A DNA stretch of 64,000 nucleotides. Source: Hyphomicrobiales bacterium. GTDB taxonomy: Bacteria; Pseudomonadota; Alphaproteobacteria; Rhizobiales; NORP267. The first letter of the stretch is position 1. Every line of letters begins with the position of its first letter. This document shows, piece after piece, positions 1 through 64,000 of the stretch. The notes under the pieces are model-generated. The model saw nothing but the letters and a program-made list of their open reading frames with translations. It did not search any database and was not told the DNA's origin. The stretch spans positions 213,544 to 277,543 of the forward strand of contig JAJFHA010000020.1 in NCBI GenBank assembly GCA_021775875.1, written 5' to 3'. Made by a program: the position numbers and the translations under genes.

Positions 1-1
1 C

Positions 2-103
2 AACTGGGCGCGCGAGCATCACAGCATTTGGGTCGAAGAACTTGAGCAGGCGGAGAAAAATACTGAACCGTCGGGGAACGTTGCCGAAGCGCCGGCGGAA
101 TAA
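2..103 (+). CDS. C-terminal end of a probable formate dehydrogenase gamma subunit (partial)
   Basis: An open frame enters from the left edge and stops at TAA 101-103, leaving only 33 codons. The tail begins NWAREHHSIWVEEL and ends in a short acidic, Ala/Pro-rich stretch. From memory it resembles the cytoplasmic tail of cytochrome b-type gamma subunits of alphaproteobacterial formate dehydrogenases. The downstream genes are classic companions of that enzyme, which supports the call. The next gene starts a few bases after this stop. The fragment is too short for a firm family assignment. Confidence 0.5.
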   Translation, partial: NWAREHHSIWVEELEQAEKNTEPSGNVAEAPAE

Positions 104-107
104 CTGC

Positions 108-1496
108 TTGGTTTCGATCTCCGCTTTATGGGCAACGCTATTTGCCCTGGCCGCCTGTTTAGTTGGTGTGAATATGGCTAAAGCCGCAGAGCCTTTTATG
201 TTCGATGGACATGGTGGTCCTGTTCGCGCGATTTACATCGCGCCGGACGGCGAATTCGCCATCACAGCAAGCTTTGATTATTCCATGATCAGCTGGACGG
301 TTGAACCTGACGGTCCTCGCGAAATTCACCGGTTCGATGGCCATAATGCTGCTGTCAACGATGTAGCCGTGACCCCGCTTCGCGATATCGCGGTATCGGT
401 CGGCGACGACAGCATGGTCATTGTCTGGGACCTTGAAGAAAACCGGATGCTGCACCAGTTCGAAGGACATACCGGCAAAGTGCTCGGTGTCGCTGTCACC
501 AATAACGGCCATTTGGCCGCGAGTGCCGGGTGGGATCATACTGCGCGCCTCTGGAACCTGAGAAACATGGAGCCGGGACCGGTCCTTGAAGGCCATCGCG
601 GCAATATAAACGCTGTCGATTTTTCGCTTGATGGCCGACGTCTTTTTACCGCCAGTTATGACGGTACGATCCGCGCCTGGAATAGCGAAACCGGTGCAGC
701 CAACGGCATAATTTATCGCCACGGCTGGGGCGTCAACGTCATGCAGGTTTTGCCGGGCGGAACTCATATTCTGTTTGGCGCTATTGATGGCATTGTCGGG
801 CTCGTTGATATCGAAACAGGCGAAATGACAGAGTTGGCGGATATCGAGGGCCCGGTGCTTGCGGTCGCGTCCTGGCCGCAACATGGTCTGGTAGCGTCGG
901 GTGGCGGCAACGGCACGATTCAAGTCTGGAATATGGCAGACTGGGAACTGATCCACGAATTGGAAGACCCGTATGGTCCGGCCTGGTCGCTGGCAATTTC
1001 AGGCGATGGAACTACAATTTTTCGCGCCGGGCTGGATGATTTTGTTGCCGGGTGGCAAATTTCACCGCGCCAGAATTTTGAACCAGTCGCCAGCGTTTTT
1101 CCAAGGCGGTTTCAACTGCGCGAAGATATGAGCATGGGCGAGCGCGAATTTACACGCAAATGCAGCATCTGTCACAGCCTGATGGCTGACGACGGCCACC
1201 GCGCCGGGCCGTCACTCTATAATCTGTTCGGCCGCCATGCCGGATCATTGCCCGATTATCCTTATTCACCGGGTCTTGAAAATTCTGATATTGTCTGGAA
1301 CGCAGAGACCATCGGTCGACTTTTCGATGAAGGACCGGAGGTCGTGACGCCCGGGTCGAAAATGCCGCTGCAACGTCTCAAGGATGTGGAACATCGCGAC
1401 GCGTTGATTGAATATCTGAAAATTGCCACCGCGCCGATAAACGACGCTATAATTAACCCAGCCATCCAGCCAAGCGTAGATGCTGGCGGACAATAA
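108..1496 (+). CDS. Exported WD40 beta-propeller / cytochrome c fusion
   Basis: The product is 462 residues from a TTG start at 108, chosen because GGCGGAA (94-100) sits just upstream and the previous stop is at 101-103. An earlier in-frame TTG at 42 would overlap the upstream gene by about 60 bases. Residues 1-28 form a signal peptide ending near MAKA-AEP. Several WD40 blades follow (repeated GH...WD/WN endings such as IVWDLE, ARLWNL, IRAWNS). A C-terminal cytochrome c domain has CSICH at about 352-356 and a likely axial Met in GSKMPL. It should be a periplasmic electron carrier with an interaction scaffold, plausibly receiving electrons from formate dehydrogenase; the partner is inferred from position. 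Confidence 0.85.
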   Translation: MVSISALWATLFALAACLVGVNMAKAAEPFMFDGHGGPVRAIYIAPDGEFAITASFDYSMISWTVEPDGPREIHRFDGHNAAVNDVAVTPLRDIAVSVGDDSMVIVWDLEENRMLHQFEGHTGKVLGVAVTNNGHLAASAGWDHTARLWNLRNMEPGPVLEGHRGNINAVDFSLDGRRLFTASYDGTIRAWNSETGAANGIIYRHGWGVNVMQVLPGGTHILFGAIDGIVGLVDIETGEMTELADIEGPVLAVASWPQHGLVASGGGNGTIQVWNMADWELIHELEDPYGPAWSLAISGDGTTIFRAGLDDFVAGWQISPRQNFEPVASVFPRRFQLREDMSMGEREFTRKCSICHSLMADDGHRAGPSLYNLFGRHAGSLPDYPYSPGLENSDIVWNAETIGRLFDEGPEVVTPGSKMPLQRLKDVEHRDALIEYLKIATAPINDAIINPAIQPSVDAGGQ

Positions 1497-1498
1497 CA

Positions 1499-1505
1499 GG
1501 AGGAA
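1499..1505 (+). promoter_or_regulatory. Strong ribosome binding site for the 42-residue peptide gene
   Basis: AGGAGGA lies three bases downstream of the WD40-cytochrome stop and four bases before ATG 1509. It is close to a perfect Shine-Dalgarno and is the main evidence that the very short downstream frame is translated. Confidence 0.75.
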
Positions 1506-1508
1506 GCC

Positions 1509-1637
1509 ATGAACGGATTTTTGGGAGGTCTTGCAGTTGCTCTGGTGGTATCTATCATCGCCTGGGCCTCGCTCGGCTCGCTTGATATGGCCGCGTCCGA
1601 TGTATTTACTTCCGGTCAGTCAGTTCGCCTGAATTGA
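1509..1637 (+). CDS. 42-residue single-pass membrane peptide in the formate dehydrogenase locus
   Basis: This short gene starts at ATG 1509 behind a near-perfect AGGAGGA and stops at TGA 1635-1637. The peptide begins MNGFLGGLAVALVVSIIAW. It has one hydrophobic helix of about 20 residues and a short polar tail. Its stop overlaps the TTG start of the next protease gene, so the two are probably translationally coupled. Placed between a periplasmic cytochrome and a periplasmic protease, it could be a membrane anchor or small subunit of the dehydrogenase complex. I do not recognise a named family. Confidence 0.65.
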   Translation: MNGFLGGLAVALVVSIIAWASLGSLDMAASDVFTSGQSVRLN

Positions 1638-2623
1638 ATAAAAATCGGGTCGGTATCAGGCGCATTGGATTATCGTTAGCGAGATTCAGCGGAATAATCG
1701 CAGGGCTGACGCTGCTCGCGCTTTTATACGCGCCCGGATTAGCACCTGCACGCGGAGCCGGTCTGACCACTTCCGTGCAATCGGTCGTCAGTATTTTGCC
1801 CGAATGGCCACCTGACGCGACCCGCAATGAGGAGCCCGAAGGCAGCGGCGTCGTGGTCCTGGACGGGCATTACATCGTGACAGCTTTGCACGTCGTCCAA
1901 TCTGCCCTTTCGGTGAATGTAAGAACCTCAACGGGCCTCATTGTCGAAGCCGAAATCATTGGCCGCGATCAGGCAACCGATCTGGCTTTGCTGAAAATCG
2001 ATAACGCGCTTGCCCCTTTGCCCTTTACCGATAATGTCGGCCTTGGTGATGATGTTTGCACAATAGGCAACGCTTTCGGCCTTGGCCTGTCGGTCACTTG
2101 CGGCATCGTGTCAGGGATCAACCGGGCCGGTGTCGGGTTCAACCCGATCGAAGATTTCATCCAAACCGATGCAGCCGTAAATCCAGGCGCGTCCGGCGGG
2201 GCCTTGGTAACCGCAGATGGCCAATTGGTCGGCATTCTATCAGCAATTTTCACCAAACAATCGGACGCCAATATTGGCGTCAACTTTGCCGTCTCAGCAC
2301 AGCTTGCTGCGCGGGTTGTGAGCGAACTTCATTCTTCGGGACGGGTTAAATGGACCGCAAGCGGGTTGCGGCTGGTCCAAAATCTGGAACCGGGCGAGAC
2401 CGGCCAACTTGGCGCCCGCGTCGCGCGTGTTAGGGTTGGGTCACCTGCGGACGATGCAGGGATTGAAGTGGAGGATGTAATTATCCAGGCCAACCAGCGC
2501 CGGATACGCAAACCAGCTGATTTTGTCAGCGCGTTGGCGCTCCTGATCCCACCGGCCGAATTGTCCGTTGGAATTATGCGCGGCACGGAACAAATGACTA
2601 CTGTAATCGGCCTCTTGCCCTGA
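1634..2623 (+). CDS. DegP/HtrA-like periplasmic serine protease with PDZ domain
   Basis: This is a 329-residue S1C-type protease. The N-terminus is a signal sequence or anchor (about 1-42). The catalytic triad is visible as His in TALHVV, Asp in ATDLALL and Ser in NPGASGG. A single PDZ domain occupies roughly the last 90 residues (GSPADDAGIEVEDVI). With one PDZ domain it is closer to DegS/short DegQ forms than to two-PDZ DegP. The start is TTG 1634, overlapping the stop of the upstream peptide (TTGA); no ATG or GTG precedes the signal sequence. It may perform quality control of exported dehydrogenase subunits, which is inferred from context only. Confidence 0.85.
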   Translation: MNKNRVGIRRIGLSLARFSGIIAGLTLLALLYAPGLAPARGAGLTTSVQSVVSILPEWPPDATRNEEPEGSGVVVLDGHYIVTALHVVQSALSVNVRTSTGLIVEAEIIGRDQATDLALLKIDNALAPLPFTDNVGLGDDVCTIGNAFGLGLSVTCGIVSGINRAGVGFNPIEDFIQTDAAVNPGASGGALVTADGQLVGILSAIFTKQSDANIGVNFAVSAQLAARVVSELHSSGRVKWTASGLRLVQNLEPGETGQLGARVARVRVGSPADDAGIEVEDVIIQANQRRIRKPADFVSALALLIPPAELSVGIMRGTEQMTTVIGLLP

Positions 2624-2684
2624 CCCGAAATGTGTTGTTTGTTCTGATAATTCCCATATGGCCCGAACCCATCCGGAGAACAAA

Positions 2685-2879
2685 ATGGATAGTGAAAAAT
2701 TCAATATGTCGATGCGCAAATTCCTAAAGCAGGTCGGCGTTACATCCCAGCAGCAGATCGAAGCAATCGCCAGAGACACAGACCTTGGCAATGCATCCAC
2801 GCTCAAGGTACGCATGGTCCTTACCGCTACCGATACCGATCTTGAGCATGTGGTCGAAGGCGAAATAGAACTCGGCTAA
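2685..2879 (+). CDS. DUF6494 family small protein
   Basis: The 64-residue product reads MDSEKFNMSMRKFLKQVGVT at its start, the typical opening of DUF6494 proteins found beside alphaproteobacterial formate dehydrogenases. An upstream in-frame ATG exists at 2658, but GGAG at 2675-2678 is correctly spaced for ATG 2685, and the shorter form matches the family length. It has no signal peptide or membrane segment. It is followed after six bases by the ligase-like gene. Biochemical role unknown; a cytoplasmic maturation role is inferred from its constant neighbourhood. Confidence 0.75.
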   Translation: MDSEKFNMSMRKFLKQVGVTSQQQIEAIARDTDLGNASTLKVRMVLTATDTDLEHVVEGEIELG

Positions 2880-2885
2880 ATAAGC

Positions 2886-3632
2886 ATGCACCAACCTGAT
2901 CCAACATTCCCGCCGCTCCTGACTGGCCATGATGTCAAAAACCCGGTTGTGGCTTTTGAACATGCGGTGGCAGGCGCCAAAGCTGGAACATTCGGCGCGG
3001 GCGATTTTATCTGGAGCCGCAATACCCAGCGTCTTGAATGCGCGGTCGTGCTGGAACCTGAAGTATCGCGGCAGCATTCTCTGGAAATGCTTCACGTCGC
3101 CATGGTCGCTTTCGCCGATGCTTTTGGCTCGTTGGCTCCGCCCGAAATCGGAGTATTGTACAAATGGCCGAACAAGCTGCGCATCAATGCCGGCGAAGTG
3201 GGCGAGGTGCGGATCGCAGTTTCCGAAAAACTGGACGAAGCCGGAATCCCCGACTGGATGGTTCTGGATATTGGTGTTCAGTTGCGCCCGGCGAAAATGG
3301 TACTCGACCCCGGTGAAGATGTGGATTTTACAAATCTTCTGGAAGAGGGATGTGTTGAGGTCTCCAGGACCGAATTGCTGGAAGCCTATGCCCGGCAATT
3401 ATTGACCTGGATTCATGGCTGGGCCAGCGACGGCTTCCGACATGTCCACGATAATTGGCTGGAGCGTCTGGAAGATAAAGGCGACGATTGTGAAATCCAG
3501 TATGACGGCAAAATAGTCTCCGGTGCGTTTACCGGGCTGGATGAATTTGGCAATCTGTTGCTGCGCGATGGTGGCGAAACAAAAATGCTTATGGTCGATG
3601 TCGCTCTGGGGATCGGACAGGGCACAAAATGA
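2886..3632 (+). CDS. Biotin/lipoate-ligase-like protein (DUF4444 type)
   Basis: A 248-residue cytoplasmic protein with a biotin/lipoate protein ligase-like fold. The N-terminal part contains the conserved GDFIWSR segment and a KWPNKLRINAGEVGEVRI segment, equivalent to the K-W-PND region of BirA/LplA. A small C-terminal barrel (GKIVSGAFTGLDEFGNLLLR) matches the accessory domain of such ligases. Members of this subgroup recur in formate dehydrogenase loci, but their acceptor protein is unknown to me. The gene overlaps the next one by ATGA, indicating one operon. It may attach or sense a cofactor during enzyme maturation; that is inference. Confidence 0.7.
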   Translation: MHQPDPTFPPLLTGHDVKNPVVAFEHAVAGAKAGTFGAGDFIWSRNTQRLECAVVLEPEVSRQHSLEMLHVAMVAFADAFGSLAPPEIGVLYKWPNKLRINAGEVGEVRIAVSEKLDEAGIPDWMVLDIGVQLRPAKMVLDPGEDVDFTNLLEEGCVEVSRTELLEAYARQLLTWIHGWASDGFRHVHDNWLERLEDKGDDCEIQYDGKIVSGAFTGLDEFGNLLLRDGGETKMLMVDVALGIGQGTK

Positions 3633-4114
3633 AGTTGCTACGCGTCATAAGGTTTGACCAAACCGACGCTCACGTATTTGGAGCAGCGGCCGAACCTGAT
3701 GAATGGGCCATTTCAGGTGCGTTCGCCTTTGCCGGTAGCGACCCGGAAACATTGATAGGCAAAGAGCGCCAGGCCTTCCGCAACGGCTGGCTTGGTCTGA
3801 CCAGTTTTGCCCATGCAACTTTTGTATCCGTCGCTGATGCAGACGAAGATATTTTCGCCCAATGCTGCGAAACGCTAAGCCAGCATTTTATCAGGTTTTA
3901 TAACCCACCCGGACTTGAAGAAGCCTTGTCGGCGGCGACCGATGAGATGAATTTCACGGCGGATTTTTGTAAAGACACGCCTATCAATACGGTTTTCACG
4001 TTGCTCCGCGAGTTTGACGAAGACGGAGCGCTTCATGAGGAATTCAGGATCGTTGAACCGCCATCTGATCCGATTCACGCGCGGGTCTGGGAAGTGGTTG
4101 AAGATGACACCTGA
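3629..4114 (+). CDS. DUF6505 family protein
   Basis: The 161-residue protein starts MKLLRVIRFDQTD and has the AAEPDEWAISGAFAFAG segment typical of DUF6505. No signal peptide, membrane helix or recognisable catalytic motif is visible. Its start overlaps the stop of the ligase-like gene by four bases, and its stop overlaps the DUF6352 start, so it sits in the middle of a tightly coupled set. The function is unknown; conserved linkage suggests cytoplasmic assembly or cofactor handling for formate dehydrogenase. Confidence 0.7.
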   Translation: MKLLRVIRFDQTDAHVFGAAAEPDEWAISGAFAFAGSDPETLIGKERQAFRNGWLGLTSFAHATFVSVADADEDIFAQCCETLSQHFIRFYNPPGLEEALSAATDEMNFTADFCKDTPINTVFTLLREFDEDGALHEEFRIVEPPSDPIHARVWEVVEDDT

Positions 4115-5120
4115 ACTCTGGAAATCATCCGGCAAGCATTTGCTGGAAAAGACCGCGGACGGGTGGTTGAAAATCACGCCTGATTATCTGCGGGCTTATT
4201 ATACCCGGCCTGAAATTCACCCGGTGGAAGAATCTTGCGCCAACGAACATTCCTTGTTTGAAGCGCTGATGTCAGACCCCGAACGCGCTGTCGGGCAAGG
4301 TGAACTGGATGCCATTGCCGACAATGACGCCCGTGAAAATTACCGGATCATTTTGGGCTTCCGCGATTTTCTACTGGAGGCAGGCACAATAGAAGCCGCC
4401 TATCTTGGCATGATGAAGCAGGCCAATATTCAGGTGCCGCCGGTTTTTATCGATCAGATGGTCCACCTGGTTCTTCACAATATTCTGGAAGGCACCAAAG
4501 ATCCGATGCGGGCGCGGGCCGGGGAGTTGTTTTTCCGCGACCAGAATGTCAGTGTCGGCGAGGGGATGATGATGCTGGCGGACGAGGAAATTGTCAGCAT
4601 GCACGCCGAAACCGGCGGTCTCGGTGGGCTTGGTCAATTGCTGGTTGAATCAAACACGCCAATGCCAAGCATTGATCTGGATGTGCTGGATGAAGATAAT
4701 AAACAGCTTTATTGGGAGCGCAGCGACCGGTTTGATACGGTTCTCGATCTGCGTTTTGCCCAACCCGGTCTGGATGCTTTGGCTCGTGTGATTGAATCCT
4801 GGGTTTCGCATTTTCTTCGGGTAGAGACTCGCATCCAGCCCATGCAATCCATCAAGGATGAGCACTGGAGCTGGCATGTGGGGCTGGACATCGAGGCGTC
4901 TCGGATTTTAAACGCCCTGTATGAAGGGCGCGACGTCTCGCTTGAAGAAATGAATCGGATTTTGGCTTTATTCAAGTTGGAATTTCGCAATCCTGATGAT
5001 GCGGCACCTGCAATGCGCCATAAGCCGGTTTATCTGGGTCTCGCCATGAACGGGAATAACCGGGTTAAAATGAAACCGCAAAATCTGCTGATCAATTTGC
5101 CTCTGAATGTTGAGAGTTAA
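4104..5120 (+). CDS. DUF6352 family protein
   Basis: A 338-residue protein from ATG 4104, which gives the family-typical start MTPELWKSSGKHLL and overlaps the preceding stop. A longer reading from 4014 would run far into the upstream gene and adds no conserved sequence. Hallmarks are LRAYYTRPEIHPVEESC near residue 30 and a C-terminal segment rich in conserved His and Trp (DEHWSWHVGLDIEASRILNALY). No transmembrane or signal segment is apparent. It belongs to the set of uncharacterised proteins that travel with alphaproteobacterial formate dehydrogenase. Function unknown. Confidence 0.72.
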   Translation: MTPELWKSSGKHLLEKTADGWLKITPDYLRAYYTRPEIHPVEESCANEHSLFEALMSDPERAVGQGELDAIADNDARENYRIILGFRDFLLEAGTIEAAYLGMMKQANIQVPPVFIDQMVHLVLHNILEGTKDPMRARAGELFFRDQNVSVGEGMMMLADEEIVSMHAETGGLGGLGQLLVESNTPMPSIDLDVLDEDNKQLYWERSDRFDTVLDLRFAQPGLDALARVIESWVSHFLRVETRIQPMQSIKDEHWSWHVGLDIEASRILNALYEGRDVSLEEMNRILALFKLEFRNPDDAAPAMRHKPVYLGLAMNGNNRVKMKPQNLLINLPLNVES

Positions 5121-5144
5121 ACGTCGTCAGGGGAGCATGAAACC

Positions 5145-5468
5145 ATGGCCCGAAAGCCTGATACCGGATCATCATCGGCCATCGATGGCCGTACCGGCAA
5201 GATCGTCGCGGCCATCATTCTCACAATCGGTATCGGCGCTTTGGTTTATATGAACCGCGAAAGTTTTTTGCCGCCGCCACCCGTTGAAGAAGAGGTGGCT
5301 TTGCCGGAACTGGCTGCTTGTTTGGAGCGGCGTCTCGAAGCGGTCGAGACCATGCGTGTGGAAAACCTGCTCAACGACGCGCAATATGAACTGTTCAAAA
5401 GCCGGGCTGAAGCGTTTTGTATTTACAAACATGGCGATGCTGACAGCGCACCACCGGCGTCACAATAA
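5145..5468 (+). CDS. Small membrane-anchored protein of unknown function
   Basis: The product is 107 residues with one transmembrane helix at about residues 17-36 (KIVAAIILTIGIGALVYM). A proline stretch follows, then a soluble tail with two Cys (AACLERRLE and FCIYKHG). It follows DUF6352 by 24 bases and has a GGGGAGC ribosome site. The topology suggests a short cytoplasmic N-terminus and a periplasmic tail. I do not recognise the family; it appears to close the plus-strand run of formate dehydrogenase accessory genes. Confidence 0.6.
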   Translation: MARKPDTGSSSAIDGRTGKIVAAIILTIGIGALVYMNRESFLPPPPVEEEVALPELAACLERRLEAVETMRVENLLNDAQYELFKSRAEAFCIYKHGDADSAPPASQ

Positions 5469-5472
5469 TTTC

Positions 5473-5489
5473 TTAGGATAGGATCCTAA
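5473..5489. terminator. Inverted repeat between convergent genes
   Basis: TTAGGAT-AGG-ATCCTAA forms a 7-base-pair stem with a 3-base loop. It lies exactly where the plus-strand membrane protein gene and the minus-strand polyferredoxin gene converge. There is no T-run, so it is at best a weak transcription barrier or an RNA-stabilising hairpin. Confidence 0.3.
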
Positions 5490-7588
5490 TCTTCGTCTTT
5501 AAGGAAATCGTGACTTTTAAGAGCCTTGTCGCCATGTTCGCGAATATCTTCATCAGCGGCAAAATAATCTTCCGTCATCCGCACCCGTGGCCGGTCGCCG
5601 GCAACAAACGGGTTATTGGTTGATTCATTCTGGGTGATGATCCGGCAATCGTCACACATGCGGATCAACTGGGCACGGTCGTCGCCCATGAACATGGAAT
5701 GTTTGTCGGTAAGCATTTCAGCAATCCGCTCGATCGTACCTTTCGAGCCAAATTCTTTCCCGCACCGGATACATTCAGCCGGTTCTTCTTCGTGCAGAAT
5801 ACGCGGCGACAAGGCTTCCGTCGCAAAATTGAACCGGGGCTCCAGTGTAATCACTTTTTCCGGGCAGGTCGTGGCACAAAGACCACACTGGACGCAGGCC
5901 CCTTCGAGGAACCGCACCTGAGGTTTGTCCGGATTATCATGCAGCGCATCCGCCGGGCAACAGGAGACGCAGGCAAGACACAAGGTGCAGCCTTCAGATG
6001 CAATTTTGATCTGGCCATAGGGCGACAATTCGGGTAGCGCAATTGTGTCTGGCGCGTCGATAGCGCGTTCGTGAAGTTTTATGAATGCAGCGCGCGCGAT
6101 CGCCCGCTTGCCACCAACGGGAGCGAACATGCCCGGCTCATCTGATTTGGCCAGGCGCCGTCCTGCGCCGCCAAGTCTGCCAGCGGGAAGTCCGCGGAGA
6201 GCGGCCTCTACGATTTCCGGATCTTGTTCAATGACAGCGTGGATACGCGCAGCTTCGTCCAGATCGAGACCTGATACCACAGTATTGGCAAGCCCAATTT
6301 GTGCTTCGAGCGTCGCGTTTTCCTCTGGCTTTTCCGGGGACGCAAGCACCAGCACATGCTCGGCACCAGCAGCAAGTGCGCTGGCAAAAATCTCATGGCC
6401 AAGCTGGCTCGGGGATTGCACCGCGATGGGCAGTACGTTGATCGGCAGGCCATCTCCATAGCGGGCTATGGCACTGATAATTTCCGCACCATGCTCCTGG
6501 TCATGCATCAGCAATACAGGGGCCTTGCCACCCGCGCCCGCATAAGTGGAGAGCAGAATTTGCATGCGATTGATCAGGTCTTCGCGGCGCGGCAACGCAT
6601 AGCTGACAGCGCCTGTCGGGCAAGATGAACTGCACATGCCGCATCCACCGCACACGGCCGCATCGACCGCAATATAATCACCCGCCGGTCCAATCGCACC
6701 GGTTGGGCAGACATCGAGACAATTATGGCACCCAACCTGATTGTTGCGACTATGAGCGCAAATATCAGGATCGAAATCCACATAAAGTGGTTTTTCAAAT
6801 TCGCCGATCATGTCCGAAATTTCAAACATCGCTTTTGCAATGCCTGCCGGGTGCTTCGGATCGACGCGGAAATACCCGTCCCGTCGATCATGTCCCGTGA
6901 ATAAGGGGCTGTTGTCGGACATATCGAAAATCAGGTCGCATTTAGACGCCGCACCATCCTTGGCCATCAGAAATTGCAGCGATGATTTCGAGGACGCCAT
7001 GACAGGTGCATAATTGTCGACGACAATTTCAAATGCGCCCAGATTGCCCGAGGCAAGGGAAATCTTGCCGCGATACATCGGAACCGTAACATTGGTCGGC
7101 GGCGTCACGTCGTCGGCGTCGCTGAATAGCAAAGTTACATTGAGGCGGGTAGATAATTGCGCCGCTACGTCCAGCGCTTCCTGTCCGCCGCCATAAACCA
7201 GACAAACCCCGTCTGAGCGCAGTAGCATCGACCCGGTCGGTTTGGGGATGTGAATGGCTTCCGCCAATAAAGCGGCAATTTTTGCGGTGGGTTTTGCTTT
7301 GCCCGTACACCATCCGGCGCGTTCGCGAATATTGACAAAGGTGAGGTCGGTATTGCTGTCGGCTTCGTCGGCCATTTCCCTGAACAGAGGAGCTTCTTGC
7401 GTGCATCCAACCAGCAGCGGCTCGCCGCTTTTTAACTCATTATCAAAAGCTTCAATTTCTATCCGGCAGAGATTGTTGTAGACATGCGGCTTTTCTTCCG
7501 CACCAAGTGCTTTGGCTATTCCGCCGGAATCCAGCTCCATGGTCTGTTCGCAATTGCAGACCAGGACCTTGCGGTCCTCAATTTTCAT
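5486..7588 (-). CDS. Large multi-cluster 4Fe-4S ferredoxin-type protein of the formate dehydrogenase locus
   Basis: A 700-residue cytoplasmic iron-sulfur protein. Cysteine motifs consistent with [4Fe-4S] clusters occur at 287-294 (CHNCLDVCP), 313-323 (CGGCGMCSSSCP), 534-544 (CTLCLACVSCCP) and 565-575 (CVQCGLCATTCP). Additional CxxC pairs occur at 606-609 and 645-648, the latter resembling a zinc or rubredoxin-like site. The first 270 residues hold scattered Cys (11, 13, 41, 62, 94). This large polyferredoxin is a frequent neighbour of alphaproteobacterial formate dehydrogenases and probably moves electrons between the enzyme and another acceptor, or assists assembly. It is transcribed away from DUF3305. 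Confidence 0.85.
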   Translation of the reverse strand: MKIEDRKVLVCNCEQTMELDSGGIAKALGAEEKPHVYNNLCRIEIEAFDNELKSGEPLLVGCTQEAPLFREMADEADSNTDLTFVNIRERAGWCTGKAKPTAKIAALLAEAIHIPKPTGSMLLRSDGVCLVYGGGQEALDVAAQLSTRLNVTLLFSDADDVTPPTNVTVPMYRGKISLASGNLGAFEIVVDNYAPVMASSKSSLQFLMAKDGAASKCDLIFDMSDNSPLFTGHDRRDGYFRVDPKHPAGIAKAMFEISDMIGEFEKPLYVDFDPDICAHSRNNQVGCHNCLDVCPTGAIGPAGDYIAVDAAVCGGCGMCSSSCPTGAVSYALPRREDLINRMQILLSTYAGAGGKAPVLLMHDQEHGAEIISAIARYGDGLPINVLPIAVQSPSQLGHEIFASALAAGAEHVLVLASPEKPEENATLEAQIGLANTVVSGLDLDEAARIHAVIEQDPEIVEAALRGLPAGRLGGAGRRLAKSDEPGMFAPVGGKRAIARAAFIKLHERAIDAPDTIALPELSPYGQIKIASEGCTLCLACVSCCPADALHDNPDKPQVRFLEGACVQCGLCATTCPEKVITLEPRFNFATEALSPRILHEEEPAECIRCGKEFGSKGTIERIAEMLTDKHSMFMGDDRAQLIRMCDDCRIITQNESTNNPFVAGDRPRVRMTEDYFAADEDIREHGDKALKSHDFLKDED

Positions 7589-7675
7589 CGCGACGCTCCC
7601 ACAATTCCACCCTCAACCCGATTTTCATACATATCGAAACCCGGAAAAACACTTTTGCCCATTCTAACCATCTCC

Positions 7676-7690
7676 CTGGTTCGGAACCAG
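7676..7690. repeat. Hairpin in the divergent promoter region
   Basis: CTGGTT-CGG-AACCAG is a perfect 6-base-pair inverted repeat in the 189-base gap between the divergent polyferredoxin and DUF3305 genes. The position fits an operator or leader hairpin. No recognised regulator consensus was identified. Confidence 0.3.
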
Positions 7691-7777
7691 TCCAAAAAGC
7701 TGTAAGCTGCATCCTGAAAGGCTATAGTGTTTTTCAGGAATAGGATGAATGAGGGAAAATTGGACAAGGAAATTACA

Positions 7778-8314
7778 ATGTCGCTCGGCGTTGTTGTCGA
7801 GAAGCGCAAATCGGATCACAAATGGATCGACTGGGTGTGGAAGCCGGTTGCCGTGATCCCCGGGGCCGGGCTACATAACGATTGGCTTGAAGTCGGGTCG
7901 GGAGACGGCTGGACCCATTTTCTTGTGGGGACCTTGCCGTTGACTTTGCATCGCACCGAAACAGACGCCTATGTTATGAATCTCTCGGACAACCAGCCTT
8001 CAATATATACCGTACTGCGTGAAAATGATGATAACAAAGATGGCACCAAGCCGTACCTGGCGCATCTTGTCACTGCGTCGCCGTTTGAAGCCCAGGATTT
8101 TGAAGATTCCGGCGAAGATATTATCGAGCGCATCGCCATGCCGGATAGTTTGATTGCCTGGGTTCAGGATTTTGTCGGAGCCCATCATGTTGACGAACCG
8201 TTTGTGAAACGCAAGCGCCGGGATATTCGCGATGAACCCGAGAAATTCGGCAAAGAACCGATTTTCGAACAATCCAGGCAATCCTCCGGGAAGGGGCCGG
8301 AAAATGACCAGTAA
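7778..8314 (+). CDS. DUF3305 family protein
   Basis: The 178-residue protein has the DUF3305 signature at its N-terminus: MSLGVVVEKRKSDHKWIDW, then WKPVAVIPG and a LPLTLHRTETDAYVMNL segment. The start at 7778 has AAGGA at 7765-7769 in good position; an ATG at 7745 is possible but would add a non-conserved leader. The tail from about residue 140 is charged. It overlaps the DUF3306 start. DUF3305 and DUF3306 occur together with formate dehydrogenase and its ferredoxin in many alphaproteobacteria; the molecular role is unknown. Confidence 0.85.
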   Translation: MSLGVVVEKRKSDHKWIDWVWKPVAVIPGAGLHNDWLEVGSGDGWTHFLVGTLPLTLHRTETDAYVMNLSDNQPSIYTVLRENDDNKDGTKPYLAHLVTASPFEAQDFEDSGEDIIERIAMPDSLIAWVQDFVGAHHVDEPFVKRKRRDIRDEPEKFGKEPIFEQSRQSSGKGPENDQ

Positions 8315-8933
8315 AGAAGATGAAAAAGGGTTCCTGTCGCGCTGGTCCGAGCGAAAGGTAGCAGTGCAGGAAGAGGAAGACGCTGAAGCCGAGGAAAATC
8401 TGGAGGCGTTGAAATCCGAATTCGAAGGTGCGGATTCGGAAGCCCTGGAACCGAATGTTGATCCGGTTGGCGAAGAAGTTGAATTTATTCCCGATGAAGA
8501 GGATGTTGAAGATCTTGATATAAACTCAGATTTTTCCAAATTCCTACAGGCGTCCGTGCCTCAGCATATCAAACGCATGGCATTGCAAAAATTATGGCGC
8601 ACCGACCCCGCTTTCGCAGTCGTTGACGGGCTTCTTGAATATGGCGAGGATTTTTCCGATCTGCACAAAAAGGGAGCCATCATCCAGTCTGCCTATCAGG
8701 CAGGCAAAGGCTATCTCAAACGTAAGATTGATTCCGATGAAAACGCGACGGATGGCGAGACAGAAGCTGCGGACATCGCGGATGCGCAGGCGGATGATGT
8801 GATTTCCGATGAAACCGAAACCGTTACAGACGAAACGGTTACAGACGAAACCCTTGCGGACCCGGATGAAGATATTGCGACCGACGACGCGGAAGCAGAA
8901 ACGGATGATATAGGCGATGGCGATCTGGTTTAG
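8304..8933 (+). CDS. DUF3306 family protein with acidic repeat tail
   Basis: A 209-residue cytoplasmic protein with the DUF3306 features GFLSRWSERK at the start and a central DFSKFLQASVPQHIKRMALQ-KLWRTDP block (about residues 85-115). The start at ATG 8304 overlaps the DUF3305 stop. The last 55 residues are almost entirely Asp, Glu, Thr and Ala, with a short tandem TVTDE repeat also visible at DNA level around 8818-8850. The acidic tail suggests a binding or chaperone-like surface. It is a conserved companion of formate dehydrogenase; the mechanism is not known. Confidence 0.85.
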   Translation: MTSKEDEKGFLSRWSERKVAVQEEEDAEAEENLEALKSEFEGADSEALEPNVDPVGEEVEFIPDEEDVEDLDINSDFSKFLQASVPQHIKRMALQKLWRTDPAFAVVDGLLEYGEDFSDLHKKGAIIQSAYQAGKGYLKRKIDSDENATDGETEAADIADAQADDVISDETETVTDETVTDETLADPDEDIATDDAEAETDDIGDGDLV

Positions 8934-10128
8934 GATTGTTGCATTTCTATTGATACTCGCCGGGTTTGCGCCCGCCTATTCCCAATCAGTGATAGAGCGA
9001 ACGCCCACTGAGCTATTGTTGGCGGCGGTTACTGAAGACCGCGCCGATATTGTCAGGTTCCTGCTGCGCGACGGCACTGATCCTGATGCAATCTGGCCGG
9101 AGACGGGGGCCGGTGAAACGGCGTTGCTTCGCGCTGCCGGTCTTGGCAATCTGGCCTCTCTTTCCATGTTGCTGCAATTGGGCGCTGACCCGGATCAGGC
9201 TAACCGTGAAGGTTGGACCGCATTGATGGAGGCCGTCGACAAGACCCGGCTGGAAATTGTTGAAGCTTTGATCGGGGCAGGGGCCGGACTGGAGGAGATG
9301 GAAGCTCGTGACGGCAAAACTGCTCTAATGGTGGCGGCGCGTGGTGACGATGCGTCACTGATAGCGATGCTATTGGACGCCGGAGCTGCATTAAGTGCGG
9401 GTGCCGCCGGCAGTGGGCTGACCGCACTTCATTATGCGCTCCAAAGCCGCCGGGACAATGTAGCTGACGGGCCGCGCGAAGCAGCAATTGCAATCATAAC
9501 CGAATTGCTGGCGGCGGGAGCCGATGCCGGGCAAGCTGCGGATGATGGCTGGACACCGCTTATGTCGGCGGTATCGAGCGACAAATCCGACCGTGTGCGC
9601 CTGGTGCTGGATGCCGGTGCGGATATCTATCCTCAAGACGAGAAAGGGCGGACAGCCCTCACGGTTGCAGCGTCGCGCGGCCAAATTGATTTGGTGACTT
9701 TGCTCTTAGACCGAGGTGCTGCATCACACGAAAATGAACCGGACCGCCAGACCGTGGATGGCGAGGTTGCGGCCGGTGTCGCCTCCGAAAATCTCGAAAT
9801 CGTGCAAATTCTCGTTGAAGCCGGGTTGCCGATACAAGCTGAAAACCGGTCTGGGCGTCACCCGCTTACATTGGCTGCTGGCAGCGGATTCGACGAAATT
9901 GTGAGCTACCTTCTAGCAAAAGATTTTCCGCCGGATTTGCGCAATTCTTCCGATGGATCAACGGCCATCATGTGGGCTGCGAATGCTGGTCATAAGGAAA
10001 TCGTCCAGGCCCTGCTTGATGCAGGTGCAGACCCGCTGCTGAAAGGAATTGACGGCTGGACGGCGCTTGAAGCAGCCGAAATGGCAGGTCACGACGACAT
10101 CGCCGTTTTGCTCAAAGATGGTGCTTGA
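8917..10128 (+). CDS. Exported ankyrin-repeat protein
   Basis: A 403-residue protein with a signal peptide (residues 1 to about 22, ending AYSQS) followed by roughly ten ankyrin repeats throughout (recurring GxTALMxA and VxxLLxAGAD patterns). The start overlaps the DUF3306 stop by 17 bases, so expression is probably coupled. No enzymatic domain is fused. It should be a periplasmic protein-binding scaffold; its partner could be an exported dehydrogenase subunit or cytochrome, inferred only from co-transcription. The fold assignment is secure; the role is not. Confidence 0.85.
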   Translation: MAIWFRIVAFLLILAGFAPAYSQSVIERTPTELLLAAVTEDRADIVRFLLRDGTDPDAIWPETGAGETALLRAAGLGNLASLSMLLQLGADPDQANREGWTALMEAVDKTRLEIVEALIGAGAGLEEMEARDGKTALMVAARGDDASLIAMLLDAGAALSAGAAGSGLTALHYALQSRRDNVADGPREAAIAIITELLAAGADAGQAADDGWTPLMSAVSSDKSDRVRLVLDAGADIYPQDEKGRTALTVAASRGQIDLVTLLLDRGAASHENEPDRQTVDGEVAAGVASENLEIVQILVEAGLPIQAENRSGRHPLTLAAGSGFDEIVSYLLAKDFPPDLRNSSDGSTAIMWAANAGHKEIVQALLDAGADPLLKGIDGWTALEAAEMAGHDDIAVLLKDGA

Positions 10129-10130
10129 AC

Positions 10131-10427
10131 CTATTTCTTTGAAGGCTCACTCAGGCTTTCATCGGCCAGATGCTGGCGCAACATTTCCTTGAAATGCCCG
10201 GTCATGGTTTCCACATATTCTTCGTGGTTCTCCACCTTCATCACTGCATTTCCCACATAGGCGCTGTAACGGGTGGAGGCGTATAGAAACACCATATGGA
10301 GCTGGGTCGCTTCAATTTTCTGGTTCTCACGGTTTGCCAGATCAATGAATTTATCAGCAACCCGCAAAAACCCGGTTGTATCGAGATTGCCGTCCTTGCG
10401 GGCGGCGAGACGTTCCTTGCGATTCAT
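10131..10427 (-). CDS. Small helical protein, DUF3144-like
   Basis: A 98-residue protein on the minus strand with AAGGAACAA just before its ATG. The core FLRVADKFIDLANRENQK and FLYASTRYSAYV resembles DUF3144 proteins, which are short, all-helical and of unknown function. It lies tail to tail with the ankyrin gene, two bases apart. No signal peptide or metal motif is seen. The family call is made from memory of the pattern and is moderate in strength. Confidence 0.6.
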   Translation of the reverse strand: MNRKERLAARKDGNLDTTGFLRVADKFIDLANRENQKIEATQLHMVFLYASTRYSAYVGNAVMKVENHEEYVETMTGHFKEMLRQHLADESLSEPSKK

Positions 10428-10585
10428 GTTTGTTCCTTAGCTTGGTTTTGGTAACTTTAGCAGAGCCGCCTTCGGCGTGTCTATCAGTAGGCGTAGGTCG
10501 GTTTACGCATAATCATCGCGAGAATTGATTAAACCCTCATGGTCCGGTTAAAAGACGTAGAGATTATCCCTGTTGGAATATTGTC

Positions 10586-11536
10586 ATGAATGAAACAACT
10601 GCGACGGTTGTAGTCGCTGCGCTTTATAAATTTACCGGGTTTCCCGATCCGGCCTCCTTGTGCGATCCGCTTTTGGCGGAGTGCAAAAAGGTGGGCGCTC
10701 GCGGTACGCTCCTCATCGCCCCTGAAGGGATCAACGGCACCATCGCTGGCAGCAGGGCTGCGATTGATCAGGTTTTGCAAGCAATCCGTGCGCTGCCCGG
10801 TTGCGCTGATATAGAGCATAAAGAATCCTGGGCGGACGAAAACCCGTTTTTCCGAATGAAAGTCCGCCTCAAGAAAGAAATCGTTACTCTTGGAGTTGAT
10901 GATGTTGATCCGGTCAATAATGTCGGCACATATGTTGATCCAGTTGACTGGAATGCTTTGATCTCCGACCCTGAGACAATCCTGATCGACACCCGCAACG
11001 ATTATGAAGTTGAAATCGGAACCTTCAAAGGTGCGACTAATCCGGAAACCGGGTCGTTCCGCGAACTTCCCGAATGGGTGGATGGCTTCAAGGATCTGCG
11101 TCAAAATCGCAAGGTCGCGATGTTTTGTACAGGCGGCATCCGGTGCGAGAAATCAACCGCGCTGATGAAAGCCCGTGGCTTTGAAGAAGTCTATCATTTG
11201 CGAGGCGGTATTCTTAAATATCTGGAAGAAGTACCCGAAGAGGAAAGTCTTTGGGAAGGTGAATGTTTCGTCTTTGATCAGCGCGTATCGGTCGGCCATG
11301 GCCTTGTTCCCGGTCCTTATAAACAATGTTACGCCTGCCGCCGCCCGCTGGATCAGGCGGCAATGAAGTCAGAACTGTATGTCGAAGGGGTAAGTTGCGC
11401 GGCTTGCTTTGATGAAAAATCGAACAGCCAGAAAAAGCGATATGCCTCCCGCCAGCTCCAGATGAAATTGGCCAGAAAGCGCGGCGAAACCCATATCGGC
11501 GCAGGCTCGGAAAAGCGGCAGCGTGAGGCGTCATGA
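10586..11536 (+). CDS. trhO: tRNA uridine(34) hydroxylase (rhodanese-domain protein)
   Basis: The 316-residue protein has the full TrhO (YceA, UPF0176) layout: an N-terminal acylphosphatase-like domain with LIAPEGINGT, a rhodanese domain with the active-site loop CTGGIRCEKS, and a C-terminal cysteine-rich region (CYACRRPL, CAACFDEK). The family hydroxylates U34 of certain tRNAs to 5-hydroxyuridine using prephenate-independent, oxygen-dependent chemistry in the cytoplasm. The stop overlaps the GST start (ATGA), so the two are co-expressed. No sign of damage. Confidence 0.92.
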   Translation: MNETTATVVVAALYKFTGFPDPASLCDPLLAECKKVGARGTLLIAPEGINGTIAGSRAAIDQVLQAIRALPGCADIEHKESWADENPFFRMKVRLKKEIVTLGVDDVDPVNNVGTYVDPVDWNALISDPETILIDTRNDYEVEIGTFKGATNPETGSFRELPEWVDGFKDLRQNRKVAMFCTGGIRCEKSTALMKARGFEEVYHLRGGILKYLEEVPEEESLWEGECFVFDQRVSVGHGLVPGPYKQCYACRRPLDQAAMKSELYVEGVSCAACFDEKSNSQKKRYASRQLQMKLARKRGETHIGAGSEKRQREAS

Positions 11537-12186
11537 CCAATTTGCCGTTGCTTTGGTCGTTCCGCCGCTGTCCTTATGCAATGCGGGCGCGGATGGGAAT
11601 TTCTTCCAGCGGCATAAAAATCCGTCTGCGCGAAATTCTGCTGCGCGACAAACCAGATGAATTTCTGGCGGTATCATCCAAAGCAACCGTGCCGGTTCTG
11701 GACGCAGGCGATGGAACAGTGATCGAAGAAAGTCTCGACATCATGTTGTGGGTGCTTGGTCAGGCCGACCCGCAGAAACTTCTAGCCCCTGAAACCGGTT
11801 CCCGCCAGGACATGCTGGATTTGATCGAGCGGTGCGAACAGGATTTCAAACCGCATCTGGATATTTTTAAATATTCCACCCGCCACAAGGGTACAGACCC
11901 AATAGCGGCCCGCGATCAGGCGCTGGTGTTTCTTCGAGATTTGGAGCGGCAATTAGCGGCGACAAATTTCCTGTTCGGGATATCACTTTCCCTTCCCGAT
12001 ATTGCGATTTTTCCGTTTGTGCGCCAGTTTGCCGGGGTGGACCCGAAATGGTTCACTTCGCTTGAATTACCTCACCTGCAAACCTGGCTTCAAGAGCTGG
12101 TGACGTCGCCGCTTTTTACCGGGATCATGGAAAAGCATCAGCCTTGGTTGGTATCCGGCGACGAAATACTGATGAACGCAGCTTGA
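11533..12186 (+). CDS. Glutathione S-transferase family protein
   Basis: A 217-residue protein with an N-terminal thioredoxin-like domain. It starts LLWSFRRCPYAMRARMG, where the CPYA motif supplies a candidate catalytic Cys as in omega/beta-like GSTs, and contains the cis-Pro segment ATVPVL. A helical C-terminal domain follows. It is translationally coupled to trhO. Likely a cytoplasmic glutathione-dependent thiol transferase or reductase; the substrate is unknown. Confidence 0.85.
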   Translation: MTNLPLLWSFRRCPYAMRARMGISSSGIKIRLREILLRDKPDEFLAVSSKATVPVLDAGDGTVIEESLDIMLWVLGQADPQKLLAPETGSRQDMLDLIERCEQDFKPHLDIFKYSTRHKGTDPIAARDQALVFLRDLERQLAATNFLFGISLSLPDIAIFPFVRQFAGVDPKWFTSLELPHLQTWLQELVTSPLFTGIMEKHQPWLVSGDEILMNAA

Positions 12187-12217
12187 CGCATCCGCATTGC
12201 TCATCTTTGATATCGTC

Positions 12218-13339
12218 ATGAAGCTGAATTTAAGATTGGTTTTCGCTCTGCTGGTCTCGACAGTGACCGCAACCGCCTCCGGACCGCTATTTGCGCAGGC
12301 CGATTGTTCTTATGCAGATGGCGTCTGTAATATGCGGGCGTCGGTCTTTGTGATTTCCACGGACTATTTCCCATTTGGCAGCGCGGTTCGCATCGGTCCA
12401 TCCCTGCTGGTGACCAACCGCCATTTAGTAGTTGATCTGGAGACAATCGAAATCACGCTTGGCGATGGCCGCAAAGTTACCGGCAACATCGTTCCAACTT
12501 CATATCCTGGTGACCTTGTCCTGATCGAAGCCGATCTCGGAGATGGCCCCGTAGCGACAATTGACACCGATAGCGATCAGGGCCCGTACCAGACTGTCGG
12601 CGCGGAACTGGCCACCAACCAAGTAAGAGTTTACCCTGCTGGCATGCGGCTGGTGCAAGGGCAAGGCACCGGCGTGCGCCTGCATCATCAGGCTTTCTCC
12701 CAGCCAGGAAATAGCGGCGGCGCACTGGTTGATCATGAAGGTGAACTTGTGGCGATTGTAGCGTCAGGCGGGCAGGGGATGAATGAGGCGGTGCCGGCAA
12801 CTGAATTGGTGCGGCTGCAATCTATGAGCGGCCCGGAATATAGTGACCAAAGTCGGCGAATCGGACTGGCATATCGGGGTTGCGACCAGATGGTGGATGA
12901 AGCGAGGGGGATACGCGGCACCATGTCTCTCGAAGTGCAGGCCGATCTGCAACAGGCTTGTCTTGCGACAGGTAATCGGCAGATGATTGATTTTGCAGCC
13001 ACTGAGGCAGGCCGTCACGGCGCTTATGAATTATCCGTTGAATTATTTGAAATGGCGCTGGAAATGGACCCCGATGCCGTCAAGACAAGGTTGTCTTACC
13101 TTGTCACCCTGCATTTGTTATCTCGATACAGGCAAGAGGTTCCGATTATCAGGGCATTATTACCGTTGATCCCGGAAGACCCCCAGTTGCAGCGATTTGC
13201 TATCCAGGCTGGAAAATGGGGCGGCGATCCAGAACTCGCCACGTTGGGCGTGGAATTGGTCAGAGCACACAATCCGCAAATGGCGGAAGCGGCACAACGG
13301 TTTCTTGATGCCGATATTCCGGCGCCACCGTCTCGCTAG
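12218..13339 (+). CDS. Exported trypsin-like serine protease with C-terminal helical repeats
   Basis: A 373-residue protein from ATG 12218. The signal peptide covers about residues 1-27 (ending LFAQA-DC). The S1 triad is visible as His in TNRHLVVD, Asp in YPGDLVLIEAD and Ser in QPGNSGGALVD. The last 130 residues look like tetratricopeptide-type helices (HGAYELSVELFEMALEMDPD) instead of a PDZ domain. It differs from the DegP-like protease at 1634 in lacking PDZ. It should be periplasmic. It follows GST by about 30 bases; its target is unknown. Confidence 0.8.
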   Translation: MKLNLRLVFALLVSTVTATASGPLFAQADCSYADGVCNMRASVFVISTDYFPFGSAVRIGPSLLVTNRHLVVDLETIEITLGDGRKVTGNIVPTSYPGDLVLIEADLGDGPVATIDTDSDQGPYQTVGAELATNQVRVYPAGMRLVQGQGTGVRLHHQAFSQPGNSGGALVDHEGELVAIVASGGQGMNEAVPATELVRLQSMSGPEYSDQSRRIGLAYRGCDQMVDEARGIRGTMSLEVQADLQQACLATGNRQMIDFAATEAGRHGAYELSVELFEMALEMDPDAVKTRLSYLVTLHLLSRYRQEVPIIRALLPLIPEDPQLQRFAIQAGKWGGDPELATLGVELVRAHNPQMAEAAQRFLDADIPAPPSR

Positions 13340-13379
13340 ACGCAATGAAGTGTCAGCAATGGATTGATTTGAGGGTCAG

Positions 13380-14699
13380 CTATCTAAGCGGTGGGTTCGG
13401 CCCGACCAAAGCCGGGTTTGGCAGCCAACCATACCGGATCTTGTCAGCACTTTGACGTGCTAACGGGCGGGCAAGCGCAATAATCGCAGATTTGATATCG
13501 CTCGTTGACCAGGTTGGGTTGGCGGCGGCGAAACGTGCCGCAAGAGCGGCAATGCGCGGAACGGCGTAGCTGGCACCGGAAGCCCTGACCGAAGCACCGC
13601 GATGATCCATCGTATCGATCTGTTCTGCCGGGACCGCTATATCCACCGAAATAGCGCCCCAATTAGACTCGACAGATAACCTTCCAAATTCATCAACCGA
13701 CGTCACCACAAGCAGGTTTTCAGTATCGAACGACGCCGGGAAAACCGGCTCAGCGTCGATATCGCGCCCGTTATTTCCTGCTGATACAACAACAAGCAAT
13801 TCTGGATGGGCGGCAAGTGCGGTGGCGAAGGCACGCCAGTCTGCTTCACGATAACCTCCGAGTGGCATGGCGATAATCCGAGCCGGGCCTTCAGAAATGT
13901 CCTCGATCAGATCACCAAAAGCATTGAAATCGCGACCCGGATGGCGATAGGGGACCAACCGCACATCAGGAGCTTCCGACAGAATAATGGTGGCAACGCT
14001 GGTGCCATGGCGGCGTGGCATCAACAGGGATGCGCCCGGGTCGCCATCAAACGGGCGATCATCATCATCGAACATATCCCAGCCAAGTATCGTGCCGGCA
14101 TTATCGCGTGCCAACCTGGAAGAAATATGTGGCAACAGATAATTGACGCCGGTATCAATATGAGCAACCGCGACGCCGCCCGGGTCGCTGCCAACAGGGA
14201 CTGGTGGGTTGAGAAGTTCGCTTGTATCAATCACCGGTGGCTCGCCGCTCAAATGAACCAATTCACCGGGCAACCCGTCTTCGTCAAAAATCACCGCCCG
14301 CATTAATTCCAGGGTGCAATCCGGTCCGGCTTGAATCAGGAACGAGAATTGCACCACCTGGTTGCCGACCGTGATTCCTTCAAAGCGGGTGCGTTGAAAC
14401 GAGCCGCCGGGCTGGCGTAGCGACATCCGGATTTGAAACGATTCATTGCGGATATCCGCCGTAAGGGAATTTGCCGTCTCAGCTATGTTGTCAATATTTT
14501 CCGGCGCGACACTGAAATCGCGGACGAGCGTTTCAAGGCTGGTCTGATTGCTTTGAGCGGTCGTGCATACAGCTTTTATATTCTCAATCGCGGATGCCGG
14601 AATAAGCAGGTCTGCTTCCTGTGATAGGGCAGGGCCTGCGAGAAGGCAGACCCCAAGAAGCAGGCCGAATTTTTTGCGGTTTTTCAGGTTGTTGCGCAA
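13380..14699 (-). CDS. Secreted subtilisin-like (S8) serine protease in the tungstate transporter operon
   Basis: A 439-residue protein with a signal peptide (1 to about 27, ending ALSQEA). The S8 catalytic residues are Asp in VAHIDTGVN, His in RRHGTSVA and Ser in RASGASYAVP, with the oxyanion Asn in VVSAGNNGR. Around 140 residues precede the catalytic domain and could act as a propeptide or an inhibitory domain. The gene starts three bases after the tupA stop, so it is almost surely co-transcribed with tupBCA. No link between S8 proteases and tungstate uptake is known to me. Confidence 0.88.
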   Translation of the reverse strand: MRNNLKNRKKFGLLLGVCLLAGPALSQEADLLIPASAIENIKAVCTTAQSNQTSLETLVRDFSVAPENIDNIAETANSLTADIRNESFQIRMSLRQPGGSFQRTRFEGITVGNQVVQFSFLIQAGPDCTLELMRAVIFDEDGLPGELVHLSGEPPVIDTSELLNPPVPVGSDPGGVAVAHIDTGVNYLLPHISSRLARDNAGTILGWDMFDDDDRPFDGDPGASLLMPRRHGTSVATIILSEAPDVRLVPYRHPGRDFNAFGDLIEDISEGPARIIAMPLGGYREADWRAFATALAAHPELLVVVSAGNNGRDIDAEPVFPASFDTENLLVVTSVDEFGRLSVESNWGAISVDIAVPAEQIDTMDHRGASVRASGASYAVPRIAALAARFAAANPTWSTSDIKSAIIALARPLARQSADKIRYGWLPNPALVGPNPPLR

Positions 14700-14702
14700 C
14701 GG

Positions 14703-15545
14703 TCAGGATTGCCCGTTATCTTCCCCGGCATTGGGCTGGAATAATTGCTCGCCCTGAAGGCGGTAACCACCAATAACCTGCTGGCCTTGTTCGCTTGTCA
14801 TCCAATCGGCAAATGTCCGGGCGCCTTCGGCATTGATATGCGGGTGGCGTTCAGTATTGATCAGCAAAATCGAATATTGGTTGTGAAGCGGGGGGTCGTC
14901 TTCAAACAGCAATTCAAGCTCTTGTTTGTTGGAAAAATTGATCCATGTACCCCGGTCGGTAAGGGTATAGCTATTGGAAGCGGCTGCCATGTTGAGGGTA
15001 GCGCCCATGCCCGAACCGGTTGAGCGGTACCAGTCGGATTCAATATTTTCGGCGTCAATATCGGCAAGCGCCCAGAGCGAAATTTCTTTTTTGTGGGTGC
15101 CGCTATCGTCGCCCCGGCTGGAAAAAAGAGATTGGCTGGAAGCGATCAGAGACAGCGCTTCGGTAACCTTGGTCACACTCCGAATGCCAGCAGGGTCATC
15201 TGCCGGGCCCACCAGAATAAAATCATTATACATGACCTCGATCCGCTCAGTGCCGTGACCAGCCTCAATAAACGCCAATTCCGCTTGCTTGGCATGGACC
15301 AGAACAACGTCGACATCGCCATTTTCGCCGAGTTTCAGAGCTTGCCCGGTACCGACAACCACAAGCCGAACTTCAAGGCCGGTATCTTCAAGTAGTTGAG
15401 GTAAAAGCATGTTCGCTAACCCGGAATTTTCAAACGAAGTGGTCACAGCGATTGTAATGGTTGAAGACTGCGCGTGAGCCGCCTGGGACATGGCCATCAG
15501 GAGAGCAACAGCAAGCATGAACAAAATTTTTCTCAGAAAATTCAT
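14703..15545 (-). CDS. tupA: Tungstate ABC transporter, periplasmic binding protein
   Basis: A 280-residue exported binding protein. The signal peptide ends near SQAAHAQS, and the mature protein opens with the TupA-type oxyanion motif VTTSFENSGLANMLLP. Conserved features include LVVVGTGQALKLGENGDVDV and VHAKQAELAFI, which set TupA apart from the molybdate protein ModA. It delivers tungstate to TupBC. Its start overlaps the tupC stop by four bases. Tungstate import fits a tungsten-dependent formate dehydrogenase encoded alongside. Confidence 0.92.
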   Translation of the reverse strand: MNFLRKILFMLAVALLMAMSQAAHAQSSTITIAVTTSFENSGLANMLLPQLLEDTGLEVRLVVVGTGQALKLGENGDVDVVLVHAKQAELAFIEAGHGTERIEVMYNDFILVGPADDPAGIRSVTKVTEALSLIASSQSLFSSRGDDSGTHKKEISLWALADIDAENIESDWYRSTGSGMGATLNMAAASNSYTLTDRGTWINFSNKQELELLFEDDPPLHNQYSILLINTERHPHINAEGARTFADWMTSEQGQQVIGGYRLQGEQLFQPNAGEDNGQS

Positions 15546-16261
15546 GGCAACAAGTCTCCTTTAACAAACGCGGATGCTTCTCTCGATGTTGGTTTGTTCA
15601 ATATCTTCTCGGCCGGACCAGCTTCGATAATATGGCCATCATAGAGAAATACAATTTCATCCGCCAATCGTTTTACCTGCGACATGTCATGTGAGGTCAT
15701 GATGATTTTTGTGCCGGACTCGTGAGTTTCCCGGATCAACGCTTCCACTTGGCCAAGACTGCGCGGGTCCAGATTGGCTGTCGGCTCATCAAGGAATAAA
15801 ACTTCCGGGCGCATCGCGCGGGCGCGCGCCAAAGCCAGCTTTTGCTGTTCGCCGCCAGATAATACCTTGGCCGGTCTGTCACCAATCGCTGCAAGTCCGG
15901 AATGGTCTAAAGCATCAGCAACCCGGTCTGCTATTTCACCTGCCGTAAACATGCCGCTTATGCGAAGTGGGTAAGCAATATTTTCGCACACGGATCGGCG
16001 CAACAGGACAGGTTTTTGAAACACAAGAGCCTGATGCCGGGGTGCATGGGCCGCATCGCTACCCTGCCAGGTGAGAACGCCTTTATCCGGTTTGATCAAG
16101 CCGTGGCAAAGCCGCAACAAAAGACTTTTCCCAGCGCCATTGGGACCGATGATGAGGGTCAGCGGCCCCTTGTCGAAATCAATATTGATATCCTGGAGAA
16201 GGTGGTCGCCACCCGCATGCACGCTTATACCAGATAGATTCAAGGGCAGGATTTTGCTCAC
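15542..16261 (-). CDS. tupC: Tungstate ABC transporter, ATP-binding subunit
   Basis: A 239-residue cytoplasmic ATPase with Walker A IIGPNGAGKS, Q-loop LVFQKPVLL, signature LSGGEQQKLALARA, Walker B VLFLDEPTANLDP and switch His TSHDMSQ. It lies between and overlaps both tupB and tupA by four bases each. It powers tungstate uptake. Complete and of normal length. Confidence 0.93.
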   Translation of the reverse strand: MSKILPLNLSGISVHAGGDHLLQDINIDFDKGPLTLIIGPNGAGKSLLLRLCHGLIKPDKGVLTWQGSDAAHAPRHQALVFQKPVLLRRSVCENIAYPLRISGMFTAGEIADRVADALDHSGLAAIGDRPAKVLSGGEQQKLALARARAMRPEVLFLDEPTANLDPRSLGQVEALIRETHESGTKIIMTSHDMSQVKRLADEIVFLYDGHIIEAGPAEKILNKPTSREASAFVKGDLLP

Positions 16262-16977
16262 AATATTTGACCCTGTGCAGTCTGGCGCCCAACCACATGG
16301 CCAACAGACAGGGTTAGTATGTTGATCACCACGGCGATCCCAACAAGGACGATGCCAAGACCAAGGGCCAGGCCGAGATTTCCCTTGCTGGTTTCCAGCG
16401 CGATGGCTGTGGTTAATACGCGCGTGGCATGATCGATATTGCCGCCGACAATCATCACCGCCCCGACTTCAGCAATTGCCCTCCCGAACCCCGCCAGAAT
16501 ACCGGTCATCATTGACAATCGACCCTCCCACAGAAGCGTCTTCATGATCTGCCATGGTTTGGCGTCAAAGGAATGCAGCAGGTCGCGATATTCCACCCAG
16601 AGATCTGAGATGGCCTGGCGGGTCAGGGACGCCACAATCGGTGTGATCAGCATTGTCTGGGCAATGATCATCGCTGTTGGGGTAAACAATAATCCGAGCA
16701 CCCCTAACGGGCCGGAGCGCGACAACAGCAAATAGACTATCAATCCGACCACAACGGGCGGCAGCCCCATAAAGGCATTTATCAGCACAATCAGGACCGG
16801 CCTGCCGGGAAATTTCAATACAGCCAGCAGCGCTCCAAGCGGCAATCCGATCAGGGCGCTGAAAAATACCGCGGTTAAGGAGACGCGCAGAGATAGCAGC
16901 ACAATTTCAAAGAGGCTGGCGTCAAACGTCAGCAGCAAATGCAATGCTTCGCTAAACCCGTCCAGAATGCTGATCAT
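16258..16977 (-). CDS. tupB: Tungstate ABC transporter, permease
   Basis: A 239-residue inner-membrane permease beginning MISILDGFSEALHLLL at ATG 16977; longer readings add a hydrophilic stretch across the divergent promoter. About five to six transmembrane helices are visible, with a BPD_transp_1 type EAA loop near AEVGAVMIVGGN. It is the first gene of the tupB-tupC-tupA-protease operon. The palindrome at 17038-17049 lies upstream and is a candidate control site. Confidence 0.92.
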   Translation of the reverse strand: MISILDGFSEALHLLLTFDASLFEIVLLSLRVSLTAVFFSALIGLPLGALLAVLKFPGRPVLIVLINAFMGLPPVVVGLIVYLLLSRSGPLGVLGLLFTPTAMIIAQTMLITPIVASLTRQAISDLWVEYRDLLHSFDAKPWQIMKTLLWEGRLSMMTGILAGFGRAIAEVGAVMIVGGNIDHATRVLTTAIALETSKGNLGLALGLGIVLVGIAVVINILTLSVGHVVGRQTAQGQIL

Positions 16978-17016
16978 AAACCATGCGCTTTGGATTGTTG
17001 AAAACCGGAATATAAC

Positions 17017-17030
17017 CCGCTCTCTAGCGG
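17017..17030. repeat. Hairpin upstream of tupB
   Basis: CCGCT-CTCT-AGCGG, a 5-base-pair stem with a tetraloop, lies 40 bases upstream of the tupB start in the divergent gap. It is far too small to be a molybdenum/tungsten cofactor riboswitch. Confidence 0.3.
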
Positions 17031-17037
17031 ATTGATA

Positions 17038-17049
17038 TTGCAATTGCAA
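17038..17049. promoter_or_regulatory. 12-base perfect palindrome between tupB and the DUF971 gene
   Basis: TTGCAATTGCAA is fully palindromic and sits about midway in the 117-base divergent gap, so it could be bound by a dimeric regulator controlling one or both genes. The sequence does not match the ModE box known from E. coli. No regulator gene lies next to it. Confidence 0.4.
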
Positions 17050-17094
17050 AATGGATTGGGCAATTTCTCTCCAACCCGCGCAAGGAATGAAACC

Positions 17095-17466
17095 ATGACC
17101 ACAACCGACAAGCCCTGGCCAACGGAAATCCGTCTGGCCAAAGACAAGGCGCATCTGCACATAACTTTTTCAGATGGTCAGCAACATGAATATCGCGCCG
17201 AATATCTGCGCGTCGTCAGCCCCAGCGCCGAAGTGCAGGGGCACAGTCCGTCCCAGCGCCAAACAATCGGGGGAAAACGCAACATCGAAATCATGAAGGT
17301 TGAGCAGGTCGGCAATTATGCAATCCGGCTCACATTCACCGATCTGCATGATTCGGGGATCTATTCCTGGGATTATTTGCAGGAAATCGCCCGAGATTAT
17401 GAAAATTTATGGGGCCGCTATTTGCAGGAAATCGAAGAACAGGAATTAAGCCGGGACCCTCATTAG
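17095..17466 (+). CDS. DUF971 / gamma-butyrobetaine hydroxylase-like N-terminal domain protein
   Basis: A 123-residue cytoplasmic protein from ATG 17095, preceded by AAGGA at 17082. The pattern WPTEIRLAKDKAHLHITFSDG, LRVVSPSAEVQGH and GIYSWDYLQEI is the stand-alone DUF971 domain. In longer proteins the domain precedes 2-oxoglutarate dioxygenases, while short bacterial versions are linked to iron-sulfur cluster carrier genes. Here it is divergent from tupB. Role in this cell unknown; an iron-sulfur related function would fit the metalloenzyme-rich neighbourhood. Confidence 0.85.
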   Translation: MTTTDKPWPTEIRLAKDKAHLHITFSDGQQHEYRAEYLRVVSPSAEVQGHSPSQRQTIGGKRNIEIMKVEQVGNYAIRLTFTDLHDSGIYSWDYLQEIARDYENLWGRYLQEIEEQELSRDPH

Positions 17467-17482
17467 GCCCGGGCAAAAGAAA

Positions 17483-17857
17483 TCATTCCTTCAGCAGCGA
17501 ACGTGCATAAGCTACCAGATTTTCAACGTCTGCCAAAGTTAAATTGATGATCGCGGCGTTTGAGGGCAGCGAAGACAGGGGTTCAATGCCTTCAATTCGA
17601 ACGTGAACCGGGTGCGGTCGGCGCGCATAAAATGTCTCGAAGCGTTCCTCCCAATTTGAAATATAATTGACCAGGCCCATAAAGGACGGCGTTGAAGAAA
17701 TACCGGTAAATCGCCGCGCCTCGGAGACAACATGACACCGGGCACAGGCTTCATTGGCTATACTTTCGCCAAGTGCAGCATCCCCGTCCGCATAAGCCGT
17801 GCCTAAGCCGGATGCCAAAAATACCGCTAATGAAAGCAAGTTTCGTTTCCAGAACAA
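17483..17857 (-). CDS. Small periplasmic cytochrome c-like protein
   Basis: A 124-residue protein initiated at TTG 17857. This start is chosen because GGAGG lies five bases upstream and it puts a proper signal peptide (FWKRNLLSLAVFLASGLGTAYA) at the N-terminus; an ATG further upstream would add about 30 polar residues before the signal. One haem motif CARCH occurs at about residues 39-43. A classical axial Met loop is not obvious. The C-terminal helix LADVENLVAYARSLL is typical of class I cytochromes c. A plausible electron carrier for formate oxidation; partner unknown. Confidence 0.8.
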   Translation of the reverse strand: MFWKRNLLSLAVFLASGLGTAYADGDAALGESIANEACARCHVVSEARRFTGISSTPSFMGLVNYISNWEERFETFYARRPHPVHVRIEGIEPLSSLPSNAAIINLTLADVENLVAYARSLLKE

Positions 17858-18103
17858 ATCAGCCTCCGGCCTTGCCGCCAGAATGAAAAGGGTAGGAACA
17901 TCCTTCCCTATATCGGCGGAACTATCACCTGGAACCAGTCTAGCGCGAAACAAACCACAGGCAATGAAATTAATTTCATATATATATAATTGACATTGCG
18001 ACTATTTAAAAATAGCCTTTTCAAAACCCTGAAAATGGCGGCTTGGGGAAAAGCTTAGTTGTTAACGGGCACTTTTGGATACGGGCTGGAGCTTATTGGT
18101 CTC

Positions 18104-20410
18104 ATGAAAAAGAACGGTTTGAAGATTGCCTGTATTGGCGGGGGCCCGGCCGGGTTGTATTTTTCTTTGTTGATGAAAAAACAGAACCCGGATCATGATA
18201 TCACCGTTTATGAGCGCAATCGGGCTGGCGACACTTTTGGCTGGGGCGTTGTGTTCTCCGATGCCACGTTGCAGAATTTTGCAGCAGCAGACCCTGAATC
18301 CAAGAAAGAAATTATTGAATCGCTCGCCCATTGGGACGATATCGACGTTTATTTCAAAGATCGCCTGATTACCTCGGGCGGACATGGATTTTGCGGTATC
18401 GAGCGCAAGCATCTGTTGCAGATTTTGCAAAAAAGATGCCTGGAGCTTGGCGTCAATCTGGAATTCGAGCACGAAGTTGAAAGCTACAAGGATTTCCCTG
18501 ACGCTGATCTGATTATTGCCTGCGATGGCATTTTCTCAAAAACGCGTGCTGAGTTAGCGGAACATTTCAAACCCGAAATCGAAGTTCGCGCTAACCGCTT
18601 TACCTGGCTCGGAACCAAGAAGTTATTGGATGCCTTTACCTTCATATTTGTCGAGACCGAGTGGGGTTGGTTCCAGGCCCACGCCTATCGTTTCAACGAC
18701 GATATGTCGACATTCATCGTCGAGACCCGGGAGGAAACATGGCGTGCTGCTGGCATCGAAGATATGAGCCAGGAAGATGGTGTCGCATTTTGTGAAAAGC
18801 TGTTCGAACCCTGGCTTGATGGCAACCCGCTGATCACCAACGCTACCCATTTGCGCGGGTCAGCTGCCTGGATCAATTTCAACCGGGTGCATAATCCGAT
18901 CTGGAACCACGAAAATGTGGTGCTCATGGGCGACGCCGCCCATACCGCGCATTTTTCCATCGGTTCCGGCACCAAGCTGGCGATGGAAGACGCGATTTCA
19001 CTGGCCCGACATTTTGCCGAAATGCCTGACGCGGAAATTCCCGAATTACTGAAATCTTATCAGGATGAGCGTGAGGTCGAAGTCTTCCGCATCCAGTCAG
19101 CTGCGCGCAATTCCACCGAATGGTTCGAGAATATCGACCTCTATGCAGGCTTCGAGCCGGAACAATTCACTTATAGTCTGTTGACCCGCTCCCAGCGTGT
19201 CAGCCACGAAAATCTCCGCGAGCGCGATGCCAAATATCTGGAAAGTGCTGAGCGCTGGTTCTACAAAAATGCCGGCGGTGTATCGGATAAACCGGTGCCG
19301 ATGATGTTCGCGCCCTACAAATTGCGCAACATGGAGCTGGCCAACCGGGTGGTTGTTTCCCCCATGGCCATGTATTCCGCCGAAAACGGGATCGCTGGAG
19401 CGTTTCACCAAACCCATCTTGGCAATTTGGCCAATGGCGGTGCCGGACTGATTTTCACCGAAATGACGGCGCCATCCCCGGACGCCCGGATAACGCCGAA
19501 ATGCGCTGGTATCTGGAACGACGAACAGCAAGCCGCCTGGGCGGGGATCAATCGCTACATCCATGAAAATACACGCGCGAAAACCTGTATGCAATTGGGC
19601 CATTCGGGCCGCAAGGGGTCTACCCGCATCGGTTGGGAAGGCATGGACCAGCAATTGGAGAGCGGCAACTGGCCACTGATCGCGGCGTCGGATATTCCCT
19701 GGAGCCCTGATAGCCAGACACCCCGCGCCATGACCCGCGAAGATATGGATCGGGTCATCGGTGAATTCTCAGATTCTGTGAAACGCGCCGACAAAGCAGG
19801 CTTTGACATGATCGAACTGCATGCCGCCCATGGCTATCTGATCGCCGGTTTCATTTCCCCCCTGACCAACAAGCGCGAAGACGAATATGGCGGATCGCTG
19901 GAAAACCGCCTTCGGTTCCCGCTCGAATTGTTCGATGCCATGCGGGCGACATGGCCTGAGGAAAAACCAATATCGGTGCGGATATCTGCGACCGACTGGC
20001 ACCCCAACGGCCTGACCCGCGATGATGCCGTCGAGGTGGCCCGCGCATTCTCCAAGCATGGCGCGGACCTGCTGGACGTGTCGGCCGGTCAAACATCGAC
20101 CGAAGCGCAGCCTGTATACGGGCGCATGTTCCAGACCCCCTATTCTGACCTGATCAGAAACAAGCTCGGGGTCGCCACCATGGCGGTCGGCAATATCTAT
20201 GAGACCGATCACGTTAATTCGATATTGGGTGCCGGTCGTGCTGATCTCGTGGCGCTGGGGCGTCCGCATCTGGCGGACCCGTTCTGGACCGTCCATGCTG
20301 CTGCCCAGCTTGGTGTTGACTCTGATTTATGGCCAAACCCATACTTGAATGGCCGCGACCAATATATCCGCAACCTGGAAATTGCAGCGCAAATGGTGAA
20401 CCAGATCTGA
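18104..20410 (+). CDS. Bifunctional 2-aminobenzoyl-CoA monooxygenase/reductase (salicylyl-CoA 5-hydroxylase/oxidoreductase family)
   Basis: A 768-residue fusion of two flavoenzymes. Residues 1 to about 385 are a group A FAD monooxygenase ([12 protein letters not shown] near the N-terminus; [16 protein letters not shown] around 290). From about 400 onward is an old-yellow-enzyme type NADH:flavin oxidoreductase ([39 protein letters not shown]). This layout is that of 2-aminobenzoyl-CoA monooxygenase/reductase, which hydroxylates and then reduces the aromatic ring. ATG 18104 is used because the flavin-binding strand follows directly. It is the first gene of the operon. Databases often name it salicylyl-CoA 5-hydroxylase. 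Confidence 0.88.
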
Positions 20411-21198
20411 TGTCGGGCGCAGGTCCATTTTCTGAATTTCTGAAAGGCCACCACGCGCTGGTGACCGGCGGCGGTACCGGCATCGGCAAAGCCCTGGCCT
20501 TAGCGCTTGATGAAGCCGGAGCGAATGTCTCGATCCTTGGCAGACGCGAACAACCGCTTGTTGAAACCTCCGGGCAAATCAAAAATGATGGCGGATTTGC
20601 CATTGCCGACGTTACCAGCGAAGCCGAGATTAAAAGAGCTATCGCAGCCCGGACCGCGGCAGCGGGGCCAGTGTCGATCCTGATCAACAATGCCGGTGCC
20701 GCCGACACCGCACCGTTTGCGAAAACCAGCAACGAGATGTGGGACAGGATGATCGCCGTCAACATGACGGCGGCATTCATGGTCACCAGAGAGATTGTGC
20801 CGCAAATGGCCAAAAATGAATTTGGCCGCATCATCAATATTGCCAGCACCGCGAGCTTGAAGGGCTATGCGTATGTGTCTGCTTATGTAGCGGCAAAACA
20901 CGGTCTGTTGGGTATGACCCGGGCATTGGCGCTGGAGCTTGCCGCCAGTAAAATTACGGTCAACGCACTTTGTCCGGGCTTTACTGATACCGGACTGGTG
21001 GAACGGTCGATAGAGAATATTGTTGAAAAAACCGGCATGGATGCGGCGCAAGCACGCGGACAATTGACCGCCACCAATCCGCAGGGGAGGCTGGTAACGC
21101 CGCAAGAAGTAGCAAACGCCGCAATCTGGCTTTGCAGCGAAGGGGCGGCAAGTGTTACCGGTCAGGCAATCACACTGGCAGGCGGGGAGATAATGTAA
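20410..21198 (+). CDS. SDR family dehydrogenase of the aromatic-CoA pathway
   Basis: A 262-residue short-chain dehydrogenase with TGGGTGIGKALA for cofactor binding, NNAGAAD, catalytic Ser in IASTASLKG and YxxxK in YVAAKHG. Start and stop overlap both neighbours (TGATG and TAATG), so expression is tightly coupled. It probably acts as the 3-hydroxyacyl-CoA dehydrogenase of a beta-oxidation-like sequence after ring reduction; that step is inferred from the operon. Confidence 0.88.
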   Translation: MSGAGPFSEFLKGHHALVTGGGTGIGKALALALDEAGANVSILGRREQPLVETSGQIKNDGGFAIADVTSEAEIKRAIAARTAAAGPVSILINNAGAADTAPFAKTSNEMWDRMIAVNMTAAFMVTREIVPQMAKNEFGRIINIASTASLKGYAYVSAYVAAKHGLLGMTRALALELAASKITVNALCPGFTDTGLVERSIENIVEKTGMDAAQARGQLTATNPQGRLVTPQEVANAAIWLCSEGAASVTGQAITLAGGEIM

Positions 21199-21677
21199 TG
21201 GCTGAAACCAACCGGGACATTTTGCGGCTTTGGCTGAGATTGCTCTCCAGTACAAATTTTATCGAATACGAATTGCAGCAGCGTTTGCGCGAAAAATTCG
21301 GCATTTCGCTGGCCCGGTTTGATTTTCTCGCCCAGCTTTACCGCGCTGGTGATGATGATTTGACCATGACCGATCTCAGCCAGCGATTGATGGTGACGGG
21401 CGGCAATATTACAGGCCTGACGGACCGTCTCACCAAGGAAGGTTATGTGCAGCGGCGACCCGATGCCGATGATCGCCGTGTCCAGCGCATCCGCCTGACA
21501 GATCAGGGCCGCGCTTTCTTTGAAGAAGTCGCTGAAATTCACGGCCAATGGGTCAGCGAGATTTTTGCCCATGTGGAGACGGCCGGGACGGAAGGTTTGA
21601 TGGGCATGCTGGGGCAGATCAAGTCATCAGCGGAACACGCCGCTAAAGAGCGAACCGCTAAAAAGGAGACGTCATGA
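21198..21677 (+). CDS. MarR family transcriptional regulator
   Basis: A 159-residue winged-helix regulator with a MarR core: [47 protein letters not shown] (recognition helix and wing at about residues 55-100). It is embedded between the SDR and the hydratase with overlaps on both sides. MarR regulators inside aromatic-acid operons usually respond to the CoA thioester or the free acid and repress the operon. Its operator is expected near 18000-18100, but I could not define one. Confidence 0.9.
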
Positions 21678-22489
21678 AGACCGGATTGAGCAATTACAAG
21701 GCTGAACATTTTTTATGGGAGGTCGACGGCAAAGTGGCGACCCTGACCCTGGACCGTCCTGAGCGCAAAAACCCGCTGACATTTGAATCCTACGCTGAAT
21801 TGCGGGATCTGTTTGATGCCCTTCGCTACGAAGAAGATATCAAGTCGATTGTGCTGACAGGGTCAGGTGGCAATTTCTGCGCCGGTGGCGATGTGTTCGA
21901 AATCATCGAGCCTCTCACCAAAATGACTATGCCGGAAATGTTGAAATTTACACGGATGACCGGTGCGGTGGTACAAGGTATGCGAGCCTGTCCGCAGCCA
22001 ATTGTCGCCGCCATTGATGGCATTTGCGTCGGTGCCGGGGCTTGTCTCGCCATGGGGTCCGATCTGCGTTTCGGTACTGTGCGCTCAAAAGTCGCCTTCC
22101 TGTTTGTCCGCGTTGGCCTTGCCGGGTGCGACATGGGAGCCTGCAACATGCTGCCTCGTATTATCGGCCATGGGCGCACGTCCGAACTGCTTTACACCGG
22201 GCGCGCCATGCCCGGAGAGGAAGCCGAAAGATGGGGCTTCTACAATCGTTTGTGCGAGTCGGAATCCTTACTCGAAGACGCGACCAAGATGGCAAAACGC
22301 ATTGCTGATGGCCCGACCTTTGCCCACGGTGTCACTAAACGGATGCTCCATACCGAATGGGATATGGGGATCGATGAAGCCATCGAAGAAGAAGCCCGCG
22401 CGCAAGCGATTTGCATGCAGACAAATGATTTCAGACGCGCTTTTGAAGCGTTTGCAGAAAAACGCGAACCTGTATTTGAGGGTGACTAG
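21674..22489 (+). CDS. Enoyl-CoA hydratase/isomerase family protein
   Basis: A 271-residue crotonase-fold protein. The oxyanion-hole segments are [13 protein letters not shown] near residue 63 and the [13 protein letters not shown] region near 118. It overlaps the MarR stop by four bases. It should hydrate or hydrolyse a CoA intermediate after ring dearomatisation. The exact reaction cannot be read from the sequence. Confidence 0.88.
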
Positions 22490-22492
22490 GCG

Positions 22493-23683
22493 ATGCCTGA
22501 CCGTACATTTCTGGATTGGCCTTTCTTTGAGGCAAGCCACCGCGAACTGGCCGTTGAGACCGACCGCTGGGCGCATGAAAATATCGACCGGATTTTAGGG
22601 TCGACCAGCGATCTGGACGAGCGCTGCCGCAAATTGGTTGCGGCGATGGGGGACGCTGGCATTTGTGCATACGCAGTCATCGCTCCGCACGGAGGCGTGA
22701 ACGAAACCCTTGATGTGCGCTCCCTCTGCATCATCCGCGAAACCCTTGCCCGTCATGACGGTCTGGCGGATTTCGCTTTCGCCATGCAGGGGCTTGGGAC
22801 CGGCCCTATCAGTCTGTTTGGATCTCCTGAAACCAAAGAGAGGTTCTTGCGCCCCGTCGCTGCGGGTAAATCTCTTGCGGCCTTTGCCTTGACCGAACCG
22901 GTTGCCGGATCAGACGCAGCCGCAATTTCCCTGTCCGCTGAGCCGGACGGTGATCATTATATTTTGAACGGCGAGAAAACCTGGATTTCCAACGGCGGTA
23001 TCGCCGGGCATTACGTGGTGTTTGCCCGTACCGGCGAAGCGCCGGGGGCCAAGGGCTTGTCGGCTTTCGCGGTTCCCGCCGATACGCCGGGTCTTGAAAT
23101 TGTTGAGCGGATTGATGTGATTGCGCCCCATCCGCTGGCGAGATTAAGCCTGAAGGATTGCCGGGTGCCGTCAGCCGATATGCTGGGAAAACCCGGCGAT
23201 GGTTTCAAAGTCGCTATGGCGACGCTGGATATTTTCAGATCAACCGTTGGCGCAGCGGCTCTCGGATTGGCACGCCGTGCGCATGATGAAGCGCTTGACC
23301 ATACCGCCAAACGGATGATCGGTGATGACCGCCTCGCTGATTTGCAAATGCCGCAAGCCATGATTGCCGATATGGCCACCGCGATAGACGCGTCCGCGTT
23401 GCTGATTTACCGCGCCGCATGGACTAAGGATCAAGGTGCGCCACGGATCAGCCGGGAAGCCTCGATGGCGAAAATGTACGCCACCGAAGAAGCTCAAAAA
23501 ATTATCGACATGGCGGTCCAGCTTCATGGCGGCGAGGGGGTACGATCCGGTGCCAAGGTTGAAGAATTGTACCGCGATATCCGCGCCCTTCGAATTTACG
23601 AGGGCGCTACCGAAGTTCAGAAAATTGTGATTGCCCGTTTGGCTGACGCAGCGCGCCAGGCCGAGCAATCCGGGGGCAAGTGA
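22493..23683 (+). CDS. Acyl-CoA dehydrogenase
   Basis: A 396-residue FAD enzyme with standard acyl-CoA dehydrogenase motifs: [15 protein letters not shown] and [16 protein letters not shown] in the middle domain, and a C-terminal region with VQLHGGEGV and [16 protein letters not shown]. It starts three bases after the hydratase and its stop overlaps the CoA ligase start (TGATG). It probably oxidises an alicyclic acyl-CoA intermediate of the aromatic pathway. Confidence 0.9.
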
Positions 23684-25281
23684 TGATAGATACCTTCGCG
23701 GTCGATAATCTGCCGCCAAAAGAGCTTTGGCCGGATATAGATCTCAGTCACGCCGCTTACAATTACCCAGAAATGCTGAACTGCACGACGCGGTTTCTCG
23801 ATTTCTGGATCGACAAGGGACATGGCGACGCGGTTGCGTTTTATTCGCCGTTCGGCGACTGGACCTTTGGTGATCTTGCCAAAAAGGTGAACCAGATTGC
23901 CCATGTGCTGGTCGACGATATGGGGCTGGTTCCGGGTAACCGCGTGCTGCTTCGTTCTGCCAATAACCCGATGATGGTGGCGGTCTATATGGCCGTCATC
24001 CGCGCCGGGGGGATCGCGGTCGGCACGATGCCGCTGCTACGCGCCAATGAATTGCAGGTCATTGTTGAGAAAGCCGAAATCACCCACGCTCTTTGTGATG
24101 TGCGCCTGAAAGACGCTTTGGCCGACGCGGCTGCAAAAGCTCCGGTCTTGCGTGAAATTCGTTATTTTGATGCGTCATCCAGTAACGAGCTGGAAACGGC
24201 GATGGCATCAAAACCAACAACTTTTAAGCCTTACCCCAGCCGTGCTGATGATGTCTGCCTGATTGCGTTTACGTCGGGCACCACAGGCAATCCAAAAGGG
24301 ACCATGCATTTCCAGCGTGACCTGCTGATCATCTGCGATGGGTTTTCCAATCTGGTTTTGAAACCGGTACGGGATGACATTTTTTGCGGTTCACCCCCAT
24401 TGGCTTTCACCTTCGGACTGGGTGGACTGGCGCTGTTCTCGCTTCATGTGGGGGCCGCAACACTTTTGATGGAAACCGCGACACCTCAAGAACAATTGGC
24501 GGCAATCGGCAAATACCGAGCGACGATTATCTTTACTGCTCCTACCGCTTACCGGGTCATGATCCCGCTAGTTCCGACACATGATATTTCAAGCCTGAGA
24601 AAAGGGGTGTCGGCAGGCGAACATTTGCCCAAAGCCACTTATGAAGCCTTTCTGGGGGCTACCGGCCTCAAGCTGATCGACGGCCTCGGTTCCACTGAAA
24701 TGCTGCACGTCTTTATCTCGTCTGCTGACGATGATGTGCGGGCCGGTGCAACCGGCATCGTGGTGCCGGGATATCAGGGCAAGATCGTAGATCAGGACGG
24801 CAATGATATGCCCCACGGAACCGTTGGCCTTCTTGCAGTGAAAGGCCCGACCGGGTGCCGGTATCTGGCCGATGACCGCCAAACCGTCTATGTGCAAAAT
24901 GGCTGGAACCTCACCGGCGACGCCTACAAGATGGATGAAGACGGCTATTTCTGGTTCCAGGCCCGTGATGACGACATGATTATTTCGGCAGGCTACAATA
25001 TTGCAGGACCGGAAGTTGAGAACGCCATGCTCGAGCATGAAGCCGTGAGCGAATGCGCGATTGTGGCAAAGCCCGACGATATGCGTGGTTCAATAGTCCA
25101 GGCCTTTGTGGTGCTGGCCCCTGGCGTCGAAGCGTCAGACGATCTGGTCAAAATATTGCAGGATCACGTCAAAGCAGTTATTGCGCCTTATAAATATCCC
25201 CGAGAGATAAATTTTCTGGAGAGCCTGCCAAAAACCCCGACAGGCAAATTACAACGTTTTAAATTGCGCAGTGCTGGCTGA
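23683..25281 (+). CDS. Benzoate/2-aminobenzoate-CoA ligase family protein
   Basis: A 532-residue AMP-forming ligase. The P-loop is IAFTSGTTGNPKGTMH (about residues 196-211), the A5 region IDGLGSTEMLHVF, the A7/A8 region NLTGDAYKMDEDGYFWFQARDDD and the A10 lysine in PKTPTGKLQRFKL. The sequence is closest in style to benzoate and aminobenzoate CoA ligases. It would make the aryl-CoA substrate of the monooxygenase/reductase. ATG 23683 is preferred over the adjacent GTG 23680; it overlaps the upstream stop. Confidence 0.87.
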   Translation: MIDTFAVDNLPPKELWPDIDLSHAAYNYPEMLNCTTRFLDFWIDKGHGDAVAFYSPFGDWTFGDLAKKVNQIAHVLVDDMGLVPGNRVLLRSANNPMMVAVYMAVIRAGGIAVGTMPLLRANELQVIVEKAEITHALCDVRLKDALADAAAKAPVLREIRYFDASSSNELETAMASKPTTFKPYPSRADDVCLIAFTSGTTGNPKGTMHFQRDLLIICDGFSNLVLKPVRDDIFCGSPPLAFTFGLGGLALFSLHVGAATLLMETATPQEQLAAIGKYRATIIFTAPTAYRVMIPLVPTHDISSLRKGVSAGEHLPKATYEAFLGATGLKLIDGLGSTEMLHVFISSADDDVRAGATGIVVPGYQGKIVDQDGNDMPHGTVGLLAVKGPTGCRYLADDRQTVYVQNGWNLTGDAYKMDEDGYFWFQARDDDMIISAGYNIAGPEVENAMLEHEAVSECAIVAKPDDMRGSIVQAFVVLAPGVEASDDLVKILQDHVKAVIAPYKYPREINFLESLPKTPTGKLQRFKLRSAG

Positions 25282-25304
25282 TCCCGGCAAGAGCAGGAGA
25301 CATT

Positions 25305-25703
25305 ATGGTTCATCAATCAATTTTGCCGGAAGGTTGGGCGCGTCCAAAAGGCTATTCCCAAGCCATCGTTGCCAAAGGTCGCACGGTTTATATCGCTGGC
25401 CAGGTCGGCTGGAACGAACACGAGGTTTTTGAAAGTGATGATTTTGCCACCCAGGCGGGTCAGGCATTCAGAAACATCATCACTATTCTAGACGCCGCCG
25501 GCGGCAAGCCCGAACATGTGGTGCGACTGACCTGGTATGTAACCAACAAGCAGGAATACCTGTCAGCGCTTGAAGGGGTAGGGGCTGCTTACCGGGCGTC
25601 TTTCGGGAAGAATTATCCGGTCATGGCTGTGGTCGAGGTGACGGCCCTGATGGAAGACCGCGCCAAGATTGAAGTAGAAGCGACGGCCGTTATTCCAGAC
25701 TGA
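25305..25703 (+). CDS. RidA family deaminase
   Basis: A 132-residue YjgF/YER057c/UK114 protein with GQVGWNEH, ILDAAGGKPEHVVRLTWYV and a C-terminal KIEVEATAVI strand. AGGAGA precedes the ATG. RidA proteins hydrolyse enamines and imines; the dearomatised product of 2-aminobenzoyl-CoA carries an enamine, so this protein may release ammonia from a pathway intermediate. It is the last gene before the terminator, which supports co-transcription. The conserved Arg of true RidA is not clearly present at the usual place, so the subtype is uncertain. Confidence 0.85.
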   Translation: MVHQSILPEGWARPKGYSQAIVAKGRTVYIAGQVGWNEHEVFESDDFATQAGQAFRNIITILDAAGGKPEHVVRLTWYVTNKQEYLSALEGVGAAYRASFGKNYPVMAVVEVTALMEDRAKIEVEATAVIPD

Positions 25704-25720
25704 ACTCATTTTTGGCTCAT

Positions 25721-25757
25721 AAAAAAACCCGCTGCCGGAAGACAGCGGGTTCTTGTT
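25721..25757. terminator. Bidirectional rho-independent terminator
   Basis: A 9-base-pair stem AACCCGCTG / CAGCGGGTT (25726-25734 and 25743-25751) with an 8-base loop is flanked by a run of seven A on the left and a T-rich stretch on the right. It sits between the convergent RidA and L,D-transpeptidase genes and can end transcription from both sides. Confidence 0.9.
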
Positions 25758-25775
25758 TGCAAAAGGTCGGTTGGT

Positions 25776-26372
25776 CTAGCGCTGTACGACAACCCGTGTA
25801 CCTACAGGGACACGTTCGTACAGGTCTTCAACATCCTTATTCATCATGCGGATGCAACCGGAAGAAACGGCTGTCCCGATGGTCTGAGCTTCGATTGTGC
25901 CATGAATACGATACATGCTCGAACCGAGATAAAGGGCACGCGCGCCGAGAGGATTGTTGATTCCGCCCGGAACAAAAGCTGGCAAATAGGGTTGGCGACG
26001 CCGCATCGCGGGCGGAGGCGTCCAGCCCGGCCATTCGGCTTTGCGGGAAATGCGCATGTTGCCACCCCACTGAAAGCCAGGACGACCAACGCCGACGGAA
26101 TAGGAAATGGCCCGGCCATTGTCCTGCACCAGATACAATTTGCGCTCTTCGGTGGAGACAACAATCGTGCCGGGTGCGTAATTGGTCTCGTACCGAACGG
26201 TCCTGCGGGTGGTGTTGCCGCCCCAGAACCCACCGCCACCGCCGCGGGCAATGGTTACGTCAACTCCTTCGCCGATACCGGCGGTTTGGAAAGATTCGGC
26301 GTTTGACTGATCGGTCATGGCAAACGCCATAAAGATCGCTAGCAATCCCGAAAAAAGAACATTTAAGCGCAT
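25776..26372 (-). CDS. L,D-transpeptidase (YkuD family)
   Basis: A 198-residue exported enzyme. The start is ATG 26372, with GGAG six bases upstream; longer readings add residues before the signal peptide (MRLNVLFSGLLAIFMAFAMT). The YkuD catalytic block HGTIEAQTIG...SSGCIRMMNKD is intact, with catalytic Cys in SGCIRM near residue 175. It also has the Gly-rich GRPGFQWGG loop common in alphaproteobacterial ErfK-type proteins. It acts on peptidoglycan in the periplasm, making 3-3 crosslinks or attaching proteins. Confidence 0.92.
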   Translation of the reverse strand: MRLNVLFSGLLAIFMAFAMTDQSNAESFQTAGIGEGVDVTIARGGGGGFWGGNTTRRTVRYETNYAPGTIVVSTEERKLYLVQDNGRAISYSVGVGRPGFQWGGNMRISRKAEWPGWTPPPAMRRRQPYLPAFVPGGINNPLGARALYLGSSMYRIHGTIEAQTIGTAVSSGCIRMMNKDVEDLYERVPVGTRVVVQR

Positions 26373-26699
26373 ATCAAGCTCCATAGCAGCCAAGATGAAT
26401 ATATTAGACCTATACAAAAGCCTGAATCGCCTCAAAATTGCAAGGGTTGCTGCAGCGTAATGACTATTCTTGTTGGGTGTCGAGTCAAATCAGCAACAAG
26501 AGATTTTCGTGCGGGTGTGGAACAAAACGGGCGATGGTGGGGTATACTTCACATAAATTTGAGCTTGGTTGGTAAGGATTTGCGCTTCTGCAAACCTATT
26601 TAATATGCTTTGGTTGCGGAATTCCGTTGCGGGCAAAATATGGAATTTAGAATTTCGGCAATTGCGCCGAATCAATTTGACCGTAGCACCGAGTGAGAA
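26373..26699. other. AT-rich intergenic region between the L,D-transpeptidase and DUF6969 genes
   Basis: This 327-base gap separates two divergent genes and should carry both promoters. It becomes strongly AT-rich from about 26530. One inverted repeat is visible: CTTGTTG (26469-26475) and CAACAAG (26494-26500) with an 18-base loop. I see no coding potential on either strand and no RNA gene. Confidence 0.6.
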
Positions 26700-27416
26700 A
26701 TGAAATTCAAAACAGACTTTAAAAATTTAGAGCCAGCCGAGCTTGAAAAAATGCAGGCGGCAGGAAACAGAATTGAAGAATGTTACCGGCTGCTCCGCAA
26801 AGCCAGCGCGAATGTAGTGGGGCAATGCCTGGCCAACCAGGCCAAATTCATCGAATTTGATCATTATCCCAAAGGCGATATTTTCGACAAGGAAACCAAG
26901 AGCCAATATTATTATCATGCCCACCGTCCGGAATCTGGTGAGCACGGCCATTTCCATACCTTCGTGCGGTCCGGCGCAATCCCCGACGATATCAAAACGG
27001 TCCCCTATGAGGGCGAGGTTGAAGTGCCGTCCGGCGACGATGCCATTTGTCACCTGATCGCGGTATCCATGAACGGTCCGGGCTACCCGATCGGGTTATT
27101 CTCGACCAACCGGTGGGTCACCGGAGAAACGTTCTATTCCGCCGAAGACACGATCCGGTTGCTCGATACATTCCTGATCGATCACACTTACCCATGTCTT
27201 GCAGCTAATCGCTGGATTTCAGCCATGCTGTGCTTGTTCAGGCCGCAGATTGTCGCGCTTATTTGGGAGCGAGATCGAACAATCGAGAGCCGGCGCACCA
27301 AACATCCTGATAAAGATGTTTATGAAGACCGGGATCTGGAACTCACTTCTATATTGAAAATCGACGTGGACAAACAACGTCTTGCCGTGGATAAGGCGAT
27401 TGAAAGCCAGTCCTGA
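26700..27416 (+). CDS. DUF6969-like protein of unknown function
   Basis: A 238-residue protein without signal peptide or membrane helix. The central His-rich segment YYYHAHRPESGEHGHFHTFV (about residues 77-96) and FSTNRWVTGETFYSAED match the DUF6969 pattern as I remember it. The clustered His could bind a metal. The C-terminal third is helical and charged. It is the first gene of the cysteine-repeat cluster, although a 148-base gap separates it from the next gene, so co-transcription is uncertain. Confidence 0.65.
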   Translation: MKFKTDFKNLEPAELEKMQAAGNRIEECYRLLRKASANVVGQCLANQAKFIEFDHYPKGDIFDKETKSQYYYHAHRPESGEHGHFHTFVRSGAIPDDIKTVPYEGEVEVPSGDDAICHLIAVSMNGPGYPIGLFSTNRWVTGETFYSAEDTIRLLDTFLIDHTYPCLAANRWISAMLCLFRPQIVALIWERDRTIESRRTKHPDKDVYEDRDLELTSILKIDVDKQRLAVDKAIESQS

Positions 27417-27459
27417 ATTTCTGCAAATTCTGGTTATTTTTTCCCAATGACAGAAAGTT

Positions 27460-27478
27460 GATGCGACTTGTACGCATC
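27460..27478. repeat. Inverted repeat upstream of the cupredoxin-like gene
   Basis: GATGCG-ACTTGTA-CGCATC, six-base arms around a seven-base centre, lies 87 bases before the gene at 27565. It could be an operator half-site pair or a short hairpin; no T-run follows, so it is not a normal terminator. Confidence 0.3.
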
Positions 27479-27564
27479 GTTTATTGCGATTCCCAATTGC
27501 CGGTGCAATCTTTGGCGCACCAATCAGGTGAACCCGGGGTGGGCGAGACTGAAGGGATTTTCTC

Positions 27565-28062
27565 ATGCGCAAAGAAGCGCTGATGTTGATGAGTACAATT
27601 TTATTGGGCGCGATTTCGATCGCTACAACTGGCACGGTGTCTTCTGCCACCGCGCAGGAGGCAACAATCATCAATCTGACCCAGGTTGGGTGTCAGTTCC
27701 TTGAATCCGAAAATGACGTTGACCATGGCTACGTGACCAAATCCGCCGACGATTGTGTCGAGATCAATGGTCGTACCGGCGAACAGAGGCTGGCCGAGGC
27801 CCGTGTTTTGGACCTGCCGCCGGGCAAATATATTTTTCGGGTGGAGAATAGAAATGTACCTTACCCACTTGGTTTCTGGTTGCGCGAGCATGATTACCAG
27901 CTTGGAAACCCCATCCATCTGCTTACCAAAACCAGCATTTCCGGCGGCGGTCTCAATATTGGAACCACGCTTGATTACGAAGTCGAATTGGAGGCTGGCA
28001 CTCAATATGTCTATTCTTGCCCGCTGAACCCAACACCAAATTATTCGATTGTCGTGAACTGA
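27565..28062 (+). CDS. Exported cupredoxin-like beta protein
   Basis: A 165-residue protein with a signal peptide ending near SSATAQEA. The mature part is predicted all-beta, with LDLPPGKYIFRVENRNVPYPLGFWL and YEVELEAGTQYVYSCPLNPTPNYSIVV, reminiscent of cupredoxin strands. The final YSC segment aligns with the copper-ligand Cys loop, but the His and Met that normally follow are absent, so a type 1 copper site is unlikely to be canonical. Two further Cys (VGCQFLE, DDCVEING) may form a disulfide. It lies upstream of the cysteine-repeat genes and probably shares their periplasmic role. Confidence 0.65.
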   Translation: MRKEALMLMSTILLGAISIATTGTVSSATAQEATIINLTQVGCQFLESENDVDHGYVTKSADDCVEINGRTGEQRLAEARVLDLPPGKYIFRVENRNVPYPLGFWLREHDYQLGNPIHLLTKTSISGGGLNIGTTLDYEVELEAGTQYVYSCPLNPTPNYSIVVN

Positions 28063-28077
28063 CCGGTTCTCCCGGTC
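28061..28077 (+). repeat. Hairpin immediately after the cupredoxin-like gene
   Basis: GACCGG-TTCTC-CCGGTC overlaps the end of the stop codon. There is no T-run, so it may protect the 3' end or reduce readthrough. Confidence 0.35.
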
Positions 28078-28121
28078 GCACCCAATTCGGTGCTGGAATG
28101 ATCCGGCGCTGATTTTATCCG

Positions 28122-28140
28122 CCATCATGTTTGATGGTTT
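28122..28140 (+). terminator. Weak terminator-like hairpin before the small cysteine-repeat gene
   Basis: CCATCA-TGTT-TGATGG followed by TTT lies 24 bases before the start at 28164. The short stem and three T bases suggest partial termination or a leader structure that lets the downstream gene be expressed at a different level. Confidence 0.35.
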
Positions 28141-28163
28141 AACCCCTGAGGGAGACTTAATAG

Positions 28164-28457
28164 ATGAGCAGTAACAAAAAGAGACTTTTGACTTCCACCG
28201 CAATTTTGCCGGTTGTTCTTGGCCTGTCGTTGGCCGTGCCAGCTGTCATGACCGCAGCAGTTGTAGATGCGTCCCCCGCATATGCCAGCTGTAACCCATG
28301 CAATCCATGCGCTGCCAAAAATCCTTGCGGCGCGTCCGCATGTGGTGCCTGTGGTGCCAGTAACGCTTGCGCTGCCAGCAACCCTTGTGCCGCCAGTAAC
28401 CCTTGTGGCGCGTCCGCATGTGGTGCCTGTGGTGCCAGCTCATGTTCCGCTGACTAG
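28164..28457 (+). CDS. Small exported cysteine-repeat protein (NPC/GAC type)
   Basis: A 97-residue protein with a signal peptide (about 1-42, ending SPAYAS). The remaining 55 residues consist almost only of Cys, Ala, Gly, Ser, Asn and Pro. Twelve Cys occur in a strict rhythm: CNPCNPC, then units such as AASNPC, GASAC and GAC. GAGGGAG gives a strong ribosome site. No His or Met is present in the mature part and only one charged pair occurs, so this is not a classical metallothionein. The same units fill the much larger protein at 29647. The next gene, SUMF1-like, starts 12 bases later. It may bind copper or zinc, or be a substrate for modification. Confidence 0.8.
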   Translation: MSSNKKRLLTSTAILPVVLGLSLAVPAVMTAAVVDASPAYASCNPCNPCAAKNPCGASACGACGASNACAASNPCAASNPCGASACGACGASSCSAD

Positions 28458-28469
28458 TTTTGCGCTAAC

Positions 28470-29423
28470 ATGGACGGCAATATGACCCATTTGGATCAAT
28501 TGCCTTCAAAAATTTTGACCCGGAATATGGGGCCTTCACCGGCACTCATGTTTCGGGTTTTATTTTTTTTGGTTCTGGCCGCTTTTATGCTCACGGTGCC
28601 CCTCCAGAATGTTTTGAGCGACGAATCCCTGACAATTGAGGTTCCGGAAATTGTTTTGGTTGCGGCTGGTAGTTTTATCGCTGGCTCTGACCGGGCCGAA
28701 CGTGAAGCCGCTTACCAGCTTGATGAAGCTGCCTATGGGCACAACGTGACGAGGCAAAACCGCTGGTATGAAAGCGAATTGGCCCGTCAGAGCGTTGACC
28801 TGCCATCTTTCGGAATTATGAAAAATCTGGTCACGAACGCTGACTATTCCCGTTTTGTTGCCGAAACCGGCCACCGGGTTCCTGATGTAGACCCGGAAAC
28901 CTGGGCAGGCTACCGCTTGATCCATCCGTTCCCGCGCACCAGACGGCATGCTTGGCTGGGCGGAACAATTCCCGAAGGCCGCGAAGAGCATCCTGTTGTC
29001 ATGATCTCTCATGGCGATGCCGCTGCCTATGCAGCATGGTTGAGCGAACGGACAGGAATTGAATGGCGCTTGCCCAGCGCACTCGAATGGCAGAAAGCGG
29101 CACGCGGTCTAAACGGCCTGCGGTTCCCTTGGGGAGATGAATATGATTCTGGCTTGTTGAATAGCCATGATGCCGGACCGTTCGACACTGTCCCTGTAGG
29201 GCGATTCCCGGAGGGTGCCAGCCCGTTCGGAATGCTGGATGCTGCGGGTCAGGTTTTTGAATGGACCAACACCCCGGCCCGCAATGGTCGATGGATCGTT
29301 AAAGGTGGGTCATGGGATGATCGCGGATGCGGTGTTTGTCGCCCGGCGGCACGCCATTCCAGGCCTGAAGACATCAAGCATATTCTGGTTGGTTTCCGCC
29401 TGGTTAGAGACATAAACGGATAA
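28470..29423 (+). CDS. Exported formylglycine-generating-enzyme-like (SUMF1/EgtB-fold) protein
   Basis: A 317-residue protein with an N-terminal membrane anchor or signal (about residues 27-50) and a full FGE-sulfatase domain: VLVAAGSFIAGSDRAEREA, HPVVMISHGDAAAYAAWLSERTG, EWRLPSALEWQKAARG, FPWGDEYDSGLLN and WIVKGGSWDDRG, ending FRLVRD. In aerobic FGE two Cys near the C-terminal GGS motif hold Cu(I). Here C287 and C290 form CGVC shortly after GGSW, and the first of them matches one FGE cysteine by distance to the following AAR. The exact start (28470, 28482 or 28527) is uncertain. It lies 12 bases after the small cysteine-repeat gene, which could be its substrate. Confidence 0.85.
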   Translation: MDGNMTHLDQLPSKILTRNMGPSPALMFRVLFFLVLAAFMLTVPLQNVLSDESLTIEVPEIVLVAAGSFIAGSDRAEREAAYQLDEAAYGHNVTRQNRWYESELARQSVDLPSFGIMKNLVTNADYSRFVAETGHRVPDVDPETWAGYRLIHPFPRTRRHAWLGGTIPEGREEHPVVMISHGDAAAYAAWLSERTGIEWRLPSALEWQKAARGLNGLRFPWGDEYDSGLLNSHDAGPFDTVPVGRFPEGASPFGMLDAAGQVFEWTNTPARNGRWIVKGGSWDDRGCGVCRPAARHSRPEDIKHILVGFRLVRDING

Positions 29424-29646
29424 CATTTCTGTCGAATCATCTGTAGTCTGACTAACTAGCGGGGTCATCAGCGCATCGTGGGCCAAATTGCTTCACATCT
29501 ATGTGATCGCAAGTGAATCGATTTGTCCGAAATGGTTGATAGTCTGGACACTGTAATTCGAGGCCGGTGCTCGGGCTTTAATCAATCATGGCATGATATA
29601 CGCCAAGACCAACTTGGCAGCATTCATCCGTTTGGAGGGAAACCAG

Positions 29647-31143
29647 ATGAAATTTTCTAAGAAACAGCTTTTATCAACCGTTGCGGCGATGCCGTTGGTT
29701 GTGGGCATTGCCGTAGGCACTGCTGCAACCGGCGCAATGATGATTGCTGCAACTGAGGTTGCGATTGCAGCCTGTAATCCATGCAACCCGTGTGGCGCAT
29801 CAACTTGCGCTGCTTCCAACCCATGCGCGGCTTCAAACCCGTGTGCTGCTTCTGCGTGTGGCGCCTGCAGTGCTTCGACCTGCGGCGCATCCGCATGCGC
29901 AGCGTCCAACCCATGCGCGGCGTCTAACCCGTGTGCTGCATCAGCGTGTGGCGCCTGTGGTGCTTCGGCCTGCGGCGCATCCGCATGTGCAGCGTCCAAC
30001 CCATGCGCGGCTTCTAACCCGTGTGCTGCTTCAGCATGCGGTGCCTGCGGTGCTTCGGCCTGCGGTGCTTCGGCCTGCGGTGCATCCGCATGTGCAGCGT
30101 CCAACCCATGCGCGGCATCTAACCCGTGTGCTGCTTCTGCGTGTGGCGCCTGCGGCGCCTGCGGTGCTTCGGCTTGCGGCGCATCCGCATGTGCAGCGTC
30201 CAACCCATGCGCGGCTTCCAACCCGTGTGCTGCATCAGCGTGTGGTGCCTGCGGTGCTTCAGCCTGCGGCGCATCCGCATGCAATCCCTGTAATCCATGC
30301 GCGGCGTCAAATCCGTGTGGAGCATCTGCTTGTGGTGCGTGCAACCCGTGTGGCGCATCTGCTTGTGGTGCGTGCAACCCGTGTGGCGCTGCAGCGGCCA
30401 ACGTCAGCAAGGAATGCTTTGTTCCACGCTTGCATAATGCCGCCAGCAATCCATGTGCAGCTTCAAACCCGTGTGCTGCATCAGCTTGCAGGGCATGTGG
30501 TGCGTCAGCATGTAACCCTTGCAATCCGTGTGGGGCGTCGAACCCATGCGCAGCTTCCAATCCGTGCGCGGCATCAAACCCCTGTGGTGCATCTGCGTGT
30601 GGAGCATGTGGCCCGTGTGGCGCAAGCGGTGGCGGAGCTGAGTTGACTGATGCGGAAGCAGCGGCAGCGTATGATTGCCTCTACAGCGAAATGAAGGAAG
30701 CTTATGCCAATACCCGCATTCCAGCGACCCGCAATTGGCGCGCCTGGGCTACACAATTCTCCACAACACCTTATGTTTCGGCAACTCATGGCGGCCGTTA
30801 TGTGATGAATTATTCAAACACCATGGGCGCAAGAGCTTATGGCGAATATGAAGAAATGACTGAGATGCCCCGGTCTTCGGTGCTTATCAAAGACAGTTTC
30901 TCCGCCAATGCCGACGGCACCTTGTCGGTTGGTCCGCTGTTCCTGATGGAAAAAATGGGCCCTGGCTTCAATGCTGAAACCGCCGATTGGCGCTATTATA
31001 TGTTCACGCCGGACGGGTCTTTGTTCGGCGTAACCGGCGGTCAGAATTCAGCCGGCCTGGCCTTCTGTCATGAATGTCACGCGGCCATGGAAGACAATGA
31101 CCATATGTGGTTCCTGCCTGAAGAATACCGGGTTTCAAACTAG
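29647..31143 (+). CDS. Exported cysteine-repeat / cytochrome P460 fusion
   Basis: A 498-residue protein from ATG 29647, preceded by GGAGGG. Residues 1 to about 41 form a signal peptide. Residues 43-324 are a low-complexity domain of AASNPC, GASAC and GAC units with about 59 Cys, interrupted once by a non-repetitive stretch (ANVSKECFVPRLHNA). From about 340 to the end is a cytochrome P460 domain: GGRYVMNYSNTMG, SSVLIKDSF, GPLFLMEKMGPGF and the haem site CHECH at 474-478. P460 proteins handle hydroxylamine or nitric oxide. A haem domain on a long Cys-repeat arm is very unusual and suggests an extracellular metal- or redox-linked matrix protein. Confidence 0.85.
   Translation: MKFSKKQLLSTVAAMPLVVGIAVGTAATGAMMIAATEVAIAACNPCNPCGASTCAASNPCAASNPCAASACGACSASTCGASACAASNPCAASNPCAASACGACGASACGASACAASNPCAASNPCAASACGACGASACGASACGASACAASNPCAASNPCAASACGACGACGASACGASACAASNPCAASNPCAASACGACGASACGASACNPCNPCAASNPCGASACGACNPCGASACGACNPCGAAAANVSKECFVPRLHNAASNPCAASNPCAASACRACGASACNPCNPCGASNPCAASNPCAASNPCGASACGACGPCGASGGGAELTDAEAAAAYDCLYSEMKEAYANTRIPATRNWRAWATQFSTTPYVSATHGGRYVMNYSNTMGARAYGEYEEMTEMPRSSVLIKDSFSANADGTLSVGPLFLMEKMGPGFNAETADWRYYMFTPDGSLFGVTGGQNSAGLAFCHECHAAMEDNDHMWFLPEEYRVSN
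29770..30640 (+). repeat. In-frame tandem repeats coding for the Cys-rich arm
   Basis: The DNA consists of degenerate tandem units of about 90 bases. A marker sequence in each unit (GCAGCGTCCAACCCATG) recurs near 29899, 29989, 30094 and 30193, giving spacings of 90, 105 and 99 bases. The differences are whole codon blocks (an extra GASAC or GAC). Third-position changes between units show that they diverged under protein-level constraint. The last third is less regular. Confidence 0.85.
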
Positions 31144-31160
31144 TTTGATTCCCGCTAGAC

Positions 31161-31655
31161 ATGAGTAAGTCTGATGATAAGCGGCTGCCCCCGATTCCGG
31201 GTGTGGCCGTTTGTCTGCTCATCACAATGTTGCTGGCCGTGCCGGCGCAAGCCGAGACGGTAACAGGGATGCTCGGCGAAGCGGTCGACGGCGATACCCT
31301 TATACTGAACGGGCGCAATTTTGATCTCTCTGGAATTGTGGCACCAGCGCCTGGATTCATGTGCACCTTACGCAACCGGGAAAGCAATTGCGGCAGCATC
31401 GCGCGCGGTGGATTGCTTGATCTGATGGCAGGCGCAACCGTGACTTGCGAAACCGACGGCGCAGAGTGGCGTTGTAGCGCCGGGGGATATGATCTGGCCC
31501 AGAACATGGTCCATACCGGATGGGCTGTGCCTGCAAGAGATGATGATCCCCGGTTCGCAACCCAATTGGAACGCGCCCAAAGCCGGAAACAGGGATTGTG
31601 GCACGCAGACCCTGAATTAACGATTGGGGAAATCCGAACTGCTGGGCAGCGCTAA
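31161..31655 (+). CDS. Exported staphylococcal-nuclease-fold protein, probably not catalytic
   Basis: A 164-residue protein with a signal peptide ending VPAQAET. EAVDGDTLILNG and FDLSGIVAPAPG match the SNase core, and the C-terminal GWAVPARDDD...ERAQSRKQGLWH matches its last helix. The RLxGIDAPE segment that carries a catalytic Arg reads FDLSGIVAPA here, and the usual second Arg is also not evident, so nuclease activity is doubtful. Four Cys (FMCTLR, SNCGS, VTCET, WRCSA) could form two disulfides. It starts 17 bases after the P460 fusion and is probably part of the same operon. Confidence 0.75.
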   Translation: MSKSDDKRLPPIPGVAVCLLITMLLAVPAQAETVTGMLGEAVDGDTLILNGRNFDLSGIVAPAPGFMCTLRNRESNCGSIARGGLLDLMAGATVTCETDGAEWRCSAGGYDLAQNMVHTGWAVPARDDDPRFATQLERAQSRKQGLWHADPELTIGEIRTAGQR

Positions 31656-31671
31656 TATTTAACCAGTATGG

Positions 31672-33699
31672 TCAGGCGGAAATTGCCATGTTGTTTTTTT
31701 GAGTAATCGGCAGACACACCGTGAATGTGGTCCCTGAGCCGACAACACTTTCCAGAGAAATTTTGCCGCCATGTTGTTCGGTCAGTTGCTGGGCTATATT
31801 CAGGCCGATACCGGTGCCGACAATCCCTTCAGACGTAGAGGCCCTGTAAAAGCGCTCGAACATTTTATCGATCTCGTCTGCAGGTATTCCCACACCGCAG
31901 TCAGTTATGGATATGAGTACGTGCCCCTCACCTTGGCAACCTGCAATGCAGACTAGACCAGCTGTTGGTGAATATTTAACCGCGTTGGAAATCAGGTTAG
32001 TGAATATTTGTTCCAAAGCACCTGCATCTGCTTCAATAAAGTCTGGCATCGAATCCAGATCAACTTCAATTGTATGACTAGGACTTATCAGTCCTTGTCG
32101 TTTTGCAATTCCTGAAATGATGGACTTTAATTTACAATTTGTAATGGAGATTTTATACCCGCTTTCCTCCATTTTGGCGGATGCCAGCGTGCGGTCAATG
32201 AGTTCAGTCATGCGCGTAACAGCACCGCGAATATCGATAATTTTCGCGTCAACTTCCTCGCGATTCAGCTTGTCAAATTTCAGCCCAATCCGGCGCGCTG
32301 TGCTGTCAATTATTGTCAAAGGCGTACGGAAGTCGTGGGATACGGTCGAGACAAACTGGCTTTGCTGTTTGTTATAATGCTGCTCCAACTCAAGAGATGC
32401 CTGGAGTTGTTCGGATTTTTTGCGCAGTCGTGATGTTTGCTCGGCGACCATAATAGCAAGCTCTTCTCGATGCCGTGCCAGTTCCTGGTCTTTTGCTTTT
32501 TGTTCCGTTACATCGATAGTGAAGGCGAAGGACCCTATGGTTTCACCTTTAATGTTGCGCAGGCTTGTCGCATAGAAAATGGTGTCGATCTTGGTTCCGT
32601 CTTTTCGGACAAGGACAGGTTCGTAGGTTCGTCGGAAATTATGCTCCCGTTGGGCCATCTTCCGGCGCACCAACTCTGAGGATTCTAGGTTAACGATATC
32701 AATCGCCGGTTGGCCAATCAGTTCTTCACGTTCGTAACCAAGCATGTCGCAGAAGGCACGATTGACCCGGTTAAACTTACCATCAATATCTATCTGGGAA
32801 TAACCATGCTGGGTATTTTCCAGTGTGGCGGTCAAAAGCCCTTCACTAGACGTCAATTGACCAACCAATGCGTAGCCCCGGCGAAAATTCTTGTAGGTGC
32901 TGATCTGAAGTCCAATCAGGACGAGGGTGTAACTCATGATTTTCAGAATATGGGCCAGAATAAACGGGAAATCCGAGTACCCTTCAGAGTTTGACATGAC
33001 CATGGCATGAGCAACCACATTCAGCATCAAGGCCAAGGCCAACCAGAATTTAAAGGAGTTCGGGTGCCAGCCTCCGTGACCCTGCAATTTAAATAGCGCA
33101 AAGGTGAAAATCAGTGCGGGTAGCCATTCTTCAAAACTTCGAAGGAAAGGAAGGTTAAAATTATTGTCGCCCGCAAATATTTGGATCGGGTAGAAAAGAA
33201 TGAAAATACCGGCAGCGACAAACAGGCCGGTCGCAAAAAATACCTGTTTTTCAATCTGGTGAATTTTGTTGTCGTGGCTGTGCCAATCTGTGTCTTCCGG
33301 GCGCTCAGTATGTGTGGCTGCCAAGACCATCATGATGCCCAAAAACACACTCCCGTAAAACCAGCTTTCGGGACCAGATGATGACATGTCTCTTTCAGCA
33401 AATTGATTCAGGTGAGTTAGATCGGTCACCAAATAGAAAACATCCTGAAGGGTAAACCCGAGAAACCCCGCGCCAACATACAAAAAAACAGCCCGTCGTC
33501 TGTTGAAATACCAACCTAGAGAAGCGAAACCGATATAAATCATCAGAACCACAGTGATTGTCTTCAAAACAGTGCGGGAATATTCCGGAAATATCCAGGC
33601 TTCAGGGTTAGCAGCACATTTCACCATCAGCGCACCAACGATGGCGATGGTCAAAACGGTGACAATCGGCAACACTTTATCGTGTTTTGTGTCCATCAT
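31672..33699 (-). CDS. Hybrid-topology sensor histidine kinase (7TM-PAS-HisKA-HATPase)
   Basis: A 675-residue membrane kinase. About seven transmembrane helices fill residues 1-275 (a MASE-type sensor), followed by a PAS domain (about 285-400; NRVNRAFCDMLGYEREELIG), a coiled linker, HisKA with SHDFRTPLTIID and a HATPase domain with NLISNAVKYSP, DCGVGIP and GTGIGLNIAQQL. It is encoded 19 bases after the response regulator, so the two form a two-component pair. The inducing signal is unknown; the multi-helix sensor suggests a membrane or small-molecule cue. Confidence 0.92.
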   Translation of the reverse strand: MMDTKHDKVLPIVTVLTIAIVGALMVKCAANPEAWIFPEYSRTVLKTITVVLMIYIGFASLGWYFNRRRAVFLYVGAGFLGFTLQDVFYLVTDLTHLNQFAERDMSSSGPESWFYGSVFLGIMMVLAATHTERPEDTDWHSHDNKIHQIEKQVFFATGLFVAAGIFILFYPIQIFAGDNNFNLPFLRSFEEWLPALIFTFALFKLQGHGGWHPNSFKFWLALALMLNVVAHAMVMSNSEGYSDFPFILAHILKIMSYTLVLIGLQISTYKNFRRGYALVGQLTSSEGLLTATLENTQHGYSQIDIDGKFNRVNRAFCDMLGYEREELIGQPAIDIVNLESSELVRRKMAQREHNFRRTYEPVLVRKDGTKIDTIFYATSLRNIKGETIGSFAFTIDVTEQKAKDQELARHREELAIMVAEQTSRLRKKSEQLQASLELEQHYNKQQSQFVSTVSHDFRTPLTIIDSTARRIGLKFDKLNREEVDAKIIDIRGAVTRMTELIDRTLASAKMEESGYKISITNCKLKSIISGIAKRQGLISPSHTIEVDLDSMPDFIEADAGALEQIFTNLISNAVKYSPTAGLVCIAGCQGEGHVLISITDCGVGIPADEIDKMFERFYRASTSEGIVGTGIGLNIAQQLTEQHGGKISLESVVGSGTTFTVCLPITQKNNMAISA

Positions 33700-33718
33700 A
33701 ATTGGTCCTAGTTGGCGG

Positions 33719-34591
33719 TCAGGATGCCATCAAGACCGGAGTCCCGCTCGCATTGTCCAGCGAGTTGATTTGTGCTGCAAATTCATCGCCGCTGCATGGC
33801 ATTTGAATGATCGCGTCGAACCAGCTTTCGTGTGAGGGGTTCAACCGGTTCTGATTTAATGGCGGCACCAACAACACAATCGGAAATGCACATTCGCGCT
33901 CGGCTTTAATCAACCGCACCATCATCGAAGCGGGCATATCTGACGTGTTTAACGAAACAATCACCAAGTCCGGCGCAATATTATCCACCGACGCCTGAAA
34001 GACGACACCGCTATCCATTTTGATAACCTGATGGTTCTGTGCCTCCAGCGTTTCTCTTATTTCAGACAGATCCACTTCATTATTCGAAATGGTAACGACC
34101 ATCATTTGCGGTGTTTCTTCGGTTGGTTTGGCATGTGCGGAATCCACCGCATGATCTAGAGATTTGGATAAGGCGTTGTAAAGTTTAAGTAATTGGTTTT
34201 GTTTTTGTTGCTCCATGCGCTTCACCTGATGGAGCCTCGATCTCACCGTGGCAAGCATCATTTCATAGTCAATAGGCTTGGTTAGATAATCGTCTGCCCC
34301 CAATGACTTACCCTTGATAATATCTTGCCGGTCCGCTAGGGCAGACAGAAACACAACCGGAATATCTGCGAGATCAGGATGGTTATCGCGAAGCGCGATC
34401 AACATCTCGTGGCCATTCATTTTTGGCATTGTGATATCTGACAAAACCAAGTCTGGCTTGTTCGCTATAATTGAAGCCAGTCCTTCGGCACCATCGCACG
34501 CCTGCAGGACTTCAAATCCATAGCTCTCCAGTTCCATCGCAACATCATTGCGAATTACAGGTTCGTCTTCAACGATAAGTATCTTCTTCAT
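33719..34591 (-). CDS. Response regulator with true receiver and C-terminal pseudo-receiver
   Basis: A 290-residue protein starting MKKILIVEDEPVIRND at ATG 34591. The N-terminal receiver has the acidic pair E9/D10, phospho-acceptor D52 (LSDITMPKMNG) and the conserved K of LTKPID. A linker follows, then a second receiver-like fold (MMVVTISNNEVDLSEI onward) with hydrophobic strands but no phospho-acceptor Asp. No DNA-binding or enzymatic output domain is present, so it probably works through protein interaction with the kinase encoded next or with a third partner. Confidence 0.88.
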   Translation of the reverse strand: MKKILIVEDEPVIRNDVAMELESYGFEVLQACDGAEGLASIIANKPDLVLSDITMPKMNGHEMLIALRDNHPDLADIPVVFLSALADRQDIIKGKSLGADDYLTKPIDYEMMLATVRSRLHQVKRMEQQKQNQLLKLYNALSKSLDHAVDSAHAKPTEETPQMMVVTISNNEVDLSEIRETLEAQNHQVIKMDSGVVFQASVDNIAPDLVIVSLNTSDMPASMMVRLIKAERECAFPIVLLVPPLNQNRLNPSHESWFDAIIQMPCSGDEFAAQINSLDNASGTPVLMAS

Positions 34592-35032
34592 CCTCGCCCC
34601 GAAAAATCTTAAAGTATTAATATGCAAAGATTACAGGGGAAGAGATTAATAATAAGTTGTTCACCTTGCATGAAGAATTCTATGTGAACTGGGGTCAATA
34701 TTGGCTCAAAGGAGCAAATGAGCGTGTTTGCTCCGTTCGATATATCTAACTGTTATTCTCAAGGCCCAGTAGGCATGATTTTCGGGTAGATTATAGTCCG
34801 TTCGTCCTCCAAACCAATCCGCTTTCGTCGTTGATGGTCCCATACTCTAAGCGAAGAGGGTTGTGCCTCAGCAACCATCACCTGTTGCAAGCGTAATAAA
34901 TACGTATATCGAAATGGCAGTTGCGTCGCATTGCAAAGTAGACAGGGACAATTCCCGGGCAAATTGGGACGTGTGGGCAGGTTAGGCTGTTCGCCCTTGT
35001 TTGACTATTCGGTATAAGGCATAGACACCATC
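34592..35032. other. Intergenic region upstream of the two-component and MFS genes
   Basis: This 441-base gap lies between divergent genes and should hold their promoters. It contains a perfect inverted repeat at 34711-34734 (listed separately). I see no protein on either strand with a ribosome site or composition like the neighbours, and no tRNA or known RNA motif. Confidence 0.55.
34711..34734. repeat. Perfect 8-base inverted repeat
   Basis: GGAGCAAA-TGAGCGTG-TTTGCTCC lies in the gap 120 bases upstream of the response regulator gene. The half-site spacing of 16 bases centre to centre fits binding by a dimeric regulator on one face of the helix. It could be an autoregulatory operator or a short structured RNA element. 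Confidence 0.4.
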
Positions 35033-36223
35033 ATGAATGGTTCAACGTCTTGGTTGCGGGTAGTTCTTTTAATCGGGGCGGGAGCTGCCGTGGCAATGCA
35101 GATCGGCAAGGTGCCGCCTGCGCTGCCGGCATTACGCATCGATCTCGGTATTTCATTGGTAACAGCGGGCTGGGTGGTTTCCATCTTCAGCTTGATGGCG
35201 GCATTCTGTGCGGCTTTCCTCGGCGGTATCGCCGACAGGTTCGGCCAGACGCATACGGCACTTGCCGGGATGTTGTTATGCGCCGCTGCATCTGTGGTTG
35301 GTGCGTATTCCGAAAACGAAACCGCCATTCTTGTCACCAGAACCATTGAAGGCTTCGGCTTTATCATGACCTCGGTATCGATCCCGGCCTTGATTGCCCG
35401 GGTGGCGAATGGTCAAGACCGGCGAACGGCCCTCGCTATGTGGGGGTCATACATGCCAGCAGGCTCGGGCTTCATGTTGCTTTCCGCCGGTCCGCTTCTG
35501 CTTTATGCCGGTTGGCAGGGGGTATGGATCGCTGCAGCTATCGTGATTCTGTTCGTCGCGTTTCTCCTTTGGCTGATACGAAAGGATATACCCGCACCCC
35601 CGGAGGAGACAGCAGCACGTCCCGGTTTCGGCGATGTTTTCTTGGTATTGCGGTCTCCTGGACCTTTGCTATTGAGCCTCATATTTACATTTTATGCTGG
35701 CCAGTATCTGGCGGTCGCCGGGTTTTTGCCTCTCATGCTTGTAGATTTAAACGGCTTCCGCCCGGAAAGTGCAGCAATCGTGGTTGCCTTTATCGTGCTG
35801 GGAAATGCTGTTGGAAACGTATCATCAGGCTTCCTGATGAGCCGGGGAGCACAGCCATTACATCTGATTTTGGTTGGCTGCGTGGCTATGGCAATTGGTG
35901 AAACGGTTGTTTTTCTGGAAGGGTCTTCCGTAACCGTCCGGATTGTAGGGGCCTTGGCGTTTTCAACATTTGGCGGTCTGATCCCGTCCACGTTGTTTTC
36001 ACAAGTACCAATACAAGCGCCGAGCCAGCGTCAATTTGCCAGTGTCAGTGGCATGCTCGTACAGGGTGCGGCAATAGGACAGCTTCTAGCGCCGCCCATT
36101 TGCGCCTTTCTGATTTCACGTAACGATCACTGGAACGCCGCCATCCCAGCCCTTTTGGTGGCGGCAATCATTACTGCGGTTTCGGCTATTGTTCTGGCAC
36201 GGCGACCGACGCCTGTGACCTGA
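35033..36223 (+). CDS. MFS transporter (CynX/NarK-like)
   Basis: A 396-residue membrane protein with 12 predicted helices. The signature loop between helices 2 and 3 reads GGIADRFGQTHTALAG. Family members export or import small anions, sugars or drugs; the sequence does not reveal the substrate. It is a single gene with gaps on both sides. Confidence 0.88.
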   Translation: MNGSTSWLRVVLLIGAGAAVAMQIGKVPPALPALRIDLGISLVTAGWVVSIFSLMAAFCAAFLGGIADRFGQTHTALAGMLLCAAASVVGAYSENETAILVTRTIEGFGFIMTSVSIPALIARVANGQDRRTALAMWGSYMPAGSGFMLLSAGPLLLYAGWQGVWIAAAIVILFVAFLLWLIRKDIPAPPEETAARPGFGDVFLVLRSPGPLLLSLIFTFYAGQYLAVAGFLPLMLVDLNGFRPESAAIVVAFIVLGNAVGNVSSGFLMSRGAQPLHLILVGCVAMAIGETVVFLEGSSVTVRIVGALAFSTFGGLIPSTLFSQVPIQAPSQRQFASVSGMLVQGAAIGQLLAPPICAFLISRNDHWNAAIPALLVAAIITAVSAIVLARRPTPVT

Positions 36224-36494
36224 TTAGATCATCACACAACCTTGCAGATTGTGCCTGATTCCGCATTTATGTGAAAATTCGCTTCGACAAATCAATATTT
36301 TGCCAATTTCCGATCACCGTTTGGTCTAATTCTCTGCATCTAGTCAACACCGTTGGAAATTCAGGCAGTTCCGACAACGGGTGGGGGAGAAGAGTCGTTG
36401 TGAACGGCGGTGGAAGGCCATTTCGGCGTCCGAAAAAGCCTTGAGAAACCCCATCACCTCACGCGTCTCGCTCAACGTTGATTAGGAGCGCGAT

Positions 36495-37970
36495 ATGTCA
36501 GAAGCACATAACCCTATCGAGGCGGACCAGGAATTTCACGCCATGCCGAACTATCCGGCTAATTCGGGTTATTCGGCCATTCCGGATTATCCGGCGATCG
36601 TTGATCTCGCCGATGCTAACCGGTGCAATCCAAACTCAGATGAGGATACGGGTCCAAACCCTTACATTAAGCAAGATGAGATGGCTGCTGTCTGCGAGCC
36701 CGCCAAAGCCGGAATCCCGGCGGAAATTTCACCCGATACAGATCAGGTGCAGGATCCGGAAGAATTTCTCCGGGCCCTTGATGAAGCGCTCGCTGCAGTA
36801 CGGACCGTCTCGAATGATGATGATCTGGAACGCCAAATGGCAGGTAGCGGATTGCAAATAGGCACTAGCGACGAACGGGTGGAAGAATCTTCCAAACTCA
36901 CCGAGCGCGAAAATACGCCGCCAGAAATTCCAAATGCTTTTCAGGTCCAGGCGCGCCAATCGCGAGGCATCGGATTATTTGCGATTCTGGCAGGCTTCGC
37001 TTCCATCGTGCTTGCAGGATTTTTAGCGCTCTATTTTATGAATTACCCCATGTCATTGCCGGGTTTTGGGCAAACGCCGATTGATATCCAGACCGCGCCA
37101 CCGGTTGTTGAACATTCCCGAATCGAACAGCCAGTTGACCTGCAACCTATCCAGGTTGCGAGTGTTGTGGTGCGGGCAAATCCGACAATCGCCATACACC
37201 CGGTCGAAGGCGTTTCTGGTGCCGCGATCCCGTTGAGAGTGGAAATCGACCCTGTCGCCGGTCTTGGCGCGAGCCTTGCGATCAGCGGTTTGCCGGAAGG
37301 AGCTGGCCTGTCTGCCGGGATCGAAACCAGTCGGGGTGCCTGGCTTGTTGATGCAAATGCCCTCGCGTCGCTCGCTCTGTTTACTCCGATGGGCGCAACT
37401 GGTTCCTACGATATCCGGGTGCAGCTCATTGGTCAGGACGGCAAGGTCGTGGACAGCAAATTGCTGCCCGTGCGCCTGTTGCCGGGCAACCTGAATGTTC
37501 CCGCTCCGGCCACAAACTCGACTGCCGACGTTCAGGCAAAAGACCAATCACGCATCGCCACAAGCGAAGACGTGGAAACAAGCAATGGTGAAAATGACCT
37601 GGTCGCCAAGATCATTGTTGGCAATCAATTGGCCAGCACTTCGGGTTCGACACCAATGCCGATTACACCGATCACCTCAATTGATCCGTCTGTGATTGTG
37701 GATCAGGCCGATACCCTGCTGGCGCGCGGTGATATCGAAACTGCCCGCACGCTTTATGAAGAAGCCGCCAATGCCGGTGACGCGGAAGCAGCTCTCAAGG
37801 CGGGCATGACCTATGACCCGCTTTATTTGAGTGCCGAAGCTGCATCGGTGAATTCCACAACGGCGGAACCAGGTACGTCTTTGGTATGGTACGCCCGAGC
37901 GATTGGGCTTGGTTCAAGCGCCGCCGAACCGCGCCGCGACGCTCTTAATAGTTTTATCGCGACCAATTAG
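36495..37970 (+). CDS. Membrane-anchored protein with disordered N-terminus and Sel1-like repeats
   Basis: A 491-residue protein preceded by AGGAG. Residues 1 to about 150 are acidic and disordered, with a short repeat rich in Tyr and Pro (PNYPANSGYSAIPDYPA). One transmembrane helix follows (about 158-180; GLFAILAGFASIVLAGFLAL). The remainder is outside the cytoplasm: a beta-rich middle part and C-terminal Sel1/TPR-like helices (DTLLARGDIETARTLYEEAANAGDAEAALKAG). This resembles alphaproteobacterial envelope scaffold proteins. No enzymatic motif; function unknown. Confidence 0.7.
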   Translation: MSEAHNPIEADQEFHAMPNYPANSGYSAIPDYPAIVDLADANRCNPNSDEDTGPNPYIKQDEMAAVCEPAKAGIPAEISPDTDQVQDPEEFLRALDEALAAVRTVSNDDDLERQMAGSGLQIGTSDERVEESSKLTERENTPPEIPNAFQVQARQSRGIGLFAILAGFASIVLAGFLALYFMNYPMSLPGFGQTPIDIQTAPPVVEHSRIEQPVDLQPIQVASVVVRANPTIAIHPVEGVSGAAIPLRVEIDPVAGLGASLAISGLPEGAGLSAGIETSRGAWLVDANALASLALFTPMGATGSYDIRVQLIGQDGKVVDSKLLPVRLLPGNLNVPAPATNSTADVQAKDQSRIATSEDVETSNGENDLVAKIIVGNQLASTSGSTPMPITPITSIDPSVIVDQADTLLARGDIETARTLYEEAANAGDAEAALKAGMTYDPLYLSAEAASVNSTTAEPGTSLVWYARAIGLGSSAAEPRRDALNSFIATN

Positions 37971-37983
37971 CGGAAATTGATTT

Positions 37984-38661
37984 TCAGATTTCCAGCAATT
38001 GCTGAGCATGGGGCCAGATTTCGCCCAGATGATCAATGACGAAATCCGGTTCCAACTCACGCATCGGGGTATTCGTGTAACCAAAACTGACGCCAATGCT
38101 CGGATACCCCGCCCGGCGTGCCGATTCCACATCGGCAAAACTGTCCCCCACCATAATAACCCGATTTGGATCAGCCCCGGTCTGCTCCACCGTCAATATC
38201 AAATGGCCTGGATCAGGCTTGTTGACCGGATGGGTATCGACCCCGGCAATCATCGCAAATCGATCCTTGTGGCCGAGCGCCTCCATCAATCTAAGCGCCA
38301 TGGCCTCGCGCTTGTTGGTGCAGATCGCGAACAAAATATCAGCAGCATCAAGCTTGTCCATGAGTACCAGCGCACCGGGATAAAATGCACTATGGGTGTC
38401 TATATTGGCCCGGTAATATTCCAGAAAAACCTCAATCAGTTTGTCCAGCTCGGTCTCGTCCGCGGTCTGGTCAGACAAAGCCAATCCGCGCTCGATCAGC
38501 TTGCGGGCTCCCATCCCGATTGTATTGCGTACATGATCGACGCTGACCTGCTCGGCGCCCCCGGCGACCAGTGATACATTCAGTGCAGCCGTCAGGTCAG
38601 GGGCGGTATCGACAAGGGTACCGTCGAGGTCAAAAAGGATAATTGGCTTGGGTGTTGGCAT
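37984..38661 (-). CDS. gph: Phosphoglycolate phosphatase (HAD family)
   Basis: A 225-residue HAD hydrolase with motif I ILFDLDGTLVDTAPDL, a motif II Thr in FAICTNKRE, Lys in NKPDPGHL and motif IV MVGDSFADVESARRAG. The cap domain is the C1 type found in Gph. It removes phosphate from 2-phosphoglycolate produced by oxidative reactions and DNA repair. It converges with the Sel1-type gene, 13 bases apart. Other HAD substrates are possible. Confidence 0.88.
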   Translation of the reverse strand: MPTPKPIILFDLDGTLVDTAPDLTAALNVSLVAGGAEQVSVDHVRNTIGMGARKLIERGLALSDQTADETELDKLIEVFLEYYRANIDTHSAFYPGALVLMDKLDAADILFAICTNKREAMALRLMEALGHKDRFAMIAGVDTHPVNKPDPGHLILTVEQTGADPNRVIMVGDSFADVESARRAGYPSIGVSFGYTNTPMRELEPDFVIDHLGEIWPHAQQLLEI

Positions 38662-38722
38662 CGAGTGACCCGGTTTGGAATGTTTGTTGTTGGTGCGAGG
38701 CTTAGCCTACAAAAATAATGGC

Positions 38723-38773
38723 CGCAACCGTGTGTGTCTGGTGGTGGGGCACGCGCGGTTGTGATACCACCGG
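38723..38773 (+). ncRNA. Candidate structured RNA leader upstream of gabD
   Basis: On the plus strand, CAACCGTGTGTG (38725-38736) can pair with CACGCGCGGTTG (38750-38761) as a 12-base-pair stem with two G-U wobbles and a 13-base loop. The loop segment CTGGTGGT (38738-38745) can pair with ACCACCGG (38766-38773). Both helices cannot easily form together, so two alternative folds are possible. The wobble pairs only work in the plus-strand transcript. It ends 36 bases before the gabD start. I do not match it to a known riboswitch. Confidence 0.4.
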
Positions 38774-38809
38774 GTCAAATAATCAAAAATAGATTGCAGG
38801 AGACATCTC

Positions 38810-40264
38810 ATGAATTTGAATGACGCCACATTATTGAAGCAGCAATGCTATATTGATGGAAAATGGGTCGGCAAAGGCGTGTTGCCAATATTCAACCCGG
38901 CCGACGGAGCCGAGCTTGCCCGCGTGCCAAATATGGGTGCTACTGAAACCCGAGCTGCGATTGAAAAGGCCGATGCCGCCTTTCGCTCCTGGTCGCAGGT
39001 CCCCGCAAAAGAACGCAGTGCGATCATACGCCGCTGGTTTGATCTGATGATCGAACATAGCGAAGACCTGGCCATGTTGATGACCATGGAACAGGGCAAA
39101 CCGCTTTCTGAAGCCCGCGGCGAAGTAGTTTATGCAGCATCATTCGTTGAATTTTACGCCGAAGAAGCCAAACGCATTTATGGCGAGACCATACCGTCGC
39201 CCCGCCAGGACGGACGGATCGTTGTTATCAAACAGGCAATCGGTGTAGTTGCGGCGATCACACCATGGAATTTTCCGATGGCGATGATTACCCGCAAGGC
39301 GGCCCCGGCCATTGCCGCCGGTTGTTCGGTTGTCTGCAAGCCAGCGCCGGATACGCCGCTGACGGCGTTGGCGCTGGCCGAACTGGCAACCCGTGCCGGA
39401 TTACCTGATGGTTTGTTCAATATCGTTACTGGCGACGCCCAGGAAATTGGTGGCGAGATGACCAGTAACCCACTTGTGCGCGTGGTGACATTCACAGGCT
39501 CCACCCCGGTCGGGAAATTGTTGATGCAACAAAGCGCTTCAACGGTGAAGCGGGTCGGACTGGAACTTGGTGGCAACGCGCCTTTCATCGTCTTTGATGA
39601 CGCCGATCTCGATCTTGCGATTGCCGGTGCCATGGCGTCAAAATTTCGCAATGCCGGCCAGACCTGCGTCTGTGCCAACCGGATTTATGTGCAAGACGGG
39701 GTCTATGACAAATTCGCTGAAATGCTCGCGAAAGCCGTTGCTGATCTGAAAGTTGGCGTCGGCATTGAAGACGGCGTCACCCAGGGGCCGTTGATCAATG
39801 AGCGCGCTATCGAAAAAGTCGAAGCCCATGTGGCCGATGCGATTGAAAATGGAGCAACATTGGTAACTGGTGGCAAGCGCCACGCACTTGGCAGCACATT
39901 TTTTGAACCAACTATTCTAACAAATGTTACATCCGATATGCTTGTCAGTCGCGAAGAAACCTTTGGCCCGGTGGCCCCGCTATACAGGTTCTCTACCGAA
40001 CAGGAAGTGATCGATCTCGCTAACGATACGCCATTTGGTCTGGCGACCTATTTCTTCAGCAGCGATGTGGGCCGCTGCTGGCGCGTAGGGGAAGCATTGG
40101 AAAGCGGCATGGTCGGCATCAATGAAGGGATCATCTCAAACGAGGTAGCACCCTTTGGCGGCGTCAAGGAATCCGGTCTTGGCCGGGAAGGCGGACATTT
40201 TGGCATGGAAGAATTTCTCGAAATGAAATACATGTTTTTCGGTGGATTGCAGGCTTCAAAATGA
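38810..40264 (+). CDS. gabD: Succinate-semialdehyde dehydrogenase
   Basis: A 484-residue aldehyde dehydrogenase. The catalytic Cys lies in [12 protein letters not shown] and the general base Glu in LELGGNAPF. Other marks are [13 protein letters not shown] for cofactor binding and the C-terminal [22 protein letters not shown], which is typical of GabD. It converts succinate semialdehyde to succinate in GABA breakdown. The stop overlaps the rpiA start by four bases. AGGAGA provides the ribosome site. Confidence 0.92.
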
Positions 40265-40959
40265 CCCCTGACGAACAAAAACGCGCCGCCGCCGCCAAGG
40301 CACTTGAATATGTGCAAGATGGTATGCGGCTTGGCCTTGGCACCGGCTCAACGGCTGCGCATTTCGTTGACCTGTTGGGCCAGCGGGTGAAGGACGGTTT
40401 GAGCGTTATTTGCGTGCCGACATCTGAGCAAACCCGTGATCAGGCGCTCTCGCTGAATATCCCGCTAACTACTCTGGACGAGACGCCGGAGCTGGATATC
40501 ACCGTTGATGGTGCCGATGAAGTTGATGCTTCGTTGCGCTTGATCAAGGGCGGCGGGGGTGCGCTGCTGCGCGAAAAAATTGTAGCCGACGTATCAAAGC
40601 GCATGATCGTGATCGCCGACGATAGCAAATTGGTAAAAACCCTGGGGGCGTTTCCGCTACCGATTGAAGTTAACCGGTTTGGCCTTCAAGCCAGCCTCAA
40701 CGCCATTGACAAGGCTGCCCGGGCATCGGGATGCAGCGGTGATATAACTCTCCGAATGGTGGGCGAAAATGAGCCGTTTATATCCGATAGCGGGCAATAT
40801 ATTGTCGATTGCCATTTTGGTGAAATTCCAGACGCAGACGATTTGGCGACAAGACTTGCAGGCATTCCGGGCGTCATGGAACACGGGTTATTCGTTGGCA
40901 TCGCCACCGATTGCCTGCTGGCTGGAAGCGACGGTGTGCGCACACTGACGGTAAAGTGA
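40261..40959 (+). CDS. rpiA: Ribose-5-phosphate isomerase A
   Basis: A 232-residue enzyme with the RpiA marks [52 protein letters not shown] and the loop [11 protein letters not shown]. It interconverts ribulose-5-phosphate and ribose-5-phosphate in the cytoplasm. It is translationally coupled to gabD and is followed by gor on the same strand, perhaps linked through NADPH and pentose phosphate metabolism. Confidence 0.95.
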
Positions 40960-41048
40960 TGGCCCATCTTCTTGATCAATCACACCACAGGGATATGTAG
41001 ATTGTCCCGGTAATACTTGACACATTCTAAGGCTGAAAGAACCAAATC

Positions 41049-42398
41049 ATGAGCGAATACGATTACGATCTCTTTGTTATAGGCGCTGGTTCAGGGGGCG
41101 TGCGCGCCAGCCGCATGGCAGCGCAACATGGTGCCAAAGTTGCGGTTGCTGAAGAATTTCGGGTCGGTGGCACATGTGTGATCCGGGGCTGCGTTCCAAA
41201 AAAATTATTCGTCTATGCCAGCCATTTTTCCGAAGAACAGGAAATCGCGGCCAGCTTTGGATGGGATGTGGGTAAATCTACGTTTGATTGGTCAAAACTG
41301 ATTGCCAATAAAGATAAAGAAATCGATCGGCTCAACCAGATTTATATCAAAAATCTTGAAGCGTCCGGCGTTGAGATCATCCAGGACCGCGCTGAAATGC
41401 GCGACGCCAATACGGTGTTTCTGGTCGATCAGAATCGGATCATTACAGCGAGAACTATCTTGGTTGCGACTGGCGCGACGCCATTTGTGCCGCACAACGT
41501 GCCGGGCGCGGCATTTGCGATTACCTCCAATGAAGCTTTTCATCTTGAAACCTTGCCAAAGCGGATCGTGGTTGTCGGCGGCGGCTATATTGCTGTTGAA
41601 TTTGCCGGGATTTTCCATGGCCTCGGCGTCGAAACCTCGCTGCTGTATCGCGGCCCGCAAATCCTGCGCGGCTTTGACGATGATTTGCGAGATGGCCTCG
41701 CTGCCGCCATGATCAAACGCGGCATCGATGTCCGCACCAACGCCAATGTGGGCGAGATCCAGGAAATTGACGGCGAATGCAAGGTAACCATGCATGACGG
41801 CCCCGAGATCATGACCGATCTGGTGATGTACGCTACAGGCCGAATTCCGAATACGGCAGGACTCGGACTTGAATCAGCAGGTATCGAACTGGACGGGGCA
41901 GGGGCGATCAAGGTCGACGCCTATTCCAAAACCAATGTCGATAATATTTATGCTGTTGGCGATGTCACCAACCGGGTCAATCTGACGCCGGTCGCGATCC
42001 GCGAAGGGGCTGCTTTTGCAGAGACGGTGTTCAACAATAACCCGGTCAGCGTTGATCATTCAGATATCGCATCAGCGGTATTTTCCCAGCCTGAACTTGG
42101 GACCGTCGGGCTGACCGAAGAGCAGGCACGAGAAAAATATGGCGAGATAGATGTTTACAAATCATCCTTCCGGCCCATGAAGCATGTGTTGTCTGATATC
42201 GACGAAAAGATGCTGATGAAGCTCATTGTCGACAAGGCAAGCGATCGGGTTGTGGGGTGCCATATTATGGGTCCGGATGCTGGTGAGATCGTTCAGGTTG
42301 TTGGGATTGCCGTCAAAATGAAGGCGACCAAGGCTGATTTTGACCGCACCATCGCCCTGCACCCGTCGGCCGCTGAAGAATTGGTGACCATGCGCTAG
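41049..42398 (+). CDS. gor: Glutathione-disulfide reductase
   Basis: A 449-residue flavoprotein with FAD-binding VIGAGSGGVRASR, the redox disulfide GGTCVIRGCVPKK (CxxxxC), an NADP-binding segment VVGGGYIAVEFAG and the C-terminal His-Glu pair in LHPSAAEELV. It reduces oxidised glutathione with NADPH. The length and motifs are typical for alphaproteobacterial Gor. It is separated from rpiA by 89 bases with a possible promoter (CTTGACA). Confidence 0.94.
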   Translation: MSEYDYDLFVIGAGSGGVRASRMAAQHGAKVAVAEEFRVGGTCVIRGCVPKKLFVYASHFSEEQEIAASFGWDVGKSTFDWSKLIANKDKEIDRLNQIYIKNLEASGVEIIQDRAEMRDANTVFLVDQNRIITARTILVATGATPFVPHNVPGAAFAITSNEAFHLETLPKRIVVVGGGYIAVEFAGIFHGLGVETSLLYRGPQILRGFDDDLRDGLAAAMIKRGIDVRTNANVGEIQEIDGECKVTMHDGPEIMTDLVMYATGRIPNTAGLGLESAGIELDGAGAIKVDAYSKTNVDNIYAVGDVTNRVNLTPVAIREGAAFAETVFNNNPVSVDHSDIASAVFSQPELGTVGLTEEQAREKYGEIDVYKSSFRPMKHVLSDIDEKMLMKLIVDKASDRVVGCHIMGPDAGEIVQVVGIAVKMKATKADFDRTIALHPSAAEELVTMR

Positions 42399-42403
42399 AA
42401 GGT

Positions 42404-43573
42404 TCAGCCGTTGGCGACAGCGTTGATCAATCGGGCAATTTCGTCTTCGTTGTTATAATAATGCACCGAAGCGCGGACCAAAGCTTCAAGGTTCCGGTTG
42501 GGCAAATCAAACCGCGACGAACTATTCTGCGTCACTGATACGTTGATCCCTTCAGTGTTCAGTCGCTGTTTGGTGACGGCTGGCGTTTCGCCTTCTTTCA
42601 GAAATGTGACGATGCCACATTTTACCTGGCCCAAATCATGGACCGATACGCCTGGAATGCCGGAAAGGCCTTGGCGCATCTGATCGGCCAGATGGGTAAC
42701 CCTGGTCTGGATTTTATCAAGCCCGATATCAAGCGCATAGCGCACCGCTACCCCAAGCCCGATTTGCCCGGCGACATTGCGTTCCCAATTCTCAAACCGT
42801 TTGGCATCCGGCTTCCATTCATACTCAAAATCCTGCAACCAATTCCCTGCTTCCAGATCAATAAAAGGTGGCTCCAATTCCTGAATCATGCCGTCTCGTA
42901 CATACAGAAACCCCGTGCCGCGCGGCCCACGCAAAAATTTTCGCCCCGTGACCGAGAGCATGTCGCAGCCAATCTCGGTCACATTGACCGGCATCTGGCC
43001 GACCGATTGGCAGGCATCAAGCAGATAAATAATATCGTATTTCCGGGCAATTTTGCCGACCTCAGTGGCTGGATTGACCAACCCGCCCTGGGTCGGGATA
43101 TGGGTCAAGGAAATCAATTTGGTGCGCGGCGTAATCGCTGCTTCCAGTTTGCCAAGATCAATCTGACCAAATTCATCATCGTCGATCAGGTCAATCTTGA
43201 CACCTTTGCGGTCGCGCATCTGGAGGAATGCGAGCGCGTTGGATACATATTCTGCGCGGCCCGTAGTGATCCGGTCGCCGGGTTGAAACGGGATCGAATA
43301 AAATGCCATGTCCCAGGCGCGGGTGGCATTTTCGATAAATGCAATTTCGCGGGGCGCCGCGCCGATGAGTTCGGCTACCGCCAGATACATGTCGTCAATT
43401 TTGTCTTTTGCAGCCGCCGCAGCTTCGTACCCGCCAATGATTGCTTCAAGGTCCAGATGATCCTTCACTGAATTCAATACCGGGAGGGGCGAAAGCGCCG
43501 CACCAGCATTGTTGAAATGGACAATGTTTTTTGTTGCCGGAGTGTCTGCGCGAAGACGTGCAATATCGATCAT
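42404..43573 (-). CDS. Class V aminotransferase (cysteine desulfurase / isopenicillin-N epimerase-like)
   Basis: A 389-residue PLP enzyme starting [16 protein letters not shown] at ATG 43573; the upstream extension has no conserved sequence. Key parts: [40 protein letters not shown] and the PLP lysine in [19 protein letters not shown]. No Cys-containing desulfurase loop is obvious, so it is closer to the epimerase/kynureninase-like branch. Substrate unknown. Convergent with gor. Confidence 0.88.
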
Positions 43574-43779
43574 GGGTTGTCTCTGATCTGGAACGGGAAG
43601 AGTATATTGACGCCGGATCAAGTCGGGATCAATCGAGAATATTGCGCTTGGCGAGGATACCGGTTTTGGCGCTTAGCCAACAAAAATATGATCACAAAAG
43701 CTGATTCCGACCGCACATCTCGTTGTAGTCGGCCGGAGCGGCAAAATTTGTGATCATGCGCTACCCGGACTATTCTATC

Positions 43780-44547
43780 CTAATTTTCCTGCTCATTTTC
43801 GGGGACAAGTCGTGGCTTGATGAAAATAATCAGTTCCATGCGGGCCGACGTTGTCGACGTGCTTCTAAAACGGAACGGAATACCGGGAATCGTATTGAGG
43901 TCTATTCCCTCAGTTACACGGTGATTGACACCCAAAAATAATGACGTCTGGCCCGGATTGCCGATATTGTTCAGGGGAATCTGCAAGCCTGCACCAATTT
44001 CACCAAAAATTGCGGGTCTGCTGCTATCTACCAGAGGCACGCCACCAACCTCTATATCCACATGGCGACTGACCACACCGCCGCCTGCCGACAATTTCAA
44101 GTCGACCCTGTTGCGAGAAACAGCGCGTGAAGTCGCCTGTCTATCCAAAATGTTGATAAGCACGGCCAAATCCAGTCCAACACCAATATCGGTGACGGAG
44201 CCGCTTGCCGGGAAGGTGTTCCCAAACTGGTTCGTGATATTGTCAGCGCCAAACCGGCTCCCAAGAACCCGGGCACCAACCATGACATCGGAATTACCAA
44301 TTGCGTCAGGGAACAACAATCCGCCGCCAATAGCAGCGCCAAAGCCGGGATCGGTTCTGAGAACCTCTGTGGTTCCCGGAAAATCGAAATCAACACCAAT
44401 TCGCTCAAAAAACTCACCCTGTACCGTCACAAATCTAACCGGAATGGTTACCTGCAAGTCAGTAGATGCTCTTTGGGCGTCAGCTGGATGGCTGATAACC
44501 AGGGTAATAAAAAAAACTGAGATAGTTAAAAGGAATTTGAGATACAT
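43780..44547 (-). CDS. Exported beta-rich protein with secretin-like end motifs
   Basis: A 255-residue protein with a signal peptide (MYLKFLLTISVFFITLVISHPADA). The start at 44547 has GGGGGGC just upstream. The mature N-terminus VTIPVRFVTVQGEFFERIGVDFDF looks like the motif that precedes secretin domains (FITV..NFFERIGVDFDF), and the end SARMELIIFIKPRLV resembles secretin C-termini. The middle is Gly-rich with alternating strands, as in a small outer-membrane barrel. At 255 residues it is too short for a complete secretin. Function unknown. Confidence 0.6.
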   Translation of the reverse strand: MYLKFLLTISVFFITLVISHPADAQRASTDLQVTIPVRFVTVQGEFFERIGVDFDFPGTTEVLRTDPGFGAAIGGGLLFPDAIGNSDVMVGARVLGSRFGADNITNQFGNTFPASGSVTDIGVGLDLAVLINILDRQATSRAVSRNRVDLKLSAGGGVVSRHVDIEVGGVPLVDSSRPAIFGEIGAGLQIPLNNIGNPGQTSLFLGVNHRVTEGIDLNTIPGIPFRFRSTSTTSARMELIIFIKPRLVPENEQEN

Positions 44548-45014
44548 GATGCCCCCCAGGCTGGTATTCTGAATTCTCCAAAAATGCTGCAATGAATAAG
44601 CAACGTTACGTTAACTATTTCAGCCATGCATCACAAGATCACAATTTTCAGTATTCTCCGATTGGAGTTTTAAGGGGTGCTGGTGCTATTTGGATTTTGC
44701 AAGACTATAGGCGTCTACCAAAAAGAAAGACGACGATATCGCAATCGCCGCCTCCCTTTAGTCATTTGTCTATCAGCCTGTAATCAACAACCCGAAGGTG
44801 CGCTCACTGAATGATTGTCAATGACTATTACCGGTCTTGAAACTTTGCAGTCCCTTTCCCGGGTCTCCTCGCCGCTTCCCCTAAGGTCCGTGTCGATTTG
44901 ACGCTTTCAGTGTAGGAGCAAAGCCTGATTTTTGTCCAGCAACCAGAGGCCTCAAACGCAAAAATTTAGCGCTTCTGTGGAAATCCGGTGGACAAGTCAG
45001 TTTGACCTGCTGTT
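44548..45014. other. Non-coding gap with no recognisable feature
   Basis: This stretch of about 467 bases between two minus-strand genes holds the promoter of the secretin-like gene and the 3' flank of the hydrolase gene. A short direct repeat ACGTTACGTTA occurs near 44604. I found no open frame with a ribosome site, no tRNA and no strong terminator. It could contain an unannotated small RNA. Confidence 0.5.
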
Positions 45015-45884
45015 TCAGTCCGATAGCAGCCAATCGGCTGTTTCGGCCCAAAGCCTGTCCTTGTGATCAGGCCTGAAAAACCCCAGATGACCTATCTTTT
45101 TTACGCCAATTGAGTCCGGCGAGATAACCTGTTTGGTAATATTGGCATTTGAAAACCGGTCTACCAAACGGTCAATGGCCTTTGATGTCCCCCATTTGTC
45201 GTCGGTCAGGCGGATTGAGAGGATATCGCCTGAGAAATTCGCAAAATGCCGGGTTTCCGGAACCGATACGGCGTCGAAGAAATAATCCGGCTTCTTGCAC
45301 CATTCAGCCCATGAACTGAACGTGCTCCACGCCATGTCTTCGCCAAAGCCGGAATATTTGCCGGGCATATAGCCGTAAATACGCGCCATTGCAGGGGACA
45401 GGACCTGCATTGAAAAATAGATCCGCCAACTTTCCGGCCAGTCGAAATTCCCCCAATATCCCGCAAGCACCGCAACCATGACGGCTTTGGAAAAATGGTT
45501 GTTGCGGTCGCTGAGGCCAAGCGCCTGACCGCCAAAACTATGACAGAGCAATTTCATTTTTCTGTCGGGAAATTGCCCGTTCATCCAGTCAATCGAGGCG
45601 GCGAAATCCCGGTTCGCCCAATATTGCATGGGCGCATCAAAGGTTTTCAAGTCTTCAACTGGAGATGCTCCGATCCCGCGATAATCATAAGTAAATACCG
45701 CCGCGCCGCGGGAGGCCAGATAGGTCGCAATATGGCGGTACACCTTTTGCGGGACCGCGACCGCGCCACCAATCATGATGATATCCGCCGGTGCGCCGTC
45801 TGGCAGATACAGTTTTCCGTTCAACGGAAAACCATCGGTGGCCTGAAACGAAATATCAGAAATCGTCACTGTTTTTTCGTCCAT
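45015..45884 (-). CDS. Alpha/beta hydrolase
   Basis: A 289-residue protein with an alpha/beta hydrolase fold. The nucleophile elbow is LCHSFGGQALG (Ser), preceded by FTYDYRGIGAS. The catalytic His is probably in KKIGHLGFFRP. It has no signal peptide. The family contains serine aminopeptidase-like esterases and lysophospholipases; the substrate is unknown. Confidence 0.82.
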   Translation of the reverse strand: MDEKTVTISDISFQATDGFPLNGKLYLPDGAPADIIMIGGAVAVPQKVYRHIATYLASRGAAVFTYDYRGIGASPVEDLKTFDAPMQYWANRDFAASIDWMNGQFPDRKMKLLCHSFGGQALGLSDRNNHFSKAVMVAVLAGYWGNFDWPESWRIYFSMQVLSPAMARIYGYMPGKYSGFGEDMAWSTFSSWAEWCKKPDYFFDAVSVPETRHFANFSGDILSIRLTDDKWGTSKAIDRLVDRFSNANITKQVISPDSIGVKKIGHLGFFRPDHKDRLWAETADWLLSD

Positions 45885-45971
45885 GTATCTAACCTTTACG
45901 TAAAGGGTAAGTTATGCATGGCAAACAACCGATCAGGCAAGCAATAATCGAAATTCGTCTGGATTTTCCGA

Positions 45972-47108
45972 TCAAATGCCCTGAAGGGTCTCATTGATCA
46001 GATGATCAACAACCAGACACAATGCTTCTGTTTGTGTCTGGTTGGTGGCGATGGCCTCGTTAAAAATTGCCAATTGCCGGTCAGCGCTGGTGCCACGCTT
46101 GACGATTGTGCGGGCATGGTTGACTTCATCGACACAGTCGAAAAATTCAGCGTCCTCTGCGACAAGAACAATCAACTCATCTGTCAGGTCGGCGAACGGC
46201 ACAATCTCGCCCATGCCGAAATCAACCAATCCTTCCTTGACCCCGTAGCGCTGGGCGCGCCAACGATTTTCCATGACAAGAAATCTGGAATAGGTGCGCC
46301 AACGCTGGTTTTGGCCCCGCAGCCGCCACAACATACGGGTCAGGCACCGGTATAGAGCGGCGATCGAAATCGTATCATCAATCAGGGTGCAAACGTCAGT
46401 AACCCGCATTTCCAGGGTTGGAAATTTGGCACTCGGTCGCAGGTCCCACCAGATTTTGGTGGCGTCTTCGATCACCCCGGCGCTGACAAGTGTGGAAACC
46501 GTTCGCTGAAATTCACTGTAGCTGTCAAATTGCTCCGGCAAGCCGGTGCGTGGCAATTCATCGAAAACCGCCAACCGGTATGATTTCAGTCCGGAAACGC
46601 GCCCCTGCCAGAATGGTGACGATGTGGAAAGGGCCAGCAAGTGGGGCAGGAAATAACTCAACTGGCCAAAAATATCGTTGCGCAGGGATTCATTTTCAAT
46701 CGCCACATGTACATGCATCCCACAAATGACCATACGCCGAACCACCACCTGGAGGTCTTTGGCGAGCATTGTGTAGCGGTCTTTCTCGGTCGGATGCTGG
46801 TCTGACCAGACGGCGAAAGGGTGAGTGGAGACGGCAAGCGGAGCAAGGCCGTATTTCCCGGAAATTTCCGCAATTGTTTTGCGCAAATGGGCAAGCTGCT
46901 GACGAGCTTCCTGCAAAGTGCTGCAAACCGGTGTTCCGATTTCGATCTGGCAGCGCAGAAATTCCGGCGTCACATGATCTCCGAGCGCAGCGGCGCAATC
47001 CTGCATCAATTCTTTTGGTGGATCAGCGGCGAGGTCGCGGCTCTCCTTGTCGACAAGGAGATATTCTTCCTCGATCCCGATCGTAAAACTCGGTTCAGGC
47101 CATCTCAT
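45972..47108 (-). CDS. Carboxylate-amine ligase (GCS2/YbdK family)
   Basis: A 378-residue ATP-grasp-like ligase from ATG 47108 (MRWPEPSFTIGIEEEYLLVD). The GIEEEY motif, HVHVAIENE and LRPSAKFPTLEMRVTD are the hallmarks of the YbdK branch of the glutamate-cysteine ligase 2 superfamily. YbdK has weak glutamate-cysteine ligase activity; the physiological reaction of this branch is not settled. An earlier start at 47144 adds non-conserved residues. Confidence 0.88.
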   Translation of the reverse strand: MRWPEPSFTIGIEEEYLLVDKESRDLAADPPKELMQDCAAALGDHVTPEFLRCQIEIGTPVCSTLQEARQQLAHLRKTIAEISGKYGLAPLAVSTHPFAVWSDQHPTEKDRYTMLAKDLQVVVRRMVICGMHVHVAIENESLRNDIFGQLSYFLPHLLALSTSSPFWQGRVSGLKSYRLAVFDELPRTGLPEQFDSYSEFQRTVSTLVSAGVIEDATKIWWDLRPSAKFPTLEMRVTDVCTLIDDTISIAALYRCLTRMLWRLRGQNQRWRTYSRFLVMENRWRAQRYGVKEGLVDFGMGEIVPFADLTDELIVLVAEDAEFFDCVDEVNHARTIVKRGTSADRQLAIFNEAIATNQTQTEALCLVVDHLINETLQGI

Positions 47109-47173
47109 CCTTGGAGCTTTGCACAAATAGTCTCTTGCAAACAATGGGGAATTTGGAAGCCCCTGAGACGGGG

Positions 47174-47905
47174 TTAAATAAACCGCCCAAGCAGATCACC
47201 GATCAGATAAGCCATCAACGCTGCACCAAGGCCTATGCCAAGAGTCTCCAGCCCTGACCAAAGCCAATGCTGGGTCGACCAGCGGCTTTTGGCTGACCCG
47301 ATTAGAACAAAAACCATTCCGGTCATGATTGTCGCCAAAATCGCAGCTTGGTCCAGACCGATTATGAATGGGATAAGGGGAACGAAGCCGGCCAAAACAA
47401 AAGCCAGAAATGTAGCCATGGCAGATTTTAGCGGCGACCGCAGGACGTTCGACAAGCCATATTCCTCGGTCAGCATCAGATCAAGCCAATGCTCTTTTGA
47501 AGATGTGGCGATTGCAACCATTTGGTCCAGATCATCTCCCCTAAAACCCTTGGCCAGATAAATCTGGCGGATCTCTTCACGCTCACCTTCCGGGTAAAGG
47601 TCAATGTGCCGTTCTTCAATTTTTCTAATCCGGCGATAATCATCCAACTCGCTTTTTGTGCCGGAATAATTGGCCGCCGCCATGGAGAATCCGTCCGCCA
47701 GCAGATTTGCGGCACCAAGAATAAGCACGACCCGGATCGACATATTGGCCCCGACGACGCCTGCAACGATGGCAAATGTGGTGATGGCACCGTCAATCCC
47801 CCCATAAACCCAATCGCGCAGATAATTGATGCGCGGTCCGACAGCAAGCCGCTCCGCGATAGCGTCGGGGTGATGGGAATGATCCAGATGAGATTTTTCA
47901 GGCAT
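47174..47905 (-). CDS. VIT1/CCC1 family membrane transporter
   Basis: A 243-residue membrane protein with about five helices. The first helix has the VIT signature DWVYGGIDGAITTFAIVAGVVGA, and the second AANLLADGFSMAAANYSGTKSE. The loop between helices 2 and 3 is rich in Glu and resembles the metal-binding domain of VIT1 iron/manganese transporters. A His-rich N-terminus (HLDHSHH) could also bind metal. It probably exports or stores Fe2+ or Mn2+. Confidence 0.88.
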   Translation of the reverse strand: MPEKSHLDHSHHPDAIAERLAVGPRINYLRDWVYGGIDGAITTFAIVAGVVGANMSIRVVLILGAANLLADGFSMAAANYSGTKSELDDYRRIRKIEERHIDLYPEGEREEIRQIYLAKGFRGDDLDQMVAIATSSKEHWLDLMLTEEYGLSNVLRSPLKSAMATFLAFVLAGFVPLIPFIIGLDQAAILATIMTGMVFVLIGSAKSRWSTQHWLWSGLETLGIGLGAALMAYLIGDLLGRFI

Positions 47906-47967
47906 GGGTGAGTATTACAGTGATTAGAGAAATATTGGCAGGTAAGAAATGGTGCCTGTTCGAAGAG

Positions 47968-49971
47968 TCAATCAATTTCATATCCCCTTCGATCAAACAA
48001 GGGGCGCAATTTTTGTTGGATATCCTGCTTTTCTTCATCGCCCAGCTTCTCGTGTTTGTTGCGCCGATAATGGGGCCGACTTGATAGGTAATTTTCAATA
48101 TTCCTGCCAAATTCCTCTGAGAATTCCAGGCCAATTTCGCCGTAAATACGTTTCACTTCAACAATCGTTCGCGCCGTGAAATCCGAGTATCTTGTCTCAG
48201 CAATCTGGCTCGGCGAAAGGGCTTTGGACTGCTCTTCATAAGCATCTTCGATCCGGAGGTAATTTTCCGCTAATAGTCGATCTGTAAATTGCTCCCCGGA
48301 TTTTGCAAATTGTAATTGAAACAAGGGGATGAAATCTTGCTCGATCAGTACACTGGACTGGTAGACATCTAAGGGGTTCCGATGGATATGGATGAATTTG
48401 GCGGTTGGATATAATTCAGTCAATATTTCAATTCGCGCCGTATGATAGGGGCTTTTAAGAAGCGGCTTTCCGGATTTGAACAGCACCAATTTTTTCAAAA
48501 ATATTGACAATGCCTGCTTCCATTTGTCTCGTTCCCGTGCGGTCATTTGGTCTGGATAAATAAATCGGTCAAAATGCCGTCTTTCGCGTGGAAAAGAAAA
48601 TGACCAATAAGGAGAGCAATGCGTATCAAGCGCGATCGCGAATTCGTCCTCATTGGTGGTATCCAGGGAAATCTCAACAGAATCGAACGGACGTTTCCAT
48701 GGCAAAAGCGCACCTGCCAAAAGATGCGTGATGCGGCCAAAGCCCAGAAACCCGGTGGGGTTGAAAACCTGATACCCGCGCGGCGCGATGAATTGTGGGT
48801 CCAGCGCCAAAATGTCGTGTAGAAATGTTGTGCCCGAACGATGCACGCCAAGAATAATAACCGGGTCTTCGATGGTTTTATTACGTAGAAACAGCGGCAG
48901 TAAAACTCGTTCAGGAAAATTGATGATCGAGTTTGCTGTTGAAGCCAAAAGAATGAAAAGTAGCCGCGGCAGATAAGCAGGGTGTACCCTGAACCGCGCC
49001 TGCCAAAGAACCCGAAGCCAAATGTCGATCGAAGCCAGAACGCAGAGATTGGACACCGGGTTGAACTGGACCAGAGATTTGAAGAACGATTTGCCGTGAG
49101 CGGCGCGGCTTTCCCGGCAGGCTGGTTGATCAACTGCAGATGATATCCCGGGTCGGCGTTTGAGGCGTACAAGATAGAAAATAATTGCGCCAACTAGAAC
49201 AATCCACAAAAGTACCGAATGGCGAATATCATCACTGGGCGCGATAAATCTCGAAAACTCGGCATGCGTGCTTTTGAGGATCACGACAGGGGCTTTTTTT
49301 TGAATAATATCAACGATCAGCCAACCACCAACGAGCCCGATCGGGACCACAAGATTGCCGTGGTAAATACGCGCCAGATGCAGTGTTATGCCAACCAGAA
49401 ACATGGCAAAAATGGTTTTGACCGTATAATACGGTTCTTGCCACGTAGACGCATCAAAACCAAAGGTGAGCGCATAGAATAAAGCGGCTGCAACAAGGCC
49501 GAAGACCTTGAATCTTTCAAATAATTCCGTACCAACATATCCACGATAAATTATTTCCTGCAAATATGCCGCCAGTATTCCTGCGACAGGTGCGGTCAAT
49601 CCGGTACTGATATAGCGAGGGAGTGATCGAGGGGCGACGAGCCTAAACGCGCCAACCTGAAAAGCTAAAAAATACAGAACCACCGGGATAGCCACCCCGA
49701 TCAAGAGGGCCAGCAAGAAGCGCTTGCGCCATTCCGGGTCCGCGTCCAGACCGAAATGCGCCAGCGGCAACGGGCTTCTTGCCATGATCCGGATAGCCAT
49801 TGAAGCGCCGATCAGCAGCAAGAGGAAGCGGCCGGTGCCGCGCACATCGGATAGATGGTTAGAGAGCGTAAAAATCGAACCGATTGCTGCGTCCAGCAAA
49901 AGAATTCCGGCCATGACGCAAAGCCACAAAAGAAGCCCGGCGGCTCTTGGGTTTCTTTTGATCCAACTCAT
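47968..49971 (-). CDS. Fusion of a CPBP-like membrane domain and a sulfotransferase domain
   Basis: A 667-residue protein. Residues 1 to about 275 have eight or so membrane helices and resemble CPBP (Abi) intramembrane proteases. Motif 1 is QEIIYRGY at 139-145 (first Glu replaced by Gln), motif 2 reads ALTFG without the usual His, and His occurs at 198 and 204. After a soluble linker, a sulfotransferase domain begins with the PAPS loop GVHRSGTTFLHDILALDP (about 375-392) and has the 3'-phosphate-binding region FIHIHRNPLDVYQSS. It looks like a membrane-tethered sulfotransferase; proteolytic activity of the first part is doubtful. I do not know this fusion. Confidence 0.8.
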   Translation of the reverse strand: MSWIKRNPRAAGLLLWLCVMAGILLLDAAIGSIFTLSNHLSDVRGTGRFLLLLIGASMAIRIMARSPLPLAHFGLDADPEWRKRFLLALLIGVAIPVVLYFLAFQVGAFRLVAPRSLPRYISTGLTAPVAGILAAYLQEIIYRGYVGTELFERFKVFGLVAAALFYALTFGFDASTWQEPYYTVKTIFAMFLVGITLHLARIYHGNLVVPIGLVGGWLIVDIIQKKAPVVILKSTHAEFSRFIAPSDDIRHSVLLWIVLVGAIIFYLVRLKRRPGISSAVDQPACRESRAAHGKSFFKSLVQFNPVSNLCVLASIDIWLRVLWQARFRVHPAYLPRLLFILLASTANSIINFPERVLLPLFLRNKTIEDPVIILGVHRSGTTFLHDILALDPQFIAPRGYQVFNPTGFLGFGRITHLLAGALLPWKRPFDSVEISLDTTNEDEFAIALDTHCSPYWSFSFPRERRHFDRFIYPDQMTARERDKWKQALSIFLKKLVLFKSGKPLLKSPYHTARIEILTELYPTAKFIHIHRNPLDVYQSSVLIEQDFIPLFQLQFAKSGEQFTDRLLAENYLRIEDAYEEQSKALSPSQIAETRYSDFTARTIVEVKRIYGEIGLEFSEEFGRNIENYLSSRPHYRRNKHEKLGDEEKQDIQQKLRPLFDRRGYEID

Positions 49972-50041
49972 GTGGATTTACCTTGCCCCGAAATGCAGAT
50001 GTCCCTTTGTCACACTATCATTGTATCTTTTTCCTGCACGT

Positions 50042-50093
50042 GCAAAAAACCCCTGATCCAGCCCAAATGCTGGATCTGGACCGGTGTTTTTGC
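50042..50093 (+). promoter_or_regulatory. Hairpin leader of the DAHP synthase gene
   Basis: A perfect 8-base-pair stem GATCCAGC-CCAAAT-GCTGGATC (50055-50076) is enclosed by a second pairing of GCAAAAA (50042-50048) with TTTTTGC (50087-50093). The element lies 35-86 bases before the aroA-type start. A short open frame (ATG 49994 or 50000 to TAA 50125-50127) runs through it, and two Trp codons fall in the right arm. This may be an attenuator, but no strong T-run follows. Confidence 0.4.
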
Positions 50094-50127
50094 CGGAAAT
50101 GCCCAGAAACGCGTTGGAGTAACTTAA

Positions 50128-51519
50128 ATGACAAAAAAGTGGTCAGCCAATAGTTGGCGTTCGCTTCCGGCAGTTCAATTGCCGGCATACCCGGACACAA
50201 ATGCTCTGGAAGAGGTTGAAAATCGCTTGAGCGGTTTCCCGCCGCTTGTTTTTGCCGGTGAAGCCCGCAAGCTGAAGCGGCAATTGGCGCAAGTAGCAGC
50301 AGGCGATGCGTTCCTCCTGCAGGGCGGTGATTGTGCTGAAAGTTTTGCCGAACATTCCGCCGATAATATCCGCGATTTTTTTCGGGTCTTCCTGCAAATG
50401 GCGGTGGTTCTTACCTACGCGGCCTCGTCCCCGGTTGTAAAAGTCGGGCGCATCGCGGGTCAGTTTGCCAAACCGCGTTCGTCTGATTTTGAAGAGCAGG
50501 GCGGCAAATCCCTGCCCAGTTACCGTGGTGATATTATCAACGCGATCGAGTTTGAAGACGCTGATCGCTTGCCTGATCCCCAGCGCATGTTGATGGCGTA
50601 TCGCCAATCTGCCGCAACCCTGAACCTGATCCGGGCTTTTGCCCAGGGCGGGTATGCCAACCTCGCCCATGTCAACGAATGGACGCTCGGGTTTTTGAAA
50701 GACAGCCCCGCCGGTCATCGTTATCAGGAACTGGCCGGTCGGATTGATGAGACGCTTGCCTTCATGCGGGCTTGTGGCATTGACCCGGAAACCGCACCAC
50801 AATTGCGCGCGACCGATTTTTTCACCAGCCACGAAGCCTTGCTGCTTGGCTATGAGCAATCCATGGCGCGGCTCGATTCAACATCCGGCGACTGGTACGC
50901 AACATCTGGCCATATGGTCTGGATCGGCGACCGGACCCGCCAGCCGGATCACGCCCATGTGGAATTTTGTAGGGGTATCAAAAACCCGATCGGCGTTAAA
51001 TGTGGCCCGTCGCTTGACCCGGACGAGTTGCTGCAATTGCTTGAAATTCTCGACCCGGAAAACGAACCGGGCCGGATTACCCTGATCGCGCGTTATGGTG
51101 CTGGCAAAGTCGCCGAACATCTGCCGAAGCTGATCCGCAAGGTTAAATCAGCGGGCCGCAACCCGGTCTGGTCATGCGACCCCATGCACGGCAACACGAT
51201 CAAGGCAGCGACCGGGTTCAAGACCCGTCCGTTCGATCTGGTTCTGCGCGAAGTCAGTGACTTTTTCGATGTTCATCAGGCAGAGGGTACCCATGCTGGC
51301 GGCATCCATATCGAAATGACCGGCCAGAATGTGACCGAATGCACCGGCGGTGCCAAAGCTATTTCAGATGCGGATTTGCAGGACCGGTATCACACCCATT
51401 GCGACCCGCGTCTGAATGCCGACCAATCGCTTGAACTGGCGTTTCTGGTCGCAGAGCGTTTGAAATCCGAACGTGAAGCACGCGGCCTTCCGACTAGGGT
51501 TGTCGCTGTCGGCGAATAG
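50128..51519 (+). CDS. 3-deoxy-7-phosphoheptulonate synthase, class II
   Basis: A 463-residue class II DAHP synthase. Marks are [15 protein letters not shown] near the N-terminus, [42 protein letters not shown] and [12 protein letters not shown], which include the metal-binding Cys, His, Glu and Asp. It condenses phosphoenolpyruvate and erythrose-4-phosphate as the first step of the shikimate pathway. It has its own leader hairpin, so regulation by aromatic amino acids is possible. Confidence 0.95.
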
Positions 51520-51629
51520 CGAAATAATTTCACCGGATTGCAATCAACTTTGCGATCCGGTTGAAAATCCTCCCACAATCCAGTCTGCAGCAGCGGGAAT
51601 CTACGGAAATTTTGGCAAAGGAAAATCAC

Positions 51630-52220
51630 ATGGCGAAAACACTACTTGAAATGGCGGGAGCCAATCTGACACCGACAAAACTTGGTGAGGCAACATTGTT
51701 GCTGATCGACTGCCAGAACGAATACCGCACCGGCGCTCTCCAGCTTCCGGGTGTTGATGCAGCGATGGAAGAGATTGCAAAATTACTTGCTGCCGCCCGT
51801 GCTGAAGGCACGCCGATAATCCACGTCGCCCATAAGGGCCAGGCCGGTAGCCTGTTTGACCGGGACGCCGACAATGGTGCCTTTATGAGCGAAGCTGCGA
51901 CATTGGACGGCGAGACGATAATCGAAAAGGGCCTGCCGAACGCATTTGCCGGCACCGATCTGGTCTCCGCTCTTGAAGCTGCCGGGCGCAAGCAATTGGT
52001 GATGGCTGGCTTCATGACCCATATGTGCATTTCTTCGACCGCCCGCGCCGCGATCGATCATGGCTATTTCTCTAACGTTGTGGCGTCCGCCTGCGCTACC
52101 CGCGATCTACCAACACTGGATGGCGGCGTCATGGCTGCGAGCGATTTGCACAATGCGGAATTGATTGGCTTATCAGACCGTTTCGCAATTATTGCCGAGA
52201 CTAGCGCAGCCGTGATTTGA
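51630..52220 (+). CDS. Cysteine hydrolase, isochorismatase family
   Basis: A 196-residue protein. The start at 51630 is preceded by AAAGGA and avoids a 23-residue upstream tail. Catalytic residues are Asp in LLLIDCQNEY, Lys in HVAHKGQAG or a nearby residue, and Cys in MAGFMTHMCISSTARAA. Members hydrolyse amides or isochorismate. The substrate is not evident. It follows the DAHP synthase on the same strand by about 110 bases. Confidence 0.86.
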   Translation: MAKTLLEMAGANLTPTKLGEATLLLIDCQNEYRTGALQLPGVDAAMEEIAKLLAAARAEGTPIIHVAHKGQAGSLFDRDADNGAFMSEAATLDGETIIEKGLPNAFAGTDLVSALEAAGRKQLVMAGFMTHMCISSTARAAIDHGYFSNVVASACATRDLPTLDGGVMAASDLHNAELIGLSDRFAIIAETSAAVI

Positions 52221-52279
52221 TTTTCGGGTGCGAATAGGTGCATTTTCCGGAAGATAGTCTTCTCCCGGAGAATGCCCGA

Positions 52280-53320
52280 ATGTCGCCCCATGCCCAATTG
52301 ATCAAAAGCCTGCCAAAAGCTGAAGTCCATATCCATATTGAAGGCAGTCTTGAGCCTGAAATGCTGTTTTCACTGGCACAGCGCAACGGTATCTCGTTGC
52401 CCTTTGGTTCAGTGAATGAAGTGCGCGATGCGTATGATTTCTCGAACCTTCAGGATTTTCTCGATCTCTATTATCAAGGCATGTCGGTGCTCCAGACCGA
52501 GCAGGATTTTTATGACCTGATGCGTGCCTATCTGGAGCGGGTCCACGCCGACAATGTCAAATACACAGAAATTTTCTTCGATCCTCAGGGACACTTACCT
52601 AGGGGTGTGGGTTTCGATACCTGTCTCGACGGGTTATGGCGCGCCATCGGAGACTGCGAGCGGGAATTCGGTATCAGGGCAAAACTGATCATGTGCTTTC
52701 TGCGCCATCTGGATGAAGCAGATGCGGAGCGGACCCTCGATCTGGCGCTTGTCCACAAAGATCGGATTATCGGCGTTGGACTGGATTCGTCCGAACTCGG
52801 TCATCCACCTGAAAAATTCAAATCAGTATTTCGCCGTGCCCGCGACGAAGGCTTCAAGCTGGTCGCCCATGCCGGAGAGGAGGGGCCGCCGGACTATATC
52901 TGGCAGGCACTGGATATTTTGGGGGTGGACCGGATCGACCACGGTAACCGGGCGCTGGAAGATGATGCGTTGGTCAAGCGCCTCGCCGCAGACAAGATGT
53001 CTTTGACGGTCTGCCCGCTCTCAAACCTGCGCCTTCGGGGCATTTCTCAAATGGCAGATCACCCGATCCGACGAATGCTGGATATGGATTTGAAGCCATG
53101 TGTCAATTCCGATGATCCATCCTATTTCGGCGGATACATGAACGATAATTTTTCCGCTCTGGATAAGGCTCTGGATTTCAAAGAGGACGAAGTTTTTGCG
53201 CTGGCCCGTAACGGCTTTGAAGCCATGTTTTTAGGTTCAGACGAAAAAAGCAAAGCACTTGAAAATTTCGATGCGGGCGTTTCTACCGTAATGGCTCAAG
53301 CGCCGCGTTCTCAGCCCTGA
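52280..53320 (+). CDS. Adenine deaminase (adenosine deaminase-like family)
   Basis: A 346-residue amidohydrolase. The zinc ligands are seen in KAEVHIHIEGSLEPEM, HAGEEGPPDYIWQAL and NSDDPSYFGGYM. The GPPDYIWQAL segment after HAGEE is typical of the fungal/bacterial adenine deaminase branch (Aah1 type) and not of true adenosine deaminase. The reaction is adenine to hypoxanthine. The start at 52280 has GGAG nine bases upstream; a longer version from 52238 is possible. Confidence 0.85.
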   Translation: MSPHAQLIKSLPKAEVHIHIEGSLEPEMLFSLAQRNGISLPFGSVNEVRDAYDFSNLQDFLDLYYQGMSVLQTEQDFYDLMRAYLERVHADNVKYTEIFFDPQGHLPRGVGFDTCLDGLWRAIGDCEREFGIRAKLIMCFLRHLDEADAERTLDLALVHKDRIIGVGLDSSELGHPPEKFKSVFRRARDEGFKLVAHAGEEGPPDYIWQALDILGVDRIDHGNRALEDDALVKRLAADKMSLTVCPLSNLRLRGISQMADHPIRRMLDMDLKPCVNSDDPSYFGGYMNDNFSALDKALDFKEDEVFALARNGFEAMFLGSDEKSKALENFDAGVSTVMAQAPRSQP

Positions 53321-53774
53321 TCCGGATGAAAAGCACACCCGCATTGAGAATTGTAAATAGAAACGCAAACCATCCAAGTCCGAATATCGCGGGCATGCAG
53401 GCAATTTCCGCCATGACGAGCACATAATTTGGATGTTTTAGAAATTTGTACGGACCGCGAGCAACTAATGTTTCGCCAGGCACAATAATGATCCGGGTGG
53501 TCCATCTTTTGCCAAGGCTCAGCAAAATCCAGAACCTGAAAAACTGAAAAATCACGTACAGCCCAAGCAATGGCCAGACAATGTCGTGGCCGGGTGCCAG
53601 CCACCAAAGCCCGGCAAGCCACAATCCATGCACCGCCACGATTAGGGGGTAATGCCCCGCACCGACTTCGTGGCCCCCAGCGGCAATAAGGCGCGCGGTG
53701 TTGCGCCGTGATACTATTAATTCAGACAGCCGTTGCAGGGTCACAAAAGCCAGTATCAGGATTTGCCAACTCAC
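53283..53774 (-). CDS. Isoprenylcysteine carboxyl methyltransferase-like membrane protein
   Basis: A 163-residue membrane protein with four to five helices and the ICMT-type motif RGPYKFLKHPNYVLVMAEI near the C-terminus. The family methylates small molecules at the membrane; bacterial forms often sit beside type III polyketide synthases, as here, where its start overlaps the PKS stop by four bases. It likely methylates the polyketide product. Its 3' end overlaps that of the adenine deaminase gene by 38 bases on the opposite strand. Confidence 0.85.
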   Translation of the reverse strand: MSWQILILAFVTLQRLSELIVSRRNTARLIAAGGHEVGAGHYPLIVAVHGLWLAGLWWLAPGHDIVWPLLGLYVIFQFFRFWILLSLGKRWTTRIIIVPGETLVARGPYKFLKHPNYVLVMAEIACMPAIFGLGWFAFLFTILNAGVLFIRIRAENAALEPLR

Positions 53775-54859
53775 TCAGGTAATCCCGGCATCAGCGTGAT
53801 CATGCTCATGGTGAAGCCAGGCCCAAGCGCCGAGAGGAGCAGGCGGCCGGATAGCTTTTCTTCAAGCACGGAACGCAGGACAAAAAGTGCGGTGGGGGCC
53901 GACATATTGCCGTATTTACGCAAAATCGCCCGTTCCGTTTGAAGCTGACCAGCTTCCAGTTGCAGAGAGGTTTCAAGGGCTTCGAGAACCTTCGATCCAC
54001 CCGGATGAAACGCATAGCCGTCCAGATCTGCGCGGGTGAGGTCATTGGCGTTGAGAAAATCATCAATCGCGGCGGGAACTTTTTCTTTTGCCAATTGCGG
54101 GATACTGCGCGAAAAAATGGCGTTAAAGCCTTCATCGTCGATCCGCCATCCCATGATATCCAGAGTGTCCGGCCAGGTATGTTCGCGCAGAAATTCAAAC
54201 GTGGCGCGTTGCTGATATTGCGGGGCTTTGGAGACAATAGCTGCCGCCGCACCGTCGGCAAAGAGAGCGGACGCGACAATATTGGCTTTGGTCAATTGGT
54301 CTGTGCGCACCGCCATGCTGCAAATTTCGAGCGCCACAATCAATACCGTTTCATCGCTGCTTTCTGCGAGACGAGCCGCAAGTGAAAGGCCTGAAACGCC
54401 ACCTGCGCATCCAAGCCCAAACAGGGGCACGCGTTTCACATCCTGGCGAAATCCCATTGATGTGAGCATGATCGCTTCAATGCCGGGTGTTGCTATTCCC
54501 GTTGAGCACACCATGACAATGGTATCGATATCGCTGGCCTTCAGATCAGCGTCGGCAAGCGCCGCCGCGACCGCATCGGCGTAAAGCGTTTTGGCACCTG
54601 CAACAAAAGTTTCGCTGCGATCAGCCCATCCATGGTCGGCTTCATACCAGTCGATGGGGCAAATAAGATGCCGGGTCTCGATCCCGGTATTGGGAAATAC
54701 TTTCGCCATCCGGTCGAAATCGGCGATCCGGCTTGCAAAAATGCTGCGGGTAAAATCTTCTGCCTGTTCTTGCGAAATAACGTGCGGCGGGACAGCAATT
54801 CCCATGCCGACAATCCCCGCCCGTGTCGGTGCATTTGAAATTTCGTACATGCGGTTCAT
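53771..54859 (-). CDS. Type III polyketide synthase (chalcone/alkylpyrone synthase-like)
   Basis: A 362-residue homodimeric ketosynthase-like enzyme. Catalytic Cys151 lies in LFGLGCAGGVSG, His in YAFHPGGSKV and Asn in KYGNMSAPTALFVL. It condenses malonyl-CoA with an acyl-CoA starter to make pyrones, resorcinols or phloroglucinols. The adjacent methyltransferase suggests an O-methylated alkylpyrone or alkylresorcinol lipid. Start at 54859; a second ATG follows three codons later. Confidence 0.92.
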   Translation of the reverse strand: MNRMYEISNAPTRAGIVGMGIAVPPHVISQEQAEDFTRSIFASRIADFDRMAKVFPNTGIETRHLICPIDWYEADHGWADRSETFVAGAKTLYADAVAAALADADLKASDIDTIVMVCSTGIATPGIEAIMLTSMGFRQDVKRVPLFGLGCAGGVSGLSLAARLAESSDETVLIVALEICSMAVRTDQLTKANIVASALFADGAAAAIVSKAPQYQQRATFEFLREHTWPDTLDIMGWRIDDEGFNAIFSRSIPQLAKEKVPAAIDDFLNANDLTRADLDGYAFHPGGSKVLEALETSLQLEAGQLQTERAILRKYGNMSAPTALFVLRSVLEEKLSGRLLLSALGPGFTMSMITLMPGLPE

Positions 54860-55028
54860 CCGTTGCAGATATGCCCGCCCCCGTCTGGCGTAAAAACCAA
54901 AACGTTCCGGATATCAATCCGACAATCGTTTGTGTGGACCAGATTGAAGGCAACCTGTCCAGTTATTTTGGAATTTATTGCACGAAGCTGGCTTTCCCGG
55001 GGCGAGCAGAGGCAAATTATGACCAATA

Positions 55029-55739
55029 TCAGTCCATCGGGGTCTCGATACACAAAAATTCTGCGTCATCTGAAGCCTGTATTGAGAAATTTGTCACGCC
55101 GGAAATTCCCATTGCATCCCGCGCACCAAGCTCTTCGTCTTCAATCTTGATTTCACCCTTGAGGACAAACAAATAGACGCCGTTCGCCGCTTCACGCAGA
55201 TCATAATCAAGACTGGTCCCCCGGCTTAAATTGGCCAGGGAGAAGAACGCATTCTGGTTTATCGCCAGTGATCCGTCGCTGCCGTCGGGCGTTATGACCG
55301 TATGAAAACGGTTCCGACGGTCTTCAGCGGCAAAGATATTCTGGTCGTAGCGGGGCGTAATATTTTGCTCTTTCGGCAAAATCCAGATTTGCAGAAAATT
55401 CACCGGGTCAATGTCTGAACCATTATATTCTGAATGGGTAATGCCAGTCCCGGCGGACATGACCTGAACTTCGCCGGTTTCAATAACATGAACATTCCCC
55501 ATGCTGTCCTTGTGCTTCAGGGACCCGACAAGCGGGATCGATACAATTTCCATGTTTTCGTGCGGGTGGGTGGCGAACCCGCCGCTTGGCTGCACCACAT
55601 CATCGTTCAAAACTCGCAATTTGCCGAACCCCATCCGGTCGGGATCGTAATAGCCGGCAAAGCTGAAAGTATGGAAACTGTGCAGCCAGCCATGATCGGC
55701 AGTGCCGCGGGAATTGGCTTTATGGATGATTTTTTGCAT
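55029..55739 (-). CDS. Pirin family protein
   Basis: A 236-residue bicupin. ATG 55739 is chosen because AGGAG lies seven bases upstream and the family begins directly with KANSRGTADHGWLHSFHTFSFA. Metal ligands are the His residues in HGWLHSFHTF and THPHENMEIVSI. Pirins of this type often have quercetin-dioxygenase-like activity or act as redox-sensing cofactors. It is divergent from the HxlR regulator and probably controlled by it. Confidence 0.93.
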   Translation of the reverse strand: MQKIIHKANSRGTADHGWLHSFHTFSFAGYYDPDRMGFGKLRVLNDDVVQPSGGFATHPHENMEIVSIPLVGSLKHKDSMGNVHVIETGEVQVMSAGTGITHSEYNGSDIDPVNFLQIWILPKEQNITPRYDQNIFAAEDRRNRFHTVITPDGSDGSLAINQNAFFSLANLSRGTSLDYDLREAANGVYLFVLKGEIKIEDEELGARDAMGISGVTNFSIQASDDAEFLCIETPMD

Positions 55740-55795
55740 TTCTGTCTCCTGAATATCGGACATTTTCTCTGGTTGGAATGAATTATAAGGATTGG

Positions 55796-55830
55796 AGTTA
55801 CCACTTAAAAGTAGGTACCATTTGGTAACT
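55796..55830. promoter_or_regulatory. Probable operator between pirin and the HxlR regulator
   Basis: An inverted repeat AGTTACCA (55796-55803) and TGGTAACT (55823-55830) with a 19-base centre, which itself holds GGTACC, lies in the 110-base divergent gap. Its size and position match binding by a dimeric HxlR-type regulator. TA-rich sequence next to it may be the -10 region of either gene. Confidence 0.6.
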
Positions 55831-55849
55831 ATTAAATTTGGAGGATGCG

Positions 55850-56188
55850 ATGCTCGCCCCACCAGACGATTGCCCGCTTGAACCGTGTATCCGGATGCTA
55901 TCGCCAGCCTGGACCCTGCAGATCATTCATTATCTGAGCGACGGCACATTGCGGTTCGGCGAGTTGCGCCGGGCGCTTGGCAAAGTATCTTCGAAAGTCC
56001 TGACCACCAGACTTCGTGAGCTGGATCGTCTTGGCGTGATAGACCGCAAGGTTCTGCCCACCAACCCGCCAAATGTGGAATATAGCCTGACTCCCATGGG
56101 ACGGGACTTGCTTCCTTTATTGGCGACATTTTCGCAAGTAAGCGAGACCCTGCAAACCAAATATGGCATGTTTGAAACCGTTGAATGA
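55850..56188 (+). CDS. HxlR family transcriptional regulator
   Basis: A 112-residue winged-helix regulator from ATG 55850, with GGAGG immediately upstream. It has the family pattern DDCPLEPCIRMLSPAWTLQIIHYLSDGTLRFGELRRAL and a wing with RKVLPTNPPNVEYSLTPMG. Two Cys near the N-terminus (C8 and C13 in this numbering) could sense quinones or oxidants, as in YodB/QorR. It likely represses pirin and itself through the palindrome in the shared promoter. Confidence 0.92.
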   Translation: MLAPPDDCPLEPCIRMLSPAWTLQIIHYLSDGTLRFGELRRALGKVSSKVLTTRLRELDRLGVIDRKVLPTNPPNVEYSLTPMGRDLLPLLATFSQVSETLQTKYGMFETVE

Positions 56189-56226
56189 CGAACAGGCGTG
56201 TCGTAAATATTTCAGTGTGAGGCTAG

Positions 56227-56970
56227 ATGAAAGACAAAATTGTCCTGATCACAGGTGCAGCTTCGGGCATGGGAGCTGCCACCGCGCGTCTGTTTGCTGC
56301 TGCCGGAAGTGTCGTTGTTCCTGTAGATTTGGACGAGCCGGGATTGGAGAATATCGCTAGGGAGGTCAATGCCGAGATTTCGTTCGCCGGGGATATCTCG
56401 GATTCTGGATTTTGCGATCATTGCGTCGATGAAACATTGAATAAATACGGTCGTGTTGATGTGCTTGTTAACGCCGCTGGCATCATTCGCCGCACTGATG
56501 CGATCAATACAGATGATGACGAATGGCGGCGGGTCATGGCGGTTAATGTGGACGGGCTATTTTACATGTCCCGTGCTGCTGTCCGTCCTATGAAGGCACA
56601 AGGAGCGGGTGTTATTGTCAATTTTGGTTCCATTTGGGGCAGCATCGGCGCTGAAAATACACTTGCCTATTGCGCCTCCAAAGGTGCGGTCCACCAGATC
56701 ACCCGCGCCATGGCGCTCGACCACGCCACCGATGGTATTCGGATCAACGCGGTTTGTCCGGGCGAGGTGAATACCCCGATGCTGGCATCACAACGCGAGA
56801 ACCCTGTAACGCAATCGGATTTGCAGGCCCTTGCCGACGCGACCATCCCCATGAAGCGCCTCGCTGACCCGGAAGAGGTCGCGAAGGTCGTTCTATTTCT
56901 TGCTTCAGAGGATGCCAGCTACATGACAGGCGCATTGGTGCCGGTCGATGCGGGATATACGGCGCAGTAG
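56227..56970 (+). CDS. SDR family oxidoreductase
   Basis: A 247-residue short-chain dehydrogenase with the cofactor motif ITGAASGMGAATA, NAAGIIR, catalytic Ser in NFGSIWGSIG and YxxxK as YCASKGA. The Asp at the end of the second strand (VPVDLDE) favours NAD+ over NADP+. It follows the HxlR gene by 38 bases and may be part of the same transcript. Substrate unknown; glucose/ribitol-type or 3-ketoacyl reductases are similar. Confidence 0.88.
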   Translation: MKDKIVLITGAASGMGAATARLFAAAGSVVVPVDLDEPGLENIAREVNAEISFAGDISDSGFCDHCVDETLNKYGRVDVLVNAAGIIRRTDAINTDDDEWRRVMAVNVDGLFYMSRAAVRPMKAQGAGVIVNFGSIWGSIGAENTLAYCASKGAVHQITRAMALDHATDGIRINAVCPGEVNTPMLASQRENPVTQSDLQALADATIPMKRLADPEEVAKVVLFLASEDASYMTGALVPVDAGYTAQ

Positions 56971-57230
56971 AGGCACGGTTTCATACCCTTATTTCTGCCC
57001 CCATCATCTCTTGTTGGTGCTGCTGGAACATCTTGACGAATTCGCTGACGCGGAAAAACTGGATCAAGTGTTTGAAACCTTCATCAAAAAATATGAAGCG
57101 CCGCACGCTCAGATGAGGGGTTCGAAAAATGCATCGTAATAATTGTCATAATCGATTAATTTTATTGGATATGCCAGATTAACTCTGTGAAATTTGATGG
57201 GTCATTTTTTGGTCCGTACAAGGGAATATC

Positions 57231-58460
57231 ATGAACAGCAAAGATAGTATGGAACCGGGATATCGCTGGGTGATCGTGTTTGCTTCTGCCGCGATGCTGA
57301 CCATCGCGATGGGCATCATGGTCAATGGTCTTTCGGTGTTTTTCATTCCTTTGCACGAAGAGTTCAACTGGCAACGAGGCTCCGTTGCACTCATCAATTT
57401 CTCCGGGCTGATCGGATTGGCTCTGGGTGGAATTGTCATGGGGCCAATCGCAGACCGTAATGACACGCGAAAAATCTGTTTGTTCGGTGGCGTGGTACTG
57501 GGTCTTTGTTTGTTGGCAGCGTCCCGTGCCGAAGCCTTGTGGCAATTCTATATTCTGTTCTTTATTGCCGGATTTTTGGGGGCCGGAGCCTTGTTTTCGC
57601 CCTTAATTGCGAATGCTGGCAATTGGTTTAAAACCAGCGCCGGTCTGGCGATCGGAATAGTGTCCGCCGGCCAGGCTTTGGGCCAGGGCGGGGTGCCGTT
57701 TGGGACAGCGTTTCTCATTGGCACATTTGGCTGGCGCGGCGCATTCTTGGCATTGGGGCTCATCACAATAAGTGTGCTTGTCCCGCTCTCAGCTCTTATC
57801 CGAAAACCTCCTGTGTCCGCAACTGTGATAGGTAGCGGCAACGCGGCGCTCGACGACGTGTCGCCAGTCCCGCTCCCAACCAACGTTGTCGTCGCATGGC
57901 TCAGCGTGGCGGTATTGTTCTGCTGTACCTGCATGGCGGTGCCGTTGATGCATTTGGTGCCGCTTATCCAGGATCAGGGGTTTTCGCCTGAAGAAGCCAG
58001 TAGTGTCGTATTTCTAATGCTGATCCTTGCTATTCTGGGCCGGGTCGCCTTTGGCAAACTGGCTGATATGATCGGCGCACTGCCCGCTTATCTGTTCGCC
58101 TCATTGTGGCAAACGGTTCTGGTCTTCTTCTTCCTTCAGTTCGAAACCTTGAACGGATTTTACATTTTCGCAGCGATATTCGGTTTTGGTTATGCTGGCG
58201 TCATGACAGGGTTGCTGGTCTGTGTTCGTGTCCTGACGCCGTTGTCCAAGCGCGCATCGGCGCTGGGTATTGTTCTTGTATTCGCCTGGACGGGCCATGC
58301 CATTGGCGGGTATCAGGGTGGGTTCTTTTTTGACCTCACCGGAAATTATACTCAGTCCTACGCCAACGCCGCGATAGCTGGAATTATAAATCTGATCATC
58401 GTGGGGGCATTATATTTTACGATTTCACGGCGCAATACAGGTTCACTGCAAACGGCGTGA
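57231..58460 (+). CDS. MFS transporter (oxalate/formate antiporter or MCT-like)
   Basis: A 409-residue membrane protein with 12 helices. It has the MCT/OFA pattern WVIVFASAAMLTIAMG at helix 1, GVVLGLCLLAAS, and NWFKTSAGLAIGIVSAGQALGQG in helix 5. These carriers move monocarboxylates or dicarboxylates. A 260-base AT-rich gap upstream carries its promoter. Substrate not determined. Confidence 0.87.
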   Translation: MNSKDSMEPGYRWVIVFASAAMLTIAMGIMVNGLSVFFIPLHEEFNWQRGSVALINFSGLIGLALGGIVMGPIADRNDTRKICLFGGVVLGLCLLAASRAEALWQFYILFFIAGFLGAGALFSPLIANAGNWFKTSAGLAIGIVSAGQALGQGGVPFGTAFLIGTFGWRGAFLALGLITISVLVPLSALIRKPPVSATVIGSGNAALDDVSPVPLPTNVVVAWLSVAVLFCCTCMAVPLMHLVPLIQDQGFSPEEASSVVFLMLILAILGRVAFGKLADMIGALPAYLFASLWQTVLVFFFLQFETLNGFYIFAAIFGFGYAGVMTGLLVCVRVLTPLSKRASALGIVLVFAWTGHAIGGYQGGFFFDLTGNYTQSYANAAIAGIINLIIVGALYFTISRRNTGSLQTA

Positions 58461-58467
58461 AGTACAA

Positions 58468-58884
58468 TCAATCCCGCTCGGAAGGCAGGATATAGTCGGC
58501 GTCCCGGGGATACATTTCGAGCGGGTCGCCGTGGATGACATCGATCCGCGCCCGGGGTTTTACATAGACATCGGCTTCAAACAAAACCCCGCCTTCGCCA
58601 GAAACATAAATTTTGATCCGGTCATAGCCGTGGGACAGATGGGTGCTTTCAAATTCATCGAACCAGATTAATTGCTCGATCGTCACATCGTGAATTTCGC
58701 CAACGACGTTATGCCCCTGGCCGGGCTCATTGATCAGAACCGGCGATCCCCATTTCCCCGTAATATGCAGGGGAAAACGTTCCATGGTCTGAAACCTGCC
58801 CTCGCGCACGATGCCGGAGCGGTTTGCATCAAAATTATGAAATCCGTGTTTCAAGGTTCCATAGACAAAGAGTGGAATAGACAT
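58468..58884 (-). CDS. Gamma-glutamylcyclotransferase-like (AIG2) protein
   Basis: A 138-residue protein starting MSIPLFVYGTLKHGFHN at ATG 58884. The YGTL motif and the later FDEFES Glu are typical of the GGCT/AIG2 fold. Some members cyclise gamma-glutamyl amines or glutathione; others are not characterised. It follows azlD by two bases and is probably co-transcribed. Confidence 0.83.
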   Translation of the reverse strand: MSIPLFVYGTLKHGFHNFDANRSGIVREGRFQTMERFPLHITGKWGSPVLINEPGQGHNVVGEIHDVTIEQLIWFDEFESTHLSHGYDRIKIYVSGEGGVLFEADVYVKPRARIDVIHGDPLEMYPRDADYILPSERD

Positions 58885-58886
58885 TT

Positions 58887-59192
58887 TCAAACCAGCCAAA
58901 CGCCACCGGCGAGCAGGATGCTGATGCCGATTATGGAAGACAGTAATACATTATTTGTAAACCACATGGCCGTAAGCGTGAAGGCGAGGGCACCCAGTTC
59001 CAGCGACGATCCCTTCAGGGCAGCGGGGACCAGAATGGTCATGAGGGCGCAGCCTGGCAAGGCTTCGAGAAGGGGGCGGTATTTCTGGATATTTTTGAAC
59101 TGGATACCAATCAGGTATCCGGATGTCCGGCAGGCAAAAGCGATTGCGCCCATCATGAATATCGCAAGTAAAGCGCTGGCCGTATCAGTCAT
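58887..59192 (-). CDS. AzlD family branched-chain amino acid exporter subunit
   Basis: A 101-residue membrane protein with three helices, beginning MTDTASALLAIFMMGAIAFA and containing RTSGYLIG and LPGCALMTILVPAALKGS, as in AzlD. It partners AzlC in export of branched-chain amino acids or analogues. The start overlaps the azlC stop by eight bases. Confidence 0.87.
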   Translation of the reverse strand: MTDTASALLAIFMMGAIAFACRTSGYLIGIQFKNIQKYRPLLEALPGCALMTILVPAALKGSSLELGALAFTLTAMWFTNNVLLSSIIGISILLAGGVWLV

Positions 59193-59892
59193 TTGATGCC
59201 TTCGCTTTTACAATGCCGGTTATGGTTCCGGCCATTACCGAAATAATCATGATGGCCGATGGCGGAAGATTGAAGAACGAAAGCGCCGCCGCCATCAAGC
59301 CCGATATGGTCCAGGGCATCCAGTTTTTGCTGCTACTCCGGATGACCATCATCATGATCATCCCGATAAACAATACGCCCGCATATTGTAGCGAGGCGAC
59401 CATGTCCGGCGTCAGGATATTGGTGAAAGTGGCGCCGATAAACGTACCTGCAATCCAGGTCACATACATAGCGAGGCCACCACCAACAAGAACACCCAGC
59501 GGATCGTGAGGTTCTTTCAGGTTCATGACCATCACGGCGTTGGGGTCCAGCAATATTGAAAATCCCGCCATTCGCGTAAACAATGATCTCTCAGTGATAT
59601 GGGGAATCATTGCAATGCTGAGCAAAGACAACCGGCTGCTGATCAAAACGGTTGAAACAGCAAGGGTGGCATACGGTAGGGGTGTTTGCCAGAATTCCAG
59701 CGCTGCAAATTGACCGGCAGCCGAGAAAAATGTGGCGCTCATCAGGACGGCTTGAAAGACGCTCAGACCGGCGCTTGCCGCAGCAATACCAAACAGGATC
59801 GCGAACAAAGTGCCGCTTGCCGCAAATCCGAAATTGGATTTGGCACCGGCTTTCATACTCGTCAAAAATGAACTTTTAGAAGATATGGTCAT
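59185..59892 (-). CDS. AzlC family branched-chain amino acid exporter
   Basis: A 235-residue membrane protein with about six helices and the AzlC patterns FGIAAASAGLSVFQAVLMSA and FAALEFW. It is the main subunit of the AzlCD exporter. It is the first gene of the azlC-azlD-GGCT-like operon. The 164-base gap upstream, divergent from nadE, holds its promoter. Confidence 0.88.
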   Translation of the reverse strand: MTISSKSSFLTSMKAGAKSNFGFAASGTLFAILFGIAAASAGLSVFQAVLMSATFFSAAGQFAALEFWQTPLPYATLAVSTVLISSRLSLLSIAMIPHITERSLFTRMAGFSILLDPNAVMVMNLKEPHDPLGVLVGGGLAMYVTWIAGTFIGATFTNILTPDMVASLQYAGVLFIGMIMMMVIRSSSKNWMPWTISGLMAAALSFFNLPPSAIMIISVMAGTITGIVKAKASND

Positions 59893-60056
59893 CGACCGCC
59901 TTTGGAAGGATCAACCTAAACCTCTATCGATTTTAGCTATCAATGGGAAGATCAACATCAAGGCAAGTTGAGATAATTTGAAACCAACGGTAAAATCCGG
60001 ATACCCATTACCAATCACACATTGCTCTTGAAATCAGGTCACGCTAAACCCCGCTT

Positions 60057-61736
60057 ATGACAAACAGAAATCTCGACAGGCTGGCCATCGCGGTCGCCCA
60101 ATTAAACCCGACCGTTGGCGACATTGACGGCAATCTCGCCAAGGCGCGTGATGCGCTTGCCACTGCTCATGCGCTCGGCGCTGATCTGGTGCTTTTCACC
60201 GAATTATTCATTTCGGGCTATCCGCCGGAAGACCTGGTTTTGAAACGTGCGTTTCAGGAGCGCTGCCGGGAAGCGGTGGAAGCCCTCGCGATCGAGACCG
60301 GCAAAGGCTGTCCGGCGGTCCTGATGGGGACGCCGTGGCGCGACGGTGACAAACTCCACAATGCGATGGCCCTGCTTGATGATGGCAAGGTGCAGACGCT
60401 TCGCTACAAGGTTGATCTGCCGAATTATGGTGTCTTTGACGAAAAGCGGGTGTTTGACGCTGGCCCCATGCCCGGGCCGCTCAATTTCCGGGGCGTACGG
60501 CTCGGCGTTCCGATTTGCGAAGATATCTGGGACGAAGATGTTTGCGAATGCCTGGAAGAAAATGCCGCAGAAATTTTACTTGTCCCCAACGGTTCGCCGT
60601 TCCGTATCGACAAACAGGAAGTGCGCCTCAATGTGGTTGTGTCCAGGGTCACTGAAACCGGCCTGCCGATGCTTTATGCCAATATGGTTGGCGGCCAGGA
60701 TGAACTGGTTTTTGACGGTGCGTCTTTTGCCCTGAATGCGGACCGTTCTTTAGCGCTGCAAATGCCGTCATTCAGCGAAACGATTGCTTTGACAATCTGG
60801 AACCGGACCGCTGATGGTTGGGTAATGGAACCGGGCGAGATTGTCCCCTTGCACGATGGCGACGCCGAAATTTACGCCGCCTGCATGTTGGGCCTGCGTG
60901 ATTACGTGAACAAAAACGGATTCAAGGACGTGGTGCTCGGATTGTCGGGAGGAATTGATTCCGCGATCTGTGCAGCCCTTGCCGTTGATGCCCTTGGCGC
61001 AGACCGGGTTCATTGTGTCATGCTGCCGTATAAATACACATCATCCCGTTCTCTCGAAGATGCCGCCGCCTGTGCTGAAGCCCTTGGGGTGCGTTATGAT
61101 ACGTTGCCGATCGGCGGGCCGGTTGATGCCTTTGAATCCGCGCTCGCGCCAATGTTTGCTGAAACCCAGCCGGATACGACGGAAGAAAATATCCAGTCGC
61201 GTACCCGGGGCACGATCCTGATGGCGATCTCCAACAAGTTCGGATCGATGGTCGTCACCACCGGTAACAAATCTGAAGTTTCCGTTGGCTATGCCACGCT
61301 TTATGGCGACATGAATGGCGGCTTCAACCCGATCAAGGATCTTTACAAGATGCAGGTTTATGCCCTGTCCCGCTGGCGCAATAATGCAAAACCTGTTGGC
61401 GCTTTGGGGCCGGACGGCATTGTCATTCCTGACGCCATTATTACGCGTCCGCCGACGGCGGAATTGAGGGAAGATCAGACCGATCAGGACAGTTTGCCAC
61501 CCTACGAAATTCTCGACGACATTCTTGAATGCCTGATCGAAAAGGAAATGTCGGTGGAGGATATCGTTGCCCGCAATCACGATGTGGGAACTGTGCGGCG
61601 CATCGAGCATTTGCTTTATATCGCTGAGTATAAGCGCCGCCAGGCAGCGCCCGGGGTTCGGGTAACCGAGCGCAATTTTGGCAAGGACCGGCGCTATCCA
61701 ATCACCAATGGTTTCCGGGATGGGGCATCAAAATGA
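60057..61736 (+). CDS. nadE: Glutamine-dependent NAD+ synthetase
   Basis: A 559-residue two-domain enzyme. The N-terminal nitrilase-like glutaminase has Glu in [14 protein letters not shown], Lys in [10 protein letters not shown] and Cys in VPICEDIWD. The C-terminal synthetase has the ATP pyrophosphatase loop [14 protein letters not shown] and the [17 protein letters not shown] segment. It converts deamido-NAD+ to NAD+ with glutamine as the nitrogen donor. It overlaps gltX by four bases. Confidence 0.95.
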
Positions 61737-63061
61737 CCACCAAAGTCCGCTTCGCGCCGTCTCCAACCGGCTATATTCATATCGGCAATGCCCGCACGGC
61801 TTTGTTGAATTGGCTCTATTCCCGCGATACCGGCGGCACGTTTCTGCTTCGGCTTGACGATACCGATGTCGAGCGCTCGAAAACCGAATATGCCGAAGCC
61901 ATTGTCGAAGATTTGGCCTGGCTTGGTATTGTGCCGGATGAGGTGGCGCGACAGTCTGACCGGACGGAAAAGTATGATGTGACGGCTGAGCGTCTGAAAG
62001 CCGATGGCCGACTTTACGCTTGCTATGAAACGCCCGACGAACTGGAGCGAAAGCGAAAACGTTTGCTGGCGCGGGGTCGTCCTCCGGTCTATGACCGGGC
62101 TGCCCTGGATCTGGATGCAGGGCAAATTGCTGCCCTTGAAGCCGAGGACCGCAAACCCCATTGGCGGTTCAAACTGGAAAACCGTGCTGTCCGTTGGAAA
62201 GATGAAGTGCGTGGCAACCAGTCTATCGAAGCAGGCTCCTTGTCTGACCCGGTTCTGATCCGTGCCGACGGGTCTTACCTCTACACCTTGCCAAGCGTCG
62301 TGGATGATATCGAATATGGCGTCACCCTGATTGTGCGGGGCGAAGACCATGTGGCCAATACCGGCGTGCAGATCCAGATTTTCGAAGCCCTCGGTGCGAC
62401 CCCGCCGGGCTTTGCCCATCACAATCTTTTAACCGACGCGTCTGGCGAGGGCCTTTCCAAACGCATGGAGTCCCTGTCATTGCGAAGTTTGCGTAGCGAC
62501 GGGTTTGAACCGATGGCGGTTGCCAGCCTTGCCACAACCATTGGTACATCTGAACCTGTCAGCCCGCACCCGGACATAACGGCGCTGGCGACAATTTTCG
62601 GCTTCTCGAAAATTTCCCGTAGCCCTGCCCGTTTTGATTATGCCGAGCTGGAAAGCCTGAATGCAAAATTGCTGCATCAAACACCTTTTGCAGATGCTGC
62701 ATCCCGCTTATCTGAGCTTGATATTTCCGGTGGTGAAGAATTCTGGAACGCGGTGCGTGGGAACCTGGAAAAATTCGCCGACATTTCGCTCTGGTGGAAT
62801 GTGGTTGCCGGAGACGTAAATGCCGCCGCCGACAACCTGGAATTTCTTGGTAAAGCCGCTTCCCTGTTACCGTCAGAACCATGGGATGAAGCGACATGGT
62901 CCGCCTGGACCGGGAGTGTCAAAGCTGAAACGGGTGCAAAGGGCAGGGAGTTGTTTCACCCTCTTCGCAAAGCTCTGACAGGGGAAGATCGCGGCCCGGA
63001 AATGAGTGTCCTGCTGCCCCTGATAGGTCGCGAAACCGTGTTAAAGCGATTAGCGGGCTAA
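61733..63061 (+). CDS. gltX: Glutamyl-tRNA synthetase
   Basis: A 442-residue class I synthetase with the HIGH motif in [17 protein letters not shown] and the KMSKS-type loop [10 protein letters not shown]. Alphaproteobacteria often carry two copies, one of which charges tRNA-Gln with Glu for later transamidation. The short length and [13 protein letters not shown] loop resemble the second type, but the tRNA specificity cannot be read here. It is translationally coupled to nadE. Confidence 0.92.
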
Positions 63062-63064
63062 GGT

Positions 63065-64000
63065 TTAACCTGCATTGTCATTTTTCCCGGTGCTATTTTC
63101 GTTGCGGTCAATCTCAAGCACGGATTTGTCCCCGGCGTGCGTTGGGGATTGAGAAAAATCCTTGCGGACATCGTCTGCGCTGGTGGCAAATCGGCTGTTG
63201 ATATGAGCCTTGTCCACTTCAGGTTCAGGTGCGTCGCCGTTTTTAGCGGCGATCCTGGCTTCAATTGCTCCGGCATTGTTATCCGGCCCGGACTGGTCCA
63301 GATCGCGCAACGGCAGGTTTCCAAGAAGGACACTGCCCGGGGCAGCCGTACTGCTATTCCGCGCCGTGTCCGATGCTGGAACATTGCCGTCGGCCTCCCG
63401 GTCGCCTGTCACCATGGCTTCTTCAAGTTCCCGAGCGGCCTGAGCATCAAGAGAGGCTTCAAGTTGCAGGGTTGTGGCATTGCAACTGCACCCGCGAACC
63501 ACTTCGCGGCGGAACCGCCAGGCATTGTCCAGCGCGTCGTAAGGTTGCCCTTGCGTTGTCGTCATTTGTTCGGTGGACCCGCCCGGATTTGGGTGGACAT
63601 ATAATTGCACATCTGATGTCGGGCACATCGAATTGCAGGTGCCTGCATCTTCCCCGAATCGGCTCGGCAGGGTTGAAAAGCTGATCGGGAAATAAAACCC
63701 GTCACAGGTGCGGACACAGAGCGTGCGGTAGGTTGTTATATCTCCCAACAAGCGGCCGCCCTGCGGGTTCATGGATCTGGGCCTGGACAAAATCCCTGCG
63801 GACGGGTCCTGGAACAGGCGGAACCGCGCCCGGCTGCGAGGCGCGAAACGGCGATATTGCGGGCCGCACTGATACCGGCCAAGCGATTGCATCAAGCGGT
63901 CGCGGACCGGGTCCGGCCGGTTGTCGCTAAAAATATCCCGGCGCTGGCGGTTGAGTGAGGCAAGGTTATCCTGCATCTCTTCCATCTGACCTTCGATCTG
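63065..64000 (-). CDS. DUF2865 domain protein (N-terminus outside the window)
   Basis: The open frame continues to the right edge, so only the last 311 residues are seen. It has the DUF2865 core YRTLCVRTCDGFYFPISFST, CNSMCPTSDVQLYVHPN and a flanking RFRREVVRGCSCN. Conserved Cys in this domain probably form disulfides in the periplasm. The region before it is helical (LASLNRQRRDIF). The last 110 residues are low complexity. DUF2865 is found in Hyphomicrobiales and relatives; function unknown. Its stop lies four bases from the gltX stop (convergent). Confidence 0.82.
   Translation of the reverse strand, partial: QIEGQMEEMQDNLASLNRQRRDIFSDNRPDPVRDRLMQSLGRYQCGPQYRRFAPRSRARFRLFQDPSAGILSRPRSMNPQGGRLLGDITTYRTLCVRTCDGFYFPISFSTLPSRFGEDAGTCNSMCPTSDVQLYVHPNPGGSTEQMTTTQGQPYDALDNAWRFRREVVRGCSCNATTLQLEASLDAQAARELEEAMVTGDREADGNVPASDTARNSSTAAPGSVLLGNLPLRDLDQSGPDNNAGAIEARIAAKNGDAPEPEVDKAHINSRFATSADDVRKDFSQSPTHAGDKSVLEIDRNENSTGKNDNAG

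Follow-up and report, generated by a model that had tools for sequence, protein, structure and literature searches.

What would a bacterium do with a haem domain carried at the end of a long, cysteine-rich chain? This is the question raised by one gene in the window, by which we mean the whole stretch of 64,000 nucleotides that was analysed. The original prediction described the product of positions 29647–31143 (plus strand) as a cytochrome P460 fused to an arm with about 59 cysteines, and supposed that the arm might bind metal ions or crosslink into a disulfide network. Below we ask whether the fusion is genuine, what accompanies it, and which function fits the evidence best.

A cytochrome P460 domain joined to a cysteine-repeat arm

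Translation of 29647–31143 gives a protein of 498 amino acids without an internal stop. An alternative ATG at 29593 would lengthen it to 516 amino acids, and we favour the start at 29647 because the sequence GGAGGG lies directly upstream of it. Residues 1–42 (29647–29772, plus strand) look by eye like a long putative signal peptide, with a hydrophobic N-terminus and the residues AIAA before the first arm cysteine. The arm itself spans residues 43–324 (29773–30618, plus strand) and holds 59 cysteines in 282 residues, just as had been predicted, and consists almost entirely of Ala, Cys, Ser, Gly, Asn and Pro, which bears out the composition given in the original prediction. That description nevertheless overlooked two things, namely a second Cys-repeat protein at 28164–28457, to which we return below, and an interruption of the arm by CFVPRL at residues 257–262 (30415–30432, plus strand). 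The interruption belongs to a non-repeat piece, SKECFVPRLHN, that divides the arm in two, and its motif, C-x-[VI]-P-[RST]-x, recurs in 32 of 44 arm–P460 proteins.

The arm is composed of tandem units and the underlying DNA is repetitive, as would be expected if chance repeat DNA or a frameshift had fused two genes. We regard such an origin as almost inconceivable. The same fusion is found in more than 40 other proteins, which rules out a sequencing frameshift joining two genes, and its carriers include two congeners and several other families of the order among the 121 related genomes that we compared, so that the check for a homologue came out in favour of the prediction as well. The fusion is thus independently present in many genomes. 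Moreover, the cysteine codons of the arm are mixed (30 TGT and 29 TGC), and 70 of the 80 nucleotide differences between repeat units that encode identical peptides fall at third codon positions, which together argue that the arm peptide is under selection and did not arise by chance. On the evidence of its sequence, the arm–P460 protein is a genuine bacterial fusion protein that is predicted to be exported. Long mirror open reading frames over the repeat region (29586–30560 on the minus strand and 29744–30646 on the plus strand) seem to be side effects of the repeat codons and not genes.

Across the family, the arm is highly variable in both length and sequence, with from fewer than 10 to 111 cysteines. 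Examples range from CNPCNPCAAKKA and CAASNPCAAS to NPCAPANPCAAMKPM, the last being a Met-rich arm from locus L089. Despite this variation the arms consist mainly of Ala, Cys, Pro, Asn and Lys with a Cys density of at least 20%, and 77% of neighbouring arm cysteines are spaced by a multiple of three residues. The L089 protein (6990–8084; Thermopetrobacter) has 13 Met and 15 Cys in an arm of 117 residues. At another locus, L087 (2500–4064), a Met-rich arm and a P460 domain are encoded on two separate open reading frames, which means that the gene is split or that the assembly is in error. A signal-peptide motif, LLST...P, is common to Hyphomicrobiales, and 24 of 85 sequences fit it when a strict pattern is used; we considered that the signal peptide might be a conserved leader recognised in the cytoplasm and rejected the idea, the motif being absent in Beta- and Gammaproteobacteria.

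The haem domain has the residues of a true cytochrome P460

The C-terminal domain (residues 331–498; 30637–31140, plus strand) matches the cytochrome P460 profile PF16694 above its cut-off, as predicted (E = 2.1e-06 and 28.6 bits against a cut-off of 27 for the full protein; E = 2e-07 for the domain alone), and PF16694 is matched by 13 of 13 arm-borne domains. Its CHECH haem c attachment motif is located at residues 474–478 (31066–31080, plus strand), and alignment with homologues indicates that the two cysteines and the final histidine are kept in all 42 sequences that extend that far. We aligned a profile of the 13 arm-borne domains to solved structures and took the reference positions from a published residue table, in which Nitrosomonas europaea P460 (NeP460) has Lys70 and Glu96 where the Thermus cytochrome c'-beta (TtCP-beta) has Phe61 and Gly82 (PMC11928373). 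K415 (codon at 30889–30891, plus strand) aligns with the haem cross-linking Lys70 and with Phe61, and is Lys in 45 of 45 sequences, so that the absence of a Lys at this position that marks cytochrome c'-beta is not found here. E435 (codon at 30949–30951, plus strand) aligns with the distal carboxylate Glu96 and with Gly82, with a gap nearby, and is Glu in 44 of 44. In addition, H381 and R384 are invariant and have the same spacing as Phe41 and Arg44 of NeP460. Because the K415 and E435 positions are invariant, we predict that the window protein is a true cytochrome P460 and not a c'-beta.

The arm-borne domain therefore retains the residues of the hydroxylamine-oxidising members of the family. 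The same residues are found in 14 of 17 arm-less paralogues, which argues that the arm is not needed for the haem chemistry. In a tree of 64 P460 domains we count 7 changes between armed and bare forms, as against 16.6 in shuffles, suggesting that the arm is passed on by descent and has been gained or lost a few times.

The fusion gene belongs to a conserved cassette

The original prediction considered this gene on its own. It is one member of a conserved set of genes, and arms are also encoded without any haem domain or joined to a haem domain of another kind. In the window, six genes lie on the plus strand in the order DUF6969, cupredoxin-like, arm-only Cys protein, SUMF1-like, arm–P460 and SNase-like, and this cassette recurs complete or mostly complete in G001, G002, G011, G097, G051, G082, G040, G115 and G081. 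Cultured bacteria that carry it include Hoeflea poritis, Nitratireductor sp. XY-223 and Denitrobaculum tricleocarpae.

The first gene (26700–27416) encodes a DUF6969 protein (PF22308, E = 5.4e-77) of 238 amino acids with multi-His motifs and, by eye, no signal peptide. Residues H55, H73, H75, H84, H86, D60, D63 and E81 are invariant in 80 of 80 proteins from the best 80 of at least 575 DUF6969 loci, a pattern of histidines that suggests a metal-dependent enzyme or a metal chaperone. Its structure model is confident (pLDDT 87.9), and comparison of the fold with the PDB gave no usable relative (best Foldseek E 0.49; best VIA-align Z 3.2). The second gene (27565–28062) encodes a cupredoxin-like protein of 165 amino acids, predicted to be exported, which has weak matches to azurin profiles (E = 0.27), has a C-terminal loop without the customary copper-loop His and Met and occurs in 12 of the best 80 of at least 575 loci; its structural matches were set aside since the model was too poor (pLDDT 55.6). 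The arm-only Cys-repeat protein (28164–28457) has 97 amino acids, 12 of them Cys, and a signal peptide related to that of the arm–P460 protein, and has equivalents in many DUF6969 loci.

The fourth gene (28470–29423) encodes a SUMF1/FGE-like protein of 317 amino acids (PF03781, E = 8.3e-42) with a hydrophobic N-terminus and predicted export. The copper-binding cysteine pair of FGE is spaced C-x4-C; here the loop reads GGSWDDxGCGVCR, in which GCGVCR is invariant, giving an invariant C-x2-C after GGSW in place of the C-x4-C copper pair. The target motif of FGE is CxPxR, which the C-x-[VI]-P-R of the arm resembles. A strict rule by which SUMF1 converts this motif is unsupported: the motif occurs at two loci from Rhodobacterales genomes in which no SUMF1 of the cassette subfamily was found, and SUMF1 is present without the motif at locus L066. 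Finally, the SNase-like gene (31161–31655) encodes a protein of 164 amino acids with predicted export, four invariant cysteines and a weak match to PF00565 (E = 0.09), and adjoins the arm–P460 gene in most cassettes of the order.

Convergent with the cassette, on the minus strand at 31672–34627, is a pair of genes encoding a response regulator and a histidine kinase whose sensor is MASE3-like, a neighbourhood that is not kept outside the genus. Further downstream, a plus-strand open reading frame of 491 amino acids (36495–37970) has no Pfam match at E 0.001 and is conserved in two congeners. A plasmid search with the locus gave no match.

Arms co-occur with DUF6969 and SUMF1, and the haem domain varies

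Arms are present in 14 of the 121 related genomes. DUF6969 is found in 13 of these 14 as against 5 of the 107 others (p = 1e-12; by genus p = 5e-8), and the SUMF1 subfamily of the cassette in 11 of 14 as against 1 of 107 (p = 3e-12; by genus 2e-7), where these p values are corrected only in part for shared ancestry. In 17 further genomes with an arm–P460 protein but no SUMF1 in the fetched flanks, SUMF1 is encoded elsewhere in 9 and was not found in 8, some of which are incomplete. SUMF1 of the cassette subfamily was likewise not found in the Thermopetrobacter genome of locus L089, nor in eight genomes with SoxA-type arms; it does lie close to the cytochrome c arms at two loci of Gammaproteobacteria (L127 and L130).

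DUF6969 occurs in 20 of 398 genomes sampled evenly across the phylum, and a scan of GTDB with DUF6969 yielded at least 575 loci; we retrieved the best 80 together with their flanks. Among these best 80, at least one Cys-repeat protein is encoded in the fetched flanks of 62, and a P460 match, nearly always arm-borne, in 46. A small class I cytochrome c gene is found in 10 of the same best 80 of at least 575 loci; at L114, L116, L126, L140, L141 and others it adjoins DUF6969 with no Cys-repeat gene nearby. At L118 (7826–10729), DUF6969 adjoins MNIO (PF05114) and DUF2063, the maturation pair of the bufferins, the sole such case among the best 80 of at least 575 loci.

A different haem domain, a SoxA/TsdA-type cytochrome c (PF21342), takes the place of P460 on the arm in Hyphomicrobium, Beta- and Gammaproteobacteria; in the last two groups it is flanked by arms on both sides. 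Since the haem domain swaps, the constant elements are the arm, DUF6969 and a c-type haem. A gene for YeeE/YedE sulphur transport is found in 8, and a DUF302 gene in 9, of the best 80 of at least 575 DUF6969 loci, the carriers being some of the loci with SoxA/TsdA-type arms together with the Pelagibius group.

Possible functions of the arm

Outside the cytoplasm, the system probably serves to sequester a soft metal, for instance copper, or to handle sulfur. Our best explanation, to which we give a probability of about 0.4, is that a conserved polythiol system operates outside the cytoplasm, with the arm–P460 protein as its haem-bearing component and with the arm as a buffer for a soft metal, most likely Cu(I). 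The protein would be exported by Sec, its CHECH motif would receive a c-type haem and K415 would form the haem cross-link. Acting as a bufferin-like thiolate buffer, the 59 cysteines of the arm would then bind numerous soft metal ions, of which Cu(I) is the likeliest, and the adjacent haem could carry out redox chemistry on the metal, on an N-oxide or on peroxide. In the cytoplasm, DUF6969 may prepare or chaperone the Cys-rich precursor; the SUMF1-like protein may act on the arm cysteines once these have been exported.

Metal binding by the arm is plausible from its sequence, and a Cu(I) buffer is our best guess because of the density of cysteines, the Met-rich arm variants, which fit soft-metal binding, the parallel with bufferins and the smaller number of classical bufferins. 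Specifically, classical Buf1 (DUF2282) is rarer in genomes with arms (4 of 14, as against 66 of 107; p = 0.02, by genus p = 0.08), and replacement of classical bufferins by the arm system would fit this, weakly. Further points in its favour are the invariant catalytic residues of P460, the ties between arms and both DUF6969 and the SUMF1 subfamily, and the bufferin maturation pair next to DUF6969 at L118. Against a metal stand the arms of SoxA/TsdA type and the YeeE/YedE neighbours, which point to sulfur, the absence of FGE's C-x4-C copper pair from the SUMF1-like protein, and the lack of any recurrent copper gene among the surveyed neighbours of the cassette.

The main rival to a metal buffer is a sulfur carrier, in which the arm thiols hold sulfane sulfur or thiosulfate in persulfide or polysulfide form, in the manner of a many-site version of the SoxYZ carrier cysteine, and the fused haem, whether P460 or SoxA/TsdA-type, makes or breaks S–S bonds. 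The junction of the arm to SoxA/TsdA-type cytochromes and the nearby YeeE/YedE and DUF302 genes argue for such a carrier. We nonetheless consider it doubtful, as the cassette in the window has no sulfur gene, SoxY (PF13501) has no match in the window's genome or its congeners (G000, G001 and G002), and SoxY is not associated with arms (10 of 14, as against 65 of 107; p = 0.56), which led us to reject a dependence of the arms on Sox. Cytochromes P460 are not known to carry out sulfur chemistry. It is unlikely, though conceivable, that DUF6969 represents a new class of enzyme that modifies cysteine peptides and matures a haem-fused Cys-rich peptide, the Cys-derived groups so installed in the arm being a metal or sulfur cofactor for the P460 or SoxA-type haem.

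The disulfide network of the original prediction, in which intermolecular cross-links between arm cysteines hold the haem domain in a surface or envelope layer, would account for a high Cys content in a protein with predicted export, could find a partner in the arm-only protein of the same locus, and is in keeping with low-complexity arms of variable length that resemble structural repeat proteins. Nothing further in favour of it emerged, however: the cassette contains no gene for surface anchoring or secretion, and the regular presence of DUF6969 and SUMF1 with the arm suggests that some chemistry, and not mere cross-linking, takes place there, so that a matrix or tether seems improbable. We judge it quite improbable that the protein serves to detoxify NO or hydroxylamine, with a haem that oxidises NH2OH or binds NO and arm thiols that capture reactive nitrogen products, either as S-nitrosothiols or with bound iron. 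In favour, the two residues that have been linked to the oxidation of NH2OH by cytochromes P460 are invariant here; against this, most arm-less paralogues also keep them, making the haem chemistry independent of the arm, and the arm is found on a haem domain of another family as well. For these reasons we retain the soft-metal buffer as the preferred, if tentative, reading.

Comparison with known systems

Cytochrome P460, FGE-like proteins and Cys-rich copper peptides are each already known. In the open-licence papers searched we found no description of this gene system, which spans many proteobacteria, of a fusion between P460 and a Cys arm or of an NPC-repeat family (searches with NPC-repeat strings returned unrelated matches only), and no mention of DUF6969 or its function, although any of these may have been mentioned earlier elsewhere. 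With the cytochromes P460 (PF16694), such as NeP460 and McP460, the window protein shares the domain family, the CxxCH motif and the positions of the cross-link Lys and distal carboxylate, and it differs from them by its arm, about 280 residues long, and by lying in a conserved gene neighbourhood; a review of the P460 family does not mention fusions (PMC11928373). A protein known as a small soluble member of nitrogen metabolism thus also serves, in many alphaproteobacteria, as the predicted redox head of a long polythiol protein.

The product of 28470–29423 has the same domain as FGE, PvdO, EgtB and ToxD (PF03781) and is predicted to be exported, as PvdO is, but has the invariant CxxC loop instead of the copper pair of FGE. 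Relative to SoxA/TsdA and SoxYZ, a similar arm is borne by a SoxA/TsdA-type haem domain in other proteobacteria, whereas the window protein has P460. Metallothioneins are likewise Cys-dense chains of low complexity; the arm differs in being joined to a haem domain, in its predicted export and in its repeats of NPC, CAAK and CGAS type, which match no family.

The nearest described parallel is provided by the bufferins (Buf1/DUF2282 and Buf2, with MNIO and DUF2063), which are Cys-rich and exported, occur in arm-only and fused forms, bind copper and include rare fusions with both cytochrome c and an FGE domain (PMC12452194). In bufferins, the cysteines that bind the copper carry post-translational modifications. 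DUF2282 gave no match in a Pfam scan of P0001 and P0002, the arm included, and neither MNIO nor DUF2063 was matched among the scanned proteins of the window cassette. The arm differs from bufferins in having far more cysteines and in being accompanied by DUF6969 instead of MNIO and DUF2063. The wider system, with at least 575 DUF6969 loci among GTDB species, offers a testable role for DUF6969 and for the SUMF1 subfamily, and may constitute a second widespread periplasmic route for copper or sulfur beside that of the bufferins.

Follow-up and report, generated by a model that had tools for sequence, protein, structure and literature searches.

The window analysed here is a stretch of 64,000 nucleotides from a Hyphomicrobiales bacterium. 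On its reverse strand lies an open reading frame of 667 codons, which runs from ATG to stop in a single uninterrupted frame. The features of this gene, and of the genes beside it, are listed below.

45972..47144, reverse strand: YbdK-type carboxylate-amine ligase (NF010039), next downstream; same place in 3/3 genus genomes
47174..47905, reverse strand: VIT1-family membrane protein (PF01988), the next gene, across a gap of 62 bp; neighbour in 3/3 genus genomes
47968..49971, reverse strand: fused gene, pseudo-CPBP membrane domain plus Sulfotransfer_3, 667 aa (open reading frame, Pfam, orthologues)
47971..49062, reverse strand: sulfotransferase region with a hydrophobic N-terminal helix of its own, aa 304-667 (free-homologue alignment)
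48115..48864, reverse strand: Sulfotransfer_3 Pfam match, aa 370-619 (PF13469, E 1.6e-25)
48826..48840, reverse strand: RSGTT loop, aa 378-382 (columns of free relatives)
49159..49971, reverse strand: N-terminal membrane domain, aa 1-271, with eight hydrophobic segments (hydropathy)
49318..49332, reverse strand: motif 3 position VGGWL, aa 214-218 (HxxxN, His and Asn lost; alignments)
49324..49596, reverse strand: Rce1-like (CPBP) Pfam match, aa 126-216 (PF02517)
49465..49479, reverse strand: motif 2 position FYALT, aa 165-169 (FxxxH, His lost; HMMER, hhalign)
49540..49560, reverse strand: motif 1 QEIIYRG, aa 138-144 (EExxxR, first Glu replaced by Gln; invariant in 3/3 orthologues)
50128..51519, forward strand: class II DAHP synthase (PF01474), divergent neighbour

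An earlier note had described the product as a CPBP-like membrane domain fused to a sulfotransferase. This description holds, since both Pfam families (PF02517 and PF13469) match all three fusion orthologues identified below. In the window protein, PF02517 scores 27.5 bits (cut-off 22.4) and PF13469 scores 91.1 bits (cut-off 27), the latter across profile positions 1-216 of 216. PF00685 also matches (E 1.1e-07). NCBIfam gave only weak matches far under cut-off, such as MrtS for the CPBP half (19.3 bits, cut-off 130) and NoeE for the sulfotransferase half (13.3 bits, cut-off 500). The solved structures nearest by sequence, 2z6v (E 0.0015) and 2zq5 (E 0.0077), were both deposited as 'putative uncharacterized protein'. 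An AlphaFold model built from a 3-row alignment had a mean pLDDT of 32. Each of the three fusion genes has start codons in the interval aa 265-345; a shared one with a clear ribosome-binding site, from which the sulfotransferase alone might be released, was not seen there.

We found the full-length protein in 3 of the 41 relatives' genomes searched: the window's own and both genomes of the same genus. The two orthologues are 60% and 50% identical to the window protein, and each occupies one uninterrupted frame. All three genes are ATG-started frames without stops. The earlier note had considered that two separate genes might have been joined artificially; here this would mean a lost stop codon between neighbours. 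The two domains do occur as separate genes outside the genus (e.g. in genome G005). However, three genomes with 50-60% identity share the same fused frame at the same place. Hence, we dismiss an assembly artefact as scarcely credible.

Searches beyond the genus were made in overlapping sets of genomes, with scoring confined to the top three candidates of each genome. No other full-length fusion was found among 385 class genomes (only the window's own), 397 order genomes (none past the three of the genus) or 398 phylum genomes (none past the window's own). A contig-database scan gave matches in the same two relatives only, the Hyphomicrobiales MAGs NORP267 and OFTM169. Among 1584 frames of at least 120 codons from the collected loci, a profile of the N-terminal domain matched the fusions and one free CPBP protein (locus L038) only. 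Scans of viral and phage sequences gave no match. Plasmids gave 35 matching records, 0 of them covering 80% of the query; the 15 listed of these 35 hit the sulfotransferase half only. A literature search, with most subscription papers outside its reach, found no fusion of a CAAX protease/CPBP domain to a sulfotransferase. We conclude that the fusion is conserved in one small genus and was seen nowhere else among the genomes searched. The parts are known; what is new is their combination.

CPBP domains joined to other partners were encountered. A further search of class genomes gave a capped list of CPBP frames; among the seven longest on it, none had a sulfotransferase domain and three were exosortase E fusions. 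The exosortase E/protease family (TIGR04162) resembles the fusion in that a CPBP domain is joined to another domain. It differs in having the CPBP domain at the C-terminus, in scoring 56-67 bits against PF02517 and in having another membrane domain as the partner. The NCBIfam ABC permease/CPBP model NF041647 gave weak matches only. Separately, three frames of 542-1049 codons, measured stop to stop, carry CPBP toward the C-terminal side and have no other Pfam match (L189 756-3902, L190 643-2295 and L191 644-2269).

None of the three genus genomes has a PF02517 match other than the fused domain, which scores 32.6, 28.1 and 28.1 bits. In the same family, genomes G003 and G005 each have a CPBP frame, of 322 and 299 codons respectively. 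Profile-profile comparison (hhalign) of the three fusion N-domains with seven free CPBP proteins gave a probability of 93.8 (E 1.7e-07) over 134 columns. Hydropathy, averaged over the three orthologues with overlapping windows merged by eye, places eight hydrophobic segments at about aa 13-31, 49-67, 85-103, 123-141, 154-172, 184-202, 206-224 and 252-270. Segment 4 holds motif 1, and segment 7 holds motif 3. In the available part of one report, myxosortase and MmRce1 are described with the same placement of EExxxR and HxxxN (PMC11980579). The fusion resembles CPBP (type II CAAX) proteases of family PF02517 in its overall profile and in carrying an EExxxR-type motif in segment 4. It differs in the loss of the first Glu, both His and the Asn, and in the attached sulfotransferase.

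At motif 1, Gln138 replaces the first Glu while Glu139 and Arg143 are kept; QEIIYR is found in all three orthologues. The motif 2 His aligns to Thr169 (HMMER) or Phe170 (hhalign), and none of the three orthologues has His at 169 or 170. One of them (G002) has His171, directly after position 170 and two residues after 169. Before aa 300, the window protein has His only at 39, 72, 198, 204, 236, 251 and 292. At motif 3, Val214...Leu218 stands opposite HSGWN of the free CPBP protein from L038; the three orthologues carry Val, Thr or Ala at 214 and Leu at 218. Among the seven free CPBP proteins aligned, the motif 2 and motif 3 His are kept in 7/7, and Glu-Glu at motif 1 in 6/7. Hence, EExxxR with both Glu residues, the motif 2 His and HxxxN, as expected of an active CPBP protease, are all missing from the fusion. 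The window protein and both orthologues lack four catalytic residues: the first Glu, the motif 2 His, and both conserved residues of HxxxN (His and Asn).

These results bear out most of what had been proposed from the window protein. The YRG motif is indeed kept, as part of a QEIIYRG invariant in 3/3. One Glu has been lost, and so has the second-motif His, with residues 73-197 free of His. The extent of decay had been understated; the losses of Glu and of the motif 2 His were recognised, the loss of HxxxN went unmentioned. The suggestion that the domain is an anchor rather than a protease gains good support from the four positions lost in all three proteins. By Pfam and profile similarity, assignment of the N-terminal domain to the CPBP/Rce1 family is well supported, as is the prediction that it is not an active protease. 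It is very improbable that this half is still a protease or hydrolase working with replaced residues (Gln138-Glu139-Arg143 plus His198/His204). Such an enzyme would fit the invariance of Glu139 and Arg143 in 3/3 and the existence of a free CPBP protein with Gln-Glu at motif 1 (L170). However, the L170 protein retains both His, whereas the fusion has neither of these, nor the Asn.

The L170 protein (4780-5574) was noted in its own right. It combines Gln-Glu at motif 1 and both His with the absence of Asn four residues past the motif 3 His. It may represent a CPBP subfamily with altered catalysis. Since it shows the same Gln-Glu, the change from Glu to Gln at motif 1 is perhaps older than the fusion.

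The sulfotransferase half was compared with free Sulfotransfer_3 (PF13469) proteins of Alphaproteobacteria. These align with the fusion from about aa 316, over the whole region and the hydrophobic stretch ahead of the domain, at 27-32% identity. They are encoded by open frames of mostly 365-465 codons with no CPBP domain in front. The alignment held 51 distinct rows, namely the three fusions and 48 free relatives. All 13 columns identical in 48/48 free relatives are kept in the three fusions (G375, R378, G380, T381, P424, E441, P461, K506, P522, A524, R531, P533 and S539). The likely nucleotide-binding residues are among them. The RSGTT motif at aa 378-382 is the phosphosulfate loop; among the free relatives R378, G380 and T381 are found in 48/48 and T382 in 47/48. 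Since the invariant columns are kept, we read the domain as a probably active enzyme. APS kinase is encoded in 3/3 genus genomes. Consistent with the earlier claim of a PAPS-dependent sulfotransferase, then, are the family, the kept columns and the APS kinase, activity itself being predicted.

Several near-invariant columns are replaced in all three fusions. These are Phe372 (47/48 free relatives), His376-Trp377 (45/48 each), Gln440 (43/48), Pro602 (47/48) and Leu613 (46/48). Column 439, which is Pro in 47/48 free relatives, differs in the window protein. The replacements may reflect an altered acceptor site. In the tree, the fusions differ from the free proteins in forming one clade on a long branch of their own (1.92). 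Locus L148 appeared as sister of the fusion sulfotransferases with support of 81; this placement was flagged as a long-branch join and rejected.

Further hydrophobic windows were detected beyond segment 8, at about aa 305-323, 332-350 and 402-423. Eight segments are an even number, which fits a cytosolic C-terminus. This argument changes if any of the further windows crosses the membrane. The extra windows, together with the changed near-invariant columns, slightly weaken the predictions of topology and activity. In addition, the free relatives already have a hydrophobic stretch before the domain; membrane contact may thus not require the CPBP half.

The fusion gene diverges more rapidly than the genes beside it. 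Its identity to the two orthologues is 60% and 50%, against 72-95% for the flanking genes (DAHP synthase 95/89%, the G002 value spanning 214 residues; VIT1 90/82%; YbdK 94/83%; hydrolase 88/72%). Within the fusion, the N-terminal 111 residues and the interdomain stretch are the most variable, at 26-45% identity. Between species, identity is 52-59% in the CPBP core, 56-72% in the sulfotransferase and 26-41% in the stretch between. In every segment compared, pN is below pS, with pS near saturation. For the CPBP core, pN is 0.27-0.32 against a pS of 0.69-0.75. Hence, the N-terminal domain is still constrained.

These observations bear on whether the pseudo-CPBP domain does more than tether the enzyme. 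It could be an anchor only, binding no substrate, for a sulfotransferase with a soluble, polysaccharide or protein acceptor. That would agree with the lost catalytic residues, with an N-terminal domain that evolves faster than the sulfotransferase and with free sulfotransferase relatives that have no CPBP domain. Against this, in the three sequences available, which are few, the core keeps YLQEIIYRG and LHLARIYHGNLV.PIGL..GWL, with Glu139, Arg143, His198 and His204 invariant in 3/3, and a plain anchor does not obviously need these. We consider this explanation possible, if somewhat unlikely.

CPBP-like folds without catalytic residues have been reused elsewhere. The examples given in the available part of one source are LnsB (lipoprotein N-acylation), APH-1 and SpdC (PMC7387801). 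These differ from the fusion in being separate proteins with partners, not joined to a transferase. According to the accessible text of another report, SpdC and Abx1 bind histidine kinases (PMC5854430). By analogy, the pseudo-CPBP domain could bind another membrane protein and so bring the sulfotransferase to it. In order genomes, free sulfotransferase genes are often found no more than 8 kb from one for a PAS hybrid histidine kinase; this was so in 7 of 19 contexts outside the hopanoid-linked clade described below (L071, L072, L073, L129, L131, L132 and L134). We take these kinases to be CckA-like. However, no such kinase gene is near the fusion in the stretch read (L074), and the kinase-adjacent sulfotransferases form a different branch of the tree. 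Recruitment by complex formation is improbable.

Elsewhere in the window, 31672-34627 (reverse strand) encodes a PAS histidine kinase whose membrane region resembles MASE3 at a score just under cut-off, and a response-regulator gene lies directly upstream of it. Positions 29593-31143 (forward strand) encode a protein of 516 aa whose C-terminal part matches cytochrome P460 just over cut-off.

Gene order around the fusion was then considered. In all three genus genomes the fusion lies between the divergent DAHP synthase gene and the VIT1 gene, followed by YbdK and a hydrolase. Of eight VIT1 loci read from relatives, four have a divergent DAHP synthase gene next to VIT1 and lack the fusion (L140, from same-family genome G005, L141, L143 and L144). 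YbdK directly follows VIT1 in L144 and is about 4.6 kb away in L140. Because half of these loci have the block without the fusion, the DAHP synthase/VIT1 block probably predates the fusion, which was inserted later. The neighbours hence tell little of function, and we dropped attempts to derive a role from them, the DAHP synthase/VIT1 pairing occurring without the fusion.

A pair of genes for a type III polyketide synthase and an ICMT-like methyltransferase lies at 53283-54859 (reverse strand), 3-5 kb from the fusion gene. It resembles pairs that produce methylated phenolic lipids. The polyketide synthase is present in 3/3 genus genomes, and is 90% and 67% identical in the two relatives. In both of these (G001 and G002) it is on a different contig from the fusion. 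In the fusion stretches L074, L011 and L012, a search at E <= 1e-15 detected neither the synthase nor the methyltransferase; contig ends are near there, so that a linkage may have been missed.

The acceptor may be hydrophobic. Candidates are phenolic lipids, quinones, glycolipids, lipid-linked sugars and lipoproteins. The mycobacterial sulfotransferase Stf3 is linked to sulfomenaquinone. In outline it parallels the role proposed for the fusion, sulfate transfer to a membrane lipid; to our knowledge Stf3 has no CPBP domain. What was available of the literature on bacterial sulfated lipids held nothing related-looking. A carotenoid or squalene acceptor is also a candidate; SQS_PSY matches in the genus are above the cut-off of 26 bits (77, 60 and 86 bits), and weaker than the 170 bits of same-family genomes G003 and G005. 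A hopanoid substrate was considered, since one related clade of free enzymes belongs to hopanoid gene clusters, and judged unlikely, because a hopene cyclase match was found in 0/3 genus genomes. The fusion also lies outside the hopanoid-linked clade of sulfotransferases. Hopene cyclase matched in 0/10 order genomes tested and 5/5 class genomes tested.

This clade of free Sulfotransfer_3 proteins merits separate description. In the tree it comprises 14 rows at support 88, of which 13 group at 99; genomic contexts cover 11 of the 14. In 9 of these 11 contexts a gene for HpnA, the hopanoid-associated epimerase, lies within 8 kb (L076, L078, L079, L080, L136, L137, L139, L168 and L169), the HpnA query having been taken from L078, itself among the nine. 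Outside the clade this was so in 0/19 contexts, the fusion context L074 included. A beta-propeller-like protein is encoded between the sulfotransferase and HpnA in 7/11 contexts, two with an SGL or arylesterase match. Other hpn genes are often nearby. HpnB (L080) and HpnN (L078) passed NCBIfam cut-offs, while HpnA, HpnD and HpnM gave strong matches just or somewhat under cut-off. The arrangement points to hopanoids that are sulfated, or to a sulfation step connected with them. A literature search of the same reach as before found no report of sulfated hopanoids. These hopanoid-cluster sulfotransferases could prove more valuable than the fusion.

For the fusion, the interpretation that we favour, with a probability of a little under 0.6, is an active cytosolic PAPS sulfotransferase anchored by a non-proteolytic CPBP relic that, tentatively, holds a hydrophobic acceptor. 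Briefly, the C-terminal domain would be PAPS-dependent and active in the cytosol, as its kept invariant columns suggest. The N-terminal relic of the CPBP/Rce1 fold would fix the enzyme in the inner membrane. More tentatively, the same domain would receive or hold the acceptor beside the sulfotransferase active site. The acceptor would be a lipid, or a molecule linked to one, that bears a free hydroxyl. Activity, topology, an acceptor in the membrane and its presentation by the pseudo-protease domain are all inferred. The fusion probably sulfates something held in the membrane, much as the earlier note had suggested. A more specific proposal, which we regard as rather unlikely, is that the CPBP-fold domain, its proteolysis lost, has become the lipid-receiving half of a two-part membrane enzyme that makes an undescribed sulfated lipid, with the kept Glu139-Arg143 and the invariant His198/His204 lining the acceptor chamber.

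Catalytically dead proteins of the CPBP fold are known, and their roles are mostly guesswork. Here, a partner enzyme of known chemistry would indicate which reaction the pseudo-protease domain assists. Were the domain an anchor only, the fusion would be a minor domain rearrangement. On the reading that we favour, some sulfated constituent of the membrane would be expected in this lineage.
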